Assembly: GCA_944349655.1 (NCBI GenBank)
Contig: CALVNL010000005.1
Span: 1-60,446, forward strand
Length of the DNA stretch: 60,446 nucleotides
Direction: 5' to 3'
DNA from: an uncultured Clostridia bacterium
GTDB taxonomy: Bacteria > Bacillota > Clostridia > Christensenellales > DTU072
Shown here piece after piece: positions 1 to 60,446 of this stretch (position 1 is its first letter; the number at the start of each line of letters is the position of its first letter). The translations under genes were made by a program, and so were the position numbers. Under the pieces are notes generated by a model. The model was not told where the DNA came from. It was given only the letters and a program-made list of their open reading frames with translations, and ran no database searches.

Positions 1-103
1 CGCTCAAAAAAATTAACTCGGTTTATCTTCGTTTATTTTCTTTTCGTCTTTCCGTTCCGTTGTTAAGGTTCGCTCGCGGTCGCTTTCGTGCGACAGCTTC
101 ATT

Positions 104-132
104 ATAATAATACATTGATTCCCTAAAGTCAA
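104..132 (-). promoter_or_regulatory. Sigma-A promoter reading leftwards out of the window
   Basis: On the minus strand, TTGACT (127-132) and TATTAT (104-109) are separated by 17 bases. Transcription would start near 97 and run off the left edge, so the target gene is not visible. Confidence 0.5.
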
Positions 133-398
133 CTGATTTTTACAAAAAATTACAAAACTTTTTTTTGTTTTTTTTATCTTGTGGTCGCTTTCGTTTTTAC
201 CCCTATATATTGTAGTCGACGTTTCGTTTCCCCCTATTTTACAGGCAATCCGTCTTTTGAAAAATTTTTTATCCGATAAAATCGGGAATCGTCTTAACCT
301 GAATTCCCTTTTCTTTATCCTTATATATAATAATGCAAAACCGCACCGTTATCTCTAAAAAGGAAACTCCTTCCCGCTCCCCCTTCTCTCAATTAAAA

Positions 399-420
399 AA
401 CCGGCAACTGTCTGCCGGTT
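399..420 (-). terminator. Intrinsic terminator of the smc-ftsY operon
   Basis: AACCGGCA (399-406) and TGCCGGTT (413-420) form a perfect 8-bp stem with a 6-base loop. On the minus strand it is followed by a run of six T (plus-strand A at 395-400). It lies 37 bases past the ftsY stop codon. Confidence 0.85.
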
Positions 421-456
421 CCTCTTTTTATCCTGCTTGTTTTCCTACTACGTCAA

Positions 457-1350
457 TTATAACACGGCATCCACGAACTCTTCGGCATTAAACGGAAGAA
501 GGTCGTCGATTTTTTCTCCCACGCCCACATACACTACGGGCATTTCGTACTCGGCGGAAATTGCCATAACCACGCCGCCCTTTGCCGTGCCGTCCAGTTT
601 GGTGAGAATTATTCCGTCTATATCCACCGCTTCGTCGAAAATTTCCACCTGCGTAACCGCGTTCTGTCCCGTGGTGGCGTCGAGTACGATAAGGTTACGC
701 CTGTCGGCGTCGGGCATTTCTCTTTCGATGACTCGGTTTATTTTCTTGAGTTCGTCCATAAGATTTTTCTTGTTATGGAGTCTGCCTGCGGTATCCACCA
801 GTAAAACGTCGGTTTTCTTGGCTTTCATACTGCTGATTGCGTCAAACACTACCGCCGCAGGATCGCTGCCTTCGGAATGTTTGACTATTCTTACGTCCGC
901 TCTTTCCGCCCAGACGGAAAGCTGCTCGCTCGCCGCCGCCCTGAATGTATCCGCAGCTGCGATTATTACGGACTTACCCATATTTTTGAAAAGGTTGGCA
1001 AGTTTCCCGACGGCGGTAGTTTTGCCCACGCCGTTGATACCGGCTATCATTATTATAAGCGGATATTCGTACTCGGGAATTTCATAATCGATGCTCTCTA
1101 CGAGAATTCTTTTCAGTTCGGCTTTCGCCTTTTCGGGCGAAGTTATTTTTTTGGCAAAAACGTCGTCTTTAAGCTGTTCGATAATGTTTTCGGTGGCGAC
1201 TACGCCCATATCGGACGCAATCAAAGCCGCCTCCAGCTCTTCGTAAAAATCTTCGTCGAGCTCTTTTGCCTTGAAAACCTCGAAAAGCTTTTTGGAAATG
1301 TTTTCTTTGGTCTTTTTTAGCCCTTGTTTTATTTTTTCGAAAAATCCCAT
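457..1350 (-). CDS. ftsY: Signal recognition particle receptor FtsY
   Basis: FtsY is the membrane-associated GTPase that docks SRP-bound ribosomes at the Sec translocon. The 297-residue protein has the SRP GTPase layout: an N-terminal helical N domain (about 1-90), then the G domain with the P-loop GINGVGKTTAVGKLA (about 103-117), the DTAGR motif, and TKLDGTAKGG near the C terminus. The acidic A domain seen in some homologues is absent, as is common in Gram-positive bacteria. The SD AAGGAGA sits 6 bases before the ATG and overlaps the smc stop codon, so the two genes are translationally close and share one transcript. The terminator at 399-420 ends the operon. Confidence 0.97.
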   Translation of the reverse strand: MGFFEKIKQGLKKTKENISKKLFEVFKAKELDEDFYEELEAALIASDMGVVATENIIEQLKDDVFAKKITSPEKAKAELKRILVESIDYEIPEYEYPLIIMIAGINGVGKTTAVGKLANLFKNMGKSVIIAAADTFRAAASEQLSVWAERADVRIVKHSEGSDPAAVVFDAISSMKAKKTDVLLVDTAGRLHNKKNLMDELKKINRVIEREMPDADRRNLIVLDATTGQNAVTQVEIFDEAVDIDGIILTKLDGTAKGGVVMAISAEYEMPVVYVGVGEKIDDLLPFNAEEFVDAVL

Positions 1351-1361
1351 AATATGTCTCC

Positions 1362-4300
1362 TTATACCGAGGTGGCAAATTTTTCGGCTTCCTTGAATTG
1401 AGTGCTGAAAAACTTGGAAACGCCTTTTTCCTGCATCGTAATACCGTATAAAGCGTCGGCAAGCTGCATAGTCGGTTTACGGTGCGACACGATAATGAAC
1501 TGCGTTCCTTTGGAAAATTTCCTCAGGTATTTTGCGTAAGTTGCGGCGTTGTTGTCGTCCAGCGGCGCGTCCACTTCGTCCAGAACGCAGAAAGGCATCG
1601 GATGCAGTTTTATAATAGCGAAAATCAACGCTATGGCGGTCATCGCTCTTTCTCCGCCGCTCAGAAGGTCGATATTCTGCAATCTTTTTCCCGGCGGTTC
1701 GGCGGCGATTATTATCCCCGCTTCGAGAATGCTCGTGTCCCTGTCCATATCGAGGTCCAACATCCCCTTTCCGCCCCCGAACAGTTCCTTGAAAACTTCG
1801 GCGAAATTGATTTTTATCTTTTCGAAACTCTCGGCAAAATTCCTTTCCATTTTTGCCGTGAGGTCTTTAATGGTGTCCTCGAGAGAGGCTTTCGCTTCGG
1901 TAATGTCGTCGAAATGCAATTTCAAATCGGCGTACTCGGCGTTCATCGTCGCAAGATCTTCCACGGCTTTTTCGTTTATGTCTCCGAGTTTTGCAAGCTC
2001 TCTTCTCAAAACCTTTGCTTCCTGCAAGCCTTTTTCGTCGTCATAGTCGAAGTCCTTTAATTCACACGCGGCTTCGTAATTCAGCCCGTACTCCTCCATA
2101 ACTCTTTCCCCGGCGGCTTTGATTTCGCTGTCTATGCGTTCCAACGCCGATTCGGCTTTTGCCTTTGCCGCGGAAAGCGTTGCCAGAGTTTCGCTGTTTT
2201 TCTGTTCCTTACGACGGAGTATTTCCAACCTTTCGGCAAAGGTTACCTTATCCTTGTCCATCAAATCGATTTTTTCCTGTACCGCCACCAGTTCGTCGTT
2301 TCCGCTGAGTTCGGCGGCAAGCTTTTCCAGTTCTGCAGTGATGACTTTTTCTTCGTTTTCCGCCATTCTGATCTGCACGTCGGCATCGGCTATTTCCCTA
2401 TGTAACCTCTCCACCGTTCTCGTGGAAATTACAATGGATTTTTCTATTTCGGACAGTTTACTTTCCAACTGCTTGGCAAGCAAAATGATTTCGGTGCGTT
2501 CGGAAGAAATTTTTTCCCTTTCGCGTTCCTTTTCCTTAAGCTGAACAGCCAGTTTTTCCAGAAGTTCGTTGGCGTCCACCCTTTCGCTGCTCGTGGAATC
2601 TATCTTTGCGTTTTCCGCGGCGAACAAAGCTTTCTTCGTTTCGATTTCCTTCCCGGTTGCAGAAATGGTTTCTTTCAATAACGCACTTTCCTTCTGTAAA
2701 CGGGACACCTCGCTTTCCACCGAATTTTTTTTCTGTTCGCAAACTCCGATATCCTTATCGAGTTTTGCGATAATACCGTCCAAAACTCTGGACGCGGTCT
2801 CCATCTCTTTGAGTTTTGCCCTGAGTTCGGTAAGTTCGGTCCCGAGAGCGGAAAGCATACGGTTCTGATTGTCCAGCATTTTTTTGGATTCGCTGAGATC
2901 CGCTTCCACTTTGAGCATACGGGTATCCGCACCTTCCTTTCTTCCTCCGCTGACGGCTCCGTTGACGGCGTAATGCGCCCCGTCTAAAGTAACTATACGG
3001 AACGCGTTGCGGTAAGTCCGAACCATTCTGACCGCGGTATCTTTGGTATCCACCACCACCACTCTTCCGAGAAGGGTCTCTATAGCCGGACGGAAACGAC
3101 GGTCGTATTTAACCAAATCCGCCGCAAGTCCGAAACAGCCCTCTTCGTCGAGAGCGTCCATATATGCGTCTTCAAGAGGTCTCGGCCTCATCGCTTCCAA
3201 CGGAAGAAAAGTTCCTCTGCCTCCCCTGTTGGCGTTCAGATAATCTATGAGATAACTGGTATCCCGCTGATCTGCGGTAATCATATTGTTGATGTTGCCG
3301 CCCAAAGCCACTTCTATCGCCGTGGCAAACTGCGACGGCGTGGAAATAACGCTTCCCACCACTCCGAGAACTTTACTCTTAACGGCGGGTTCGGCGTTCA
3401 TTAAAAATCTTACCGCTGCATCATAACTGGAATAACTGTTTTTACCCGCTTCGAGATATTCTATTTTACTGGTAAGTTTGGCTATCGTGCCTCTTATTTC
3501 GTTATACTGATCCTGCGCTTCGTCGCTTTCGGCAAGTTTTTCCGAATACTCTTTGTCTATGTCCTTACGGAAACTCCTCTTTTCTTCCCTGTCGGAGCTC
3601 TTCGACGCTATTTCCGCTTCCACGTCCGCAAGAATTTTGCCGGCTTCCTTAAGTTCAAGCGTTTTTTCTTCCAGTAAACGTTTGTTTTCTTCGCGGCTCT
3701 TTTCCAACAAAACAATTTCCGTCTTGAGCTGACTCAAACCGCCGTTAATCTGTCCCCAGGCGTCGGCTGAACTCAACAGCATAGAGTTGGTGACGTCTAT
3801 CTGCTCCCTCTGCCTGTCCACTTCCTCGTCGGCTTTTTTCAACCTTTCTTCCGCTTCCTGCTCCTCTTGCTTGGTGGAAACGATTTTGGCTATGACTTCC
3901 TGTTGCTCCTTTTTGTACGCTTCCGCGGCGGCGCTGTGATCGTTTATCGCCGAAGTCTTTTCTTTAACCTCTCCTTTAAGACGGGTTATCCCTTCCCTTA
4001 CCGTTTCCAGTTGCTGAAGTTTCAGATTGTTTTGCCCCGTTTTCTGACTTAATCGAATACTTATTTCCAGTTTTTCGTCGGTAAGACGGCGGTACTCTTC
4101 GTCCATAGTCCTTACTTTTTCCTGTACTTCGGCGTATTCGTTAGCCAATATATCCCTTTCCTTTTCGCTTTCGGTCAAACTCCTGTCCAAGGACGCGAGA
4201 CGATTGGTGACGGTTTTCTTTTCCTCGGCGTTGTGTTCGGTAAGGTAAATGTAATGATTGACTTCGCAATTTTTCAGTCTGCCTTTCAGCTCCCTCGCCT

Positions 4301-4940
4301 TTAACGCTTCTTCCGACTGCTTGATAAGCGGAGCCATACGACTTTCGTAAACGTCCAGTTTATCCTTGATACGCATAAGGTTGTCGTTGGTTTTGAGAAG
4401 CTTGTTCTGACTTATCTGACGTTTGGCTTTATATTTGCTAATTCCGGCGGCTTCTTCGAAAACCTGCCGCCTTTCTTCGGGTTTTGCGCTTAAAAGAGAG
4501 TCTATCTTGCCCTGCCCGACTACCGAATAGCCGTCCTTTCCTATACCCGTGTCTCGGAAAAGGTCGGTCACGTCGAGAAGACGGACCTGCTTGTTGTTTA
4601 TATAATACTCGCTGTCGCCGCTGCGGAAAAGTTTACGTTTGATGATGACTTCGTCGGCGTCGACGTCGTACGTCCTTTCCTCGTTATCGAAAATAAGGGT
4701 AACCTCGCAGTAGCCTAAAGCTCTGCGACTCTCTGTTCCGTTGAAAATGACTTCCTGCATATTTTTGCCGCGAAGTTTTTTCGGGCTTTGTTCTCCGAGC
4801 ACCCATCTTATGGCGTCGCTTATATTACTCTTGCCGCAACCGTTAGGTCCGACTATGCAGGTAACGCCTTCGTTGAAATTCAGCACCAGTTTGTCCGCAA
4901 AGGACTTGAACCCGTACGCTTCCAGTCTTTTTAACCGCAT
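1362..4940 (-). CDS. smc: Chromosome segregation ATPase SMC
   Basis: SMC is the condensin ATPase that organises and segregates the chromosome together with ScpA and ScpB. The 1192-residue product is of normal length. It has the Walker A GPNGCGKS at 31-38, a long coiled coil, a hinge around 520-680, a second coiled coil, and the C-terminal signature LLSGGERAMTA followed by the Walker B segment VLDEVDAPLD. The start at 4940 is chosen because GGAGA lies 7 bases upstream and a sigma-A promoter is at 4971-4999. An in-frame start 31 codons further up would lie outside that transcript. ftsY follows after 11 bases. Confidence 0.97.
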   Translation of the reverse strand: MRLKRLEAYGFKSFADKLVLNFNEGVTCIVGPNGCGKSNISDAIRWVLGEQSPKKLRGKNMQEVIFNGTESRRALGYCEVTLIFDNEERTYDVDADEVIIKRKLFRSGDSEYYINNKQVRLLDVTDLFRDTGIGKDGYSVVGQGKIDSLLSAKPEERRQVFEEAAGISKYKAKRQISQNKLLKTNDNLMRIKDKLDVYESRMAPLIKQSEEALKARELKGRLKNCEVNHYIYLTEHNAEEKKTVTNRLASLDRSLTESEKERDILANEYAEVQEKVRTMDEEYRRLTDEKLEISIRLSQKTGQNNLKLQQLETVREGITRLKGEVKEKTSAINDHSAAAEAYKKEQQEVIAKIVSTKQEEQEAEERLKKADEEVDRQREQIDVTNSMLLSSADAWGQINGGLSQLKTEIVLLEKSREENKRLLEEKTLELKEAGKILADVEAEIASKSSDREEKRSFRKDIDKEYSEKLAESDEAQDQYNEIRGTIAKLTSKIEYLEAGKNSYSSYDAAVRFLMNAEPAVKSKVLGVVGSVISTPSQFATAIEVALGGNINNMITADQRDTSYLIDYLNANRGGRGTFLPLEAMRPRPLEDAYMDALDEEGCFGLAADLVKYDRRFRPAIETLLGRVVVVDTKDTAVRMVRTYRNAFRIVTLDGAHYAVNGAVSGGRKEGADTRMLKVEADLSESKKMLDNQNRMLSALGTELTELRAKLKEMETASRVLDGIIAKLDKDIGVCEQKKNSVESEVSRLQKESALLKETISATGKEIETKKALFAAENAKIDSTSSERVDANELLEKLAVQLKEKEREREKISSERTEIILLAKQLESKLSEIEKSIVISTRTVERLHREIADADVQIRMAENEEKVITAELEKLAAELSGNDELVAVQEKIDLMDKDKVTFAERLEILRRKEQKNSETLATLSAAKAKAESALERIDSEIKAAGERVMEEYGLNYEAACELKDFDYDDEKGLQEAKVLRRELAKLGDINEKAVEDLATMNAEYADLKLHFDDITEAKASLEDTIKDLTAKMERNFAESFEKIKINFAEVFKELFGGGKGMLDLDMDRDTSILEAGIIIAAEPPGKRLQNIDLLSGGERAMTAIALIFAIIKLHPMPFCVLDEVDAPLDDNNAATYAKYLRKFSKGTQFIIVSHRKPTMQLADALYGITMQEKGVSKFFSTQFKEAEKFATSV

Positions 4941-4970
4941 TGTTTCTCCAATATAAAAAGTATTAAAATT

Positions 4971-4999
4971 ATTATAATGAAAAACAATACTTTTGTAAA
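4971..4999 (-). promoter_or_regulatory. Sigma-A promoter of smc-ftsY
   Basis: On the minus strand, TTTACA (4994-4999) and a perfect TATAAT (4971-4976) are 17 bases apart. Transcription should start near 4964, about 25 bases before the smc ATG. This position fixes the choice of smc start. Confidence 0.8.
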
Positions 5000-5048
5000 G
5001 GATTTTTAAGACCGCTAAACCGTCGGAGGGCACCGAAAAAACCTGACG

Positions 5049-5753
5049 TCAATAACTGCCTTCCTCGGTAAGAATCTCGCTTACCGTTGCCGTCGAAAGC
5101 CCGTTCGCCGCGTAATAATCCAATATCGTCGGCAACGCCTTCAACGTGTGTGCGGTAGGATGCATAAGCACTAAATCGCCGCTTTGGATATCCGAAGTCG
5201 CTCTTTTATATACCAATTCGTAATCTTTATCTCGCCAGTCGATGGTGTCCTTACTCCACATTATTATCTTGTAACCGAGTTCTGCGCATACCTTGGTCAT
5301 AGCGTTTCCTATGCTGCCCGAAGGGGGTGCGAAAAGCGTAGGCGTTTTCCCCGTTACCTTTTCTATCAGCGTTCCGCACAAACCTATTTCTTCTCTGTTG
5401 GATTGCTCGGAGATGGCGGCGTGGTCTAAGTGAAGGTACCCGTGGTTGCCTATCTCGTATTTTTCGCTCATCGATTTAAGGAGGGTCATATTTTTTTCCG
5501 CCCAGCAACCTCCCACGAAAAAGGTACAGGTCGCGTCGTACTTTTCCATAACTTCCATTATTCCCTCTACGTATTCGGAGCCTTGATAAACGTTGAACAT
5601 AAGCGCGACTTTTCCCGAATTCCCGTCGCCTTTGTAAATAGGCGCATAAGCAGGAGTGTCGGGAGAAGGAACGCAGGCTAAATATAATCCGAACAACAAG
5701 GCCACGATAACGCAATTACTGACGATATGAACGAAAACGTTATATTTTTTCAT
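5049..5753 (-). CDS. Polysaccharide deacetylase-like protein (YlxY/PdaB type)
   Basis: This is a 234-residue NodB-fold protein with an N-terminal signal anchor (about 7-28), so it acts outside the membrane, probably on peptidoglycan or another amino-sugar polymer. Most catalytic motifs are present: NHGYLHLDH (metal-binding His pair), FAPPSGSIG (motif 3), DTIDW (motif 4) and LMHPT (motif 5). Motif 1, normally TFDDG, reads MFNVYQG, so the metal and catalytic Asp pair is missing. From memory, the sporulation-associated YlxY group has a similar NV-x-x-G motif, which suggests altered or lost activity. No SD is visible before the ATG. The gene is divergent from glyS. Confidence 0.85.
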   Translation of the reverse strand: MKKYNVFVHIVSNCVIVALLFGLYLACVPSPDTPAYAPIYKGDGNSGKVALMFNVYQGSEYVEGIMEVMEKYDATCTFFVGGCWAEKNMTLLKSMSEKYEIGNHGYLHLDHAAISEQSNREEIGLCGTLIEKVTGKTPTLFAPPSGSIGNAMTKVCAELGYKIIMWSKDTIDWRDKDYELVYKRATSDIQSGDLVLMHPTAHTLKALPTILDYYAANGLSTATVSEILTEEGSY

Positions 5754-5792
5754 AATAAAAATGTATTCTTTATATAAACGGATTATGAACGG

Positions 5793-5821
5793 TTGACTTT
5801 GGTCGGGTTTTTTAATATCAT
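5793..5821 (+). promoter_or_regulatory. Sigma-A promoter of glyS
   Basis: TTGACT (5793-5798) and TATCAT (5816-5821) are separated by 17 bases. The transcript should start near 5828, upstream of the SD AGGAG at 5863-5867. Confidence 0.7.
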
Positions 5822-5872
5822 TAACTGGAATTAAATTAAATACCTACCGTGCGTACGGAAACAGGAGTTGTT

Positions 5873-7258
5873 ATGGCAGAACTGACTATGGATAAACTTG
5901 TATCGTTATGTAAAAACCGCGGGTTTATTTTTCGCGGGAGCGAAATTTACGGCGGACTCGCCAATTCCTGGGACTACGGTCCTCTGGGAGTCGAGTTGAA
6001 AAACAACATCAAAAAAGCCTGGTGGAAAAAATTCGTTCAGGAAAGCGAATACAACGTCGGAGTGGATTGCGCGATACTGATGAATCCCCTCGTTTGGGAA
6101 GCGAGCGGTCACGTGGGAGGATTTTCCGATCCGCTTATGGACTGCAAGGAATGTAAATCTCGTCACAGAGCCGACCAGCTCATCGAAGATTACGCCGCGA
6201 AAAACAATATTTCCGTCAACGTAAACGGATGGACGAACGAAGAAATGGAAAAATACATCGCCGACAAAAAAATCAAATGCCCCGTCTGCGGCAACAGTAA
6301 TTTTACCGGCGTAAGACAATTCAATCTGATGTTCCGCACCTTCCAGGGCGTTACCGAGGACAGCGCCAACGCTATTTACCTTCGCCCGGAAACGGCACAG
6401 GGTATCTTCGTTAACTTCTTGAACGTTCAAAGAAGCATGAGAGCGAGAGTACCTTTCGGAATAGCTCAGATAGGTAAGAGTTTCCGTAACGAAATCACCC
6501 CCGGTAACTTCATTTTCCGTATAAGGGAATTCGAACAGATGGAACTGGAATTTTTCTGCAAACCGGGTACAGACCTCGAATGGTTCGCTTACTGGAAAGA
6601 GTTCTGCAAGAACTGGTTACTCGGACTCAATATCGATCCGGCAAAACTCCGTTTAAGAGACCACTCGCCCGAAGAACTTTGTTTTTACTCCCGCGCGACT
6701 ACCGACTTCGAGTATCTCTTCCCCTTCGGTTGGGGAGAACTTTGGGGAATAGCCGACAGAACGGACTACGACCTCAACGCCCATATCAAAAAGAGCGGAA
6801 AGCCTCTCGATTATACCGATCCCGTCACCAACGAAAAATACGTTCCTTACGTCATAGAACCGAGTCTCGGCGCGGACAGAGTAACGCTTGCCTTCCTTTG
6901 CGACGCTTACGAGGAACAGACTCTCGAAGGCGGCGACACCAGAGTGGTAATGCATTTCCACCCCGCACTCGCTCCCATAAAAGTAGCCGTCCTCCCCTTA
7001 CAGAAAAAACTTTCGGAAAAGGCTATGGAACTTTACCGCAAACTCAGCAAAACTTACGCTTGTTCCTACGACGAAACGGGTAGTATCGGTAAACGCTACC
7101 GCCGTCAGGACGAAGTCGGTACGCCCTATTGTCTTACAGTGGACTTCGACACCCTGGAAGACGGAGCTGTTACGGTACGCGACAGAGACACAATGGCGCA
7201 GGAAAGAATAAAAATCGATGACCTCGACGCTTATCTCGCTTCTAAATTCAATTATTAA
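5873..7258 (+). CDS. glyS: Glycyl-tRNA synthetase, single-chain alpha2 type
   Basis: This class II enzyme charges tRNA-Gly with glycine. The 461-residue protein is the short homodimeric type found in Gram-positive bacteria and eukaryotes, not the alpha2-beta2 form. It begins with the catalytic-domain hallmarks [19 protein letters not shown], has a zinc-knuckle-like insert with CKEC and CPVCG, class II motif 2 near [21 protein letters not shown], motif 3 in [13 protein letters not shown], and a C-terminal anticodon-binding domain (about 355-461). The ATG at 5873 is preferred over an in-frame GTG at 5849 because AGGAG lies 5 bases upstream. It is monocistronic, ending at the terminator at 7280-7302. 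Confidence 0.97.
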
Positions 7259-7279
7259 AAACAATTAAATAAAGTAAAA

Positions 7280-7302
7280 CCCCCGTCCGTTGCGGACGGG
7301 GG
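7280..7302. terminator. Bidirectional intrinsic terminator between glyS and cysK
   Basis: A 10-bp GC-rich stem, CCCCCGTCCG / CGGACGGGGG, with a 3-base loop is followed by TTTTCTTTT on the plus strand and by GTTTTACTTT on the minus strand. It serves the two convergent genes. Confidence 0.9.
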
Positions 7303-7320
7303 TTTTCTTTTGCCTGAAAC

Positions 7321-8244
7321 TCAAATTTTGAAAAGATCCGTAGAAAGATATCTCTCCCCGGTATCGGGCAGAATAACGACTATATTTTTGCCTGCGGCTT
7401 CCTCTCTCGAAGCTATCTTTGCCGCCGCAAACAACGCCGCCCCCGAACTTATTCCGCAGAGCAAACCTTCTTCTTTGGCTAAAGCCGAGGCGTAAGCGAA
7501 AGCGTCTTCGTCCGAGCAAACGACGATTTCGTCTGCAAGAGTTCTGTCCAAAACCTCGGGAATAAAATTCGCTCCTATCCCCTGAATTTTGTGAGAACCG
7601 CTCTTTCCTTCGGAAAGAAGAGGCGAACGGGCAGGTTCGACCGCGATTATTTTTACGTCGGGTAAAACTTCCTTCAGTCTCTTTCCCGTCCCCGTCAACG
7701 TTCCGCCGCTTCCGAACGCGCTGACGAAATAATCGACTTTCCCTTCGGTATCGGAGAGTATCTCCTCGGCGGTAGTGCGATAATGAGCGTGGGCGTTAGC
7801 GGGATTAGCGAACTGGTCGGGAATAAACCCTCCCTTTTCTTTGGCTATTTCCGCCGCTTTCCTTACCGCGCCGCCCATTCCTTCCGCCGCCGGGGTCAGC
7901 ACGACCTCGGCTCCGAAAAAACGGGCGAGTTTAATCCTCTCTTCGCTTGCCGTTTCGGGCATCGTCAAAATAAGTTTATACCCTCGTATCGCACTTATCC
8001 AGGCAAGTCCTATGCCGGTATTTCCGCTGGTAGGCTCCACCAAAACTCCGCCTTCTTTTATGAGTCCCTTTTCCTCGGCGTCCTTTATCATAAAGTATGC
8101 CGCCCTGTCTTTTACCGAAGACGCGGGATTGAAAAACTCGACTTTGGCAAGAATGTTCCCTTTGAGATTTCTGTTACGGCGGAACGCTCCCAGCCTAATC
8201 AGGGGCGTTCCGCCGATAAGTTCGGTCAGATTGTCGTAAATCAT
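7321..8244 (-). CDS. cysK: Cysteine synthase (O-acetylserine sulfhydrylase)
   Basis: This PLP enzyme makes L-cysteine from O-acetylserine and sulfide. The 307-residue protein has the normal family length. The PLP-binding lysine is in NPASSVKDR (K45). The substrate loop TSGNTG follows, and the phosphate-binding loop is GSGGTLTG. The end carries the expected ISSGAA and GERYLST segments. It starts 4 bases after a large lipoprotein gene, with GAGGAT about 8 bases before its ATG, so it is probably the second gene of that transcript. No cysE or transporter is adjacent. CysK and CysM cannot be separated with certainty by eye. Confidence 0.93.
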   Translation of the reverse strand: MIYDNLTELIGGTPLIRLGAFRRNRNLKGNILAKVEFFNPASSVKDRAAYFMIKDAEEKGLIKEGGVLVEPTSGNTGIGLAWISAIRGYKLILTMPETASEERIKLARFFGAEVVLTPAAEGMGGAVRKAAEIAKEKGGFIPDQFANPANAHAHYRTTAEEILSDTEGKVDYFVSAFGSGGTLTGTGKRLKEVLPDVKIIAVEPARSPLLSEGKSGSHKIQGIGANFIPEVLDRTLADEIVVCSDEDAFAYASALAKEEGLLCGISSGAALFAAAKIASREEAAGKNIVVILPDTGERYLSTDLFKI

Positions 8245-8248
8245 ACAA

Positions 8249-10519
8249 TTAGATCCTCGTCTTCATAAACAAAACTTTCCAACCGTCTTTTCCGTTGTCC
8301 AGTAAAATAAATCCGTAGACTTTTCCGTCGTTTACCGAAAATGCTCCGCAAACTTTTCCGACGTTCTCCGTTGCGATGACTTTGTTGATAACTTTGTCGC
8401 CGTCCAACGTCTTATAGGTGTAAACTTCTATTCCGTTCTTGATTTCGGAGTAGCAATAGAAGTCGCCGATAAATTTTATACTATATTTATTCAGATCTTC
8501 TTTTACCTTATATCCTTTGGAAGTAAGCTGTATAACGCCGTAGGAGCCGGGCACGTCGGAAAGACTCACTATGGCGCGGTCTCCCGAAATGTCTTCGATA
8601 TAATATTTGGCGTCCACGAGCATTTTTCCGTTCACGGCATAGATTGCCTGCTTGTCGGAATAAGGCTTTCTCGCCCACATATACTCTTCCGTAATTTTCG
8701 TCACGTCGGAGAAAGCGTGCGAATACAGTTTTTCGTAAGAAACGACTTTTTCGTTATCCACGTAAGAGTAGCGTAAAGCATAAACGTCGGTCTTGTCGGA
8801 CAATTTACTCATAACCGCCGAATCGTAACTCTTGAAGAAGCTGCTTTCGGTGCTTACCGTCAGATAATTTTTGTTGTGGCTTATGATAACGGAATTGTAT
8901 CCGCGATAAATTTCCGTTAATCCGCTGCCGTAAGAATACAGGAATACCAGGTAAGATGTTTCCGTACGGGTTTCTCCGAAATAAGGTTCTCCTTCCACGA
9001 AAGAATTGAGATAATAAGTTTCGGTAACGGTGAACTTAAAGTAAGCGTAAATTTCTCCTACCTTGGCATTGTATAATAGAGTGGAAATTTCGTTGGCGTT
9101 AAATTCATAAGTGAAAACTTTACCTTCGCTCATTATTACGAAATCGGTACCGTCTATTCCGTAAGAAACGGGGAAGCTGTCGATATTGGAAAAACTCACG
9201 CTGTCCTTTTCGTTATAAAGTTCTTCTCCTTTAACCACGCTGAAATAAATATTTTTAGAGGTCTCGGAATCGACGAAAACGAAAATACCTCCTTTCAGCG
9301 AATCTTCGTAATCATACGTACTCTTGGAATAAACCTTTTTTTGCACTCCGTCGAAATAAACGTAGTAATCGGTATCGGTTTCTATCACCGCATAAATTTT
9401 CCCGTCCGTTTTGCCGTAGGCTTTGACGATATTGTTTCCTTCAACATAGGGACGGAGTTCGGCGTCGTAAATTTTACTCGCGTTATCGGTGTAATAATAA
9501 ATCCCGTAAGCGGAATTATACACTGCCGAGAGATTTTCGCTAATTACGGCTTTCTGAGTCAAAGTATCGTCGTAATAAACGTATTTTCCGTCGGAAGAGG
9601 TTACTACGAGATACTCGCCTTTAACGTTTGCTTCCACGCCCGCAAGGGTGACCGAGGAGTCGTCTTCTAAATTTATAACGTTGACTCCGGACGCGTCGAC
9701 GGTATAATAATATGCCTTTTCTTCACCGATAAAATCTTTGGCGTCGGTCACGTCGAGCAAGCTGCCGTCCTTTTTAACCAGACTGACGGTGTTTGCCACG
9801 GCGTCCTGAATGAAAAACCGTCCGTAAAAGGCAGTTACGGATGCGTCGGTCAAGGATTTTTCGTAATAGCAATTTTTGTTTCCGTCGAAAATTTTAACGG
9901 AGGTAGTGCTGTCTCCGTAAACGAGTATAGCCGAACCTTGGTAAACTTCGTTTGCTACGAGATTACTGCCGTCGACATAGGTTTTTTCGGTAACGGCGTC
10001 TATAATTTCGATTTTATCTACTTCGGTAAAATTCTGCATAAGAGCCGTATTTACCCCGTAATAGGCAACCAACGCGTCACCTTGGGCGTTGACGGCGTTA
10101 ACCGTTACGTAAGTAAAATAACTTCCGAAATACCCCGTCGTCCCGTCGGACAAATAAGTCGTTTCGTCAACGGAATTGACCGTGGCTCCCGTAATTATCG
10201 TTTCGACGGAAGAGGAAAGCAATACGTTTCCGCTCCAGTCGAGCAAAGTGTATCCGACGTCGGACGCGTTGCGAGCCAGAAGATAACCGTTTTCGAGGAA
10301 AGAAAGTTCGTCATAGCCTGTTTTGAACACTTTTTTCCCGTTCATTTTGAAAAGATAAAGTTTCCCCTCGTCGCTTGCGATAAACGTTCCGTTCACGTTG
10401 GCTTCCATCACGTTGTCGTAGCTTTTCTTGGAGACTTCGTAATTCTTCTCTCCGCAGCCTACCAGAATCAACACAAGCGCGGCTATGGCAAGAATTAAAA
10501 GCATTATTTTTTTCTTCAT
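8249..10519 (-). CDS. Large surface lipoprotein, WG-repeat-like
   Basis: The 756-residue protein begins with a lipoprotein signal: Lys-rich start, hydrophobic core and lipobox LVGC with Cys22. It should be anchored on the outer face of the membrane. The rest is rich in Tyr, Asp, Val and Ser and consists of short beta-type repeats of the pattern DGKxY-Y-D, resembling WG or beta-propeller modules (for example near residues 45-110). No catalytic motif is recognised. A clear SD (GGAGGT) precedes the ATG and a strong promoter is at 10598-10626. cysK follows after 4 bases. The lipoprotein at 38260-40062 is similar in style. Function unknown. Confidence 0.75.
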   Translation of the reverse strand: MKKKIMLLILAIAALVLILVGCGEKNYEVSKKSYDNVMEANVNGTFIASDEGKLYLFKMNGKKVFKTGYDELSFLENGYLLARNASDVGYTLLDWSGNVLLSSSVETIITGATVNSVDETTYLSDGTTGYFGSYFTYVTVNAVNAQGDALVAYYGVNTALMQNFTEVDKIEIIDAVTEKTYVDGSNLVANEVYQGSAILVYGDSTTSVKIFDGNKNCYYEKSLTDASVTAFYGRFFIQDAVANTVSLVKKDGSLLDVTDAKDFIGEEKAYYYTVDASGVNVINLEDDSSVTLAGVEANVKGEYLVVTSSDGKYVYYDDTLTQKAVISENLSAVYNSAYGIYYYTDNASKIYDAELRPYVEGNNIVKAYGKTDGKIYAVIETDTDYYVYFDGVQKKVYSKSTYDYEDSLKGGIFVFVDSETSKNIYFSVVKGEELYNEKDSVSFSNIDSFPVSYGIDGTDFVIMSEGKVFTYEFNANEISTLLYNAKVGEIYAYFKFTVTETYYLNSFVEGEPYFGETRTETSYLVFLYSYGSGLTEIYRGYNSVIISHNKNYLTVSTESSFFKSYDSAVMSKLSDKTDVYALRYSYVDNEKVVSYEKLYSHAFSDVTKITEEYMWARKPYSDKQAIYAVNGKMLVDAKYYIEDISGDRAIVSLSDVPGSYGVIQLTSKGYKVKEDLNKYSIKFIGDFYCYSEIKNGIEVYTYKTLDGDKVINKVIATENVGKVCGAFSVNDGKVYGFILLDNGKDGWKVLFMKTRI

Positions 10520-10597
10520 AGTGTTCTACCTCCTTTTTTATAATATAAATCTTATATAATCGAAGTTCCTTATATGCCTCAGGGACTCCTTAACTCA

Positions 10598-10626
10598 AGC
10601 ATATCAAAACATTGGGCAACTGTCAA
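10598..10626 (-). promoter_or_regulatory. Sigma-A promoter of the lipoprotein-cysK operon
   Basis: On the minus strand, a perfect TTGACA (10621-10626) is followed after 17 bases by TATGCT (10598-10603). The leader is about 70 bases to the ATG at 10519 and carries AAGGAGGT. Confidence 0.75.
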
Positions 10627-10636
10627 TGTATAAAAA

Positions 10637-10656
10637 AAGGCGGTTGTTACCGCCTT
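10637..10656 (-). terminator. Intrinsic terminator of the Crp/Fnr regulator gene
   Basis: AAGGCGGT (10637-10644) and ACCGCCTT (10649-10656) form an 8-bp stem with a TGTT loop. On the minus strand it runs into seven T. It lies directly upstream of the next promoter at 10598-10626. Confidence 0.85.
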
Positions 10657-10662
10657 GAACGA

Positions 10663-11361
10663 TTATTCCGCCTCTTCGGCTATTTTTTTGAGTTTTTCCA
10701 GGCTTTTTATATTGATTATTTCCTTGCGGAAGTCGAATATCCCGTCGTTGTCTCTCATTCGCATCATTTCTCTGGACATACTGGGACGGCTGACGTTGAG
10801 ATAACGAGCCATTTCGTTGCGGTTCATTCCTAAATCGACGGTCAGACTTTCCTGAGCGAGATATTTGTCGTAAATGAGTTTAGCTATCTTTTTACGCATA
10901 CCCTTGATGGTGATGTAACCGTTGTTGTTTTCCAGTTCGGCTATTCTCACGCTCAACTCCCGCAATACGTTGCCTACCAGTTTGACGTGGTGCGGACATA
11001 CCTTGTTGCAAAGTGCGTTCACGCTGTCTGCGGCAATGTACAGCACCGAACTGTCCAACGCCGCCACCACCGAATAGCCCAGAATATTGGGCGGATTAAA
11101 GGCTTGCGACAACCCGAAATACTCTCCGTCCACCAGCGAACGTATAACTTCCCTCTTGCCGTTGTTGCGTGTGGCAAATTCCACCAGGTTCCCTTCCAGA
11201 AGTACGCATATTTCTTTGATTTCCGTATTGTCTTTGGCTACCAGCTGTCCCCGAGAATACTTCACGATGCGGGCTTTCAGACAGTCGAACATTTTATTGA
11301 CTTCGGCGTCGGAAAAGCCCTCGAACAGAGGACACTTCTTGATTTGTTTTATCAGTTTCAT
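10663..11361 (-). CDS. Crp/Fnr family transcription regulator
   Basis: The 232-residue protein has an N-terminal cyclic-nucleotide-binding-like beta barrel (about 10-125), a dimerisation helix, and a C-terminal winged helix with the recognition segment MNRNEMARYLNVSRPSMSRE (about 178-197). The N terminus has no FNR-type cysteine cluster, although scattered cysteines occur at C10, C27, C117 and C121. The barrel lacks a clear cAMP-binding RSA motif, so the ligand is unknown. It has its own promoter (11399-11427), divergent from that of the unknown gene at 11508. It may control that gene and the AEC transporter, an inference from position only. Confidence 0.88.
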   Translation of the reverse strand: MKLIKQIKKCPLFEGFSDAEVNKMFDCLKARIVKYSRGQLVAKDNTEIKEICVLLEGNLVEFATRNNGKREVIRSLVDGEYFGLSQAFNPPNILGYSVVAALDSSVLYIAADSVNALCNKVCPHHVKLVGNVLRELSVRIAELENNNGYITIKGMRKKIAKLIYDKYLAQESLTVDLGMNRNEMARYLNVSRPSMSREMMRMRDNDGIFDFRKEIINIKSLEKLKKIAEEAE

Positions 11362-11398
11362 TCCGTTTCTTCCTTTTTGTAGCGACGGCTACGGAATT

Positions 11399-11427
11399 AT
11401 TTTAGCTTACAGTGGAACTTTTGTCAA
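11399..11427 (-). promoter_or_regulatory. Sigma-A promoter of the Crp/Fnr gene
   Basis: On the minus strand, TTGACA (11422-11427) and TAAAAT (11399-11404) are 17 bases apart. It lies back to back with the plus-strand promoter at 11454-11482, leaving about 26 bases between the two -35 boxes. Confidence 0.75.
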
Positions 11428-11453
11428 GGGATACTGTTTGTAAAAGCAAAACG

Positions 11454-11482
11454 TTGTATTTTTCCCTCGAAAATGTTATAAT
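11454..11482 (+). promoter_or_regulatory. Sigma-A promoter of the unknown gene and AEC transporter
   Basis: TTGTAT (11454-11459) and a perfect TATAAT (11477-11482) are 17 bases apart. Transcription should start near 11489, about 19 bases before the ATG at 11508. Confidence 0.75.
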
Positions 11483-11507
11483 CTCTTTATATACCGAGGA
11501 GGACTAT

Positions 11508-12191
11508 ATGAAAGCTACGGAACTTTTCATCAACGGAATAAAAAATCTCCTTTCCAGCAATTTTCTCACGGCGGGAAAAGATATTACCGAATTTCTGATG
11601 TTGCTGTCTTCCGACGAAGAACTGAAATCCGTCCTCCGCGCCGCCCACGAAAACTGCCGTTTCGAAACGGAATTCGAAAGAGTTTTCGTCAGGAAAAATC
11701 CTCTTCCGAAACAGAACGGAAAAGTAGTTTCTTTAATTACCAATCTTCTTTACCGCATAGACACGGGATTTGTCCCGCTGGCGGAACTATTGAATTACAT
11801 ATATCCTTCCCTCGATAAAGGCGACGCCTACAAATCTTTCCTTTCAGATTACGTGATGCCCTATGCGGAGTGTTTCGTCAATCTCCTTGTAGGGGAACCT
11901 ATCGAGGAAGTCAAGGAACCTAATACCTCGTTTTTCGACAAAATGAACGAGGACGTCAAGGCACTTTGCGAACGGTTCTGCAATGATTTGAAATCCACTT
12001 CCGTTCCTGCCGACAAAGTCGTGGAACTTACAGAGCGGACTAACGGAATGGTCTATTCCCTTTCTTTCAAGGACTCGCTTCTTGCCAAAAACGCCTTCTG
12101 CGGACTTTCCAATACTCTCCGTCTGTTCGGAATAAAGAGCGAGTTCGAAAAGGAACTACGCCAAGTGCTTACGCTTTACGGAGTGTTGTAA
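11508..12191 (+). CDS. Uncharacterised helical protein
   Basis: I do not recognise this 227-residue protein. It has no signal peptide, membrane segment or catalytic motif. It appears mostly alpha-helical and acidic, with amphipathic segments throughout and the cysteines C48, C125, C162, C168 and C205 not arranged as a metal site. The ATG at 11508 is chosen because GAGGAGGA lies just upstream and the promoter is at 11454-11482; an earlier in-frame ATG at 11412 would lie upstream of that promoter. The AEC transporter starts 3 bases after its stop, so the two are cotranscribed and probably linked in function. Confidence 0.7.
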   Translation: MKATELFINGIKNLLSSNFLTAGKDITEFLMLLSSDEELKSVLRAAHENCRFETEFERVFVRKNPLPKQNGKVVSLITNLLYRIDTGFVPLAELLNYIYPSLDKGDAYKSFLSDYVMPYAECFVNLLVGEPIEEVKEPNTSFFDKMNEDVKALCERFCNDLKSTSVPADKVVELTERTNGMVYSLSFKDSLLAKNAFCGLSNTLRLFGIKSEFEKELRQVLTLYGVL

Positions 12192-12194
12192 TCT

Positions 12195-13115
12195 ATGCAA
12201 TTTTCCACTACTTCGGTAAACGTTCTTATTTTACTCCTCTACGCCATACCGGGTTATATTCTCGTTAAATCCAAAGCAATAAAAAGCGAAAGCATCGCGT
12301 CTTTTGCCAAAGTGCTTTTATATATCTGTCAACCCTGTCTGTCGGTATATTCCTTTCAAAAAGTAGTTTACTCTGCCGAACTCATCAAAAATATGGGCAT
12401 ATTTGTGGGACTCAATCTCGGTCTTATGCTTTTTATTTTGCTGGTAGTTTACCTTGCTTTCCGCAAAAAATACGAAGACAACCGCTACAGAGTCTGCACC
12501 GTGGCGACCGCCCTCGGTAACGTAGGCTTCCTCGGCGTACCTCTTCTGGAAGCGTTGCTCCCAGAATATCCCGAGACCATAGCTTACAGCGCGGTATTTA
12601 TCGTTACCATGAATATTTTAAGCTGGACCGTGGCAAGTTTTATTCTGACGGGAGACCGTCGTCACGTAAGCGTTAAAAAAGTTTTTATCAATCCTCAGGT
12701 TTTGTCCTTGATAGTATCGTTACCGCTGTTCTTTACGAAAACCGCTTTACCGACGGTTTTATTCAACGCGGTGGAACTCCTCGGCAAGATGACCACTCCT
12801 TTGTGTATGCTTATAGCCGGTATGCGGTTTGCCACCGCCGACCCGAAAGCCCTGTTTACCGACTGGCGGATCTACTTTACCGCCGCAGTAAAACTCGTCT
12901 GTATGCCTCTTATAGGATTTCTTCTCACCAACTGGCTTCCCATAGATTATCCTATTAAGGCAGCAATGGTGATATTGTGTTGCTGTCCTACCGCAAGCGT
13001 GGTCCTCAATCTTTCGGAAATATACGGTAAAGGTCAGGAAATCGCCGCCAACATCGTACTTACAAGTACCCTTTTCTCTATGGCTACCATCCCTCTCGTA
13101 CTATTGATACTTTGA
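12195..13115 (+). CDS. AEC (auxin efflux carrier) family transporter
   Basis: This is a 306-residue integral membrane protein with about ten transmembrane segments in two inverted halves, typical of the AEC/MleP family that exports or exchanges organic acids such as malate, or amino acids. The family-type intramembrane segment VATALGNVGFLGVPLLEAL is present (about 97-115), and the second half contains LCCCPTASVVLNLSEIYG. A weak SD, CGGAG, lies 11 bases upstream. It follows the unknown gene after 3 bases and ends at a terminator at 13133-13153. The substrate cannot be read from sequence. Confidence 0.88.
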   Translation: MQFSTTSVNVLILLLYAIPGYILVKSKAIKSESIASFAKVLLYICQPCLSVYSFQKVVYSAELIKNMGIFVGLNLGLMLFILLVVYLAFRKKYEDNRYRVCTVATALGNVGFLGVPLLEALLPEYPETIAYSAVFIVTMNILSWTVASFILTGDRRHVSVKKVFINPQVLSLIVSLPLFFTKTALPTVLFNAVELLGKMTTPLCMLIAGMRFATADPKALFTDWRIYFTAAVKLVCMPLIGFLLTNWLPIDYPIKAAMVILCCCPTASVVLNLSEIYGKGQEIAANIVLTSTLFSMATIPLVLLIL

Positions 13116-13132
13116 TTTTTTTGCATAAAAAA

Positions 13133-13153
13133 AGCGGTTAATAGATAACCGCT
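13133..13153. terminator. Bidirectional terminator between the AEC and DUF1858 genes
   Basis: AGCGGTTA (13133-13140) and TAACCGCT (13146-13153) form a perfect stem with a 5-base loop. It is flanked by an A run upstream and a T run downstream, so it can stop both convergent transcripts. Confidence 0.85.
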
Positions 13154-13172
13154 TTTTTCTTAATAATGATTT

Positions 13173-13382
13173 TTACTCGGCTTTTGCCGCTTCGTTCAAG
13201 GCGTTCAGCATTACGTCGGGATCGATACCGTGTACCGCCGCGGCTTCGGCTATAGTTTCGCCGTGGCTCAGCGCACACCCTAAACAATGCATTCCGAAAC
13301 TGCTCAAAACCTCTGCCATAGCTTCTATATTGACGCCTTCCGTCTGGAACGCTTCTATCAAAAGCATATCTTTATTGAACAT
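13173..13382 (-). CDS. DUF1858 domain protein (redox-disulfide type)
   Basis: This 69-residue protein matches the small DUF1858 or hybrid-cluster-protein-associated redox disulfide domain. It has a conserved CxxC in MHCLGCALSHGETIAEAA and the following AAVHGIDPDVMLNALN helix. Such proteins are thought to take part in thiol or metal-centre chemistry in anaerobes, but no precise function is established. It has a strong SD (GGAGGT) and its own promoter at 13413-13441, and ends at the shared terminator at 13133-13153. Confidence 0.88.
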   Translation of the reverse strand: MFNKDMLLIEAFQTEGVNIEAMAEVLSSFGMHCLGCALSHGETIAEAAAVHGIDPDVMLNALNEAAKAE

Positions 13383-13412
13383 ATATACTTACCTCCGTGT
13401 GGTTTTTTCTAT

Positions 13413-13441
13413 AGTATATACCTTATAAAGGTTATTTTCAA
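13413..13441 (-). promoter_or_regulatory. Sigma-A promoter of the DUF1858 gene
   Basis: On the minus strand, TTGAAA (13436-13441) and TATACT (13413-13418) are 17 bases apart, with the ATG about 30 bases further on. Confidence 0.7.
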
Positions 13442-13459
13442 GGCTTTGAGCGGATTTTT

Positions 13460-14191
13460 TTATTTATCTCCCAAAGTAAGGTAAGTGTAAGGATTTGCTA
13501 TTTTTCCGTCTTCGTAAAGACTGAAGTGTACGTGTGCTCCGTCCAGATATTCGTTAGCGGCGGTCACGCCCATAGTCCCCAGAACGTCCCCTTTAGCTAC
13601 GGTCTGTCCTACCGCCACGGTGGGTTCGTTGAGCGAAGAATAGCTCGTTACCAGACTGTCGTTATGCTGCACTTTCACGGTATAACCGTTCAGAATGTCG
13701 TATTTTACTTCGATAACGGTACCGTCGTAAACGCTCATCACGTTGTCGCCGTCGTTTCCTCCGAAATCGATACCGTTATGCACCGCGTAATGTTTCAGGG
13801 TCTGATTCCAGACGAGACTGTCCATACTGTAATCCTTGATTACGTTAACGTTGGCTACGGGAGCGGCGAATACCACGGGAACGACTATCGGTTCGTCGGG
13901 ATTATCCACGGGCGGAGTATTGTCGTCGCCGTCGCCTGGATTATCCACGGGCGGAGTATTGTCGTCGCCGTCACCGGGATTATCCACGGGCGGAGTGTCG
14001 TCGGGATCGTTGACGTTGTCGCCGGGACCGGCGTCGATACCGGGATCGAGATCGTTGTTGTTTTGCGAGGTCACTATCGCGACCGTTACCATTGCGGCGA
14101 TGGCAAGCAGACATATCGCCATAATGATGTAATAAATGTTCTTCTTAAGAAAAACTTTGAATTTGCCGTTTGTGGCACGTTTCTTTTCCAT
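13460..14191 (-). CDS. Membrane-anchored M23 peptidase domain protein, SpoIIQ-like
   Basis: The 243-residue protein has a short basic N terminus, one transmembrane helix (about 20-41), a Pro/Asp/Gly-rich linker (about 45-100) that contains a 13-residue tandem repeat, and a C-terminal LytM/M23 domain. The zinc ligands are present in HNGIDFGG (HxxxD) and in AHVHFSLY (HxH), so the fold may be active, unlike the degenerate site of Bacillus SpoIIQ. The domain segment VMSVYDGTVIEVKYD resembles SpoIIQ. Its divergent neighbour is a YlbJ-like sporulation protein, which favours a role at the forespore-mother-cell interface. A housekeeping cell-wall endopeptidase remains possible. SD GGAGGT is present. 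Confidence 0.82.
   Translation of the reverse strand: MEKKRATNGKFKVFLKKNIYYIIMAICLLAIAAMVTVAIVTSQNNNDLDPGIDAGPGDNVNDPDDTPPVDNPGDGDDNTPPVDNPGDGDDNTPPVDNPDEPIVVPVVFAAPVANVNVIKDYSMDSLVWNQTLKHYAVHNGIDFGGNDGDNVMSVYDGTVIEVKYDILNGYTVKVQHNDSLVTSYSSLNEPTVAVGQTVAKGDVLGTMGVTAANEYLDGAHVHFSLYEDGKIANPYTYLTLGDK
13899..13996. repeat. 39-bp tandem repeat in the linker of the M23 protein
   Basis: The segment beginning ggattatccacgggcggagt recurs at 13899, 13938 and 13977, a period of exactly 39 bases (13 codons), with only one or two differences between the first two units and a shortened third. It encodes a Pro-Val-Asp-Asn-Pro-Gly-Asp-Gly-type spacer. The near identity at DNA level points to recent expansion and probable copy-number variation. 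Confidence 0.9.
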
Positions 14192-14328
14192 TTTTTACCT
14201 CCAATGGACTTCTTTTTTTGCGTCCCTACGATTATGGACAGGAAAAAAAACTTTATACCTCACAAATAAAAATTTTTTGTTTGCTCCTCGGTCGTTTCAT
14301 ATTTTACATATCCGACTTTATTTTTTCA

Positions 14329-14334
14329 TATAAT
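14329..14334 (+). promoter_or_regulatory. -10 box immediately before a leaderless YlbJ-like gene
   Basis: A perfect TATAAT ends only 5 bases before the GTG at 14340, and no SD is present. A TTTACA at 14303-14308 is 20 bases upstream, a long spacer. The transcript would begin at or within a base or two of the start codon. Confidence 0.45.
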
Positions 14335-14339
14335 TTTCT

Positions 14340-15317
14340 GTGAAAAAAATTCGTTTGCGTATATCGGGCCGATATTTGCTCATCTTCGCCGTACTTTTGC
14401 TTACCGTCCCCGTGGTTATCTTTCCCGACAGGTACGTTTCCTCTGTCTGGAACGGGTTCAAACTCTTCGCTTTAAGCGTTTTACCGGCGCTTTTCCCTTT
14501 CTTTTTTTTCACAAAAATTCTTTCGGGACTGAATTTCGGTTACGACCTCGGTCTGGTTCTGAAAAAACCTCTCGGGAAAATTTTCCGCGCGCCTGCCTCG
14601 TCGGGTTATATCCTCGTAATGAGCATGCTTTGCGGTTATCCCGTGGGAGCTAAACTCGTAGCCGATTTCTGCGAAAAAGGTTATATCTCCGCCCGTGAAG
14701 GAAAAGCCGTTTCCGCTTTCACCTCCACGTCGGGTCCTCTTTTCATCGTCGGGACGGTAGGCGTGGGAATGTTGGGCAACAAAACCGCAGGTTTTATAAT
14801 ATTGATAAGCCATTATTTATCCGCTCTTCTGAACGGAATAATATTCCGTCCGAAGGAAACTTCCTCGGTAACTCTGCCCGCGCGTCCTCTTACCGATTAT
14901 AACTCTCTCCTTTCCGAAGGAATCTATTCGGCTCTTTCCTCGGTTGCGGTAGTGGGCGGATACGTCGCTATTTTCAATCTCGTTCTCGACCTTTTTGCCG
15001 ATATAGGAATAATATCTTTACTATCCGCGCCTTTACAGTGGTTGGGATTGGGGAAAACGGCGGCGCAAGGCACTGCGTCGAGTCTTGTGGAAATAACGAA
15101 AGGCTGCCTTTTGCTTAGCGAATCGGGGTATCCGCTCTCGATAACCGCACCTCTTTGCGCTTTCGGAATAACTTTCGGCGGACTGAGCGTAACGTTACAA
15201 AGTCTCACCTTTCTCGGAAAAAGTAAAATTTCGCCCTTATATTACCTCCTCACCAAATCGGTCCAGGGCGTTACCGCTTTCATCTTCTGCAAAGCGCTTT
15301 GCCTTTTGCTCCTGTAA
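14340..15317 (+). CDS. ylbJ: YlbJ-like sporulation membrane protein (nucleoside-recognition/Gate family)
   Basis: This is a 325-residue polytopic membrane protein with about eight hydrophobic segments. It has the Gate-type motif MSMLCGYPVGAKLVADFCEKG (about 97-117) followed by AFTSTSGPLFIVGTVGVGMLG, characteristic of YlbJ. The related SpoIIIM/SpoVMA-type proteins share this fold. YlbJ is needed for spore formation in Bacillus but its transported substrate is unknown. The frame is closed by a stop codon directly before the GTG, so no earlier start is possible. There is no SD, and a TATAAT box sits 5 bases upstream, which suggests leaderless initiation. It is divergent from the SpoIIQ-like gene. 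Confidence 0.82.
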   Translation: MKKIRLRISGRYLLIFAVLLLTVPVVIFPDRYVSSVWNGFKLFALSVLPALFPFFFFTKILSGLNFGYDLGLVLKKPLGKIFRAPASSGYILVMSMLCGYPVGAKLVADFCEKGYISAREGKAVSAFTSTSGPLFIVGTVGVGMLGNKTAGFIILISHYLSALLNGIIFRPKETSSVTLPARPLTDYNSLLSEGIYSALSSVAVVGGYVAIFNLVLDLFADIGIISLLSAPLQWLGLGKTAAQGTASSLVEITKGCLLLSESGYPLSITAPLCAFGITFGGLSVTLQSLTFLGKSKISPLYYLLTKSVQGVTAFIFCKALCLLLL

Positions 15318-15326
15318 ATAAAAAAA

Positions 15327-15345
15327 CCGCCCCCTTAGGGAGCGG
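15327..15345 (-). terminator. Terminator of the ATP synthase superoperon
   Basis: CCGCCCCC (15327-15334) and GGGAGCGG (15338-15345) form an 8-base stem with one C-A mismatch and a 3-base loop. On the minus strand it is followed by six T and then an A/T-rich tract. There is no T run on the plus strand. Confidence 0.8.
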
Positions 15346-15376
15346 AAAACCGATTTGTTTATATAAATATATTATC

Positions 15377-15793
15377 TCAGGCGTCCAGTCTGTCCATCAG
15401 GCTTTTTATCGTGCCTTTCGCACCTTCCAAGGAAGCGTTTACGTCGGAAAGCATTTTCAGAAGATTGTTTTTAAGCTGTTCTTCTACCTCTTTTTTCCGC
15501 TGTAACGCCACGTCCACGGTATGCTCGGCTATGACTTTTGCTTCGGATATGATGATGTTTTCGTTCAAAATATTGGCTTTGCGCTGTTCGGCTTCGGCAA
15601 GTATCTGCTTAGCCTGCGCTTCGGCTTCGGCGAGTATTTTTTGTCCGTTGATTGCGGCAAGCTGTTGCCTTATCCTTTTTACCAGTAAAAGTATGGCTTC
15701 GCCGTTTACCACCACGCCGCCGCCCATAAAAGCCTTCTTGCCGCCTTCCACTTCGGTTTCGATATAGCTTAAAAGTAAACTTATGTCTTCCAT
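15377..15793 (-). CDS. Small coiled-coil protein resembling ATPase peripheral-stalk subunits
   Basis: The 138-residue protein is largely one long heptad-rich helix (about 30-115) with AEAEAQAKQILAEAE and VALQRKKEVEEQL segments, similar to F-type b or V-type E/G/H stalk subunits. An N-terminal segment, MEDISLLLSYIETEVEGGKK, resembles DivIVA-type or H-like proteins that are commonly found beside coaD in Clostridia. It has no membrane anchor. The gene overlaps the end of the RsmD-CoaD gene by 13 bases and is last in the operon. It may be structural or cell-division related; membership in the ATP synthase is an unproven guess from context. Confidence 0.6.
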   Translation of the reverse strand: MEDISLLLSYIETEVEGGKKAFMGGGVVVNGEAILLLVKRIRQQLAAINGQKILAEAEAQAKQILAEAEQRKANILNENIIISEAKVIAEHTVDVALQRKKEVEEQLKNNLLKMLSDVNASLEGAKGTIKSLMDRLDA

Positions 15794-16800
15794 TTTTCCT
15801 CCTTGGCAAGCATCGGAAGAAGTTCTTCGGCTACAAAATCGCCCACTTCTTCCCCCTTGAATAATTTTTCCTTCACGGCGGTACTGCTTATTTCGGGTCG
15901 GACTGCGGGAATAAACAACGTTTCCGTGCCGCCTCTGCGGAAATTGTAATCCGCCATTTCCCGTTCGTATGCAAGGTCTTTTTCGTTCCTTACACCTCTT
16001 ATTATATACTTAATTCCGTGTTCCTTGCAATAGTCGGCGGCATATCCGTCGTAAAAGACGATTTTTACCCGTTTTTTATACCTTTTAAGTACGGTTTGTA
16101 TCATCTTGAGGCGTTTTTCCACGGGAAAAGCGGTTGTTTTTGCCTCGTTGACGAGAACCAGAACATAAAGCGAACCGAATTGCTTTAACGCTTCCTCCGC
16201 AAGAAACAAATGTCCGTTGGTAAAGGGATCGAACGTTCCCGTAAGAGCGCATTTGGTACAATTTCGGAAAAAATCCAACGAAACGTTCCCGTAACGCTTG
16301 GTTTGTTCGGGAAAAAATACGTCCTCGGCAATTTCCCCGTCGTAAGAATGTCTTTCCACGGTAATAAGACCGCCCTCCGCCATAATTTCGCATTTTGCCG
16401 CAGCGGAAAGAATTTTACCGCCCTCTCTGTCGGCAAAAGGAGGATCGCAAAACATCAAATCGGCTTTTATTCCGCGAGAGGAAAGACGAAGGAGAATATC
16501 TGCGTAATCCCCTTTCAGAATTTCGTAACTTCCTTTTTCCACGAAAGTTAAATTGGATTGCAACAAAGCAATGCTCCTTGCGTCTTTATCGCAAAAGTAA
16601 ACTTTTTTTGCTCCGCGGCTCAATGCCTCTATCCCGAGTGCGCCCGTCCCGGCAAACAAATCTATAACTACGGCGTCGGAAACTTCGTTCTGCAAAACGT
16701 CGAAAAGAGCTTCCTTTATCTTGTCGCTCGTCGGTCTGACGGAATTGTCTTTGGGCGGATTGATTTTACGTCCGCGATATTTCCCTGCTATAACTCTCAT
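15781..16800 (-). CDS. Fused RsmD 16S rRNA methyltransferase and CoaD phosphopantetheine adenylyltransferase
   Basis: One 339-residue frame holds two complete enzymes. Residues 1-178 are RsmD, which methylates G966 of 16S rRNA: SAM loop DLFAGTG (47-53), catalytic DPPF (119-122), and the usual ending KRYGNVSLDFF. Residues 184-339 are CoaD, which makes dephospho-CoA: TGTFDPFTNGH (187-197), RGVRNEKDLAYE, and ISSTAVKE (304-311). The two are normally separate neighbouring genes; here no stop or new start lies between them and the junction is about eight residues. It starts 9 bases after the hydratase gene and overlaps the coiled-coil gene. Confidence 0.92.
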   Translation of the reverse strand: MRVIAGKYRGRKINPPKDNSVRPTSDKIKEALFDVLQNEVSDAVVIDLFAGTGALGIEALSRGAKKVYFCDKDARSIALLQSNLTFVEKGSYEILKGDYADILLRLSSRGIKADLMFCDPPFADREGGKILSAAAKCEIMAEGGLITVERHSYDGEIAEDVFFPEQTKRYGNVSLDFFRNCTKCALTGTFDPFTNGHLFLAEEALKQFGSLYVLVLVNEAKTTAFPVEKRLKMIQTVLKRYKKRVKIVFYDGYAADYCKEHGIKYIIRGVRNEKDLAYEREMADYNFRRGGTETLFIPAVRPEISSTAVKEKLFKGEEVGDFVAEELLPMLAKEEKWKT

Positions 16801-16809
16801 CGGCTTTTT

Positions 16810-19032
16810 CTATGCGTCGGCGCGATTGGCGTTGATAAGGCACCCTGCTTTAATTATTCTTTTTTCCTCCGCAGTCAAAGAGTCCATAGTTAAAACTATC
16901 GGATAAACTTCTTCTCCGCGGACGACTTCGGCTTCTATCCTGCCTTCGTCGAGGACTTTTGCAACGTCCTTTACCACAATGATATCTCCCGTCCGAAGCG
17001 GAAGGGAATTGTCGTAAAGGAAGGGCAGCATTCCCCAGTTTATGAGGTTACTGCGGTAACGCTTGGTAGCGTACTCCGCCGCAAGATTGGCTACGCCGCC
17101 CAGAACTCTCTGGCAGCTCGCCGCCTGTTCCCTCGCGCTCCCGTCGCCGGGTTTCACCGCATAAATAACGCTCCCTATCTCTATATCGCTGATTACTCCG
17201 CACTTTTCGCACGCCAAAGCGTAGTCGGCGGGCATTTCGCCCTTTGCGGTAAGGGAGGCTTCCTCGGCTATAGCCTTGGCTTTTGCCACATAGTCGGGTC
17301 TTTTCCTGCTTAAAGTGAATTCCGCAAGACGAAGGGGATTGCTTCTGTAAGAACTGGTCTCTCCGCTGGGGATAAGTTCGTCGGTAGTGGTGACGGGGTC
17401 GTCGATGACCGCCGCAACTTTCATTAAAAGATTGGTTTTGAGCGGACTCATTTCCGGCCAGTCGGCGATGTTGGGACCGTAACAAAGCGGCGCGTTCTCG
17501 TCGGCTTTCCCGAAGCAATCCAACACTCTGTTACGGTAAATCGTATCGTCGAAAGTGAAGGGTTTTTTGCGGAAAACGTAATCCGCGTCGGTAGCGGGAG
17601 TGAGGTATCCGCCGTTTGCCGCTGTGGCGGCTATGCTCCTTGCGTCCATCAACGCTACGCAGGCAAGCTGTCCTTCGCCGGGTTTGCTTCCCTCTCTGGA
17701 CTCGAAATTACGGGTGGTGTGCCTTATGCTCAGTCCGTTGTTGGAGGGTACGTCCCCTGCCCCGAAACACGGTCCGCAGAACGCCGTCTTAATGGTAACT
17801 CCGCTGTCGGCAAGAGTAGCTAAATATCCTTTCTTCATAAGGTCGATATATATAGGTTGACTTCCGGGATAAACGCTTACAGATAGTTCGTTCCCGACGC
17901 TTTTGCCTTTCAGTATCTCGGCAGCTTCCGCTATGTTGTCGTAGGTTCCGCCGGCGCACCCGGCTATAACCGCCTGATCCACTTTTATCTTGCCGTCCAC
18001 TATCTTGTCGGTAAGAGAAAAATGCCCTTTTTTGATAAGTTTATTCCCTTCCTTTTCGCATTCGGCAAGGATTTCGTAGGGATTTGCCAAAAGTTCCCTT
18101 ATGGTGTAGGCGTTGCTCGGGTGGAAAGGCAGCGCTATCATAGGCTCGATTTTCGAAAGGTCCACTTCCACCAGTCCGTCGTAGCAACACACGTCGTCCT
18201 GTTTAAGCTCCTTATAGACGTCGGGACGTTTATGCACGGTAAAGTATTCCTTAACTACGTCGTCGGTTACCCAAATAGACGATAAGCAAGTGGTTTCGGT
18301 AGTCATTACGTCGATGCCGTTACGGTATTCTATCGGCAGATTCTTAACGCCGGGACCGAAAAATTCCATCACCTTGTTTTTGACGAAACCGCATTTGAAG
18401 GTAGCTTTTATGAGAGCGAGAGCCACGTCCTGCGGTCCTACGCCTTTTTTGGGTTTGCCCTTAAGGAGTACGCCGATAACGTCGGGATATTTGATGTCGT
18501 AAGTACGGTTAAGGAGCTGTTTTACCAGTTCCCCTCCGCCTTCGCCTATAGCCATCGTGCCGAGAGCGCCGTATCGGGTATGGGAATCGCTGCCCAGTAT
18601 CATTTTGCCGCAACCGGACATTCTTTCGCGCATATAGCTGTGAATGACTCCCTGATGGGCGGGAACGTATATGCCGCCGTATTTCTTTACCGCAGAATAA
18701 CCGAATTTATGGTCGTCTTCGTTTATCGTCCCTCCCACCGCGCAAAGACTGTTGTGACAGTTGGTCAGAACGTACGGAATGGGAAATTTCTTCAGTCCGC
18801 TGGCTTTCGCCGTCTGAATTATTCCGACGTAAGTTATGTCGTGCGACGCCATACAATCGAATTTGATTTTAACCTGACCGCCCTTTTCGGTCACGCCGGT
18901 AGTGTTGTGGGCGGCGATGACAGAATAAGCTATGGTTCCTTTGTAAGCGTTCGATCTTTCGTTTTCGTCGATGGGACGGGTCCTCTTGCCGTTGCGGAAA
19001 TATACGGGTCCTGCGGTAAGTTTAATGGGCAT
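16810..19032 (-). CDS. Aconitase-family hydratase (YbhJ-like)
   Basis: The 740-residue protein belongs to the aconitase/isopropylmalate isomerase superfamily. It has the three cluster-binding cysteines of a [4Fe-4S] centre (C359 in AGCAGG; C419 and C422 in FCGPCFG), the GSDSHT signature at 147-152, and a C-terminal swivel domain (about 560-740). The sequence pattern and length fit the YbhJ-type hydratase group better than canonical AcnA or AcnB, so the substrate is uncertain. Citrate/isocitrate is possible. A good SD (AAGGAG) is present. It lies 34 bases after atpC with no terminator between and appears to be part of the ATP synthase transcript. Confidence 0.85.
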
Positions 19033-19066
19033 AAATTACTCCTTATAATATAAATTTTCTTATCGT

Positions 19067-21747
<2,681 letters not shown>

Positions 21748-21761
<14 letters not shown>

Positions 21762-23511
21762 CGTCCTTCTTTTCCTTAAAGAAATAGATATCGTAATTTA
21801 TTACGTCGGCGTCCAGCACCTTCCTTATTTCGTCGGTAAGAACGCCTTGTTTCCGTAGCGTTTTGAGATCGCTGTAATCGCTGTTGACGAAATACTGGTA
21901 AAACCCTTCCATATATTCCTTTATTCTCGCAATCGGAACGTTATCGATATGACCGTTGATAAGATAAAGATAAATTATCTGCTTATCCACGCTCATCGGC
22001 GCGCCCTCGGCTTGTTTCAGTATTTCGGTGATTTTACGCCCCGACTCAAGTATTTTTCCGGTGGACTCGTCCATATCGCCGCCGAACTGCGAAAAAACGG
22101 CAAGCTCACGGTAATGGGCAAGATCCAAACGAAGTTTGGAGGCGAGTTTTCTTATAGCGGGATACTGCGCGCTGCCGCCCACACGGCTGACCGAAAGTCC
22201 CACGTTTACGGCAGGTCTTACGCCGGAGTGGAAAAGTTCGCTTTCCAAATAAATCTGTCCGTCGGTTATGCTTATTACGTTGGTGGGGATATACTGCGAA
22301 ATATCCCCCGCCTGGGTTTCGATAAGCGGTAAAGCCGTCATACTGCCGCCGCCTAAATTGTCGGCAAGCTGAGCGCTCCTTTCCAGCAATCTGGAATGGA
22401 TATAGAACACGTCTCCCGGGTATGCTTCCCTCCCCGAAGGGCGTTTGAGAAGCAAACTTATGGTACGGTAAGCGTTGGCGTGTTTGGAAAGGTCGTCATA
22501 GACTATCAAAACGTCTTTTCCCTGCGACATAAACTCTTCGCCTATGGCACAGCCGGTGTAAGGCGCGATATATTGCAACGCGGCGTTGTCGTCGGCGGTA
22601 CTCGCCACTATGACGGTATTTTTCATAGCGTCGGCGTTTTTCAATCTTTCTATAATTTTTGCTATCGTACCCGCCCTTTGCCCTATGGCTACGTAAATAC
22701 AGATAACTCCGCTTTTACGCTGGTTGATTATGGCGTCCACGGCGATACTGGTTTTCCCTGTCTGACGGTCGCCTATTATAAGTTCTCTCTGCCCTCTGCC
22801 TATAGGGACCATACTGTCTATCGCCAGTATACCCGTCATAAGCGGACGGGAAACTTTGCTCCTTTCTATAATTCCCGGAGCCGGACTCTCTATCGGACGC
22901 CTTTTCTCGCAATGCAACACGCTGTTGCCGTCCAAAGGCTTGCCGAGAGGATTGACTACCCTGCCCAAAAGAGCGTCGCCTACCGGTACTTCGACGATTT
23001 TACCCGTACCTTTAACGATATCTCCGTATTCGATATTGCTGCCGTCGGAAATGAGCATGGCTTTCACGCAGTCCGTCAAAAGGTTCATGGCGATGGCGTA
23101 GCTGCCTTTATCTATCTCCAGAAGTTCGAAATACCGACATTCGGTCAGCCCTTCCACGGTGATTATTCCGTCTGCGCTTTCGGTTACTCTTCCGTATTCC
23201 ACCGAGCCGGCTTTCCCGTCGAGAGAATCGAGCAACTCCTCTTTCCAGTTTCCCGGAAGACTTTTTTTATCGGAAAGGATCTGGTTTATATACTCCTCGC
23301 CTTTACGCTTGAAATCGTATAATGCCGACGCCACGCTCGCATCGTAAATCCTTTCCCCGTCCTCGATAACGACTCCGCCTAAAAGATTTTTATCTTCCAG
23401 ATAACGGAAAAACAATTCCTCGTCCCCGTATTTTTTATAAAAAGCGTCCTCGATCTTTTTCCGCTGCTGAACGGTCAGCGAAAGAGAGGACTTTACAACG
23501 ATATTACGCAT
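21748..23511 (-). CDS. atpA: F1 ATP synthase alpha subunit with an N-terminal delta/OSCP C-domain fusion
   Basis: At 587 residues this alpha subunit is about 80 longer than usual. Residues about 90-587 are standard alpha, with the nucleotide-binding loop GDRQTGKTSIAVD and PAVNVGLSVSRVGG. Residues 1-72 align with the C-terminal domain of the delta subunit (OSCP): a helix beginning LTVQQRKKIEDAFYKKYG, then GGVVIEDGERIYDASVASAL (45-64), matching E. coli delta GVIIRAGDMVIDGSVRGRL. A helical linker follows (about 70-90). No separate atpH lies between atpF and atpA, where it normally sits, and the six-helix N-terminal OSCP domain is not seen anywhere in the operon. It overlaps atpF by 8 bases. Confidence 0.95.
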
Positions 23512-24037
23512 TGTTTTCCTCTTTGTTTTTCTTGTCGAGAGACTGAACGAGATTTTCTATGAAAACGTCGTTGTCCGAACTTTTAAGCTCCCTTCCGAGA
23601 AGTTTTTCGGAAATATCCACCGCAAGCCCCGATAAAGAATAATAAAAATTCTCCCTTTCGTTCTGCTGAGCGTTTTTACTGTCTTCCACCGCTTTCTTAA
23701 TGATCTCTTCGGCTTCCTCGTGCGCTCCCGCAATAATTTCCTGCGTTTGCACCATCGCAAGGGCGTGGGCTTCTTCGGCGATTTTAACCGCCTCCTCACG
23801 GGCCTTGTCCAGCATTTCTTCGGCTTTACGGGAACTTTCTTCGGTGAACTTTAAGGAATTCCGGTACTTTTCTTCCGCCGCTTTATATTCCTCGCTGCGT
23901 TTCTTTATGAATTTTTTTACGGGTTTGTAAAGTAAAAGATAAAGACATACCACGAGTATAACGAAATTCAGAAGATGCAGTAAAAATTCCTGGACGGTAA
24001 GTCCGAGTATAATTTCCTTTGCAAAAAATTCCGCCAT
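23504..24037 (-). CDS. atpF: ATP synthase Fo b subunit
   Basis: The 177-residue protein has one N-terminal membrane helix (about 15-35) and a long charged coiled coil, the peripheral stalk that holds F1 against rotation. Typical b features are YKPVKKFIKKRSEEY after the membrane and an Ala/Glu-rich helix with heptads and hendecads. Normally its C terminus contacts delta/OSCP; in this operon that domain is attached to alpha. It lies 19 bases after atpE. Confidence 0.95.
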   Translation of the reverse strand: MAEFFAKEIILGLTVQEFLLHLLNFVILVVCLYLLLYKPVKKFIKKRSEEYKAAEEKYRNSLKFTEESSRKAEEMLDKAREEAVKIAEEAHALAMVQTQEIIAGAHEEAEEIIKKAVEDSKNAQQNERENFYYSLSGLAVDISEKLLGRELKSSDNDVFIENLVQSLDKKNKEENNA

Positions 24038-24056
24038 TTTTACCTCTTAACTCAAA

Positions 24057-24305
24057 TTACACTTTAATAACCAACAATATAGCTATCAGCAAACCGTATA
24101 TGGCCGTGGTTTCGGCAAAAGCAAGTCCCAACATAAGCGTGGTACGTATTTTGCCTTCGGCTTCGGGTTGACGGGCGATGGCTTCGACGGCTTTGCCGGT
24201 AGCAATACCGATACCGATACCTGCGCCTACGCCGGTGAAAGCGGCCACTGCGGCGCCGATTGCGTAAAGAGCTTCGCTGGTTATCGCAGCTAACATGTAA
24301 AACAT
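24057..24305 (-). CDS. atpE: ATP synthase Fo c subunit (proteolipid)
   Basis: The 82-residue ring subunit is a helical hairpin with the polar loop ARQPEAEGK and the ion-binding Glu65 in [10 protein letters not shown]. Numbering coincides with Ilyobacter tartaricus c: the Na+ ligand Q32 is replaced by I32, V63 by F63 and S66 by T66, while T67 and Y70 are kept. Loss of Q32 argues for H+ coupling, but the partial motif leaves some doubt. The ATG at 24305 is chosen because AAGGAGGT lies 7 bases upstream; a longer in-frame extension would run into atpB. Confidence 0.94.
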
Positions 24306-24319
24306 AAAAATACCTCCTT

Positions 24320-25006
24320 TTACTCCGCCGCCTCGGCTATGAACAAAGTGGACAGAGTAGCGAAAATATACGCCTGGATAAAGGCGTGGAATAACGTGGT
24401 TATCACGCTTACCGCAACGGGTACGACGTAAGACGTAAACACGAAACTGTAACACAGTTCCATAATAAGCAATCCGCTTACGATACTTCCGAACAGACGG
24501 AAACTCATACTTACGGGAACTGCCAGATCGGTAATAAGGTTAATGGGATTCAGATAATGTTTGAAACGTTTTACGCCGTGTGACTTGAAACCGAAAAAGA
24601 AAATCAGTCCGAAGGTGGAAATACCCATCGCGAGACAAGCGTTGAGATCTGCCATTATGGGACGGAAACCGAGTAGTTCCACGAGCGTCCCGAGTCCGAC
24701 GTAAAGAGCGGCAACGAGGATATATCCTCCGACGAAGTTGCCGTATTTCCCCTCCGCCATATTGGAAAAACCGCCCACTATGGTTTCCAGAATACCCTGA
24801 ATTTTACCAGGGACGTTTTTCATGTGGCGAATGACTGTCAAACGAAGAATAACTGCTATTAAAATCAGAAAAACCGATACGGCAAAGGCGGTATAGAAAC
24901 TCGGATTGACCATAATATCCGTACCGAACAAACTGACCTTTTCGGGAGACAACGCTTCCGATAATCTGTCTCCCACCTCTTCGGCGAGGAGCAAAGAATT
25001 AAACAT
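24320..25006 (-). CDS. atpB: ATP synthase Fo a subunit
   Basis: The 228-residue membrane protein with five or six helices forms the two ion half-channels next to the c ring. The essential arginine is in the helix [19 protein letters not shown] (R171 or close by), and the C-terminal helices end with [16 protein letters not shown]. It is the first gene of the operon; the atpI/uncI gene that often precedes it is absent. SD GAGAGGCG is present, and an extended -10 promoter is at 25037-25065. Confidence 0.96.
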
Positions 25007-25036
25007 AAACGCCTCTCAGAAATTTAATATTCCATT

Positions 25037-25065
25037 ATAATATCACAATTCAATTCATTTAGCAA
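25037..25065 (-). promoter_or_regulatory. Promoter of the ATP synthase superoperon
   Basis: On the minus strand, TTGCTA (25060-25065) and TATTAT (25037-25042) are 17 bases apart, with an extended -10 TG-A just before TATTAT. It should drive atpB through to the coiled-coil gene at 15377. Confidence 0.6.
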
Positions 25066-25083
25066 GCGATATCGCCGTCGTAT

Positions 25084-25100
25084 AACTATTTATAATAGTT
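25084..25100. promoter_or_regulatory. Inverted repeat between the atp operon and the RluA-type gene
   Basis: AACTATT (25084-25090) and AATAGTT (25094-25100) form a perfect A/T-rich inverted repeat with a 3-base centre. It sits between the two divergent promoters. It could be an operator, but chance is not excluded in A/T-rich DNA. Confidence 0.35.
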
Positions 25101-25136
25101 AATCTTCGGCAAAAGCGGGTTTTCCGTCAATTTTAC

Positions 25137-25163
25137 TTGACTTTAGACGGTATTTTGTATAAC
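25137..25163 (+). promoter_or_regulatory. Promoter of the RluA-type gene
   Basis: TTGACT (25137-25142) is followed by TATAAC (25158-25163) with a short 15-base spacer; TAACAT at 25160-25165 would give 17. The ATG at 25175 is only about 10 bases from the -10 box, so the leader is a few bases at most. Confidence 0.5.
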
Positions 25164-25174
25164 ATAAATTCATT

Positions 25175-25909
25175 ATGAAAACATTTACTTACGAAGACCT
25201 CAACGTAGTTTACGAAGATAACCACGTCATCGTGGTAGTCAAACCTCCCCTTGTTCCTTCCTGCCCCGACGGCACGGGCGACAAGGATATGCTTACGATA
25301 GTCAAAGAGTATCTTATTCATAAATACGACAAACCCGGCGACGCTTTCGCAGGGTTGGTGCACCGTCTCGACAGACCTACGGGAGGCGTTATGGTCTTTG
25401 CCAAAACTTCCAAAGCCGCTTCCCGCCTTTCCGAAAGTATCCGTAACGACGAAACCGAAAAAAAATACCTCGCCGTCGTAGTCGGAACTCCGAGAGAAAA
25501 AAACATAACCGAACTCACCAATTATCTGTTGAAAGACCCCGCCAAAAATATGGTTTACGTCGTACCGATGGCGACGGAGGGCGCTAAAAAAGCCGTTCTC
25601 GATTATACCACCATAGCTACCGACGGGAAACTGTCTTTAATTTCCGTTAAACTCCACACGGGACGAGCTCATCAGATAAGAGTTCAGATGTCCACCCTCG
25701 GCAATCCGCTTTTCGGAGACCAGAAATACGGTCAAGGTAAATCCCCCGCCGGTTTTAACCTCGCTCTCTGGGCATACGAACTGGTTATTCCCCACCCCAC
25801 TACCAAGGAAAGAATGGTTTTCAGAGTTTATCCTCCCGTGGAGGAAATCCCCTGGAAGTATTTCGATATAAACAGATATCTCGCAATAAGTATAAAAAAT
25901 ATATATTAA
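25175..25909 (+). CDS. RluA-family pseudouridine synthase
   Basis: The 244-residue protein isomerises uridine to pseudouridine in rRNA or tRNA. It has the RluA catalytic motif VHRLDRPTGGVMVF (catalytic Asp in HRLD), the KKYLAVV segment, and the C-terminal motif TGRAHQIRVQMSTLGNPLFGD. There is no N-terminal S4 domain, so it is a catalytic-domain-only member and the target site cannot be named. No SD precedes the ATG and the promoter is very close, so it may be translated from an almost leaderless mRNA. It ends at a terminator at 25919-25946. Confidence 0.92.
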   Translation: MKTFTYEDLNVVYEDNHVIVVVKPPLVPSCPDGTGDKDMLTIVKEYLIHKYDKPGDAFAGLVHRLDRPTGGVMVFAKTSKAASRLSESIRNDETEKKYLAVVVGTPREKNITELTNYLLKDPAKNMVYVVPMATEGAKKAVLDYTTIATDGKLSLISVKLHTGRAHQIRVQMSTLGNPLFGDQKYGQGKSPAGFNLALWAYELVIPHPTTKERMVFRVYPPVEEIPWKYFDINRYLAISIKNIY

Positions 25910-25918
25910 GGTTATATG

Positions 25919-25946
25919 ACGGTCGTAAAGACCGTTATTTTTTTTT
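25919..25946 (+). terminator. Intrinsic terminator of the RluA-type gene
   Basis: ACGGTC (25919-25924) and GACCGT (25930-25935) form a 6-bp stem with a GTAAA loop, followed by a long T run to 25946. Confidence 0.8.
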
Positions 25947-25956
25947 CATAAAACGC

Positions 25957-25985
25957 TTGACAGACATATATATGTATTGTATGAT
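25957..25985 (+). promoter_or_regulatory. Promoter of the condensation-domain gene with a palindrome in its spacer
   Basis: A perfect TTGACA (25957-25962) and TATGAT (25980-25985) are 17 bases apart. The spacer contains the 12-base palindrome ACATATATATGT (25964-25975), a position typical of repressor operators. TGTATTGTAT around 25974-25983 is also matched by an inverted ATACAATA near 26015-26022 in the leader. Confidence 0.75.
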
Positions 25986-26039
25986 ATACCTAATCAGATT
26001 AAATAGTAAAATCAATACAATATCTACGGAGGTTTAGGA

Positions 26040-27338
26040 ATGTTGACGAGAAAAGCGGAAATGTGGGACAAAATGCAATACCTTTTTCGGAATTACTACG
26101 ACAGAATGGTCCATATCGTAAGCAAAGTCCACGGAAAAATAGACCGTGACGCACTTACTAAGGCTATAGACGTATTGGTTTACAAAGTGGATATACTGCG
26201 ATGTTCTTTCAAAGCCCACCCCCTTTTCCCGCACTGGAGACTTCATAATCGCTACGACGTAAAGGAAATTATCGAATATATAACGGTCGAAGACATAGAA
26301 AAAGGCATAGACGAACATTTATGTATGTATATCCCTGCGGATTCTTCGTTTCAGCTTAGGGTAAAGGTCTTGGAATGCGGAGAGGAAAGCGCCTTTTTAC
26401 TGGTTATAAACCATATGTGTGCCGACGGGGGGGACAGCAAATATCTGATTAGTAAATTAACAGCCCTTTACGCCGATATACTGAAAGGCGGAGACGGAAG
26501 TTCGGTTGCGATAAAGCAAGGACGCAGGGACGCCAATCAGATCTACGACAGAATGTCCCCCGAAGAAATGAAAAAGGCAAAAAGCCTTTACAAGAATATT
26601 TCTCAAAGCAAAATAAACGTGGAGTTTCCTTTTGCCGCGGCTACGTCAAGCGAACCCGAGAAGGTAAGACTTTTCCGTACCCGTTACGAATGCGACTTCG
26701 TAAAAGCCCTTAACGAAGCGAGAAAAAAACAAAACGCCACGATGAACGATTTGCTGCTCGCCGCCTTTTTCCGCAACCTCTACAACTACCTGAAAGGCAA
26801 GGAAAAACATCTCAATATCGTTTCCATGATGGACTTACGCCGTTACTGCGGAGGAGAAACGTTGGGCGTTACCAATATGACGGGCTTTGCTCCCTGCGAT
26901 ATAGAAATAGAGGACGAACCCTTCCTCGTTACCCTCGACAAAGTCAAATCCCGTATGAACAAAAACAAACAAGACCCCTATATGGGACTTTACAGCCTGC
27001 CTTTATTGAAACTCGCCTTTACCGTTTTCCCGCACTTTATAAGCGAGATGGCTATTAAAATAGGTTACCAAAATCCTCTTATCGGTATGTCAAACATAGG
27101 AATAATGGAAAAAGAAAAATTCGCTTTCGCCGGGACGGTGCTGACCGATGCATTTATGACGGGAGCGGCAAAATACAAACCCTATATGCAGCTGACCACC
27201 ACTACCTTCGAAAACACAATGACTTTTTGCATAGCCGAAAGATGCACCGAAAGAGACGCGGATATCCTGACGGTTTTTTTAGCCGATTACAAAAAGCAGC
27301 TTCTCCGCTTCATAGAAGAAGTCAACGAAAAACAATAA
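26040..27338 (+). CDS. Stand-alone condensation-domain-like acyltransferase
   Basis: The 432-residue protein resembles the chloramphenicol acetyltransferase/condensation-domain superfamily (alcohol acetyltransferase, PapA or NRPS C-domain type). The active-site motif HxxxDG is present as NHMCADGG (H132, D136 or close by). Later the DFGW-equivalent region is replaced by MSNIGIM. No carrier-protein, adenylation or ketosynthase gene is nearby, so it is not part of an obvious NRPS. It may acylate a small alcohol, lipid or amine. SD GGAGGT lies 6 bases from the ATG. It is monocistronic, with a tight promoter that looks regulated and a terminator at 27361-27392. Confidence 0.72.
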   Translation: MLTRKAEMWDKMQYLFRNYYDRMVHIVSKVHGKIDRDALTKAIDVLVYKVDILRCSFKAHPLFPHWRLHNRYDVKEIIEYITVEDIEKGIDEHLCMYIPADSSFQLRVKVLECGEESAFLLVINHMCADGGDSKYLISKLTALYADILKGGDGSSVAIKQGRRDANQIYDRMSPEEMKKAKSLYKNISQSKINVEFPFAAATSSEPEKVRLFRTRYECDFVKALNEARKKQNATMNDLLLAAFFRNLYNYLKGKEKHLNIVSMMDLRRYCGGETLGVTNMTGFAPCDIEIEDEPFLVTLDKVKSRMNKNKQDPYMGLYSLPLLKLAFTVFPHFISEMAIKIGYQNPLIGMSNIGIMEKEKFAFAGTVLTDAFMTGAAKYKPYMQLTTTTFENTMTFCIAERCTERDADILTVFLADYKKQLLRFIEEVNEKQ

Positions 27339-27360
27339 CCTTCCAAATAAATTTTCACAA

Positions 27361-27392
27361 AAAAGACGGACGAGTTTTTTCGTCCGTCTTTT
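27361..27392. terminator. Bidirectional terminator between the condensation gene and the V-ATPase operon
   Basis: AAAAGACGGACG (27361-27372) and CGTCCGTCTTTT (27381-27392) form a perfect 12-bp stem that includes the A and T tracts for both directions. Confidence 0.9.
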
Positions 27393-27419
27393 TTGCTATC
27401 CTTATTTTTTATTTACTCT

Positions 27420-28052
27420 TTAAGTGCGGTTTTCTATCATCGATTTTACTTTCATAAGACGAATGGTATTAGACCTTTCGTTTTCGTCCAGTTTCATCGT
27501 GATATACTTGATGGTTTCCTCCAGTTGAGGTATCATAACGTATTCCAACGCGTTTACCCTGCGGCGGTTTTTTTCTATTTCGTCGGCGAGCATATTGCAG
27601 GCTTTTTCCACCTCGGCAAGATGTACCAGCTTGACCAGTACTTCGCTGAGGTTGGCTATGCTTCCGTCCAATTCCGCCGAAACTCCGGCAAAGGAATAAG
27701 GATAAAGTTCCTTCTTGTCTCCTTCTTTGACGGAAATCTGCGGTACCATTACGCTCATTACGTTTTTTTCCGAAGTTTCCAGCTCCACGCTGTAGCCGGG
27801 CATAGCCACGGCTTCTTCCATAACGGGTGCCGTCGTCACCGCACCGGCAAGCAAAAAAGAACGCAAAGCCGCGCTGACTTCCCCTTCGGTCTCTTCCCGC
27901 AGGCGTTTGTTTTCTTTTATAAGCACCATAAACTGCCTTATGGTTTCGTCCGCCTTGTCCTTCAGAAGTTTATGTCCTCTGACGGCGGTCTTGAGACGGG
28001 TTTTCAACCGTCTCAATTCCATTCTGGTCGGATTTACGTTTAGTCTCGCCAT
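27420..28052 (-). CDS. ntpD: V/A-type ATPase subunit D (central stalk)
   Basis: The 210-residue protein is the V/A-type counterpart of gamma. It begins with the family signature LNVNPTRMELRRLKTRLKTA, has a long N-terminal helix, a middle domain, and a C-terminal helix with VNALEYVMIPQLEETIKYI that inserts into the A3B3 head. It is the last gene of the V-ATPase operon, 15 bases after subunit B, and ends at the terminator at 27361-27392. Confidence 0.96.
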   Translation of the reverse strand: MARLNVNPTRMELRRLKTRLKTAVRGHKLLKDKADETIRQFMVLIKENKRLREETEGEVSAALRSFLLAGAVTTAPVMEEAVAMPGYSVELETSEKNVMSVMVPQISVKEGDKKELYPYSFAGVSAELDGSIANLSEVLVKLVHLAEVEKACNMLADEIEKNRRRVNALEYVMIPQLEETIKYITMKLDENERSNTIRLMKVKSMIENRT

Positions 28053-28067
28053 ATCTTCTCCAAAATA

Positions 28068-29441
28068 TTATTTTTTATCGTAAAATTCTTCCAGATACTC
28101 GTCTCTTATACGTTTGAGTTCGTTCCTCGGCAACAATTTCAGAAGGCTCCAACCTAAATTGAGAGTTTCCTCGATACTGCGGTTTTTCTGGAACCCTTGC
28201 GAAACGTACTGATTTTCGAATTCTTCTGCAAAAAGAGCAAACTTTCTGTCCACTTCCGTCAAAGCCGCTTCGCCGAGAATAGCCGAAAGTTCCTTGGCTT
28301 CCTTGCCTCGGGCGTATGCGCTGAACAACTGGTTCATCGTGTCGGCGTGGTCTTTGCGGGTCTTGCCTTTGCCGATACCCTTGTCCTTCAGACGGGAAAG
28401 CGAAGGCAATACGTCGATGGGAGGGGTGACACCTTTTTTGTAAAGTTCACGGCTCAATATGATCTGCCCTTCGGTTATATATCCCGTAAGGTCGGGAATG
28501 GGGTGGGTCTTGTCGTCTTCGGGCATGGTAAGGATAGGTATCTGAGTTATGGACCCTTTCTTTCCTCTGATACGCCCCGCCCTTTCGTATATGGTGGCAA
28601 GGTCGGTGTAAAGGTAACCCGGATAACCTCTTCTTCCCGGCACTTCCTTTCTCGCCGCGCTGACTTCACGCAACGCTTCGCAATAATTAGTTATGTCGGT
28701 GATGATGACCAGAACGTGCATATCGCATTCGAAAGCGAGGTACTCCGCCGCAGTCAAAGCCATACGGGGGGTGGCTATACGCTCTATAGCCGGGTCGTTT
28801 GCAAGGTTCATAAACAGTACCGTCCTGTCTATAGCCCCGGTTTTGCGGAAGTCGGAAATGAAATAATCCGCTTCCTCGAAGGTTATGCCTACCGCCGCAA
28901 ACACGACGGCGAATTTACTGTCGCTGTTGAGAACTTTCGCTTGTCTTGCTATCTGGGCGGCAAGTTCGGCGTGCGGAAGTCCCGACGCGCTGAACACGGG
29001 AAGTTTCTGCCCTCTTACGAGAGTGTTGAGCCCGTCTATAGCAGATATACCCGTCTGAATGAATTCGTCGGGGTAGTCGCGCGCCACGGGATTTATAGGT
29101 TGTCCGTTGATGTTTATCCTCTTGTCGGGGATTATGGGAGACCCGTTGTCTCTCGGTCTGCCCATTCCGTCGAATACCCTGCCCAGCATATCTTCGCTGA
29201 CGGCAAGTTCTATGCTCTTTCCGAGGAAACGGGCCTTTGCCGTGGATATCTTCAGTCCCGACGAACCCTCGAAAAGCTGTACCAAGGCTTTGTCGCCGTT
29301 GATTTCCAGAACCTTTCCGTTACGGCGTTCGCCGTTGTCCTGTTCTATCTCCACGAGTTCGTCGTACTTGACTCCTTCCACGCCCTCCACGAGCATCAAA
29401 GGTCCGACTACTTCTCTGATCGTCTTGTACTCCTTAAGCAT
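28068..29441 (-). CDS. ntpB: V/A-type ATPase subunit B (regulatory)
   Basis: The 457-residue non-catalytic head subunit alternates with A. As expected for B, the P-loop is degenerate ([13 protein letters not shown]). Family hallmarks include [20 protein letters not shown] and the [21 protein letters not shown] segment. It sits 9 bases after subunit A. It has the normal length and no irregularity. Confidence 0.97.
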
Positions 29442-29450
29442 TGCGCCCTC

Positions 29451-31211
29451 CTATCCTATCAAATCGGAAATTTCTTTCTTCAGTTCTTTGTCTATCTCGT
29501 CGAAACGGGCAATATCCTTTTCTTCGATATACTTGGCTCTGCCGATTTTTTCACGCACGTCGAGAGTAATGACATCCTCGATATCCACTCCCTTTATCAA
29601 TGCGTCCTGACCCAGTTCATAGAAAGAAATTATAAGTTTCAGCATCCTTAACTGTTTATTTAAGGACGCGTAAGTGTCGATTTCGTGGAAAGCGTTCTGG
29701 TGCAGATAGTCTTCTCTGACGGTCTTTGCCGTTTCCATCGTAAGGCGGTCCTTGGCGCCCAACGCGTCCATACCCACCAACCTGACTATTTCGTCCAGCG
29801 TGGCTTCTTCCTGTAGGATACTCATGGCTTTACGTCTTAAGGCGTTCCACTCTTTCCCCAGCTTGTCGTCGTACCAGTCGGCAAGACGGTCGGCGTAAAG
29901 GGAATAACTCTGCAACCAGTCGATAGCCGGGAAGTGACGTTTATAGGCAAGGGAGGCGCTCAGTCCCCAGAAAACCTTTACTATACGCAAAGTCGCCTGG
30001 CTGACGGGTTCGCTGAGGTCGCCCCCGGGAGGGCTGACCGCACCTATTGCGGTGACGCTTCCGGTTTTGCCCGAACTTCCCAGTACCTTTACTATACCCG
30101 CTCTTTCGTAGAATTCGGCAAGACGGCTGGATAGATATGCCGGATACCCTTCTTCGCCGGGCATTTCTTCCAGACGGCCGCTCATTTCTCTCAGCGCTTC
30201 CGCCCAACGAGAAGTGGAGTCCGCCATTATGGCTACGTTGTAACCCATATCTCTGAAATATTCGGCTATGGTGATACCCGTATAGATACTCGCTTCACGG
30301 GCGGCAACGGGCATATCCGAGGTATTTGCGATAAGCACGGTACGCTTCATGAGCGGTTCGCCTGTTTTCGGGTCGGTAAGTTCGGGGAACTCGTTCAGAA
30401 CGTCGGTCATCTCGTTGCCGCGTTCGCCGCACCCTACGTAAACTATAATATCGGCGTCCGCCCATTTTGCAAGCTGGTGCTGCACTACGGTTTTTCCGCT
30501 TCCGAACGGTCCGGGTACCGCCGCCACGCCGCCTTTGGTTATGGGGAAGAAGGTATCGATAACTCTCTGTCCCGTCACCATAGGCATATCGGGCGCAAGT
30601 TTTTCGTGATAAGGTCTGCCTTTACGGACCGAACACTTCTGTACCATGGTAAGCGGAATTTCCTTCCCGTCGTCGGTTTTTATTTTCGCAACGACTTCGT
30701 CTATGGTGTATTCTCCGTCGGCTATCGCGGTAAGTTTGCCGCTGACTCCCACGGGGACCATTATGGAATGACGAATGAGGTTGTTTTCCTGCACGAAACC
30801 CACTTCGTCCCCCGGGATAAGCACGTCGCCTACCTTGGCGGTAGGATTGAATTTCCATTTTTTCTCGTGGTCGAGCGCTCTTACTTCCACACCTCTTCCG
30901 ATACGGTCGCCGCTTTTTTCTCTCAAAGCGTTCAGAGGTCTTTGTATTCCGTCAAAAATACTTTCTATAAGCCCCGGTCCCAGTTCCACGCTCAACGGCA
31001 TACCCGTGGAAATAACTTCTTCTCCCGGTCCTATGCCTCCCGTCTCCTCGTAAACCTGTATGGACGCTTTATCTCCTCTCAGCTCTATTATTTCTCCTAT
31101 AAGGTGCGACTTCGACACTCTGACGACGTCGAACATCTTACATTCGCCCATACCTCCGGCCACTATCAAAGGTCCGCTGACCTTAATTACCTTTCCGCTT
31201 ACATTGCTCAT
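29451..31211 (-). CDS. ntpA: V/A-type ATPase subunit A (catalytic)
   Basis: The 586-residue catalytic subunit has the Walker [10 protein letters not shown] (about 229-237), the non-homologous bulge region typical of A subunits (about 110-190), the [20 protein letters not shown] motif, and the C-terminal helical domain. Together with B it forms the hexameric head that hydrolyses or makes ATP. It lies 35 bases after subunit F and has normal family length. Confidence 0.98.
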
Positions 31212-31246
31212 TTATCGATCTCCTTAATCTGAGAAGTTGCTTTCTT

Positions 31247-31567
31247 TTAATTTCCGTTCAGAATATCCGTACCTATGGCTTTTTCCACGTTACGGGATAT
31301 TCCGTTCATTCCGAACCCGTTGCTGCCCTGTGCTCCCGGTATGGGTATCACCGCCGGATACGGACGGGTCTTGTAACGGGCGATGATTTCCGACACGTTT
31401 TCGGCTATCTCTTCGGTAATGAATATAACCGCATAGCTTCGGGCGAGTTTCTTGAGAGTTTCCGCCGCGTCGAAATAATTTCTGACGTGGAAAACGTCCG
31501 CTCCTACGGCTTTGAATGCCAAAATACTGTCCTTATCGCCGATTACGGCAATTTTATTGTTACGCAT
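31247..31567 (-). CDS. ntpG: V/A-type ATPase subunit F
   Basis: This 106-residue small subunit of the central rotor has a Rossmann-like fold. It starts with KIAVIGDKDSILAFKAVGAD, the family hallmark, and has the middle YAVIFITEEIAENV. It binds subunit D and can regulate the enzyme. The gene is named by the Enterococcus ntp scheme, in which NtpG equals F. It overlaps the end of subunit C by 8 bases. Confidence 0.93.
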   Translation of the reverse strand: MRNNKIAVIGDKDSILAFKAVGADVFHVRNYFDAAETLKKLARSYAVIFITEEIAENVSEIIARYKTRPYPAVIPIPGAQGSNGFGMNGISRNVEKAIGTDILNGN

Positions 31568-32537
31568 AAAGTTCCCTCACTCGTTTCCGCATCTGATCGC
31601 GCGGAACTTTGTTCTTAATACACACAAGCACCACCCTTATAACTTTTATTTCGTTGAGTTTTGCAAGGTAATACCCGAGTATGGGCGCCACGGAAAACAT
31701 ATCCGTCTTGTTCACGGCGAAGATTCCAAGGAGGAAATTGTCTTGCGCCGTCTCGTAAGACGCCATATCCCCGTCGTTTACGGTTGCGAGAAAATCTTTG
31801 CAAGGGTTGTTTGAAAGTTCTTTCGTAAGTTTTGCGATATCCCCGTTACAATCGGTAAAGGTTTTCAAAGGAATACTTCCGCCTTCCAAAAATCCCTCTT
31901 CGAAAAATTTGTTTCCCGCGCCTATCTTCAGAGTTCGCAGGTAACTCGAAATATTGGTGGCGTCGATAAATACGGTAAAATATTCCTTAATGTATTTATC
32001 TGCGTCTTTGGAAAGCAGGGAATCGATTTCCTTATATAAAGCCTTGTCGAGGACTGTATCGATAAGACGGGGAGACCCCGCGCCCGTTTCGAACGCCCTG
32101 TCTATAATAGCGCACGCTTCTGCGACAAATGGGCTGAAATCGAGTTTTCCTTGCTCGAACCTTTCCTTAAGATAGGAAAAATCGTAATTCCCGTCGGGCA
32201 GGAGCATAGCTTCGTATTCTTTTATGCCTGCGTATTTTGCCTTGAACAGCACCTTTATATTGTGGTAATCGTTCCTGAGGAAAAAACACTCGAACCCCGC
32301 CCCTTCGGGGACGGTCTCCCTGACGAAAGAAGTGGCTATTCTTTCCTCCTCGCCGAGCAGAGTATAAAAATCCTCTCCGTCGGGGACCAACCCTCCGCCG
32401 TAGTTTATTTCCAGAAGGATACGCATTGCGTCGGAAAGCGTCTTACACTCCGTCATACGCATAAGTCTTTCGGTAGTTAAAAGATTTCCTTCCTTCGCCT
32501 TTGCTCTGGCGTTAGCGAATATCAACCCTTCTTTCAT
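31560..32537 (-). CDS. ntpC: V/A-type ATPase subunit C (d-type connector)
   Basis: The 325-residue helical connector sits between the membrane ring and the D/F shaft. Family traits include an N-terminal RAKAKEGNLLTTERLMRM segment, an acidic middle, and a C-terminal motif GYYLAKLNEIKVIRVVLVCI with KNKVPRDQMRKRVRELY. Its start directly abuts the stop of subunit E. It has normal length. Confidence 0.93.
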   Translation of the reverse strand: MKEGLIFANARAKAKEGNLLTTERLMRMTECKTLSDAMRILLEINYGGGLVPDGEDFYTLLGEEERIATSFVRETVPEGAGFECFFLRNDYHNIKVLFKAKYAGIKEYEAMLLPDGNYDFSYLKERFEQGKLDFSPFVAEACAIIDRAFETGAGSPRLIDTVLDKALYKEIDSLLSKDADKYIKEYFTVFIDATNISSYLRTLKIGAGNKFFEEGFLEGGSIPLKTFTDCNGDIAKLTKELSNNPCKDFLATVNDGDMASYETAQDNFLLGIFAVNKTDMFSVAPILGYYLAKLNEIKVIRVVLVCIKNKVPRDQMRKRVRELYA

Positions 32538-33113
32538 TTATTCTCCAAACAACAATTCCGCAATAACCGGTTCGTACCGTTCTTTTACGGCTTTCATTTC
32601 CACTTCGAGAGTGAGGTTTTTGTCGCTCCCCTCGCCTTTTATTATCATTCCGCCGCGGAAAGGCGCATATCCGCCGAAACGGAATTTCTTACCCTTGTCC
32701 GCCGCTTTGCCCGAAAGCCATTTTGCGTTGACGAGTTTTTTGTCGTCTTCGGACAAAACCACTTCGTCGCCGTCGGACGCATACGAAAGCATACCGTCCA
32801 GTAACGCAAGATAAGCCGACGTATCCTCTTTAATAGCTTCTATGGCTTTTTCAAACGCCTCCGCCATAAGCTTCTGGCGGGTCTGAAGTATCATCTTCTT
32901 GACTTCGAGGTTGGCGACGGTGATTTTTCGCCGTATGTTTTCCTCTCTCTCGGCTATGGACTCAGCCATATTCTTTTCCCTGTAGATACGGGCGTCGTTT
33001 TCCGCAACGAGCAATATCTCCTTACCTCTGTTAGAGGCCTCTTCCAGGGTGGAATTCGCTATAATACGGGCGTCGGATATGATTTTGGCTACAATAGCTT
33101 CTTTACCTGTCAT
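32538..33113 (-). CDS. ntpE: V/A-type ATPase subunit E (peripheral stalk)
   Basis: The 191-residue protein has an N-terminal coiled coil (about 1-95) and a C-terminal globular domain, the arrangement of the E subunit that pairs with G/H to form the peripheral stalk. The coil contains ARIYREKNMAESIAEREENI, and the C-terminal domain has FRGGMIIKGEG, matching the family GGxxx-D/G pattern. It lies between K and C in the operon. Confidence 0.93.
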   Translation of the reverse strand: MTGKEAIVAKIISDARIIANSTLEEASNRGKEILLVAENDARIYREKNMAESIAEREENIRRKITVANLEVKKMILQTRQKLMAEAFEKAIEAIKEDTSAYLALLDGMLSYASDGDEVVLSEDDKKLVNAKWLSGKAADKGKKFRFGGYAPFRGGMIIKGEGSDKNLTLEVEMKAVKERYEPVIAELLFGE

Positions 33114-33141
33114 TTACAGTCCTACCTCGTAAATTACTTTT

Positions 33142-33636
<495 letters not shown>

Positions 33637-33683
33637 TTATTACCTCCTTGAAACAATCGTCTTTTTTGATTTGTTTTTTAATA

Positions 33684-35687
33684 TCAATTATCGGGATAAG
33701 TGTATTTCGCTACGCTCCCCAAAGGTTTGAAAGCGTGTCCGCTTCCGTCGTAGAACCTGCCGAAAAATTCGATATACTGCAAACGGGAATTATGAACGTA
33801 AGCTCCCAGCAGGTTGATGGCGATATTGAAAGTGTGACCTATTATCAATATGGGTACGGCTATTATCCAGCTTGCCCAGAAACCGTGGAAAAAGGTATTG
33901 ACGATAATGTCGGCAAGCATATTTATGACGTAACCGATAACGCCCGTGGTAAGCCCCAACCCGAAAAGACGGGAGTAGCTCAAAAGGTCGCTGACCACGT
34001 TTATCGCGCCGTAAGCGTTTCCCAAAGACCCGAATACCATTTTGACGGGATTTTTCTTGCCCAAAGCTCCACCGATAAGAAGCATGGCGGCACCAACGAG
34101 AGCGACGTACATTCCCACCGTTGCGCAAACGCCGAACCAGGCAGGCTCGGGGGATGTATTTATAGCGCCGAGGAAAAGCATAAGCTTTGGACTGATAAGA
34201 CAAAGTCCTATGAAAATAATTACCCAACTGAACTGATTGAAGATCCCTTGCAAAGGATGTCCTTCCTTGATGAGGGCGACGCCCTTTAAGGCAAAGCCCG
34301 TTCCTATCTGCAACACGCCCATACCGAGTGCCAGCATAAACATTTTGAGCGGTTCGTTAAGCGGATTGAACCAGGAAATTTTTTCGAGGAAGCTGCCTTC
34401 GGGCAACGTTATCCCGAACCAACCGCCGAACAGCGTTCCCCAGATGACGGTACTTATTCCGCAAAAACCGAACATAAGGAGCATTTTGCCGCTGTTTTTG
34501 ACGGGTTTAAGAATTTTGACCGCCGCAAAACAAGCTATTGCCATCAATATACCGTATCCCGCGTCGCTTATCATAATCCCGAAAAACAGGAAGTAGAACA
34601 ACGCCACGAAAAGGTTGGGGTCCTGTTCCCTGTACGAAGGCGGTCCGAACATATCCGTTATCCCTTCGAATGTGCTGACGGGTCCGATGTTTTTGGTGAG
34701 CGTGGGCGGAACTTCCTCGTCGGTCGGATCGCGGAATTCTATCTCCGTCCGTTTCGACTTGTCCTCCACTTCGGCTTTGACCTTTTCCGCTTTGTCGGCA
34801 GGCACCCACCCTTCCATAAGGAAAGCGCTCTTGGTGTGCGGACTGCGTTCGGTTATGGCGCACTTGTCTATCTCTATGGTGTAATAGTCGTAAAGCACTT
34901 TGAGAGTGCCGATAAGCGGAATATATTGCTTGACCTTTTTCAGCGTTTCTTCCCGCTCTTTATCCAACTGAAAGATTTTACGCTCGGCGTCCTCTTCTTC
35001 CTGCGCCGCCGTGGCGTCGAAAGTGAACGGACAACGGACAAAGTCCGACGAAGCGAGCAAAGAGTCCGTTTCGCTTTTCGCTTCCTTGTGTCCGCAGATA
35101 ACCACGGGACGAAGTTTGTCGCCGTCGTAAAATACCGCTTCGCAAAGTTCGGGCAAATTTTCCTGCAGAAAAGCGACTTTGGTTTCGGGGACGGTCCCTG
35201 CAACCATAAATGCACTTTCGCTGTCTTTAATGAGCGAAAAAGGAATTTCCACGTCGCGATAGACGTGTAACTGTTCTTTATAGGCTAAAACACGGGATTT
35301 TTCGCCTTTTATGTCCAAAAGACGGGCGTTTATCTTTTCCATCCCGGTAATTTCGGAAAAAATCTCCACCTCTTCTCTCGCCACGGTTTCGTATTCCTCG
35401 ACGGCAACGAGGCGGTTTTCCTTCTTGAAGTTCGCTTTGGGCGGATCTTTTTCCAGACGGGCTTCTTCTTTCAGGGTTTCCTTCAGAAAAGTCAACGCAA
35501 AAGACACCTTGAGCCTTTTCGACTCCAGCGTTTCTCTCTTCGCGACGTCGACAGGGTAATTCGTCAACTCGCAAAGCGGCGTTTCGGTAAGCTCCACGCA
35601 ACCGGATTTTAAGAAAATCCTCATCAGTTTGCTGCGTTCGCTCTTATGAGCCACGAGGCTCATCTTTTTCATTTTAACGATTGACAT
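33684..35687 (-). CDS. ntpI: V/A-type ATPase membrane subunit I (a-type)
   Basis: The 667-residue stator subunit has a soluble N-terminal half (about 1-340) with coiled coils that reach the peripheral stalks, and a membrane half with about seven or eight helices, starting near FVALFYFLFFGIMISDAGYG. The essential arginine region is in NVVSDLLSYSRLFGLGLTTG (SRLFGLGL), which faces the Glu of subunit K. It overlaps the end of the H-like gene by 14 bases. Confidence 0.96.
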   Translation of the reverse strand: MSIVKMKKMSLVAHKSERSKLMRIFLKSGCVELTETPLCELTNYPVDVAKRETLESKRLKVSFALTFLKETLKEEARLEKDPPKANFKKENRLVAVEEYETVAREEVEIFSEITGMEKINARLLDIKGEKSRVLAYKEQLHVYRDVEIPFSLIKDSESAFMVAGTVPETKVAFLQENLPELCEAVFYDGDKLRPVVICGHKEAKSETDSLLASSDFVRCPFTFDATAAQEEEDAERKIFQLDKEREETLKKVKQYIPLIGTLKVLYDYYTIEIDKCAITERSPHTKSAFLMEGWVPADKAEKVKAEVEDKSKRTEIEFRDPTDEEVPPTLTKNIGPVSTFEGITDMFGPPSYREQDPNLFVALFYFLFFGIMISDAGYGILMAIACFAAVKILKPVKNSGKMLLMFGFCGISTVIWGTLFGGWFGITLPEGSFLEKISWFNPLNEPLKMFMLALGMGVLQIGTGFALKGVALIKEGHPLQGIFNQFSWVIIFIGLCLISPKLMLFLGAINTSPEPAWFGVCATVGMYVALVGAAMLLIGGALGKKNPVKMVFGSLGNAYGAINVVSDLLSYSRLFGLGLTTGVIGYVINMLADIIVNTFFHGFWASWIIAVPILIIGHTFNIAINLLGAYVHNSRLQYIEFFGRFYDGSGHAFKPLGSVAKYTYPDN

Positions 35688-35994
35688 ATTCGGACAAAAC
35701 CTTTTCCTTAATAAAGTCCACCGCCTTATTCAATGCGGTACCGTTTTCGATTTTATCGGATTGTTGTTTCCCTGCGAGAAGGATTTTTTCGTAGGAGTCA
35801 TTGCCCTCTTTTAGGGCACTTTCAATGACGTTTGCCCTCTCTTTCTTGACTTTCTCCACTGCGTCAAGGCGGATTTTTTCCGCTTCGGTTTCGGCTTGCG
35901 AAACTATAATTTTCGCTTCTTCCGATGCGGAAGAAGTAATTTCCTCTGCCTGCTTTTCGGCTTCGAGAATGGCGTTGACGGTGTCGGTAATCAT
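35674..35994 (-). CDS. ntpF: V/A-type ATPase subunit H/G (peripheral stalk)
   Basis: This 106-residue protein is one long coiled coil rich in Ala, Glu and Lys (ILEAEKQAEEITSSASEEAK), with a short C-terminal hydrophobic end (AVDFIKEKVLSEYVN). It fits the G/H subunit that pairs with E. The name follows the Enterococcus scheme, where NtpF is the E-pairing subunit. It is the first V-ATPase gene, 9 bases after upp, with SD GGAGA. Confidence 0.85.
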   Translation of the reverse strand: MITDTVNAILEAEKQAEEITSSASEEAKIIVSQAETEAEKIRLDAVEKVKKERANVIESALKEGNDSYEKILLAGKQQSDKIENGTALNKAVDFIKEKVLSEYVNR

Positions 35995-36003
35995 TTTTTC
36001 TCC

Positions 36004-36633
<630 letters not shown>

Positions 36634-36695
36634 TTATCTCCTTGTATTTACTGTCTTTTTGTAAAATTTTTTTGTAAAAATCAGATTTTTTATAA

Positions 36696-37145
36696 TTAAA
36701 AATTTCCGTCTTCGATAGCCGTGATTTTGGCAACCCGCTTTTCGTGACGACCTCCCGCAAACGACGTCGCGAGAAAAACTTTGGTCATCTCGTAAACTTC
36801 TTCGGGGGTGGAAATCCTGCCGCCCATGGCTATCATATTGGCATTATTGTGTTCGGAAGCCATCTGCGCGCAAAAAACGTTCGTGACGTGAGCGCAACGG
36901 ATACCTTTGACTTTGTTGGCGGCGATGGAAATGCCTATCCCCGTGCCGCAAAGCACTATTCCCTTGTCGGCTTGACCGTTTTTTACAGCCAAAGCGGCTT
37001 TCAGTCCGTAGTCGGGATAATCCACCGATTCCGTCCCGTTGTACGTACCGAGGTCCAGAACTTCGTCTCCTCTCTCTTTCAACGCCTTTATACAGGCTTC
37101 CTTGACGGCGAACCCTCCGTGGTCGCACGCTACAGCAATAACCAT
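36696..37145 (-). CDS. rpiB: Ribose-5-phosphate isomerase B
   Basis: The 149-residue enzyme interconverts ribose 5-phosphate and ribulose 5-phosphate. It begins with the hallmark ACDHGGFAVKE and has the catalytic segment VLCGTGIGISIAANKVKGIRCA (Cys and Thr of CGTG) and the binding segment ASEHNNANMIAMGGR. Allose-6-phosphate isomerase is related, but context with upp suits a supply of PRPP precursor. A strong SD, GGAGG, and a promoter at 37172-37199 precede it. The gap to upp is 65 bases without a clear terminator. Confidence 0.96.
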   Translation of the reverse strand: MVIAVACDHGGFAVKEACIKALKERGDEVLDLGTYNGTESVDYPDYGLKAALAVKNGQADKGIVLCGTGIGISIAANKVKGIRCAHVTNVFCAQMASEHNNANMIAMGGRISTPEEVYEMTKVFLATSFAGGRHEKRVAKITAIEDGNF

Positions 37146-37171
37146 TTTAACCTCCGTATTATATCTATGTT

Positions 37172-37199
37172 ATCATATTAAACGCCCTTTTTCAAGCAA
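37172..37199 (-). promoter_or_regulatory. Promoter upstream of rpiB-upp and the V-ATPase genes
   Basis: On the minus strand, TTGCTT (37194-37199) and TATGAT (37172-37177) are 16 bases apart; an overlapping pair TTGAAA and TAACAT at 17 bases is also possible. An inverted repeat, AACGCC-C-TTT (37181-37190) and AAAGGCGTT (37208-37216), straddles the -35 region and could be an operator or a weak terminator for the preceding Sua5 operon. Confidence 0.55.
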
Positions 37200-37260
37200 A
37201 AATTTTCAAAGGCGTTCCGTTTATTGCAAAAATAACTTTCAATGCGGTAAATAAGCCGAT

Positions 37261-38250
37261 TTACGACAGATATTTCCCGTCGCAGCTTTTTTCTATACGA
37301 TTCATGACGGCTCCTTCTTCGCCTGTTTCGGAAAGAGCTTCGATTAAGATTGCGTCGTTTTTCTTTTCGTAGTAACGCAGAAGATGGAAAATATTATGGG
37401 CGATCTCTTTCCCGTCACAACCCATATCCACGGTATTCCTGTCCCCGAACAGCGTTTTGTTTGCGCTACGGGCAAAAATTACGGGATGTTTGCCGTTTTT
37501 CACTTCTTCGTCGTAATAATTCATTGCGTCAACGGGATTTCGGTAAAGCATACACGGTACCGTGGGAGCGTAGTGACGGTATTTCATACCCGGAGCCTGC
37601 GCAACCTTGACTTCTCCGGTATGAGTCTTTACCCTGCCCAAAACTTCTGCAAGCTCTTCTGCGGTGATTATCCCCGGTCTTAAAATCGTCGGAACCTCTC
37701 CCGCTAAGGAAATAACTGTACTTTCTATCCCCACGTCGCACCTGCCGCCGTCCAGAATAAGCGGTATCCTGCCCTTCATGTCTTCGTAAACGTATTCCGC
37801 TTCGGTGGGACTTACTCTCTTGGAAACGTTGGCGCTGGGCGCCGCCACGGGACGGTCGCACAGAGCAAGGAATTCCCGACACAGCGGATGAGACGGTATC
37901 CTTATACCTACAGTTTCCAACCCCGCCGTGACGATATAAGGCACGCACTCTTTTTTCTTCAAAACCACCGTAAGCGGTCCCGGCGAGAATTTAGCGAAAA
38001 GCCTTGCCGCTTCGTCGGTCACGAAAGCCGCTTTTTCGGCGTTATCGAGATCTGTAACGTGCACGATAAAGGGATTGTCTTTAGGGCGGTTCTTGGCTAT
38101 ATAAATTTTTTCCACCGCCTTTTCATCGAGAGCGTTGGCGCCCAGTCCATATACCGTTTCGGTGGGAAAAGCTACGACTTCCCCTCTTCTGATAAGCTCG
38201 GCAGCTTCGGTTAAATATTCCTTCCCGCCGACTTTAGTATCCCAAACCAT
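37261..38250 (-). CDS. ywlC: Threonylcarbamoyl-AMP synthase (Sua5 type)
   Basis: The 329-residue enzyme makes threonylcarbamoyl-AMP from Thr, bicarbonate and ATP for the t6A modification at position 37 of ANN-decoding tRNAs. The YrdC domain (about 1-200) has VAFPTETVYGLGANAL, IYIAKNRPKDNPFIVH and PSANVSKRVSPT. It is followed by the C-terminal Sua5 domain (about 225-329), so this is the long form like Bacillus YwlC. It starts 9 bases after the WG-like lipoprotein gene. Confidence 0.95.
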   Translation of the reverse strand: MVWDTKVGGKEYLTEAAELIRRGEVVAFPTETVYGLGANALDEKAVEKIYIAKNRPKDNPFIVHVTDLDNAEKAAFVTDEAARLFAKFSPGPLTVVLKKKECVPYIVTAGLETVGIRIPSHPLCREFLALCDRPVAAPSANVSKRVSPTEAEYVYEDMKGRIPLILDGGRCDVGIESTVISLAGEVPTILRPGIITAEELAEVLGRVKTHTGEVKVAQAPGMKYRHYAPTVPCMLYRNPVDAMNYYDEEVKNGKHPVIFARSANKTLFGDRNTVDMGCDGKEIAHNIFHLLRYYEKKNDAILIEALSETGEEGAVMNRIEKSCDGKYLS

Positions 38251-38259
38251 TATTTTTCC

Positions 38260-40062
38260 TCAGTTTAATTTGTATATCGACGTTATTCCGTCTTTGGACG
38301 CGATAACGTAATCGGTCTGATAAACTCCGTTTTGCATAAACACTTCGAAAACTTCCAGGCTTTCGTATTCCGCCGCCATAATTATTTTCCCCTCGTAATT
38401 TTTCAAACCGAGTTTTTCGCTTTCGGAATAAACGTAAACGCCTTGGCGGACGTTCACCATATCGGTAATTAGTTTTTCTTTTCCGCTTTTATCGATAATG
38501 AAAGTCTTGTAAACGCCGTCCACCTTTCTTCTGCCTATGGCGTAACCGCCGTAAAACGGAGAGAGTTCCTCGTAAATAAACGGCAGTATCTGTTTCCCCG
38601 AAGTGTCCACCATTCCGTAAAGAATGCTGTTGGAGGTATAATTTATTTCGCTTGCGACGACGCAATAGTCGTGATAAATATAAGTGGCGTAGGTTTTGGT
38701 ACCGCCTTCGTAAGAAGCCAGGGTATATTTTTCCAGCGAATAGTCGTAACAGAACACGTCGCCGTAATATTTATCGTACATCGGGTCGCTGGTTTCCACT
38801 CCGTAACCGCCCACGAATACCGGCGGCATAAGCATATCGTTTATGGTTATTATTTCCGCCTTGTCGTTCATAAGGCAGAAGGTTATCTCGCTCTGATAAT
38901 TTCCGCTGTCGGCATACGGCAGATAGTAATAATACACTATGCTGTAGCCGTCTTTAACCAATGACGCGATATTCGCATACGGAAGCGAATACTCGTATCT
39001 TCCCGTAGTTTCGTCGAAGACGGCGAGATTATTGAGGTAAGACGCCATTTCGGTATAGTAATCGGCGGAATATTTATTCGCGACGGCGTCCACCACAAGC
39101 CACTCTTTCTGCGTGGAAGAACGGGTTTTTGCGTCGTAAAGGTCGCTTCTGACGTTAGCGTAAACAAGTTGAGTTTGTCCGGTACTTGCGTCGGTTTTTT
39201 CGTACTTCATCGTATAACCTTCGAATTCCTCGGTGCTCTCCAGCCTCGCCGTACGGGTAAACCAACCGTTTCCGAGATAATAAATATTGACCGTTATAGC
39301 TTCGGTATAATCTCCTCCCGTATCCTCGGGATACGCCATATATAATCCTCTTTCGTCGAAATTCAGATAACCGTCGGTCAAGACGGCGGAAGTTTCGTAA
39401 AAGAAAGCGTGGTCTTTCCCTATCGCCACGAGATAACCGTCGTTACACATAAATTCGTAGTCGCTCCCGCAACGAACGCGAAAAACTTCCAGTAAACTTC
39501 CCCTCGAATAATCGTAAAAAGTGGAAAAATTAAAATCGGAAAGGGCGTATTCTTTCGTTCCTACCGTAACTATATAATCCCCCACGAAAGCAAACTGCGT
39601 ATAGCTCGAGGCGTAAGGCGTGCGGAAATCGGTTTTTTCGCCCTTACCCTCCCCTCGGAATTTTATAACTCCGACGGTAGGTCTTAAAACGGGATTGCCG
39701 GAGGTATCCACTCCTTGAGCGGGTTTAGCCACTATCGCGTAATCGCCTTTGATCTGCAAAATCGACGTATAAGTCGGGGAAAGCAATATTTCGTCGGAAG
39801 TAGCCAGCCCGAAAAGATTGATGTACTCGCTGTCGTCGTAGGAATTGAGTACTTTCATAAAAATAACGAAAAGATCGTTTTCGGCGTCGTAACTGTAAAC
39901 CGAAACGTTTTCGGGCAAAGAAATACTCATTTCGGCAGCATTGAAGGACTGCCGAAATTCGAAATTATTGAAGTAATCGTTATTCTTTTCCTTGGAATTG
40001 CAACCGGCGAAAAGCGTAAGCAATATCGCAAGAAGCAAAACCGCAACAATAATTTTCTTCAT
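38260..40062 (-). CDS. Lipoprotein with WG-like repeats
   Basis: The 600-residue protein starts with a lipoprotein signal (lipobox FAGC, Cys21), so it should be membrane-anchored outside the cell. The C-terminal half has WG-type repeats such as YGMVDTSGKQILPFIYEEL (about 488-506) and LGLKNYEGKIIMAAEYESLE (near 556). No enzyme motif is recognised. It is similar in style to the lipoprotein at 8249-10519. There is no SD, and an extended -10 box (TGTTATAAT) sits only 6 bases upstream of the ATG, so the gene may produce a leaderless transcript in addition to readthrough from the RND gene. Function unknown. Confidence 0.75.
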   Translation of the reverse strand: MKKIIVAVLLLAILLTLFAGCNSKEKNNDYFNNFEFRQSFNAAEMSISLPENVSVYSYDAENDLFVIFMKVLNSYDDSEYINLFGLATSDEILLSPTYTSILQIKGDYAIVAKPAQGVDTSGNPVLRPTVGVIKFRGEGKGEKTDFRTPYASSYTQFAFVGDYIVTVGTKEYALSDFNFSTFYDYSRGSLLEVFRVRCGSDYEFMCNDGYLVAIGKDHAFFYETSAVLTDGYLNFDERGLYMAYPEDTGGDYTEAITVNIYYLGNGWFTRTARLESTEEFEGYTMKYEKTDASTGQTQLVYANVRSDLYDAKTRSSTQKEWLVVDAVANKYSADYYTEMASYLNNLAVFDETTGRYEYSLPYANIASLVKDGYSIVYYYYLPYADSGNYQSEITFCLMNDKAEIITINDMLMPPVFVGGYGVETSDPMYDKYYGDVFCYDYSLEKYTLASYEGGTKTYATYIYHDYCVVASEINYTSNSILYGMVDTSGKQILPFIYEELSPFYGGYAIGRRKVDGVYKTFIIDKSGKEKLITDMVNVRQGVYVYSESEKLGLKNYEGKIIMAAEYESLEVFEVFMQNGVYQTDYVIASKDGITSIYKLN

Positions 40063-40068
40063 AAAAGT

Positions 40069-40098
40069 ATTATAACACTTCTTGACGGATTTGTTAAA
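40069..40098 (-). promoter_or_regulatory. Extended -10 promoter for a leaderless WG-like lipoprotein gene
   Basis: On the minus strand, TTTAAC (40093-40098) and a perfect TATAAT (40069-40074) are 18 bases apart, with TG-T directly before TATAAT. The box ends 6 bases before the ATG at 40062, so transcription should begin at about the start codon. Confidence 0.55.
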
Positions 40099-43000
40099 CG
40101 TCCGTATCCTTTTGTTTTTCCGTATCTTCGCCGAAAGAAGCGGACTCTTTTATTTCGACTTCTTCCGATACGTTGACCGTTCTTTCCTCGGTCGCTTCTA
40201 CGGAAACGTCTTTTCCGTTTTCAGAACCGTCTTCACGGACGGTCGGCTCTTCTTTCGGGGTGACCGTTTTTCTCGTCTTTTTGTAGTTTTTAGGTTTTTT
40301 ATCTTGTTTTTCTTTGCGTTTTTCTTTATTTTCTTTACATAAAGCGGAGATTTTACGTGCGGCAATCGTAAGTATACCCGTCCTGTCTTCTCCCACGACC
40401 TTTTCTATGAACGCCACGTCCTTTTCGTCGGTAAGTTCGAACACGTCGAAAACGTCCACGTTCGTGACGTTGGCTTCCCGCATCATTTTCACCGCGTTGG
40501 AAACCTTAGCCTTTCTGTTGAAGATATCGAACATTATCGGCACGAGGAACAACGTTATCAGCGTCGCGTAAATAAGTCCTCCGAGCATCGTAATGGCAAG
40601 AGGGGCGAGCAGCTTTCCGTAGTCGGAATTGTCGAACGCCATAATAAACATTGCGCAGACGGTGGTAAGAGTGGTCATCAGTATGGGACGGAGACGGTCT
40701 ATACCCGTCCTTATCAAAGCCGTGCGCTTATCGGCTCCGCTGTCGATAAGCTGACCCGTGTACTCAACGAACACTATACCGTTGTTGACGGCGACGCCCA
40801 TAAGGACGATTATTCCCATCAACGCCACCGCAGAAAGTTCGATACCCGTTATCAGTATGGCAAGAAAACTACCCGTAAATGCAAGCGGTATCGCAAACAT
40901 AACTATAAAAGGTTTTTTCCAACTCTGGAATTGCGCCACCATTATCAGATAAATCAAAGCGATTCCGAAACCGAGTATGAGATACAGGTTGTTGAAAACC
41001 TCTTCCATCATTTCGTTCCCCTGCGCTATTTCCGCCGTGACGGAATTGTCCTCGCCGAAAAATTCGTCCAGAACTTTTTGTACCGAAGATTCAAGCTCTT
41101 TTGCGGAAACGGAGTCGGGGTCGTATCCCACCGACAAAGCTATTTGTTTACGCCCGTCTGCGTGTTTAACCGAAGTATATCCCGGTGTGCTTGCTATCGA
41201 AGCGGGTATTTTTTCGCCCGTTTCGGTGGTACGGTATATGACGTTACCGTTTTCGTCTTTCACGAAACTGTCGTCGTTCAACAATTTATACAGCGGAATA
41301 TTAACCGTCGCAGCCCCTGTCCCGAGCAGATCTTCGGACTGAATTTCCAGATTTACAAGATCGATTTCCTCTTTCTTGACCGAATAGAACTTGGCAAAGT
41401 CGTCCACCTTATAAGTTTTCTTTTCGTAACTGACGGTATGCGTACCGTCTTCTTCGGGCGTTATAACGGCGCAGTCGTAAACGAAAAAGCCGTTTTCTTT
41501 CCTGAGATAAATTTTTCCTCCGTCGTAAACGGCTTCCGCCTTGCCGTCGGGATTTTTGACGAACAAAGTAATTCCGCTTTCGTTGTAAACGTAATAGTCG
41601 GCTTTTCCTTCGCCGTCGTTTATATTATTCAGAAAATAGAGTTTTACTTCCTTGCCATCGGGAGAAATAGCGTTATACCAGCTTGTGTTAACGTAGTCGG
41701 AGGAATAAATATACACGTCAGAGGACGTTCTTTCCGAAGAATCGTTTTCGTTGTAAATTCTTAAAGTATGACTTGAGGATACCGAACTCAATTTTTGAGA
41801 TAACTGAAGATAGATTTGTCCTACGGTCAGTCCGTATTTGGAAGCCGTCGCCTTATCCACCGAAAGTTTGTAGACTTCGTCGGCCGTCTCCACGTCGGAA
41901 TTGACGTAAGTTACGCCGTCGAGCTTTTCGAGCAGTTTCCCGAGTTCCTGAGAACGGGCGTTCATCTCCGAATAATCGTTTCCGAACAGATTTACGTTCA
42001 GGTAATAGCCCGAATCCATAGTGGCGTAAGAAATTATAGAACTCATGGCTACAGTAGCGGAATACAGTTTTCCGCCTTTAATATTGAGTTCGCTTTCCAG
42101 TTCGTCGCAAAGTATTTGCGGGTCTATGGTTCTTTTATCGGAATCGACAAGGTTTACCGAAGCCGTCAACGCTCCTCCGCCTATGTTCATACCGCCTATA
42201 TTCATACCTGCCGAAAGATAAACCGCCGCCGAAGCTATGTCGGGATATTGCTTGAAAACGTCGGTTACCTGGTCTTTGATTTCGGCAAGGGCGTCGTCAT
42301 AGGTAAAATAAGCGTCGTCCATCACCGATAGTCCTGCGTTTCTTTCGTCTATGGCTTCTTCGCTTATTTCGAAATTAACCGTAATAAGTCCGAGGTAAGT
42401 GGACGGGAATATCTCTGTCTTTGCCGTGCTGAAAACCGCAAAAGCGCTTCCGGCAAGCAATACCACGGTAAGAATAATCGCTATCCATTTATTGTTCAGA
42501 GAAAAGTTAAGGGCTTTTGCGTAACCTCTTTTAATCGTTTTGAAAACCTTATTTTCCTTTGCGGGCGGTTTGGTAACGAAATAAGTCGTTGCACTCGGAA
42601 TAAGCGTTAACGCCACCAAAAGGGACGCCAGCAAGGAAAAGCATACGGTCAGCGCCATATCGGTAAATATTTTCTTTACCAATCCTTCTACGAACACCAT
42701 AGGCAGAAAAACCACCACAGTGGTAAGCGTGGACGCGATAATCGCCCCTCCCATCTGTTTTGCTCCCTGTACCGACGCGGCAAAATTACTCTTGCCCTGC
42801 AAACGAAGTCTTTGGATATTTTCCAGAACTATTATGGAGTTGTCCACCAACATCCCTACGCCCAGCACCAGTCCGCACATGGAAATCAAATTGAGCGTAA
42901 TGCCTGCAAAATACATCAGCACGAAAGTTACCACCACCGAAAACACTATGGACATGGATACGGTAAGGGTGGGTTTTATGCGAAGCAGGAAAATAAAAAG

Positions 43001-45913
43001 CACCGCAGCCGCAAGCAATGCGCCGTAAAGGAGGTTTTCCAAGACGGAATCCATCATAAAATCAATGGTGTCCCCGTCGCTTGCTATAACGCTGTAACTG
43101 AAAGAAGGATTGCTTTCTTTCTCGCTTTTCAGTTTAGCCATAACTTTGTCCACTACTTCCGTGGAAGGAGAATCCGGATCTTTTTCTATGCTGAGCACCA
43201 CCGAAGCTCCTTCGGTAAACCCGTTGCCGTTATTCTGAATAAGTGTGGCTATCTGTTTTGTTGCGTCGTTAAGGAACAATACGTCCGCAATGGACTCCAG
43301 TTCCATACTGACGTAAACTTCCTCGGTGTTTTCTTCCAGTGTTTTTTCCAACACGTTAAAATCTATGGCGTAAGTTTTTATACCGGTATCGGGATTTTCG
43401 GTGATTACCACCGCCCCTTCTCCGCCGTACTCTTCCAAAGTACGGATTAAATTCACTAACAGATTATAATTCTGTTCCGGCGTTCTTCCTCGGAAAAAGT
43501 CCATATACAGGTCGAAGGCTTCTTCTCCTATCTCCTGTCTTATCGAATCCATACGACTTTCGTAATTGGAATAAATGTTTAACCTCGTTTCCAGGGCTTC
43601 GGTAAAATAATTCTTGTAATTTCCCCACAACCTCACGGGGGTGACGGTTTCGCCTTCGGGGAACAGTCCCTTTGCAGCGGGATCGGCTTGCTGTGCGTCC
43701 TGTCGCGCTACTATATAGGATAATATCTTCCTCTGCCAGTTGTCTTCCTCGCTTAAAGCGTTGACTTCGGAATTAAACCCTTCGTCCGAAGCCATCTTCT
43801 CTTTCCAGGCGGAAATAAAACTTTCGGACAAATACCCCTCGGTACCGTAAACGTTGTTTGCGAGTTCGTCGACTGCCCATTCGGCATAAGCCTTAGCGTC
43901 GGCAGGACGGTTCGCGTTGAGTAAAGCTACCGAGCTTTCGAAGCATTTTTTGTAATAAGCGGTGTATGCAGCCGTCCATTCCGTTTCGGCCACGGGAAAG
44001 ATCTCTTCCCTCGCCACTACATTCAGAATAACCTTTCCGAGGTGTAAATTTTCGTCGGAGGCTATTCTCGCCAGAGCCGAAGCGAAATTTTCGTCGTTAC
44101 TTAGTAAAGTTCTCCAGGCGGTTAAGACGCTTTCACTGAGAGGATAACTCTGCGGAAAACCGAACCCGGCGTATTTTGCGGCTTCTTCCATAACGTAATT
44201 GACCGCATAATTTTTCAAAGCGGCGGCGTAAGAAGTTTCGTCGAGGACGGAGTTTTCGTCGAGATAATCGTTTTTGTCGGGTCTGCCGTCGGCAAAACCG
44301 TCTCTTCTTTCCGTAGCTCTTTCGTAATAGAAAGTGGAATAACTTTCATCCCAGACGACTACGTCGGCTATTACCGCTTCGTCGGCAGGATACAAAGCGT
44401 TGTTCTTGACCAGACCGAGGAGAAGAGTACGCCATTCCAAGGGTCTTTCGGTTTCCCATGCTTCTATGTAAGAAAGATATTCCGGGTCGCTTTCGATAAT
44501 CTGTTTCCAGGCGGTTTTTCCGTTTTCAGACATAAAATTGGGCATATAGCCGTACTGCGAAACGGTTTCGTCTATGACCCATTGAGCGTAGTCGTCCACT
44601 TCTTCGTTCGCCCAGCTGAGCATTTCCGAAAGATTATGTAAATCGGTATCCGTCAATGTATAAACTCCGTCTTCGGAAGCTAAGGCAAGTATGGTAAGGA
44701 CGGCTTTGATTCTGTTTACGTACTGTTCGGCAAGTTCCCCTACGTTCACGCTCACGGCGGGAGTTTTCATAAAGTCCTCCCTGTCGGCTATATTGTCTCC
44801 GAGCTGAACGATAATACTGGTTGCGCCTTTGGTTACGCTGCCTGCCGGCACGTCCAGGTCCTGAGCGTAGATAACCTGGGTCAGAACGTCGGCGTTAATT
44901 GCCGAGAGGGTGTCTTTAAGATACGCCGAAAAGAAATTAACTACCGTTCCGGCATACACTTCATCGACAATTCCGTCGAATATTTCACGATTTTCCTCCC
45001 CGTCTTCGAGAATGAAACGGTTATCGAGGAGCAAATCTATGCTTTCTATGGCTTCGGCGCGGAAATTACTGTCCTTACGGGAAAGTTCGGTAATAACGAG
45101 GTCGAGTATTGCGTTTTCCGCTCCGCTGCCTTCCCCCGTTTCGATTTGTTCGGAAAGTCTTTCCAGAAGTCTGTCCAAAACCTTTGCCGGGTCTATCTCT
45201 CCGTCGGTGGAAAGCGACGGGTCGTTCTCGGCTTCGTTAATAATGCTTATGAGTTCTTGTCGTATGTTTTCCTTTCTTTCCGCGCTTAAAGTAAGGGTCA
45301 TATCGTATTCGGCAAGTAGTTTATCGATGAACGACTGCGTGATTTTACGGGAGTTTACGTTCATATAAACCATATCGGAAACCAGTCCGTTGGCGTTGAC
45401 TCTCGCAACTCCGCTGACCGAGGCTATGGCTTCGGTAACTTTCGAAAGATAACTTGCGGCTTCTTCGTTGGTCTGTCCTTCGGACGATATGCTGACCGTC
45501 ATAGTACTTAAAAGAGAAGGATCGACTTCTATAATAATGGGTTGATTGAAGAACTCGTCGGAAGGAAGAGCGGTTAGTTCCAACTGGCTCTGAATATCCT
45601 GTTTGACTTTATCCACGGAAGCCGAATAATCCAATTGAAGGGTTATCATTGAATAATGCTCGGCGCTGGTGGAAAAGATTTTATCCACTCCGGAAACCTT
45701 CGCTATGGACGCTTCTATTGGGTCGGTAACCTCTTTTTCCACGGTATCGGGAGACTGCCCGGCGTAAACGGTGACTATTACCATATAAGGCAATTCCATT
45801 TCCGGCAACAAGTCCACGTTGGTATTCAAATAAGAAACCACCCCGAGAGCAATGACTATTATCAACATTACGACTACGATAAGCGGTTTTTTTACACTGA
45901 TGGCAGAAAGCAT
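40094..45913 (-). CDS. Giant RND-family transporter with repeat-containing extracellular insertions
   Basis: The 1939-residue protein has the RND layout. TM1 is at 10-30 and the first porter loop begins at about 31. TM2-TM6 start near 960, with the TM4 motif GMLVDNSIIVLEN (D1024, with N in place of the second Asp of AcrB). A second porter loop and TM8-TM12 follow, with GVAVNNGIVFVEY (N in place of AcrB Lys940), and then an acidic and basic cytosolic tail of about 130 residues. AcrB-type proteins have about 1030-1050 residues. Here the first loop holds two insertions (about 205-335 and 395-873), the second with three degenerate repeats. It follows a lipoprotein gene after 38 bases. The substrate is unknown. 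Confidence 0.9.
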   Translation of the reverse strand: MLSAISVKKPLIVVVMLIIVIALGVVSYLNTNVDLLPEMELPYMVIVTVYAGQSPDTVEKEVTDPIEASIAKVSGVDKIFSTSAEHYSMITLQLDYSASVDKVKQDIQSQLELTALPSDEFFNQPIIIEVDPSLLSTMTVSISSEGQTNEEAASYLSKVTEAIASVSGVARVNANGLVSDMVYMNVNSRKITQSFIDKLLAEYDMTLTLSAERKENIRQELISIINEAENDPSLSTDGEIDPAKVLDRLLERLSEQIETGEGSGAENAILDLVITELSRKDSNFRAEAIESIDLLLDNRFILEDGEENREIFDGIVDEVYAGTVVNFFSAYLKDTLSAINADVLTQVIYAQDLDVPAGSVTKGATSIIVQLGDNIADREDFMKTPAVSVNVGELAEQYVNRIKAVLTILALASEDGVYTLTDTDLHNLSEMLSWANEEVDDYAQWVIDETVSQYGYMPNFMSENGKTAWKQIIESDPEYLSYIEAWETERPLEWRTLLLGLVKNNALYPADEAVIADVVVWDESYSTFYYERATERRDGFADGRPDKNDYLDENSVLDETSYAAALKNYAVNYVMEEAAKYAGFGFPQSYPLSESVLTAWRTLLSNDENFASALARIASDENLHLGKVILNVVAREEIFPVAETEWTAAYTAYYKKCFESSVALLNANRPADAKAYAEWAVDELANNVYGTEGYLSESFISAWKEKMASDEGFNSEVNALSEEDNWQRKILSYIVARQDAQQADPAAKGLFPEGETVTPVRLWGNYKNYFTEALETRLNIYSNYESRMDSIRQEIGEEAFDLYMDFFRGRTPEQNYNLLVNLIRTLEEYGGEGAVVITENPDTGIKTYAIDFNVLEKTLEENTEEVYVSMELESIADVLFLNDATKQIATLIQNNGNGFTEGASVVLSIEKDPDSPSTEVVDKVMAKLKSEKESNPSFSYSVIASDGDTIDFMMDSVLENLLYGALLAAAVLFIFLLRIKPTLTVSMSIVFSVVVTFVLMYFAGITLNLISMCGLVLGVGMLVDNSIIVLENIQRLRLQGKSNFAASVQGAKQMGGAIIASTLTTVVVFLPMVFVEGLVKKIFTDMALTVCFSLLASLLVALTLIPSATTYFVTKPPAKENKVFKTIKRGYAKALNFSLNNKWIAIILTVVLLAGSAFAVFSTAKTEIFPSTYLGLITVNFEISEEAIDERNAGLSVMDDAYFTYDDALAEIKDQVTDVFKQYPDIASAAVYLSAGMNIGGMNIGGGALTASVNLVDSDKRTIDPQILCDELESELNIKGGKLYSATVAMSSIISYATMDSGYYLNVNLFGNDYSEMNARSQELGKLLEKLDGVTYVNSDVETADEVYKLSVDKATASKYGLTVGQIYLQLSQKLSSVSSSHTLRIYNENDSSERTSSDVYIYSSDYVNTSWYNAISPDGKEVKLYFLNNINDGEGKADYYVYNESGITLFVKNPDGKAEAVYDGGKIYLRKENGFFVYDCAVITPEEDGTHTVSYEKKTYKVDDFAKFYSVKKEEIDLVNLEIQSEDLLGTGAATVNIPLYKLLNDDSFVKDENGNVIYRTTETGEKIPASIASTPGYTSVKHADGRKQIALSVGYDPDSVSAKELESSVQKVLDEFFGEDNSVTAEIAQGNEMMEEVFNNLYLILGFGIALIYLIMVAQFQSWKKPFIVMFAIPLAFTGSFLAILITGIELSAVALMGIIVLMGVAVNNGIVFVEYTGQLIDSGADKRTALIRTGIDRLRPILMTTLTTVCAMFIMAFDNSDYGKLLAPLAITMLGGLIYATLITLFLVPIMFDIFNRKAKVSNAVKMMREANVTNVDVFDVFELTDEKDVAFIEKVVGEDRTGILTIAARKISALCKENKEKRKEKQDKKPKNYKKTRKTVTPKEEPTVREDGSENGKDVSVEATEERTVNVSEEVEIKESASFGEDTEKQKDTDV
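43565..44593 (-). repeat. Three degenerate repeats of about 100-110 residues in the RND insertion
   Basis: Residues about 441-540, 568-666 and 675-783 share a pattern: an opening helix with YAQWVIDE, YAVNYVMEE or YAEWAVDE; then AWKQIIESD, AWRTLLSND or AWKEKMASD; then a hydrophobic segment LLGLVKNNALYP, ILNVVAREEIFP or ILSYIVARQDA...LFP; and an aromatic ending YSTFYYE, YTAYYKK or YKNYFTE. Identity is low but the order is fixed, indicating old duplication of a helical module. Confidence 0.75.
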
Positions 45914-45951
45914 TTTTCCTCCCGGAATTTTTTATCTTAAACTTTTGAAAA

Positions 45952-47220
45952 TTATTCTTTTTTCCCGAAATCTCCTCCGTAAAGGTTCCATTCGTAATAA
46001 TCGTTTTCATTTACCTGTTCGTACTTCAACACCGTACGTTGCGGAACAACGGTATCTACGGAAGCGAATATGGGGTCGGACTCGTCCAGCGAAACGTCGT
46101 AAACGTAACTTTCGGACAGTTCGAACATCAATTTGAATTCGGTAAGCCCGTCGGCGCCGCCCGGAGCCCGTACGAATGCGTGAAACGCCGTCAACACCTC
46201 CTGTACTTCCTCTGCCGTAGCCAGTCCGAGTTTCACGAAAGCGTCTTTAATTACTTCGTCTCTCACGGAAAAATCCACGGAAAATACGGTGTCCGTACTT
46301 TTTAGCAGTCCGTTTCTGTCGGCGGAAGCGTTTACGGTAAGGTCTCCCACGGTAAAGAGACTCTTTATGGTTTCCAGATATTCGTTGTAAACGCGTACCG
46401 GCAGAGACTCTTGGTCAAAATTACCTTTCTCGAGATTTTCGGCAATAAAATCTCCCGCAAAATCCGTTATGCTCTGCACGAGTTTACCCGATTCGTAGGT
46501 AAAACGGTAGCGATATCCGTCGTCCTTTTCGGAATAAGCGTTAGAAAGGGCGTTTATTAAAGAAGCGGGGTCCTCGGGGATAAATAAAGGTTTGACGGCT
46601 TCCTCGATATAATCCATCGCACTCAGCTGGTCGGAATCTATGTCATCGATAAATTTATTTACGTCGGAAGTCGAAGCCCCGAAAAATACGTTCATGGGAA
46701 CCTGAGTTTTGTTGCCTTGCTCGTCGGTATCGTTAAAATCATAGACAAAATCCGCATTTTCGTCCTCTCCTACGACGTCGGCACGGGCATTTATTACGTC
46801 TTCCGTAAGTCCTGCCTGTAAAATCAGAGATTTTTTACCGTTAAAAAACTCCGCTATATCGGAATAACCGAATGCCGCCACAAATGTCATAACCGCTAAG
46901 TTGAGCGCCGATGACAATTTGAATTCGTTAGTGGAAATTTTCCCTTCCAGAAAAGTTCTTTCCCCGTCGGTAGCTCTGTAAAGAGAAAAGGTATTGCTTA
47001 TCCTCATCGGAGCGCCGGTATTGTCGTAAAACGCGAAAGTGGTTTTCAAAGCGGTATTTATTCCGATGACGTCTTTTTCCGAAGTGGATTTCAACGCCGA
47101 AGCAAAAGTTAACTCGTCTGCAGGCTTGTCTTCAGCGCACCCGACGAGTACGAAACAGGATAAACATACAGCCGCAACAAGTAAAGCCGTCAGAAACATA
47201 ATTTTTTTATTTCTCCGCAT
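45952..47220 (-). CDS. Lipoprotein preceding the RND transporter
   Basis: The 422-residue protein has a lipoprotein signal with lipobox LVGC (Cys28). The rest is acidic and globular, without a recognised domain. The wording FSVDFSVRDEVIKDAFVKLG and the mix of short beta and helical segments give no clear family. It lies 38 bases upstream of the RND gene, has a strong SD (AAAGGAGGAG) and its own promoter at 47283-47311, so it is first in the RND operon. It may be an accessory or substrate-capturing partner of the transporter, an inference from position only. Confidence 0.7.
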   Translation of the reverse strand: MRRNKKIMFLTALLVAAVCLSCFVLVGCAEDKPADELTFASALKSTSEKDVIGINTALKTTFAFYDNTGAPMRISNTFSLYRATDGERTFLEGKISTNEFKLSSALNLAVMTFVAAFGYSDIAEFFNGKKSLILQAGLTEDVINARADVVGEDENADFVYDFNDTDEQGNKTQVPMNVFFGASTSDVNKFIDDIDSDQLSAMDYIEEAVKPLFIPEDPASLINALSNAYSEKDDGYRYRFTYESGKLVQSITDFAGDFIAENLEKGNFDQESLPVRVYNEYLETIKSLFTVGDLTVNASADRNGLLKSTDTVFSVDFSVRDEVIKDAFVKLGLATAEEVQEVLTAFHAFVRAPGGADGLTEFKLMFELSESYVYDVSLDESDPIFASVDTVVPQRTVLKYEQVNENDYYEWNLYGGDFGKKE

Positions 47221-47282
47221 AGCTCCTCCTTTCGGTTTTTCCGGATAATCGATATACCTTTTACTTCCTTCTTAATTAAATA

Positions 47283-47311
47283 ATTATATCTTATATCTAC
47301 GTTTATTTCAA
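47283..47311 (-). promoter_or_regulatory. Sigma-A promoter of the lipoprotein-RND operon
   Basis: On the minus strand, TTGAAA (47306-47311) and a perfect TATAAT (47283-47288) are 17 bases apart. The leader is about 55 bases. Confidence 0.75.
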
Positions 47312-47364
47312 TACGTATCGACAAGCGTATTCTTCAGAAAGCTTAAATTTTCATAAAAAAACAT

Positions 47365-47397
47365 AAAAGGGCTGTTCTGAAATAGAACAACCCTTTT
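47365..47397 (-). terminator. Intrinsic terminator of the metallophosphoesterase gene
   Basis: AAAAGGGCTGTTCT (47365-47378) and AGAACAACCCTTTT (47384-47397) form a 14-base stem with a single non-Watson-Crick pair and a 5-base loop. On the minus strand the stem ends in TTTT, then ATGTTTTTTTA. Confidence 0.85.
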
Positions 47398-47418
47398 TAA
47401 GTTGTGAAAAGAAAGAAA

Positions 47419-50400
47419 TTATCTTTTTCTGTTCTTTACCGCTGCGGTGATTACCGCTATTACGGTAGCCACTGCCACCACTCCGACCAGACACAACGCA
47501 ATGATGAGGTTGAGGTCCATTTTCTTGTCGATATCCACGGTGCTGCCGCCACTGAAAGAACCGTCGGCAGAATATTCTCTGACGTACTGATACCCGTAAT
47601 AATAGAGTTTTTCGCCGTCGAAAACGAGTTTACCGAAAGTCGGATCGGCAAGTTTACCGTCGTCGGTATGCAACGATTCTCCCGTGTTGGTCGGGACGGA
47701 GGGGTTATCGACGTAATTGTAGAATTTTTCGCCTAACGTTCCCATGGTTACATAAAGCGTTCCCTTCGTCGAAATTTCGTTTTTCCCGTTGGCGTTGGTG
47801 GAAATTTTATTTCCGTTTCCGTCGAGATAGAAGGTTTCGTTATAAACGTGGTCGTGTCCGGCAAGCACGAGATTAACGCCTTTCTCGGCAAAAAGCGGAG
47901 TAAGCTGAGCTCTCATACCTACTACGTCTTTATCGTAGGAATGAGACCCTTCGCTGTAAAGGCTCTTGTGCATAATCACTACCTTGTACTTTTTCGAAGT
48001 GTCGGTAAGATCCTTGACCAGCCAGTCGTACTGAGTCTTGCCTAATCCGTAAGTATCGTTTCCGTCGGCATTTTCCGTTACTTCGATATCGTTGGTGTTC
48101 AGTACCACGAAATGCACGTCGGAATAGTCGAAAGAATAATAGAAACCGCTTTTTTGCGTTTGTGCAGAGGTCAGTTCGTAATTGAAGTGCGACCATAAAT
48201 AGTTATATTCGCCTGTGTAAGCGTTCGCACTCGCCCCTCCGTAATAATCCACGTTGGCGGTGTCGGCAAATTCAAAGTATTTTGCGTCGTGATTGCCTGC
48301 CGCCACTACCATCGGATAGGAAGCGTAAACGTCGTCGGAGGAGTTGATAAACCACGTAAACTGTGAAAGATTGCGGGCATTGTCCACCACGTCGCCGGGA
48401 TTGATGATAAAGTCGAGTCCGTCGGCAAACTGCTTGTTCAGAATATCTTTATAAATTTTATCGATTCTCTGATAAGCCGACTGCGTGCTGGACTGAAGGT
48501 CGGAAGCTATCAGAACTTCGAAAGTTCCGTCGTCGGTCCCGGTAGTGAAGGTGTACCAGTCGCTCCAGTAACCTTTGGAGGGGCTGCCTACTCTGTAAGC
48601 GTAAGTGGTTCCGGCTTCGAGTCCGGTAAGTTCCACCGTGTGACGGCTGTATTCGGTATATCCGGTCTGACACCAGATACCGAGGTCGATAAGCGGTTTG
48701 GTAGTACCGTAAATCTTCGTAACGGCACTCACCGTTTTTGCCCCGGTCTTGCCCTTTACGTCGGTAGTGTACTGAATGGCGCCGTCGGTAACTCTGCGAT
48801 CGGTAAAGTAGGTAAAGTTACGCGTAGTGGACGGGTCGGACCCGAAATTGTTGGTAAGCATACTCGGTTTTTTGCCGTTCTCTACCGTAATCACCTCGTC
48901 ACGTTTCTTATCGATAAAGGTGTACTCTTCCCCGTCGTAAACGGTAATAAGCGTACCCTTTCCGTTGTTATGGTCCAGTACGTCGATATGTCCGCCGTCA
49001 CTGCCGAAAGAAGCCATTATCTGAGCGGCGTATTCTCCTAAACTCTGTTTGAAGTTGTCGGTAAGGTATTTGAAAACTATTTCGTCGATAACTTCGGGTA
49101 TGGTATTGTTGACGAGGTCGATTTCCACGCCCAGTCCGGAAATAAGGTCTTTCACTAAATCGACCTGTACTGCGGATTTGACTATCTGGCCGAGATTGAA
49201 AGTAGCAAGACTGAAATCCTTAACGCCCAGTACCCCGGTAAGCAGCTTCAAAGTCGAAGCAAAATCCGTGGAAATACCTTTACTGAGATCGAGAGTGGTT
49301 TCGCTCAGTCCGACGATAATTCTCATAAGTCCCGTTTCCCTGTCGAGCAAGGTTTCGAACAGGAAATCCACGAATTCACCGCTCGTAAGCTGTTTCAGAA
49401 GAGCTGCGTGAGTTGCGGGCATATCGGAAACGGAAGCCCAGTCCTCGCCGGTACAGTGCCTTACATAGCAATCCATAAATACCGACAACATCGTAGCGTC
49501 TTCTCCCACCTGAGCGTGAGCGACTTTATAGACCATTTCTTCCAAAAATCCGAATATTTTCATATCCTCCGCCTTATATCTTTCGGTACTGCCCTTATAA
49601 GTATAATCGGCGAGAATTTTTGTATTGACTTCGGAAATGAGATTATTCGCAAGCTGAACTATATCCTTGGAAAACTTACCGAGATTTATGTCAAGACTTC
49701 CGAAACTGAAAGACAATCCCGCCACGAGATCTCCGAGTTTGTTCGTGATGGTGGGACGCAAGAATTCCGCAATATAGTTTTCCAGTACGTTATCGTAAAT
49801 CCTTCTGCGTGCGTAAGAGGAATAATCGGTAATGGTCTTGGTATTGTAATTGAGGAATTCCCCTACTTTGTTACGGGCGACGTAACCGTATTTGTCGCCT
49901 GCGAAAACTTTATCGAAAAGTTTTTCGCTGTGGAGAGTTTCGTTTGCGTATGCGCTGAGAAAAGCCTTCTCGGCATAATCGCCGTCCACGTTACCGGTTT
50001 TTATTTCGGTAATTTTAATATGGCTGCCCACGCTTACGTTGGCGGAGGATTCCATATCGATAATCTGATTGCCGTTGAAAGAAATTTTGCTTACCGTATC
50101 GTTGGCGTGCATATGACCGGTGTAAACGTATCTCATTCCGTAATCGGCAAGAAAATCGCTGACTTCCACCCAGTTATAGACTATAAATCCGGTGGTAATT
50201 TCTTCTTCCATTTCCCAGTGCGGAAGTATGGAGTGGTGAGCAGATCCCGTAACGAGAGTTTCCACTCCGTAAGGACGGGCAAAGGAGGAATTTTCGGTCA
50301 TCCATTCCTGAGTTTCGTTCTGAAGCTGACCGCCGAGAACGTGTCCTTCGTCGGCGTTGGAGAGTACCACGTCCATTCCCACGAAGGAGAACTGACCGTC

Positions 50401-51321
50401 AACTCTCTGCGCAATGAACGTCATCTGTCCGATATCGAGGTCGGTACCGTCGCCTTTGGTTTCGTAGGTATAGCACATATCCGTAGAGCGGAAGAAAGCC
50501 GTATTGTCGATGGTCTTGACTATGCCTTGATTCAACATTTTTGCCAAAGTAATTTCGTCGGCATTGTCTTGATCGGGATGATAAACTCTGTTCTGAGTTC
50601 CGTTTTTGGTAAGGAACTCCCAGGTGTAGTTAAAATCGGAACTTAAATCGCTTCTCACGAAAGTATATCCCGCGGGCAGGTCTGCGGAAAGTCCTTCATA
50701 GAAAAGAGAGGCTTCTTCTTCCGTCATATTGGGATAACCGAGTCCGGCATAAATCTGAACCGCTTCGATACGGGTGGTATATAAATGCGTTTCTCTGGTT
50801 CCGGTAGCGTTGTCGAAACGGAAGGTATCCTCGTTATAAAGGTCGTGGTTGCCTAATATCACGAAAATCTGAAACTTGTCGTTACCGGTTCTTGTCCTGA
50901 TAACATTCTGCAAAGCACGGAGTTTATTGGCTACGTCGATGTGACTTAAAATTTCCCCGTCCTGACCCACGTCACCGCTGAGTACGATATAATCGGGAGT
51001 GTTTACGAGGAAGTTTTCCAAAGCCTTGTCAAAAATAGCTTCCGCTTCCAACCACATTTTGGTGCTTTTGCTCATTATGTAGTTGTAGAAATAATATTCG
51101 TCCTCGGTGTCGATAGCCGCCCCGTCGGTATAACACAAACGGAAAGGATAATAGTGCGTATCGGTAATGTGCCCGATAGACACGCTTCCCTCTTCGGTGA
51201 AACTATCCGTCTGCGCCAGAGCCGATTCCGACACGGTCAATCCCGCCAGCACGACGCACAGTATCAGTATGACTGCCGCCACGGCTACGAATAATCCGTT
51301 ACGTTTCAGATACGATTTCAT
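47419..51321 (-). CDS. Surface-anchored protein with two calcineurin-like metallophosphoesterase domains
   Basis: The 1300-residue protein has a signal or N-terminal anchor (about 9-30) and a C-terminal membrane helix followed by KNRKR, so it is fixed on the cell surface. Domain one (about 45-460) has GHITDTH (50-56), SGDVGQDG, LGNHDLY (156-162) and TGHMHAND. A middle region (about 460-830) has no recognised domain. Then follow a purple-acid-phosphatase-type beta domain (YAYRVGSP, WYTFTTG) and domain two (about 930-1180) with IASDLQ, NPGDVVDN, AGNHDAKY, IMHKSLYS and LAGHDHVYN. Both active sites appear intact, suggesting extracellular phosphatase or nuclease activity. It is monocistronic, with its own promoter and terminator. 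Confidence 0.9.
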   Translation of the reverse strand: MKSYLKRNGLFVAVAAVILILCVVLAGLTVSESALAQTDSFTEEGSVSIGHITDTHYYPFRLCYTDGAAIDTEDEYYFYNYIMSKSTKMWLEAEAIFDKALENFLVNTPDYIVLSGDVGQDGEILSHIDVANKLRALQNVIRTRTGNDKFQIFVILGNHDLYNEDTFRFDNATGTRETHLYTTRIEAVQIYAGLGYPNMTEEEASLFYEGLSADLPAGYTFVRSDLSSDFNYTWEFLTKNGTQNRVYHPDQDNADEITLAKMLNQGIVKTIDNTAFFRSTDMCYTYETKGDGTDLDIGQMTFIAQRVDGQFSFVGMDVVLSNADEGHVLGGQLQNETQEWMTENSSFARPYGVETLVTGSAHHSILPHWEMEEEITTGFIVYNWVEVSDFLADYGMRYVYTGHMHANDTVSKISFNGNQIIDMESSANVSVGSHIKITEIKTGNVDGDYAEKAFLSAYANETLHSEKLFDKVFAGDKYGYVARNKVGEFLNYNTKTITDYSSYARRRIYDNVLENYIAEFLRPTITNKLGDLVAGLSFSFGSLDINLGKFSKDIVQLANNLISEVNTKILADYTYKGSTERYKAEDMKIFGFLEEMVYKVAHAQVGEDATMLSVFMDCYVRHCTGEDWASVSDMPATHAALLKQLTSGEFVDFLFETLLDRETGLMRIIVGLSETTLDLSKGISTDFASTLKLLTGVLGVKDFSLATFNLGQIVKSAVQVDLVKDLISGLGVEIDLVNNTIPEVIDEIVFKYLTDNFKQSLGEYAAQIMASFGSDGGHIDVLDHNNGKGTLITVYDGEEYTFIDKKRDEVITVENGKKPSMLTNNFGSDPSTTRNFTYFTDRRVTDGAIQYTTDVKGKTGAKTVSAVTKIYGTTKPLIDLGIWCQTGYTEYSRHTVELTGLEAGTTYAYRVGSPSKGYWSDWYTFTTGTDDGTFEVLIASDLQSSTQSAYQRIDKIYKDILNKQFADGLDFIINPGDVVDNARNLSQFTWFINSSDDVYASYPMVVAAGNHDAKYFEFADTANVDYYGGASANAYTGEYNYLWSHFNYELTSAQTQKSGFYYSFDYSDVHFVVLNTNDIEVTENADGNDTYGLGKTQYDWLVKDLTDTSKKYKVVIMHKSLYSEGSHSYDKDVVGMRAQLTPLFAEKGVNLVLAGHDHVYNETFYLDGNGNKISTNANGKNEISTKGTLYVTMGTLGEKFYNYVDNPSVPTNTGESLHTDDGKLADPTFGKLVFDGEKLYYYGYQYVREYSADGSFSGGSTVDIDKKMDLNLIIALCLVGVVAVATVIAVITAAVKNRKR

Positions 51322-51395
51322 AATGCCGCTCTCCTTTTTGAAATATTTACTTTTTAATTAAAAATATATTTATATTACGTAATTATAGCAAAGTA

Positions 51396-51424
51396 ATTAT
51401 AACAAATCACCCTCCGAAAGTCAA
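51396..51424 (-). promoter_or_regulatory. Extended -10 promoter of the double metallophosphoesterase gene
   Basis: On the minus strand, TTGACT (51419-51424) and TATAAT (51396-51401) are 17 bases apart, with TG-T before TATAAT. The leader is about 70 bases and carries AAGGAG. Confidence 0.8.
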
Positions 51425-51471
51425 TACCGTTTCCTCGGGGAAAAAGGCGTGATAACGGAAAAGTTTACCTG

Positions 51472-51499
51472 TTGACAAATTACAGTTAAGTGGTATACT
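51472..51499 (+). promoter_or_regulatory. Strong sigma-A promoter of the ncRNA gene
   Basis: A perfect TTGACA (51472-51477) and TATACT (51494-51499) are 16 bases apart. It is divergent from the metallophosphoesterase promoter. Transcription should begin near 51506. A direct repeat, GTGTAC, lies just downstream of the -10 box, around 51504-51519. Confidence 0.8.
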
Positions 51500-51505
51500 G
51501 AAAGT

Positions 51506-51733
51506 GTACTGAGGTGTACGTAATTGCAAGTTCTTTTTTAACCGCAAACTATAGAAAAGGGATTTCGGAGTCCGGACTCGGATGTCACGCCCTCGCCGAA
51601 AGGTATGGTCAGGGGAAGGCAGAAGATATGGCAGTTAACCCACCTGCGAAAGCGGGTTTTAATCCCTTGCGATTACGGCACGCTTGGTTCCTTGGTTAAA
51701 AAAAGACCGCCTTTCTGAAAAGGCGGTCTTTCC
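51506..51733 (+). ncRNA. Structured non-coding RNA of about 230 nt, class not assigned
   Basis: A strong promoter and an intrinsic terminator bracket about 230 bases with no convincing reading frame. A closing helix pairs GTAATTGCAAG (51520-51530) with CTTGCGATTAC (51666-51676), 11 bp, extended by GTG (51514-51516) with CAC (51679-51681). Stacked on it, GGGATT (51559-51564) pairs with AATCCC (51661-51666), sharing the C at 51666. Inside are CCTGC-GAAA-GCGGG (51643-51656), a GNRA hairpin; GAGT-CCGG-ACTC (51568-51579), with a self-complementary loop; and CCCT (51590-51593) with AGGG (51611-51614) enclosing GCC-GAAA-GGT. It is not tmRNA, RNase P or SRP RNA by eye. A raiA-type (ARRPOF) or 6S RNA is a candidate to test. 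Confidence 0.72.
51702..51731. terminator. Bidirectional terminator between the ncRNA and the YerC-like gene
   Basis: AAAGACCGCCTTT (51702-51714) and AAAGGCGGTCTTT (51719-51731) form a perfect 13-bp stem with a CTGA loop. T-rich sequence follows on the plus strand, and a TTTTTTAACC run on the minus strand. Confidence 0.9.
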
Positions 51734-51756
51734 CTTGTTTTTTGCTAAATATAAAC

Positions 51757-52059
51757 TCAATCTTTTTTCTCCGCGTCGGAAAGACCTTTCAATACCGAAG
51801 CGTATCCGCCGCTTCCGCGATGAACGCAGTTGCTGACTCGGCTTAAGGTCGCGCTTGAGATATCGGTCTGCGCAATAATTTTCGCATAAGTCTGACCTTC
51901 GAGAAGCAATTTCGCCGCACGCAGTCTCTGTGCGAATTGTTCCAGTTCCGTTGCGGTAAAAATATCTTTGAAAAACGACTCGCAGGTCGCTTCGTCGGAA
52001 ATCGCCACCACGGCTTTTATCAGGTCATCCGTCATATCGCGGGTAATTTTTCCGTCCAT
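51757..52059 (-). CDS. TrpR-like DNA-binding protein, YerC/YecD family
   Basis: The 100-residue helical protein has a TrpR-type helix-turn-helix. The family segments are FTATELEQFAQRLRAAKLLLEGQTYAKI (helix region about 38-64) and TDISSATLSRVSNCVHRGSGGY (recognition helix, about 65-86). Members are transcription regulators of poorly known ligand. The gene is the last in the operon of the amino acid ABC transporter, 4 bases after the ATPase gene, so it is probably the local regulator and may bind the 18-bp palindrome in the operon promoter (54505-54522). That link is inferred. Confidence 0.9.
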   Translation of the reverse strand: MDGKITRDMTDDLIKAVVAISDEATCESFFKDIFTATELEQFAQRLRAAKLLLEGQTYAKIIAQTDISSATLSRVSNCVHRGSGGYASVLKGLSDAEKKD

Positions 52060-52063
52060 TTTT

Positions 52064-52957
52064 TTATATCCTATCCTCTGCCTTCAACAAAAAGGCTTTT
52101 GTTTTTTCGCTTTTCGGGTTCCCGAACACCTCTTCGGGGGTACCCTCTTCTTCAATAACGCCGTCCGCCATAAATATAACCTTATCGGCTACGGAACGGG
52201 CGAAGTCCATTTCGTGCGTTACCACTATCATCGTCCTCGACGAGCTTTTCAGCCCTCTTATAACTTTCAGAACTTCCCCGGTAAGTTCGGGGTCGAGAGC
52301 GCTTGTGGGTTCGTCGAAACAAAGAACGTCCGGTTCGAGCGCCAATGCCCTGGCTATAGCCACTCTCTGGCTCTGCCCTCCGCTCAACTGACACGGGTAA
52401 GCCGTCGCTTTATCCGACAGACCGACGCCTGCCAGAAGTTCTTCGGCTTGTGAGGACAATTTTTCCGCAAAGTATTTTTCCTCGGAAAGTAACTTGTTTT
52501 TTTCCTCTTTCAGCAAGTTATAGAAGTTTTTCTTACTTCCGCGAAGAGGATAAAAAACTACGTTCAGTTTCTTTTTCCTCAAATCTTTTTTAGCCGCAGA
52601 CACGACTTTTTTCCGAAGGAGTTTCGGAGCGAGCATAATGTTCTGTTTTACGTTATACTGCGGAAAAAGATTAAAATTCTGAAAAACCAAGCCGAAATGC
52701 AATCTTTTTTTTCTTAACTCGGAATCGTTGGCTTTTACGTGGCGTACCGCGTCGTAAATCAATTCGCCGTCGAGGTAAAAACTCCCTTCGGAGGGAATTT
52801 CCAGCATATTCAGACACCTCAAAAGAGTGGTCTTACCGCTGCCGGAGGAGCCGATTATTGCCAGTACTTCGCCTTTCTGCAAAGAGAAATCTATCCCCTT
52901 CAGAACCTGCAAAGAACCGTAATTTTTCTTAATACCTTTAACTTCCAGAAAAGCCAT
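52064..52957 (-). CDS. Polar amino acid ABC transporter ATPase, with an insertion
   Basis: The 297-residue ATPase has Walker [10 protein letters not shown] (36-44), Q-loop [10 protein letters not shown] (91-100), signature [15 protein letters not shown] (191-205), Walker [15 protein letters not shown] and the H-loop VVTHEM. GlnQ-type proteins are usually about 240 residues. Here a basic and aromatic insertion of about 45-50 residues (about 117-166, with [20 protein letters not shown] and [17 protein letters not shown]) lies in the helical subdomain, between the Q-loop and the [10 protein letters not shown] helix that precedes the signature. It follows the permease gene by 3 bases. Confidence 0.95.
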
Positions 52958-52960
52958 AAA

Positions 52961-53608
52961 TTAACCTTTGTAAAAATCCATTTTCTTTTCCACCCAACTC
53001 AGCAACACGCTTAAAAGTCCGTTGAAAACCAGATAGAAAGCCCCGGCATAGAACAACGGCCAGACGATACCGTACACGTTGACTATGTCCTGAGAAAGTC
53101 TTGTCAGTTCCTCCACCGCAATTATTCTTGCAAGAGAGGTATCCTTGACTAAGGTTATGATTTCGTTACTCATAGGCGGAATTATCCGCTTTATGACCTG
53201 AAACAAAACTATCTTGAAAAAGATCTGAGTTTTGGTAAGTCCTAAAACTTGTCCCGCTTCGTACTGCCCTTTGGAAATACTTTCTATCCCGCCGCGATAA
53301 ATTTCCGAAAAATAACAAGCGTAATTTATTACGAACGCTATCAATACCGCGAGCATTCTGGAACTCATCGGAAGGTCGAAAACCAGTCCCGGGACATAAA
53401 ACACGGCGATAACCTGCAACATAAGAGGAGTGCCTCTTATCACCCAGACGAAAGCCTTGGTGACGTACTTCAACGGCAGGAATCTGCTCATAGACCCGAA
53501 GGCGATGATAAGCCCCAAAGGCAGGGCGAGTACCAGCGTCAGAATGAACAGCTGGCACGTCACCGCAAATCCTTTTAACAGTTCAAGCGTTACTTCTGCA
53601 AAACTCAT
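52961..53608 (-). CDS. Polar amino acid ABC transporter permease
   Basis: This 215-residue membrane subunit of the HisM/GlnP family has about five transmembrane helices. The coupling-helix (EAA) segment reads RIIPPMSNEIITLVKDTSLA. The N-terminal segment LELLKGFAVTCQLFILTL is typical, and the substrate pathway segment WVIRGTPLMLQ is present. It overlaps the binding-protein gene by one base and is followed 3 bases later by the ATPase gene. It has normal length. Confidence 0.95.
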   Translation of the reverse strand: MSFAEVTLELLKGFAVTCQLFILTLVLALPLGLIIAFGSMSRFLPLKYVTKAFVWVIRGTPLMLQVIAVFYVPGLVFDLPMSSRMLAVLIAFVINYACYFSEIYRGGIESISKGQYEAGQVLGLTKTQIFFKIVLFQVIKRIIPPMSNEIITLVKDTSLARIIAVEELTRLSQDIVNVYGIVWPLFYAGAFYLVFNGLLSVLLSWVEKKMDFYKG

Positions 53609-54447
53609 TATTTACTCTTGACTATGCAGCCTTCTCCTGCGGAACCGCTTTCGGCTACCAGCACCGCGTCGCTCCAGGTGGAGGTGTCGGAGGTGTATTT
53701 ATCGGCGTCTTCGCTTCTGATTATGGCAACCTGTTTGTTTTTCATATAAGGGATACTGATTTCCATAGCCGCAAGACGTTCGTCGGTAATGGTCATACCG
53801 TTCCAGATAAGGTCGATGGTCTTGGCTTCGAGTTCAACTTCTTTGGTTTCCCAGTCGATAAGCTGGAATTCCACTTCGAGTCCGAGGTCGGCAAAAACTT
53901 TCTTGGCGAGGTCGATGTCGAAACCGACGAGTTGTTCGTTGACTTTGTAAGCTATGGGCGCAAACAGAGTATATCCTACGATAACCTTACCCTTGTTGAT
54001 TATATATTGATAGTCGCTTTCGGTGGTGTCTACGGTAATTTCCTGCGTAACGTCCACGCAGATCTCGTTCTGCAATCCGTAAGCTGCCGCTATATCGTCC
54101 ATCATTCCGTTCTCGGTCAGAGCAATCAGTTGCTGATTGATGGCGTTTATTATCTGGCTTCCTTTTCTGCCTGCGATACCGTAATTTTCGTCGGCAAGCG
54201 TCAATCCTTCCACCAACGTAAGTTTATCGGCATATTCGCTGTTCTTGAGATAATACCCTGCCATAACCGAGTCCATAACGCCTATGTCGGCGGTTTTGGA
54301 ATTCAGTTCTGTAAGTATGTCTATCTGCGCCTTGGCAGGAACGTATTTTTTCCCGAAATTGAGTTCTTCTCCGCTGCAAGAAGCCAGCAAAACCACGCTT
54401 ACTACGCACAGCACTAAAGCGATAACGGTAACGATTGTCTTTTTCAT
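53608..54447 (-). CDS. Amino acid ABC transporter substrate-binding lipoprotein, circularly permuted
   Basis: The 279-residue lipoprotein (lipobox LASC, Cys24) has the parts of an SBP_bac_3 protein in swapped order. Residues about 36-125 match the usual C-terminal half: TADIGVMDSVMAGYYLK (52-68), ADENYGIAGRKG (85-96) and a closing helix AINQQLIALTENGMMDDI. Residues about 146-279 match the usual N-terminal half: GKVIVGYTLFAPIAY, VGFDIDLAKKVFADLGL (174-190), IDLIWNGMTITDERLA (211-226), and YMKNKQVAII, ending with ESGSAGEGC (266-274), which in normal proteins continues into the segment seen here at about 31. Together they cover one whole fold. The ligand is probably a polar amino acid. Confidence 0.9.
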   Translation of the reverse strand: MKKTIVTVIALVLCVVSVVLLASCSGEELNFGKKYVPAKAQIDILTELNSKTADIGVMDSVMAGYYLKNSEYADKLTLVEGLTLADENYGIAGRKGSQIINAINQQLIALTENGMMDDIAAAYGLQNEICVDVTQEITVDTTESDYQYIINKGKVIVGYTLFAPIAYKVNEQLVGFDIDLAKKVFADLGLEVEFQLIDWETKEVELEAKTIDLIWNGMTITDERLAAMEISIPYMKNKQVAIIRSEDADKYTSDTSTWSDAVLVAESGSAGEGCIVKSK

Positions 54448-54499
54448 TTTTTACAAATCTCCCTGTTTGATTTTTTCCCAACGAGTAGGAAACGTTCTT

Positions 54500-54528
54500 A
54501 TTATACTTTAGCAAACTAAAGTTGTAAA
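54500..54528 (-). promoter_or_regulatory. Promoter and palindromic operator of the amino acid ABC operon
   Basis: On the minus strand, TTTACA (54523-54528) and a perfect TATAAT (54500-54505) are 17 bases apart. The spacer is an 18-base perfect inverted repeat, ACTTTAG-CAAA-CTAAAGT (54505-54522), overlapping the last base of the -10 box. Such placement is typical of a repressor site, and the operon encodes a TrpR-like protein. Confidence 0.85.
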
Positions 54529-54549
54529 GCGTTTTAACTCTGTTTGCAA

Positions 54550-54580
54550 AAAAAAGAACGGCAAATTGCCGTTCTTTTTT
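54550..54580 (-). terminator. Intrinsic terminator of the surface-protein operon
   Basis: AAAAAAGAACGGC (54550-54562) and GCCGTTCTTTTTT (54568-54580) form a perfect 13-bp stem with an AAATT loop, ending in a T run on the minus strand. It lies 13 bases after the LRR gene stop. Confidence 0.9.
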
Positions 54581-54593
54581 CAAATGCTTTTTC

Positions 54594-57500
54594 TCAGCCG
54601 TGCGACGGAGCGTCGGTTATGAGTTTGTAGTTACCTTGCGGGAAGATTATCTTATGGGTATCGAGTTCGGTGTCGGGTACGTAGATAGTCATAAAGGGTA
54701 TGGCTTTTGCGTCGTACGCGGCGGTGGGCAGACTTCTGTAATAGAAGGTATAGTCGTCGGTCTGAGAAGTGGAATCGCTTATACCCACGCTCGGAATAAT
54801 AACGGTACGGAGAGAAGTGCATTGAGCAAACAGTCCGTTACTTATCTGTTTCAGTCCTGTGGGCAGTTTCACCCATTCCAGAGCGGTACAACCTTGGAAG
54901 GAACCGTCGTAAAGGACGTTACTTCTGTCGGTTTCGTCGCCGTCCTCTATTTCGTAAGCGTATTTATAGTAACGCAGGCGTTCTTCTCTGCCGTTTACCG
55001 GAGGATTGGTTATGGCGGCGTCCCCTAAGTCCACCCAACGCAGAGCTTTACACTGCATAAAGGCGTTCATACCGATGACTTTAAGACTGGTTCCCGCTTC
55101 GAAACTCGTTATTTTCGTTCCGAAGAAAGCAAAGTCGCCGACGTACGTTAAGGTGTTCTTGTCCTCGAACTTGATCGTTTCGAGGTTGACGCAACCGTTC
55201 AGAGCGTCGTGTTCGAGACGGGTTATGTTGGACGGTATCGTAAGTTCCACCACGCTTGTGGGCAGCGCGTACATGGCAAGTTCGGTTATCGGATACTGCA
55301 ACCCTTCTATGGAGGACGGGAGAGTTATGTTCTTACTGCGGTAAGACCAGTAAACTATACTGTATGCCACCGGCTTTTTGGTGGAAACGTCGTAAATTTC
55401 CTGCAAAGCTATCTGCACTTCTGCGTCTTCGTTCGGCAAGGCGGTGGGATTGACGTAAGTTTTGATAAGGTCTATGTTGTGGACGAATATAACGTTATTG
55501 TAGATATTCCGTCCGGTGGACTGTTCCTTTCCGTCCACCACGATATACATTTCCTTTCCGTTCAGCAACGATTCCTTGAACCTCTCCATAACGGTATTCT
55601 TGCAGAAGACGCGGGTGGGAAGCGAATAACTCGACTTGTTCCCGGTGTTGAGTTCGCCGTCGGAACCTGTTCCGCTGTCCGAACTTCCCGTTTCGAAAGT
55701 TCCGTACATCAAATCGGAATAATAATGCTGCGGCAATACTTCGTCCTTGTTTTCGTCTTTATGGAAGCCCATCGGAACGAGCGAAGGATCGTTTATGTTC
55801 GGGAATTCGATACTTTTGAGTCTGTCGCAACCCGAGAAAGGACCGTTGCCGTACTTTCTGAACACGTCGGAAACGATAATCGCTCTGTCTATACCCGACA
55901 TATTTCCGAAACATTCGCTGTGCAGCACTTCCAGTTTGCTTCCTTCCTTGAAGGTCAGCGAACTTATCGCGGTACAGTTGTAAAAAGCTTTCTTGCCTAT
56001 ATCGATAACCGAAGCGGGTATTTCCAGGAAAGGCAATTTAGTCTGATAATTGAAAGACTCTTTGCCTATATATTGTATTCCTTCGCTTAAAGTCAGTCTT
56101 TCCACTCCCGCCACGGTGTATTGTCCTGCGTCGAAAGCCTTGTCGGGAATAATATTGAGGGCGTCGCTCTCCCCGTCGTTGGACAAAAACCTCACTTCGG
56201 TAAGTTTTTTACAGTTCCCGAATATATTGGCTCCGATACGGTTGACTTCGGCGTTTATCTCCTTCCAGCCGGAGTTTTTCTCCATCTCCAGTCCTTCTTC
56301 GCTGGTTATCTGACTTTCGAAATTACACCCCGGTTCGAATACCACCGTGGAAAATCCCGTTTCGAAAAAGCACCCTACCCCTATGAAAGTATATTGCGGA
56401 TAAATGTGCAACACGCTTTCGTTGATACCGTTATTGTTGGTGTTCGACCAACCGCTGTAACGGAACGCCCAGTTGCCGAGATACTGCACTTGCGACGGCA
56501 AGGTAAAGGAACTGGTTATTCCCATCATCTTGGTATCCTGAAAAGCGAAATCCCCGATGTATTTCAGTACGCTTCCCGTGTTGAAAGTCACTTTTGTAAG
56601 TTTGTTACAGTTGTCGAAAGCTCCGTATTCGATGCGTTCCACATATTTACCTATGGTGAGTTCGGTAATGTTGTTGACGTCCATGAACGCTTGCTTTCCT
56701 ATCGCCACCACGGGGTATTCCGAAGCTGTGACCGAAACCCTTCCGCTCTCGCTTACGGTGACCTGCTCGTCCACTATGGTATCCCCTATGTTCATATAGG
56801 GATATTGCCCTCGGGAGTTGTCTTTGGTAATTATCACCCCGCTGGTAAACGTCTTGGTCCCCGATACGAGTTTAGGCACCCCGTTGGAATTGACGTAACC
56901 CGTGTAAGAGTGTTCTATCGGCGTTTCCAGCTCCACTATTTCATATTCAAACAGTCTGGTATAATAAGCATAAAGCGTAATATCGGTCCAGAAATAATAC
57001 TTGTCGGTAGCGGATACGGCTATTCCTTGTCCGTTAGGTTCGGTAAACCAACCTTCGAACACCCAGCCGCCTTCCTTGGTAGGAAGTCCCGTAGGATTGG
57101 CATAATCCTTATCGAATACGCTTACCGTACTCATTTCCGCGCCGAAATCCACCGTGGTAGGCTGGCTCACGTCGTCTATGGCTTTCTGACTGGTGCTTCT
57201 TCTGTCGGCGTTCTGATAATTGAGCGTAAGTTTGTATTCGGGAGCCACCACGATTTTATACTCTGTCTGCATTCCCTCGTCGAATACTATCTTTTTAGTC
57301 TCCGAACCCGTGTTGTAGAAAATGTTTTTCAAGGTATAAACCACCTCGGTTTCCTCATCAGCCTCGGGCGCGGTAAAAAGAATTTTCGTATTGGTTTTTC
57401 CCGAACCTTCCTCGAATTTCGAAGGCATTATTTTGTCTGCGTTTACGGTTACGTAACTGATGGCATAGTTTTTCGGGTTGTTGTAGGTTATGGAAATTAT

Positions 57501-57740
57501 GAAATCGCCTCCGCTTTCTATTCCCATATCGTACCCTTTCCCGGTGTTGTAAAGATATTCCTGACTTTCGGTATAATCGGCAATATCTTTGAGTAGCTCC
57601 ACGCTTTCCACCGTAACGGGAACGATGGTTTCGCTCTTACCTAAAATTTTATTGATAAAACTACACGAAACCGCCGTCGCCGCCATAAAGCAAACGAGTA
57701 AGACCGCCAAAATAAGCAATAAGATTTTTTTGTTTTTCAT
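54594..57740 (-). CDS. BspA-type leucine-rich-repeat surface lipoprotein with an InlB-like repeat
   Basis: The 1048-residue protein has a lipoprotein signal with lipobox AVSC (Cys26). The N-terminal third has beta-rich regions and one Listeria-Bacteroides/InlB-type repeat, GGWVFEGWFTEPNGQG. From about 340 to 1020 it carries LRR_5-type repeats with the pattern ITELTIGKYVERIEYGAFDNC, for example KLTKVTFNTGSVLKYIGDFAF and NLETIKFEDKNTLTYVGDFAF. Such proteins bind host or environmental ligands. It follows the large MBG-type gene by 15 bases and has a good SD (GGAG) of its own. Confidence 0.9.
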   Translation of the reverse strand: MKNKKILLLILAVLLVCFMAATAVSCSFINKILGKSETIVPVTVESVELLKDIADYTESQEYLYNTGKGYDMGIESGGDFIISITYNNPKNYAISYVTVNADKIMPSKFEEGSGKTNTKILFTAPEADEETEVVYTLKNIFYNTGSETKKIVFDEGMQTEYKIVVAPEYKLTLNYQNADRRSTSQKAIDDVSQPTTVDFGAEMSTVSVFDKDYANPTGLPTKEGGWVFEGWFTEPNGQGIAVSATDKYYFWTDITLYAYYTRLFEYEIVELETPIEHSYTGYVNSNGVPKLVSGTKTFTSGVIITKDNSRGQYPYMNIGDTIVDEQVTVSESGRVSVTASEYPVVAIGKQAFMDVNNITELTIGKYVERIEYGAFDNCNKLTKVTFNTGSVLKYIGDFAFQDTKMMGITSSFTLPSQVQYLGNWAFRYSGWSNTNNNGINESVLHIYPQYTFIGVGCFFETGFSTVVFEPGCNFESQITSEEGLEMEKNSGWKEINAEVNRIGANIFGNCKKLTEVRFLSNDGESDALNIIPDKAFDAGQYTVAGVERLTLSEGIQYIGKESFNYQTKLPFLEIPASVIDIGKKAFYNCTAISSLTFKEGSKLEVLHSECFGNMSGIDRAIIVSDVFRKYGNGPFSGCDRLKSIEFPNINDPSLVPMGFHKDENKDEVLPQHYYSDLMYGTFETGSSDSGTGSDGELNTGNKSSYSLPTRVFCKNTVMERFKESLLNGKEMYIVVDGKEQSTGRNIYNNVIFVHNIDLIKTYVNPTALPNEDAEVQIALQEIYDVSTKKPVAYSIVYWSYRSKNITLPSSIEGLQYPITELAMYALPTSVVELTIPSNITRLEHDALNGCVNLETIKFEDKNTLTYVGDFAFFGTKITSFEAGTSLKVIGMNAFMQCKALRWVDLGDAAITNPPVNGREERLRYYKYAYEIEDGDETDRSNVLYDGSFQGCTALEWVKLPTGLKQISNGLFAQCTSLRTVIIPSVGISDSTSQTDDYTFYYRSLPTAAYDAKAIPFMTIYVPDTELDTHKIIFPQGNYKLITDAPSHG

Positions 57741-57755
57741 TACCGACTCCTACCT

Positions 57756-60446
57756 TTAACCGTACTTCTTTTTCCAGACGATAACAATTACCGTCACTAT
57801 AGCCGCCACGCCCAGGACGCAGCCTCCCACAATATAATAAATTTTATAATCTTTCGGATCTTCAGTTATATTCTCCTGAACGCTGACTTTGAAAATCTGC
57901 GTATAAACCGTAACGCTTATGTTCTTGGTTTTGACGACTACGGTAATTTCCCCTTCGTTGCCGTTCAATATGAATTCGTCATAATATAATCCGTTCACGT
58001 AAAGGGAGTAATCGGAGGCGTATTCTTCTTTCAAAGACAACCGCCCTCCCTCCGGCGAAACCTTAATCGTATCGTTTTCTATTATAATATTATCGGGCTT
58101 GAAACTGTCAACCCCTATTATTATTTCCTGGGGATTTTCCAAATCGACGTATGTTATTTCGAACAAGCAACCGAATGCCTTTTGTCCCTCGAAATACACT
58201 TCGACGTTCACTTCGCCCGCCGAATTGAATTCCACGTACTCTACTTCGTATCCTTCTCTGCGGAGGGATAATCCCTTCAAAACGGGTTTAAGGCTCATTC
58301 TTACCGTGCCGGTAATTTCCGCTTTGCCCAACACATCGTTATCGGTAAAAGTGATTTTCGACGGATCGTCGAACACGAAAACCGACATATCCACTCTTGC
58401 CGAGGTCACGGTAAGAGTGCAGGCGGTTTCCTTGACGTTCAAGGTATCGTCGGGAATAAATATGCAGGCATATTCCTGCCGTCCTTCCCTGAGCGTTTCG
58501 GCGTTGACGAAAGCAAAACTTCCCGTAACGAGCATATCGCCCACTTTGGCTTCCCCCGTTATCATATCGTCGGTCATAGCGACGTTTTCAAGATAAATCA
58601 TTTCCTTCGGAAGAAGCGTGATGACAGGCGTAGCCGACACGATGGTAAGACGACAGGTGGAAGTAAGCTGTCTGCCCGTAGGATAAGTAACCGTCGCTCC
58701 GACGGTATAAGTCCCTGCGTCCCTGTGCCTGTTATTGGAGTAAACCACGGTAATTTCCGACGGAACCGACGGAATGGTAACTTCATAATAATTTCCGCTG
58801 TAAATTTGATAAACGTCGGTCAAAACGTAATCGGGATAGGTATTGGCTACGACGGTAAGGATCCCGTTGCGGATTACGGTCGCTTCGTAATCGTCAAAAG
58901 TCGCCTGCATCGAAATATCGAATTTCGCACCCGTAGGAGCGGTGGGAGTATAAGCGCAAATCGTCCTTACCGAAGCCCCGGACAAATCGCTCAGAGTTTT
59001 ACCGACGTCCTGTCCGACCAGTCCTTTTACCGTATAGGTAGCGGAATAAAAACTCTCCCCTCTCATTATATCCACGTCGGCTATACTTATCTGCAACCCG
59101 ACTTTAGTAACCCTTACCGTGAACTTTGCCGAAGAAGACAGAACGTAATTTGCGCTGTTTTTCAAGGAAAGAAGCAAAATATACTCTCCTGCGTGCAAAA
59201 TATCTCCGCTTCCGCTTACCGACACAGACAATTCGAGATTTTCGCTTTTTTCCTCGTATGCGGTATTCCCCACCACGTAAGTGAAACGGTAAGTCTGCGA
59301 ATAACCTTTATATTCGGTTTCGTAAGAATTGCTCATCCAGTCCTTGCCGTCCAATTTCCAGACCACGGTAAGAGTTCTCGGAGTTATTCTGACCTCGTTT
59401 GTGCCGCCTTCCTCGAAATAATAACGATAATTGGTTGGATGAACTAAATTTTCGTCGGTAAGAGTATAAACTCCTGCCGCATAATCCGGAATGTTCACCG
59501 TCAAAGAAAGTTGCAATTCCGTCCCTTCGGGGGTATATAAAGTACGGGTTATCGCCGTTTTCTGCACGTTATAAGTCACTCCGTCCACGGTGACGTAACC
59601 GCTCGTGCCGTATTCGAAAGACACGCTTCCCCAGACTACCGCCACAGGCAATTTGGTTATTTCGAAACTGAAATCGCTCTTTTCGAAAACGTAATCGGGA
59701 TTGAGGCTGGTTACGGTGAAATTATAACTTCCGACCACGGAAGGAGCGTCTACGACTCTGTCGCCTATGCGGAAAACGTAAGAATAATCGCTCGGAGCGA
59801 GTTCGTCGTTGAATACGCCCGAAACACTCGTCGGAACGGGCGACGCCGCATTCCCCGAATAAACGTAAGAAGCGGGATAAGTAAGTGTGACGACTGCAGG
59901 AGAAATTATCAGCTTAGCTTCAGCAAAACAGGCAAGTTCGTTTTCGGTCTCGGCGACGGAGATCCTTAAGGTGTATTCCCCCGCGTGTATGGCTTCGGAC
60001 TCCAGTCCGTTTTTCAGACAGCTGAAAACCACTTCCGTCCCTTCGTAAAGATTGCCCGTGTAAGCAAAATTATCGATATCGGCATAGTTATCCGAAATAT
60101 AACTTACCGTAAAAGTCTGTTGCGTAAAGGAAAGATTTCTCGTCCTTTTGTGGACCGTAACGGCGCAAATATACTCGGTAGGCAGGTAATTTTTGTAATA
60201 TTCTCCGTCTTCACTCGGCGTAACGATAGCCGTTATCGTAAAGTTCCCCGCCGAAGTTATCCCTTCGACCGCCGCCCCGTCTTTTTTGTAAACGTAAGTT
60301 ACGTCCACCCCCGAAGTAAAGTACGTTATCGTCCTTACTATATCGAGGTTTTGAACGTATTCCGTCGTAAGATCGGCAAAATCTTTATTTTCGCTGTTGT
60401 TGTTTTCGTAAAGAATTGTCAAATACGCTTTGTTTACGAGATAAAC
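57756..60446 (-). CDS. Partial surface protein with MBG/Ig-type repeats and a C-terminal anchor
   Basis: The reading frame is open to the right edge, so the 5' end is missing. A TTG at 60422 is a possible start, but no SD supports it. At least 896 residues are visible. They show repeated beta-sandwich units of MBG/Ig type: VTLTYPASYVYSGNAASPVP, SYNFTVTSLNPDYVFEKSDF, TAGVYTLT-like and LTVVANTYPDYVLTDVYQIY segments. A C-terminal membrane helix (YYIVGGCVLGVAAIVTVIVI) and a KKKYG tail follow. No LPXTG motif is present, so anchoring is by the membrane helix. It is cotranscribed with the LRR lipoprotein. Confidence 0.82.
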   Translation of the reverse strand, partial: VYLVNKAYLTILYENNNSENKDFADLTTEYVQNLDIVRTITYFTSGVDVTYVYKKDGAAVEGITSAGNFTITAIVTPSEDGEYYKNYLPTEYICAVTVHKRTRNLSFTQQTFTVSYISDNYADIDNFAYTGNLYEGTEVVFSCLKNGLESEAIHAGEYTLRISVAETENELACFAEAKLIISPAVVTLTYPASYVYSGNAASPVPTSVSGVFNDELAPSDYSYVFRIGDRVVDAPSVVGSYNFTVTSLNPDYVFEKSDFSFEITKLPVAVVWGSVSFEYGTSGYVTVDGVTYNVQKTAITRTLYTPEGTELQLSLTVNIPDYAAGVYTLTDENLVHPTNYRYYFEEGGTNEVRITPRTLTVVWKLDGKDWMSNSYETEYKGYSQTYRFTYVVGNTAYEEKSENLELSVSVSGSGDILHAGEYILLLSLKNSANYVLSSSAKFTVRVTKVGLQISIADVDIMRGESFYSATYTVKGLVGQDVGKTLSDLSGASVRTICAYTPTAPTGAKFDISMQATFDDYEATVIRNGILTVVANTYPDYVLTDVYQIYSGNYYEVTIPSVPSEITVVYSNNRHRDAGTYTVGATVTYPTGRQLTSTCRLTIVSATPVITLLPKEMIYLENVAMTDDMITGEAKVGDMLVTGSFAFVNAETLREGRQEYACIFIPDDTLNVKETACTLTVTSARVDMSVFVFDDPSKITFTDNDVLGKAEITGTVRMSLKPVLKGLSLRREGYEVEYVEFNSAGEVNVEVYFEGQKAFGCLFEITYVDLENPQEIIIGVDSFKPDNIIIENDTIKVSPEGGRLSLKEEYASDYSLYVNGLYYDEFILNGNEGEITVVVKTKNISVTVYTQIFKVSVQENITEDPKDYKIYYIVGGCVLGVAAIVTVIVIVWKKKYG

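Follow-up and report, generated by a model that had tools for sequence, protein, structure and literature searches.

Organisation of the locus

The RNA gene lies on the forward strand of the window, a stretch of 60,446 nucleotides analysed at full length. It begins with a σA-type promoter (51472–51499), in which a −35 box TTGACA (51472–51477) is separated by a spacer of 16 nt from a −10 box TATACT (51494–51499). Homologues carry TTGAxx/TATAxT-like boxes upstream, in the same position. The host genome encodes RpoD/σA (401.8 bits in a profile search, cut-off 354). At G000:C1:84481-88378, several sigma-factor genes are clustered; they give weak matches to the RpoD model and are reminiscent of sporulation sigma factors. 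The RNA body of about 190 nt is placed at 51506–51695, with its ends positioned from the −10 box and the closing arm. The terminator hairpin (51702–51731) has a stem of 13 perfect base pairs (51702–51714 with 51719–51731) and symmetric A/T tails; it adds about 36 nt to the body. The consensus promoter and the perfect terminator are both as originally predicted, and the compact fold is present too, at about 190 nt in place of the predicted 230 nt. Judged from the sequence, promoter and terminator would make the RNA an independent transcription unit, as expected for 6S RNA. The original reading of a structured ncRNA gene that stands free of its neighbours and acts in trans is upheld.

The terminator is shared with a convergent YerC/TrpR-like gene on the minus strand (51757–52059). 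Given its symmetry and its position between convergent genes, it probably serves both sides, ending the RNA as well as the minus-strand ABC transporter gene cluster that contains yerC. It is 98% identical in the congener G009, where it occupies the same place beside yerC. The upstream neighbour of the RNA gene encodes a purple acid phosphatase. These two neighbours differ from those of the 6S RNA gene in B. subtilis.

Structure and identity of the RNA

A covariance model search with Rfam 15 matched RF00013 (6S/SsrS) at 51503–51694 on the plus strand with 56.3 bits (cut-off 46.4). The match covers the complete model (positions 1–187 of 187), has an E-value of 1.6e-8 for the 60-kb window and is the only one in the window to reach a curated gathering cut-off. 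A permissive scan of the RNA region (matches up to E = 10) found no other Rfam family near its own cut-off; raiA, Ms1, riboswitches and the remaining families were discarded as candidates on this basis. The original prediction had left the class unassigned, had named 6S and raiA as worth testing and had held that a significant match to a known class would mean that the RNA is not novel. The structured RNA gene stands and the 6S suggestion proved right; the unassigned class, and with it the novelty, does not survive the RF00013 match. We assign the gene as the single-copy 6S RNA (SsrS/BsrA-type) of an uncultured Christensenella-like Clostridia bacterium, with a probability of about 0.96. Searches of the same genome with RF00013 and with a clade model (below) found no second 6S RNA, in contrast to B. 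subtilis, which has two (6S-1 and 6S-2).

The region is more stable than dinucleotide shuffles (z = −2.76), and 1 of 200 shuffles was as good. The closing arm P1/P2 is formed by a 5′ strand (51508–51530) pairing with a 3′ strand (51666–51689). Within it, P2 is the predicted 11-bp helix, 51520–51530 with 51666–51676. P2 ends at the central bubble with G51530–C51666, and on the other side the apical arm (51559–51641) is closed by GGG (51559–51561) and CCC (51639–51641), so that the bubble is flanked by G–C pairs, as in 6S RNAs. The 3′ side of the bubble carries a hairpin, ACCUGC-GAAA-GCGGGU (51642–51657), whose 6 bp are nearly invariant (99.4% of cells paired). The two predicted GAAA loops are found at approximately 51598–51602 and at 51648–51651. 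In the free minimum computed with RNAfold, the 5′ strand of the bubble is closed as an A/U-rich hairpin rather than open. The anatomy is that of a Bacillus-type 6S RNA, with a P1/P2 arm, a G–C-flanked central bubble, a 3′-bubble hairpin and a probable pRNA template.

The covariation among aligned homologues that the original prediction had proposed as a check is strong. In the model-aligned set of 26 sequences, 96.4% of the pair cells hold standard pairs, and 59 cells show double changes, compared with 13.5 ± 3.0 after shuffling and 4–20 with slid partners, where pairing falls to about 40–46%. Both sides have changed in 15 of 32 pairs. A plain MAFFT alignment made without reference to any structure agrees (61 double-change cells against 20.3). 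Compensatory changes occur in 8 of the 11 pairs of the closing helix, and the closing arm pairs better with its own strand than with strands of other species on average in all 26 sequences (−26.3 versus −17.5 kcal/mol). The three G–C pairs at the base of the apical arm are invariant (26/26) and its inner helices covary. The closing and apical arms, with the central bubble between them, are thus kept by compensatory change, as expected of a 6S RNA. The self-complementary CCGG loop, predicted as a possible dimer contact, exists as the palindrome GUCCGGAC (51570–51577); it is absent from the other aligned family members, congeners included, and the kissing-loop dimer is unsupported and was rejected.

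The RNA resembles 6S-1 RNA of B. subtilis (bsrA, RF00013), a rod of about 190–200 nt with a P1/P2 closing arm, a central bubble and an apical arm. In 6S-1, the small 3′-bubble hairpin is present already in the free RNA (PMC12005410, PMC8876501), and the same is predicted here. E. coli 6S RNA (ssrS) belongs to the same Rfam family and has the same overall architecture, but it does not form its long 3′-bubble hairpin until pRNA has been made (PMC8876501); the RNA described here, by contrast, is predicted to contain a stable hairpin of 6 bp already in its free state.

Distribution and alternative readings

A DNA search located the RNA in most congeners at 70–79% identity. At E ≤ 1, RF00013 matched 32 of the 40 family genomes, and 13 of these scored over the cut-off; across the order, it matched 99 of 151 genomes at E ≤ 0.01, with relatives scoring up to 105 bits. 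The modest score in the window, together with several relatives of the same family below the cut-off, places the clade at the edge of the range of the RF00013 model. A clade covariance model was built from 19 family sequences. Of 38 family genomes, 34 contain one place each that this model finds; several of the 34 have an Rfam score far below the cut-off. The window RNA scores 159 bits with this model, a value that is not independent since the window sequence is in the training set; scores for genomes outside that set (for example G018, G020, G030 and G031) are independent. G009 gives no 6S match because the homology on its contig begins at the 6S terminator. In G002, yerC is present with no 6S RNA beside it; searches of this genome, G010 and G021 did not find 6S RNA, which may reflect incomplete assemblies or divergence. 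The metagenome-assembled contig CASDZI010000011.1 (L073:1-677) carries a phosphatase gene 95% identical to the one upstream of the 6S gene and, by eye, runs from inside the signal-peptide region directly into ATP-synthase subunit genes. It is probably a chimeric contig that conceals the 6S locus there.

Only in L021 and L031, the closest relatives examined, do the YerC and phosphatase neighbours adjoin the RNA; yerC is also present in G009. The RNA is therefore inherited independently of its neighbours, and conserved synteny was dropped as support for 6S.

The modest Rfam score and the low scores of some relatives could be taken to mean that the RNA is a novel structured class, raiA (ARRPOF)-like or other, which resembles 6S only as a rod with a bubble. 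We regard this as very unlikely, given a complete gathering-level match to RF00013, the absence of a second family close to its cut-off and the 105 bits reached on the same model by order relatives. raiA RNA (RF03072), at about 210 nt, is likewise a structured RNA of Clostridia, but the matches up to E = 10 in the region do not include it, so that this part of the original suggestion is not supported; its model also had no match elsewhere in the genome, in a search whose control genomes gave none either. Still less credible is a 6S-like RNA that, like Ms1 of Actinobacteria, binds core RNA polymerase rather than the σA holoenzyme. Ms1 and 6S RNA are related in structure (PMC9130861); however, the descriptions of Ms1 come from Actinobacteria, its model is missing from the region matches up to E = 10, and the G–C-flanked bubble and conserved template core are 6S features.

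Translation of the 61-codon frame that starts at a GTG (51514–51699) into a small protein is equally hard to credit. In the window this frame has no interruption, and some relatives keep one frame free of stops, but 19 of the 25 homologues tested have every one of the three frames broken within the RNA; L021, the congener with the best DNA match, is one of the 19. The frame has no Pfam match and, by eye, no Shine–Dalgarno sequence, and evolution keeps the base pairs rather than the codons. As originally argued, the RNA is most likely untranslated.

The 6S class is already known, and the copy described here is new merely as an individual member; biologically, it adds no new principle. It brings into the documented range of 6S RNA an uncultured Clostridia family whose scores on the Rfam model lie close to the cut-off, and our alignments could improve that model. 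Among the papers searched, none mentions 6S RNA and Christensenella together.

Probable pRNA template and proposed mechanism

6S RNAs imitate an open promoter and bind the holoenzyme of the primary sigma factor, and are released when RNA polymerase copies a pRNA from the 5′ strand of the bubble (PMC8876501, PMC12005410). The probable template here is UUCUUUUUUAACCGCAAAC (51531–51549, plus strand), comprising the P2 flank and the 5′ central bubble; its UUUAACC-type core is conserved in the family. By inspection, this strand resembles the complement of the B. subtilis 6S-1 pRNA GUUCGGUCAAAACUA (PMC12005410), and the predicted pRNA, 5′-GUUUGCGGUUAAAA..., accordingly resembles that pRNA (PMC12005410, PMC8876501). 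Synthesis is predicted to start at C51549 or C51545, giving GUUUGCGG or GCGGUUAA as the putative 5′ end. When a 14-nt pRNA beginning with G at either 51549 or 51545 is added in silico, P2 opens and the RNA refolds.

By analogy with established 6S biology, the rod would mimic an open promoter, the σA holoenzyme would bind it and take the bubble into the active site, and many σA promoters would be dampened in stationary phase. When nutrients return, the polymerase would copy the short pRNA (GUUUGCGGUUAAAA...) from the 5′ bubble strand, which would unwind P2 and free the enzyme. A collapse helix AAGGGAUU/AAUCCCUU in the central bubble is strong in the window sequence (1% of shuffles as good), but in many relatives it is close to chance level (mean −5.2 versus −4.1 kcal/mol) and was rejected as a conserved element. 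The release route is for this reason uncertain, and we do not claim the helix for the clade, which differs in this from B. subtilis 6S-1. Some members far under the Rfam cut-off, a constitutive 3′-bubble hairpin and the variable collapse helix would be features of a diverged 6S subtype in the clade, with a pRNA start or release mechanism unlike that of either E. coli or B. subtilis; we consider such a subtype unlikely.

The minus-strand gene at 53608–54447 encodes the substrate-binding lipoprotein of an amino-acid ABC transporter and is circularly permuted relative to its family. The two halves of the protein sequence have changed places: residues 143–271 match residues 11–138 of PDB 3hv1 and residues 39–121 match 162–244. 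The permuted order is colinear in the congeners G009 (92%) and G004 (46%), and apparently also in G008, whereas G002 and G007 have the normal order (homologue loci L091 and L092 permuted; L093/L098 and L095/L099 normal). The permuted protein retains an N-terminal lipoprotein-type signal, and its gene adjoins its own permease and ATPase genes. This is a naturally occurring circular permutation inside a single genus, and is more unusual than the nearby 6S RNA gene.
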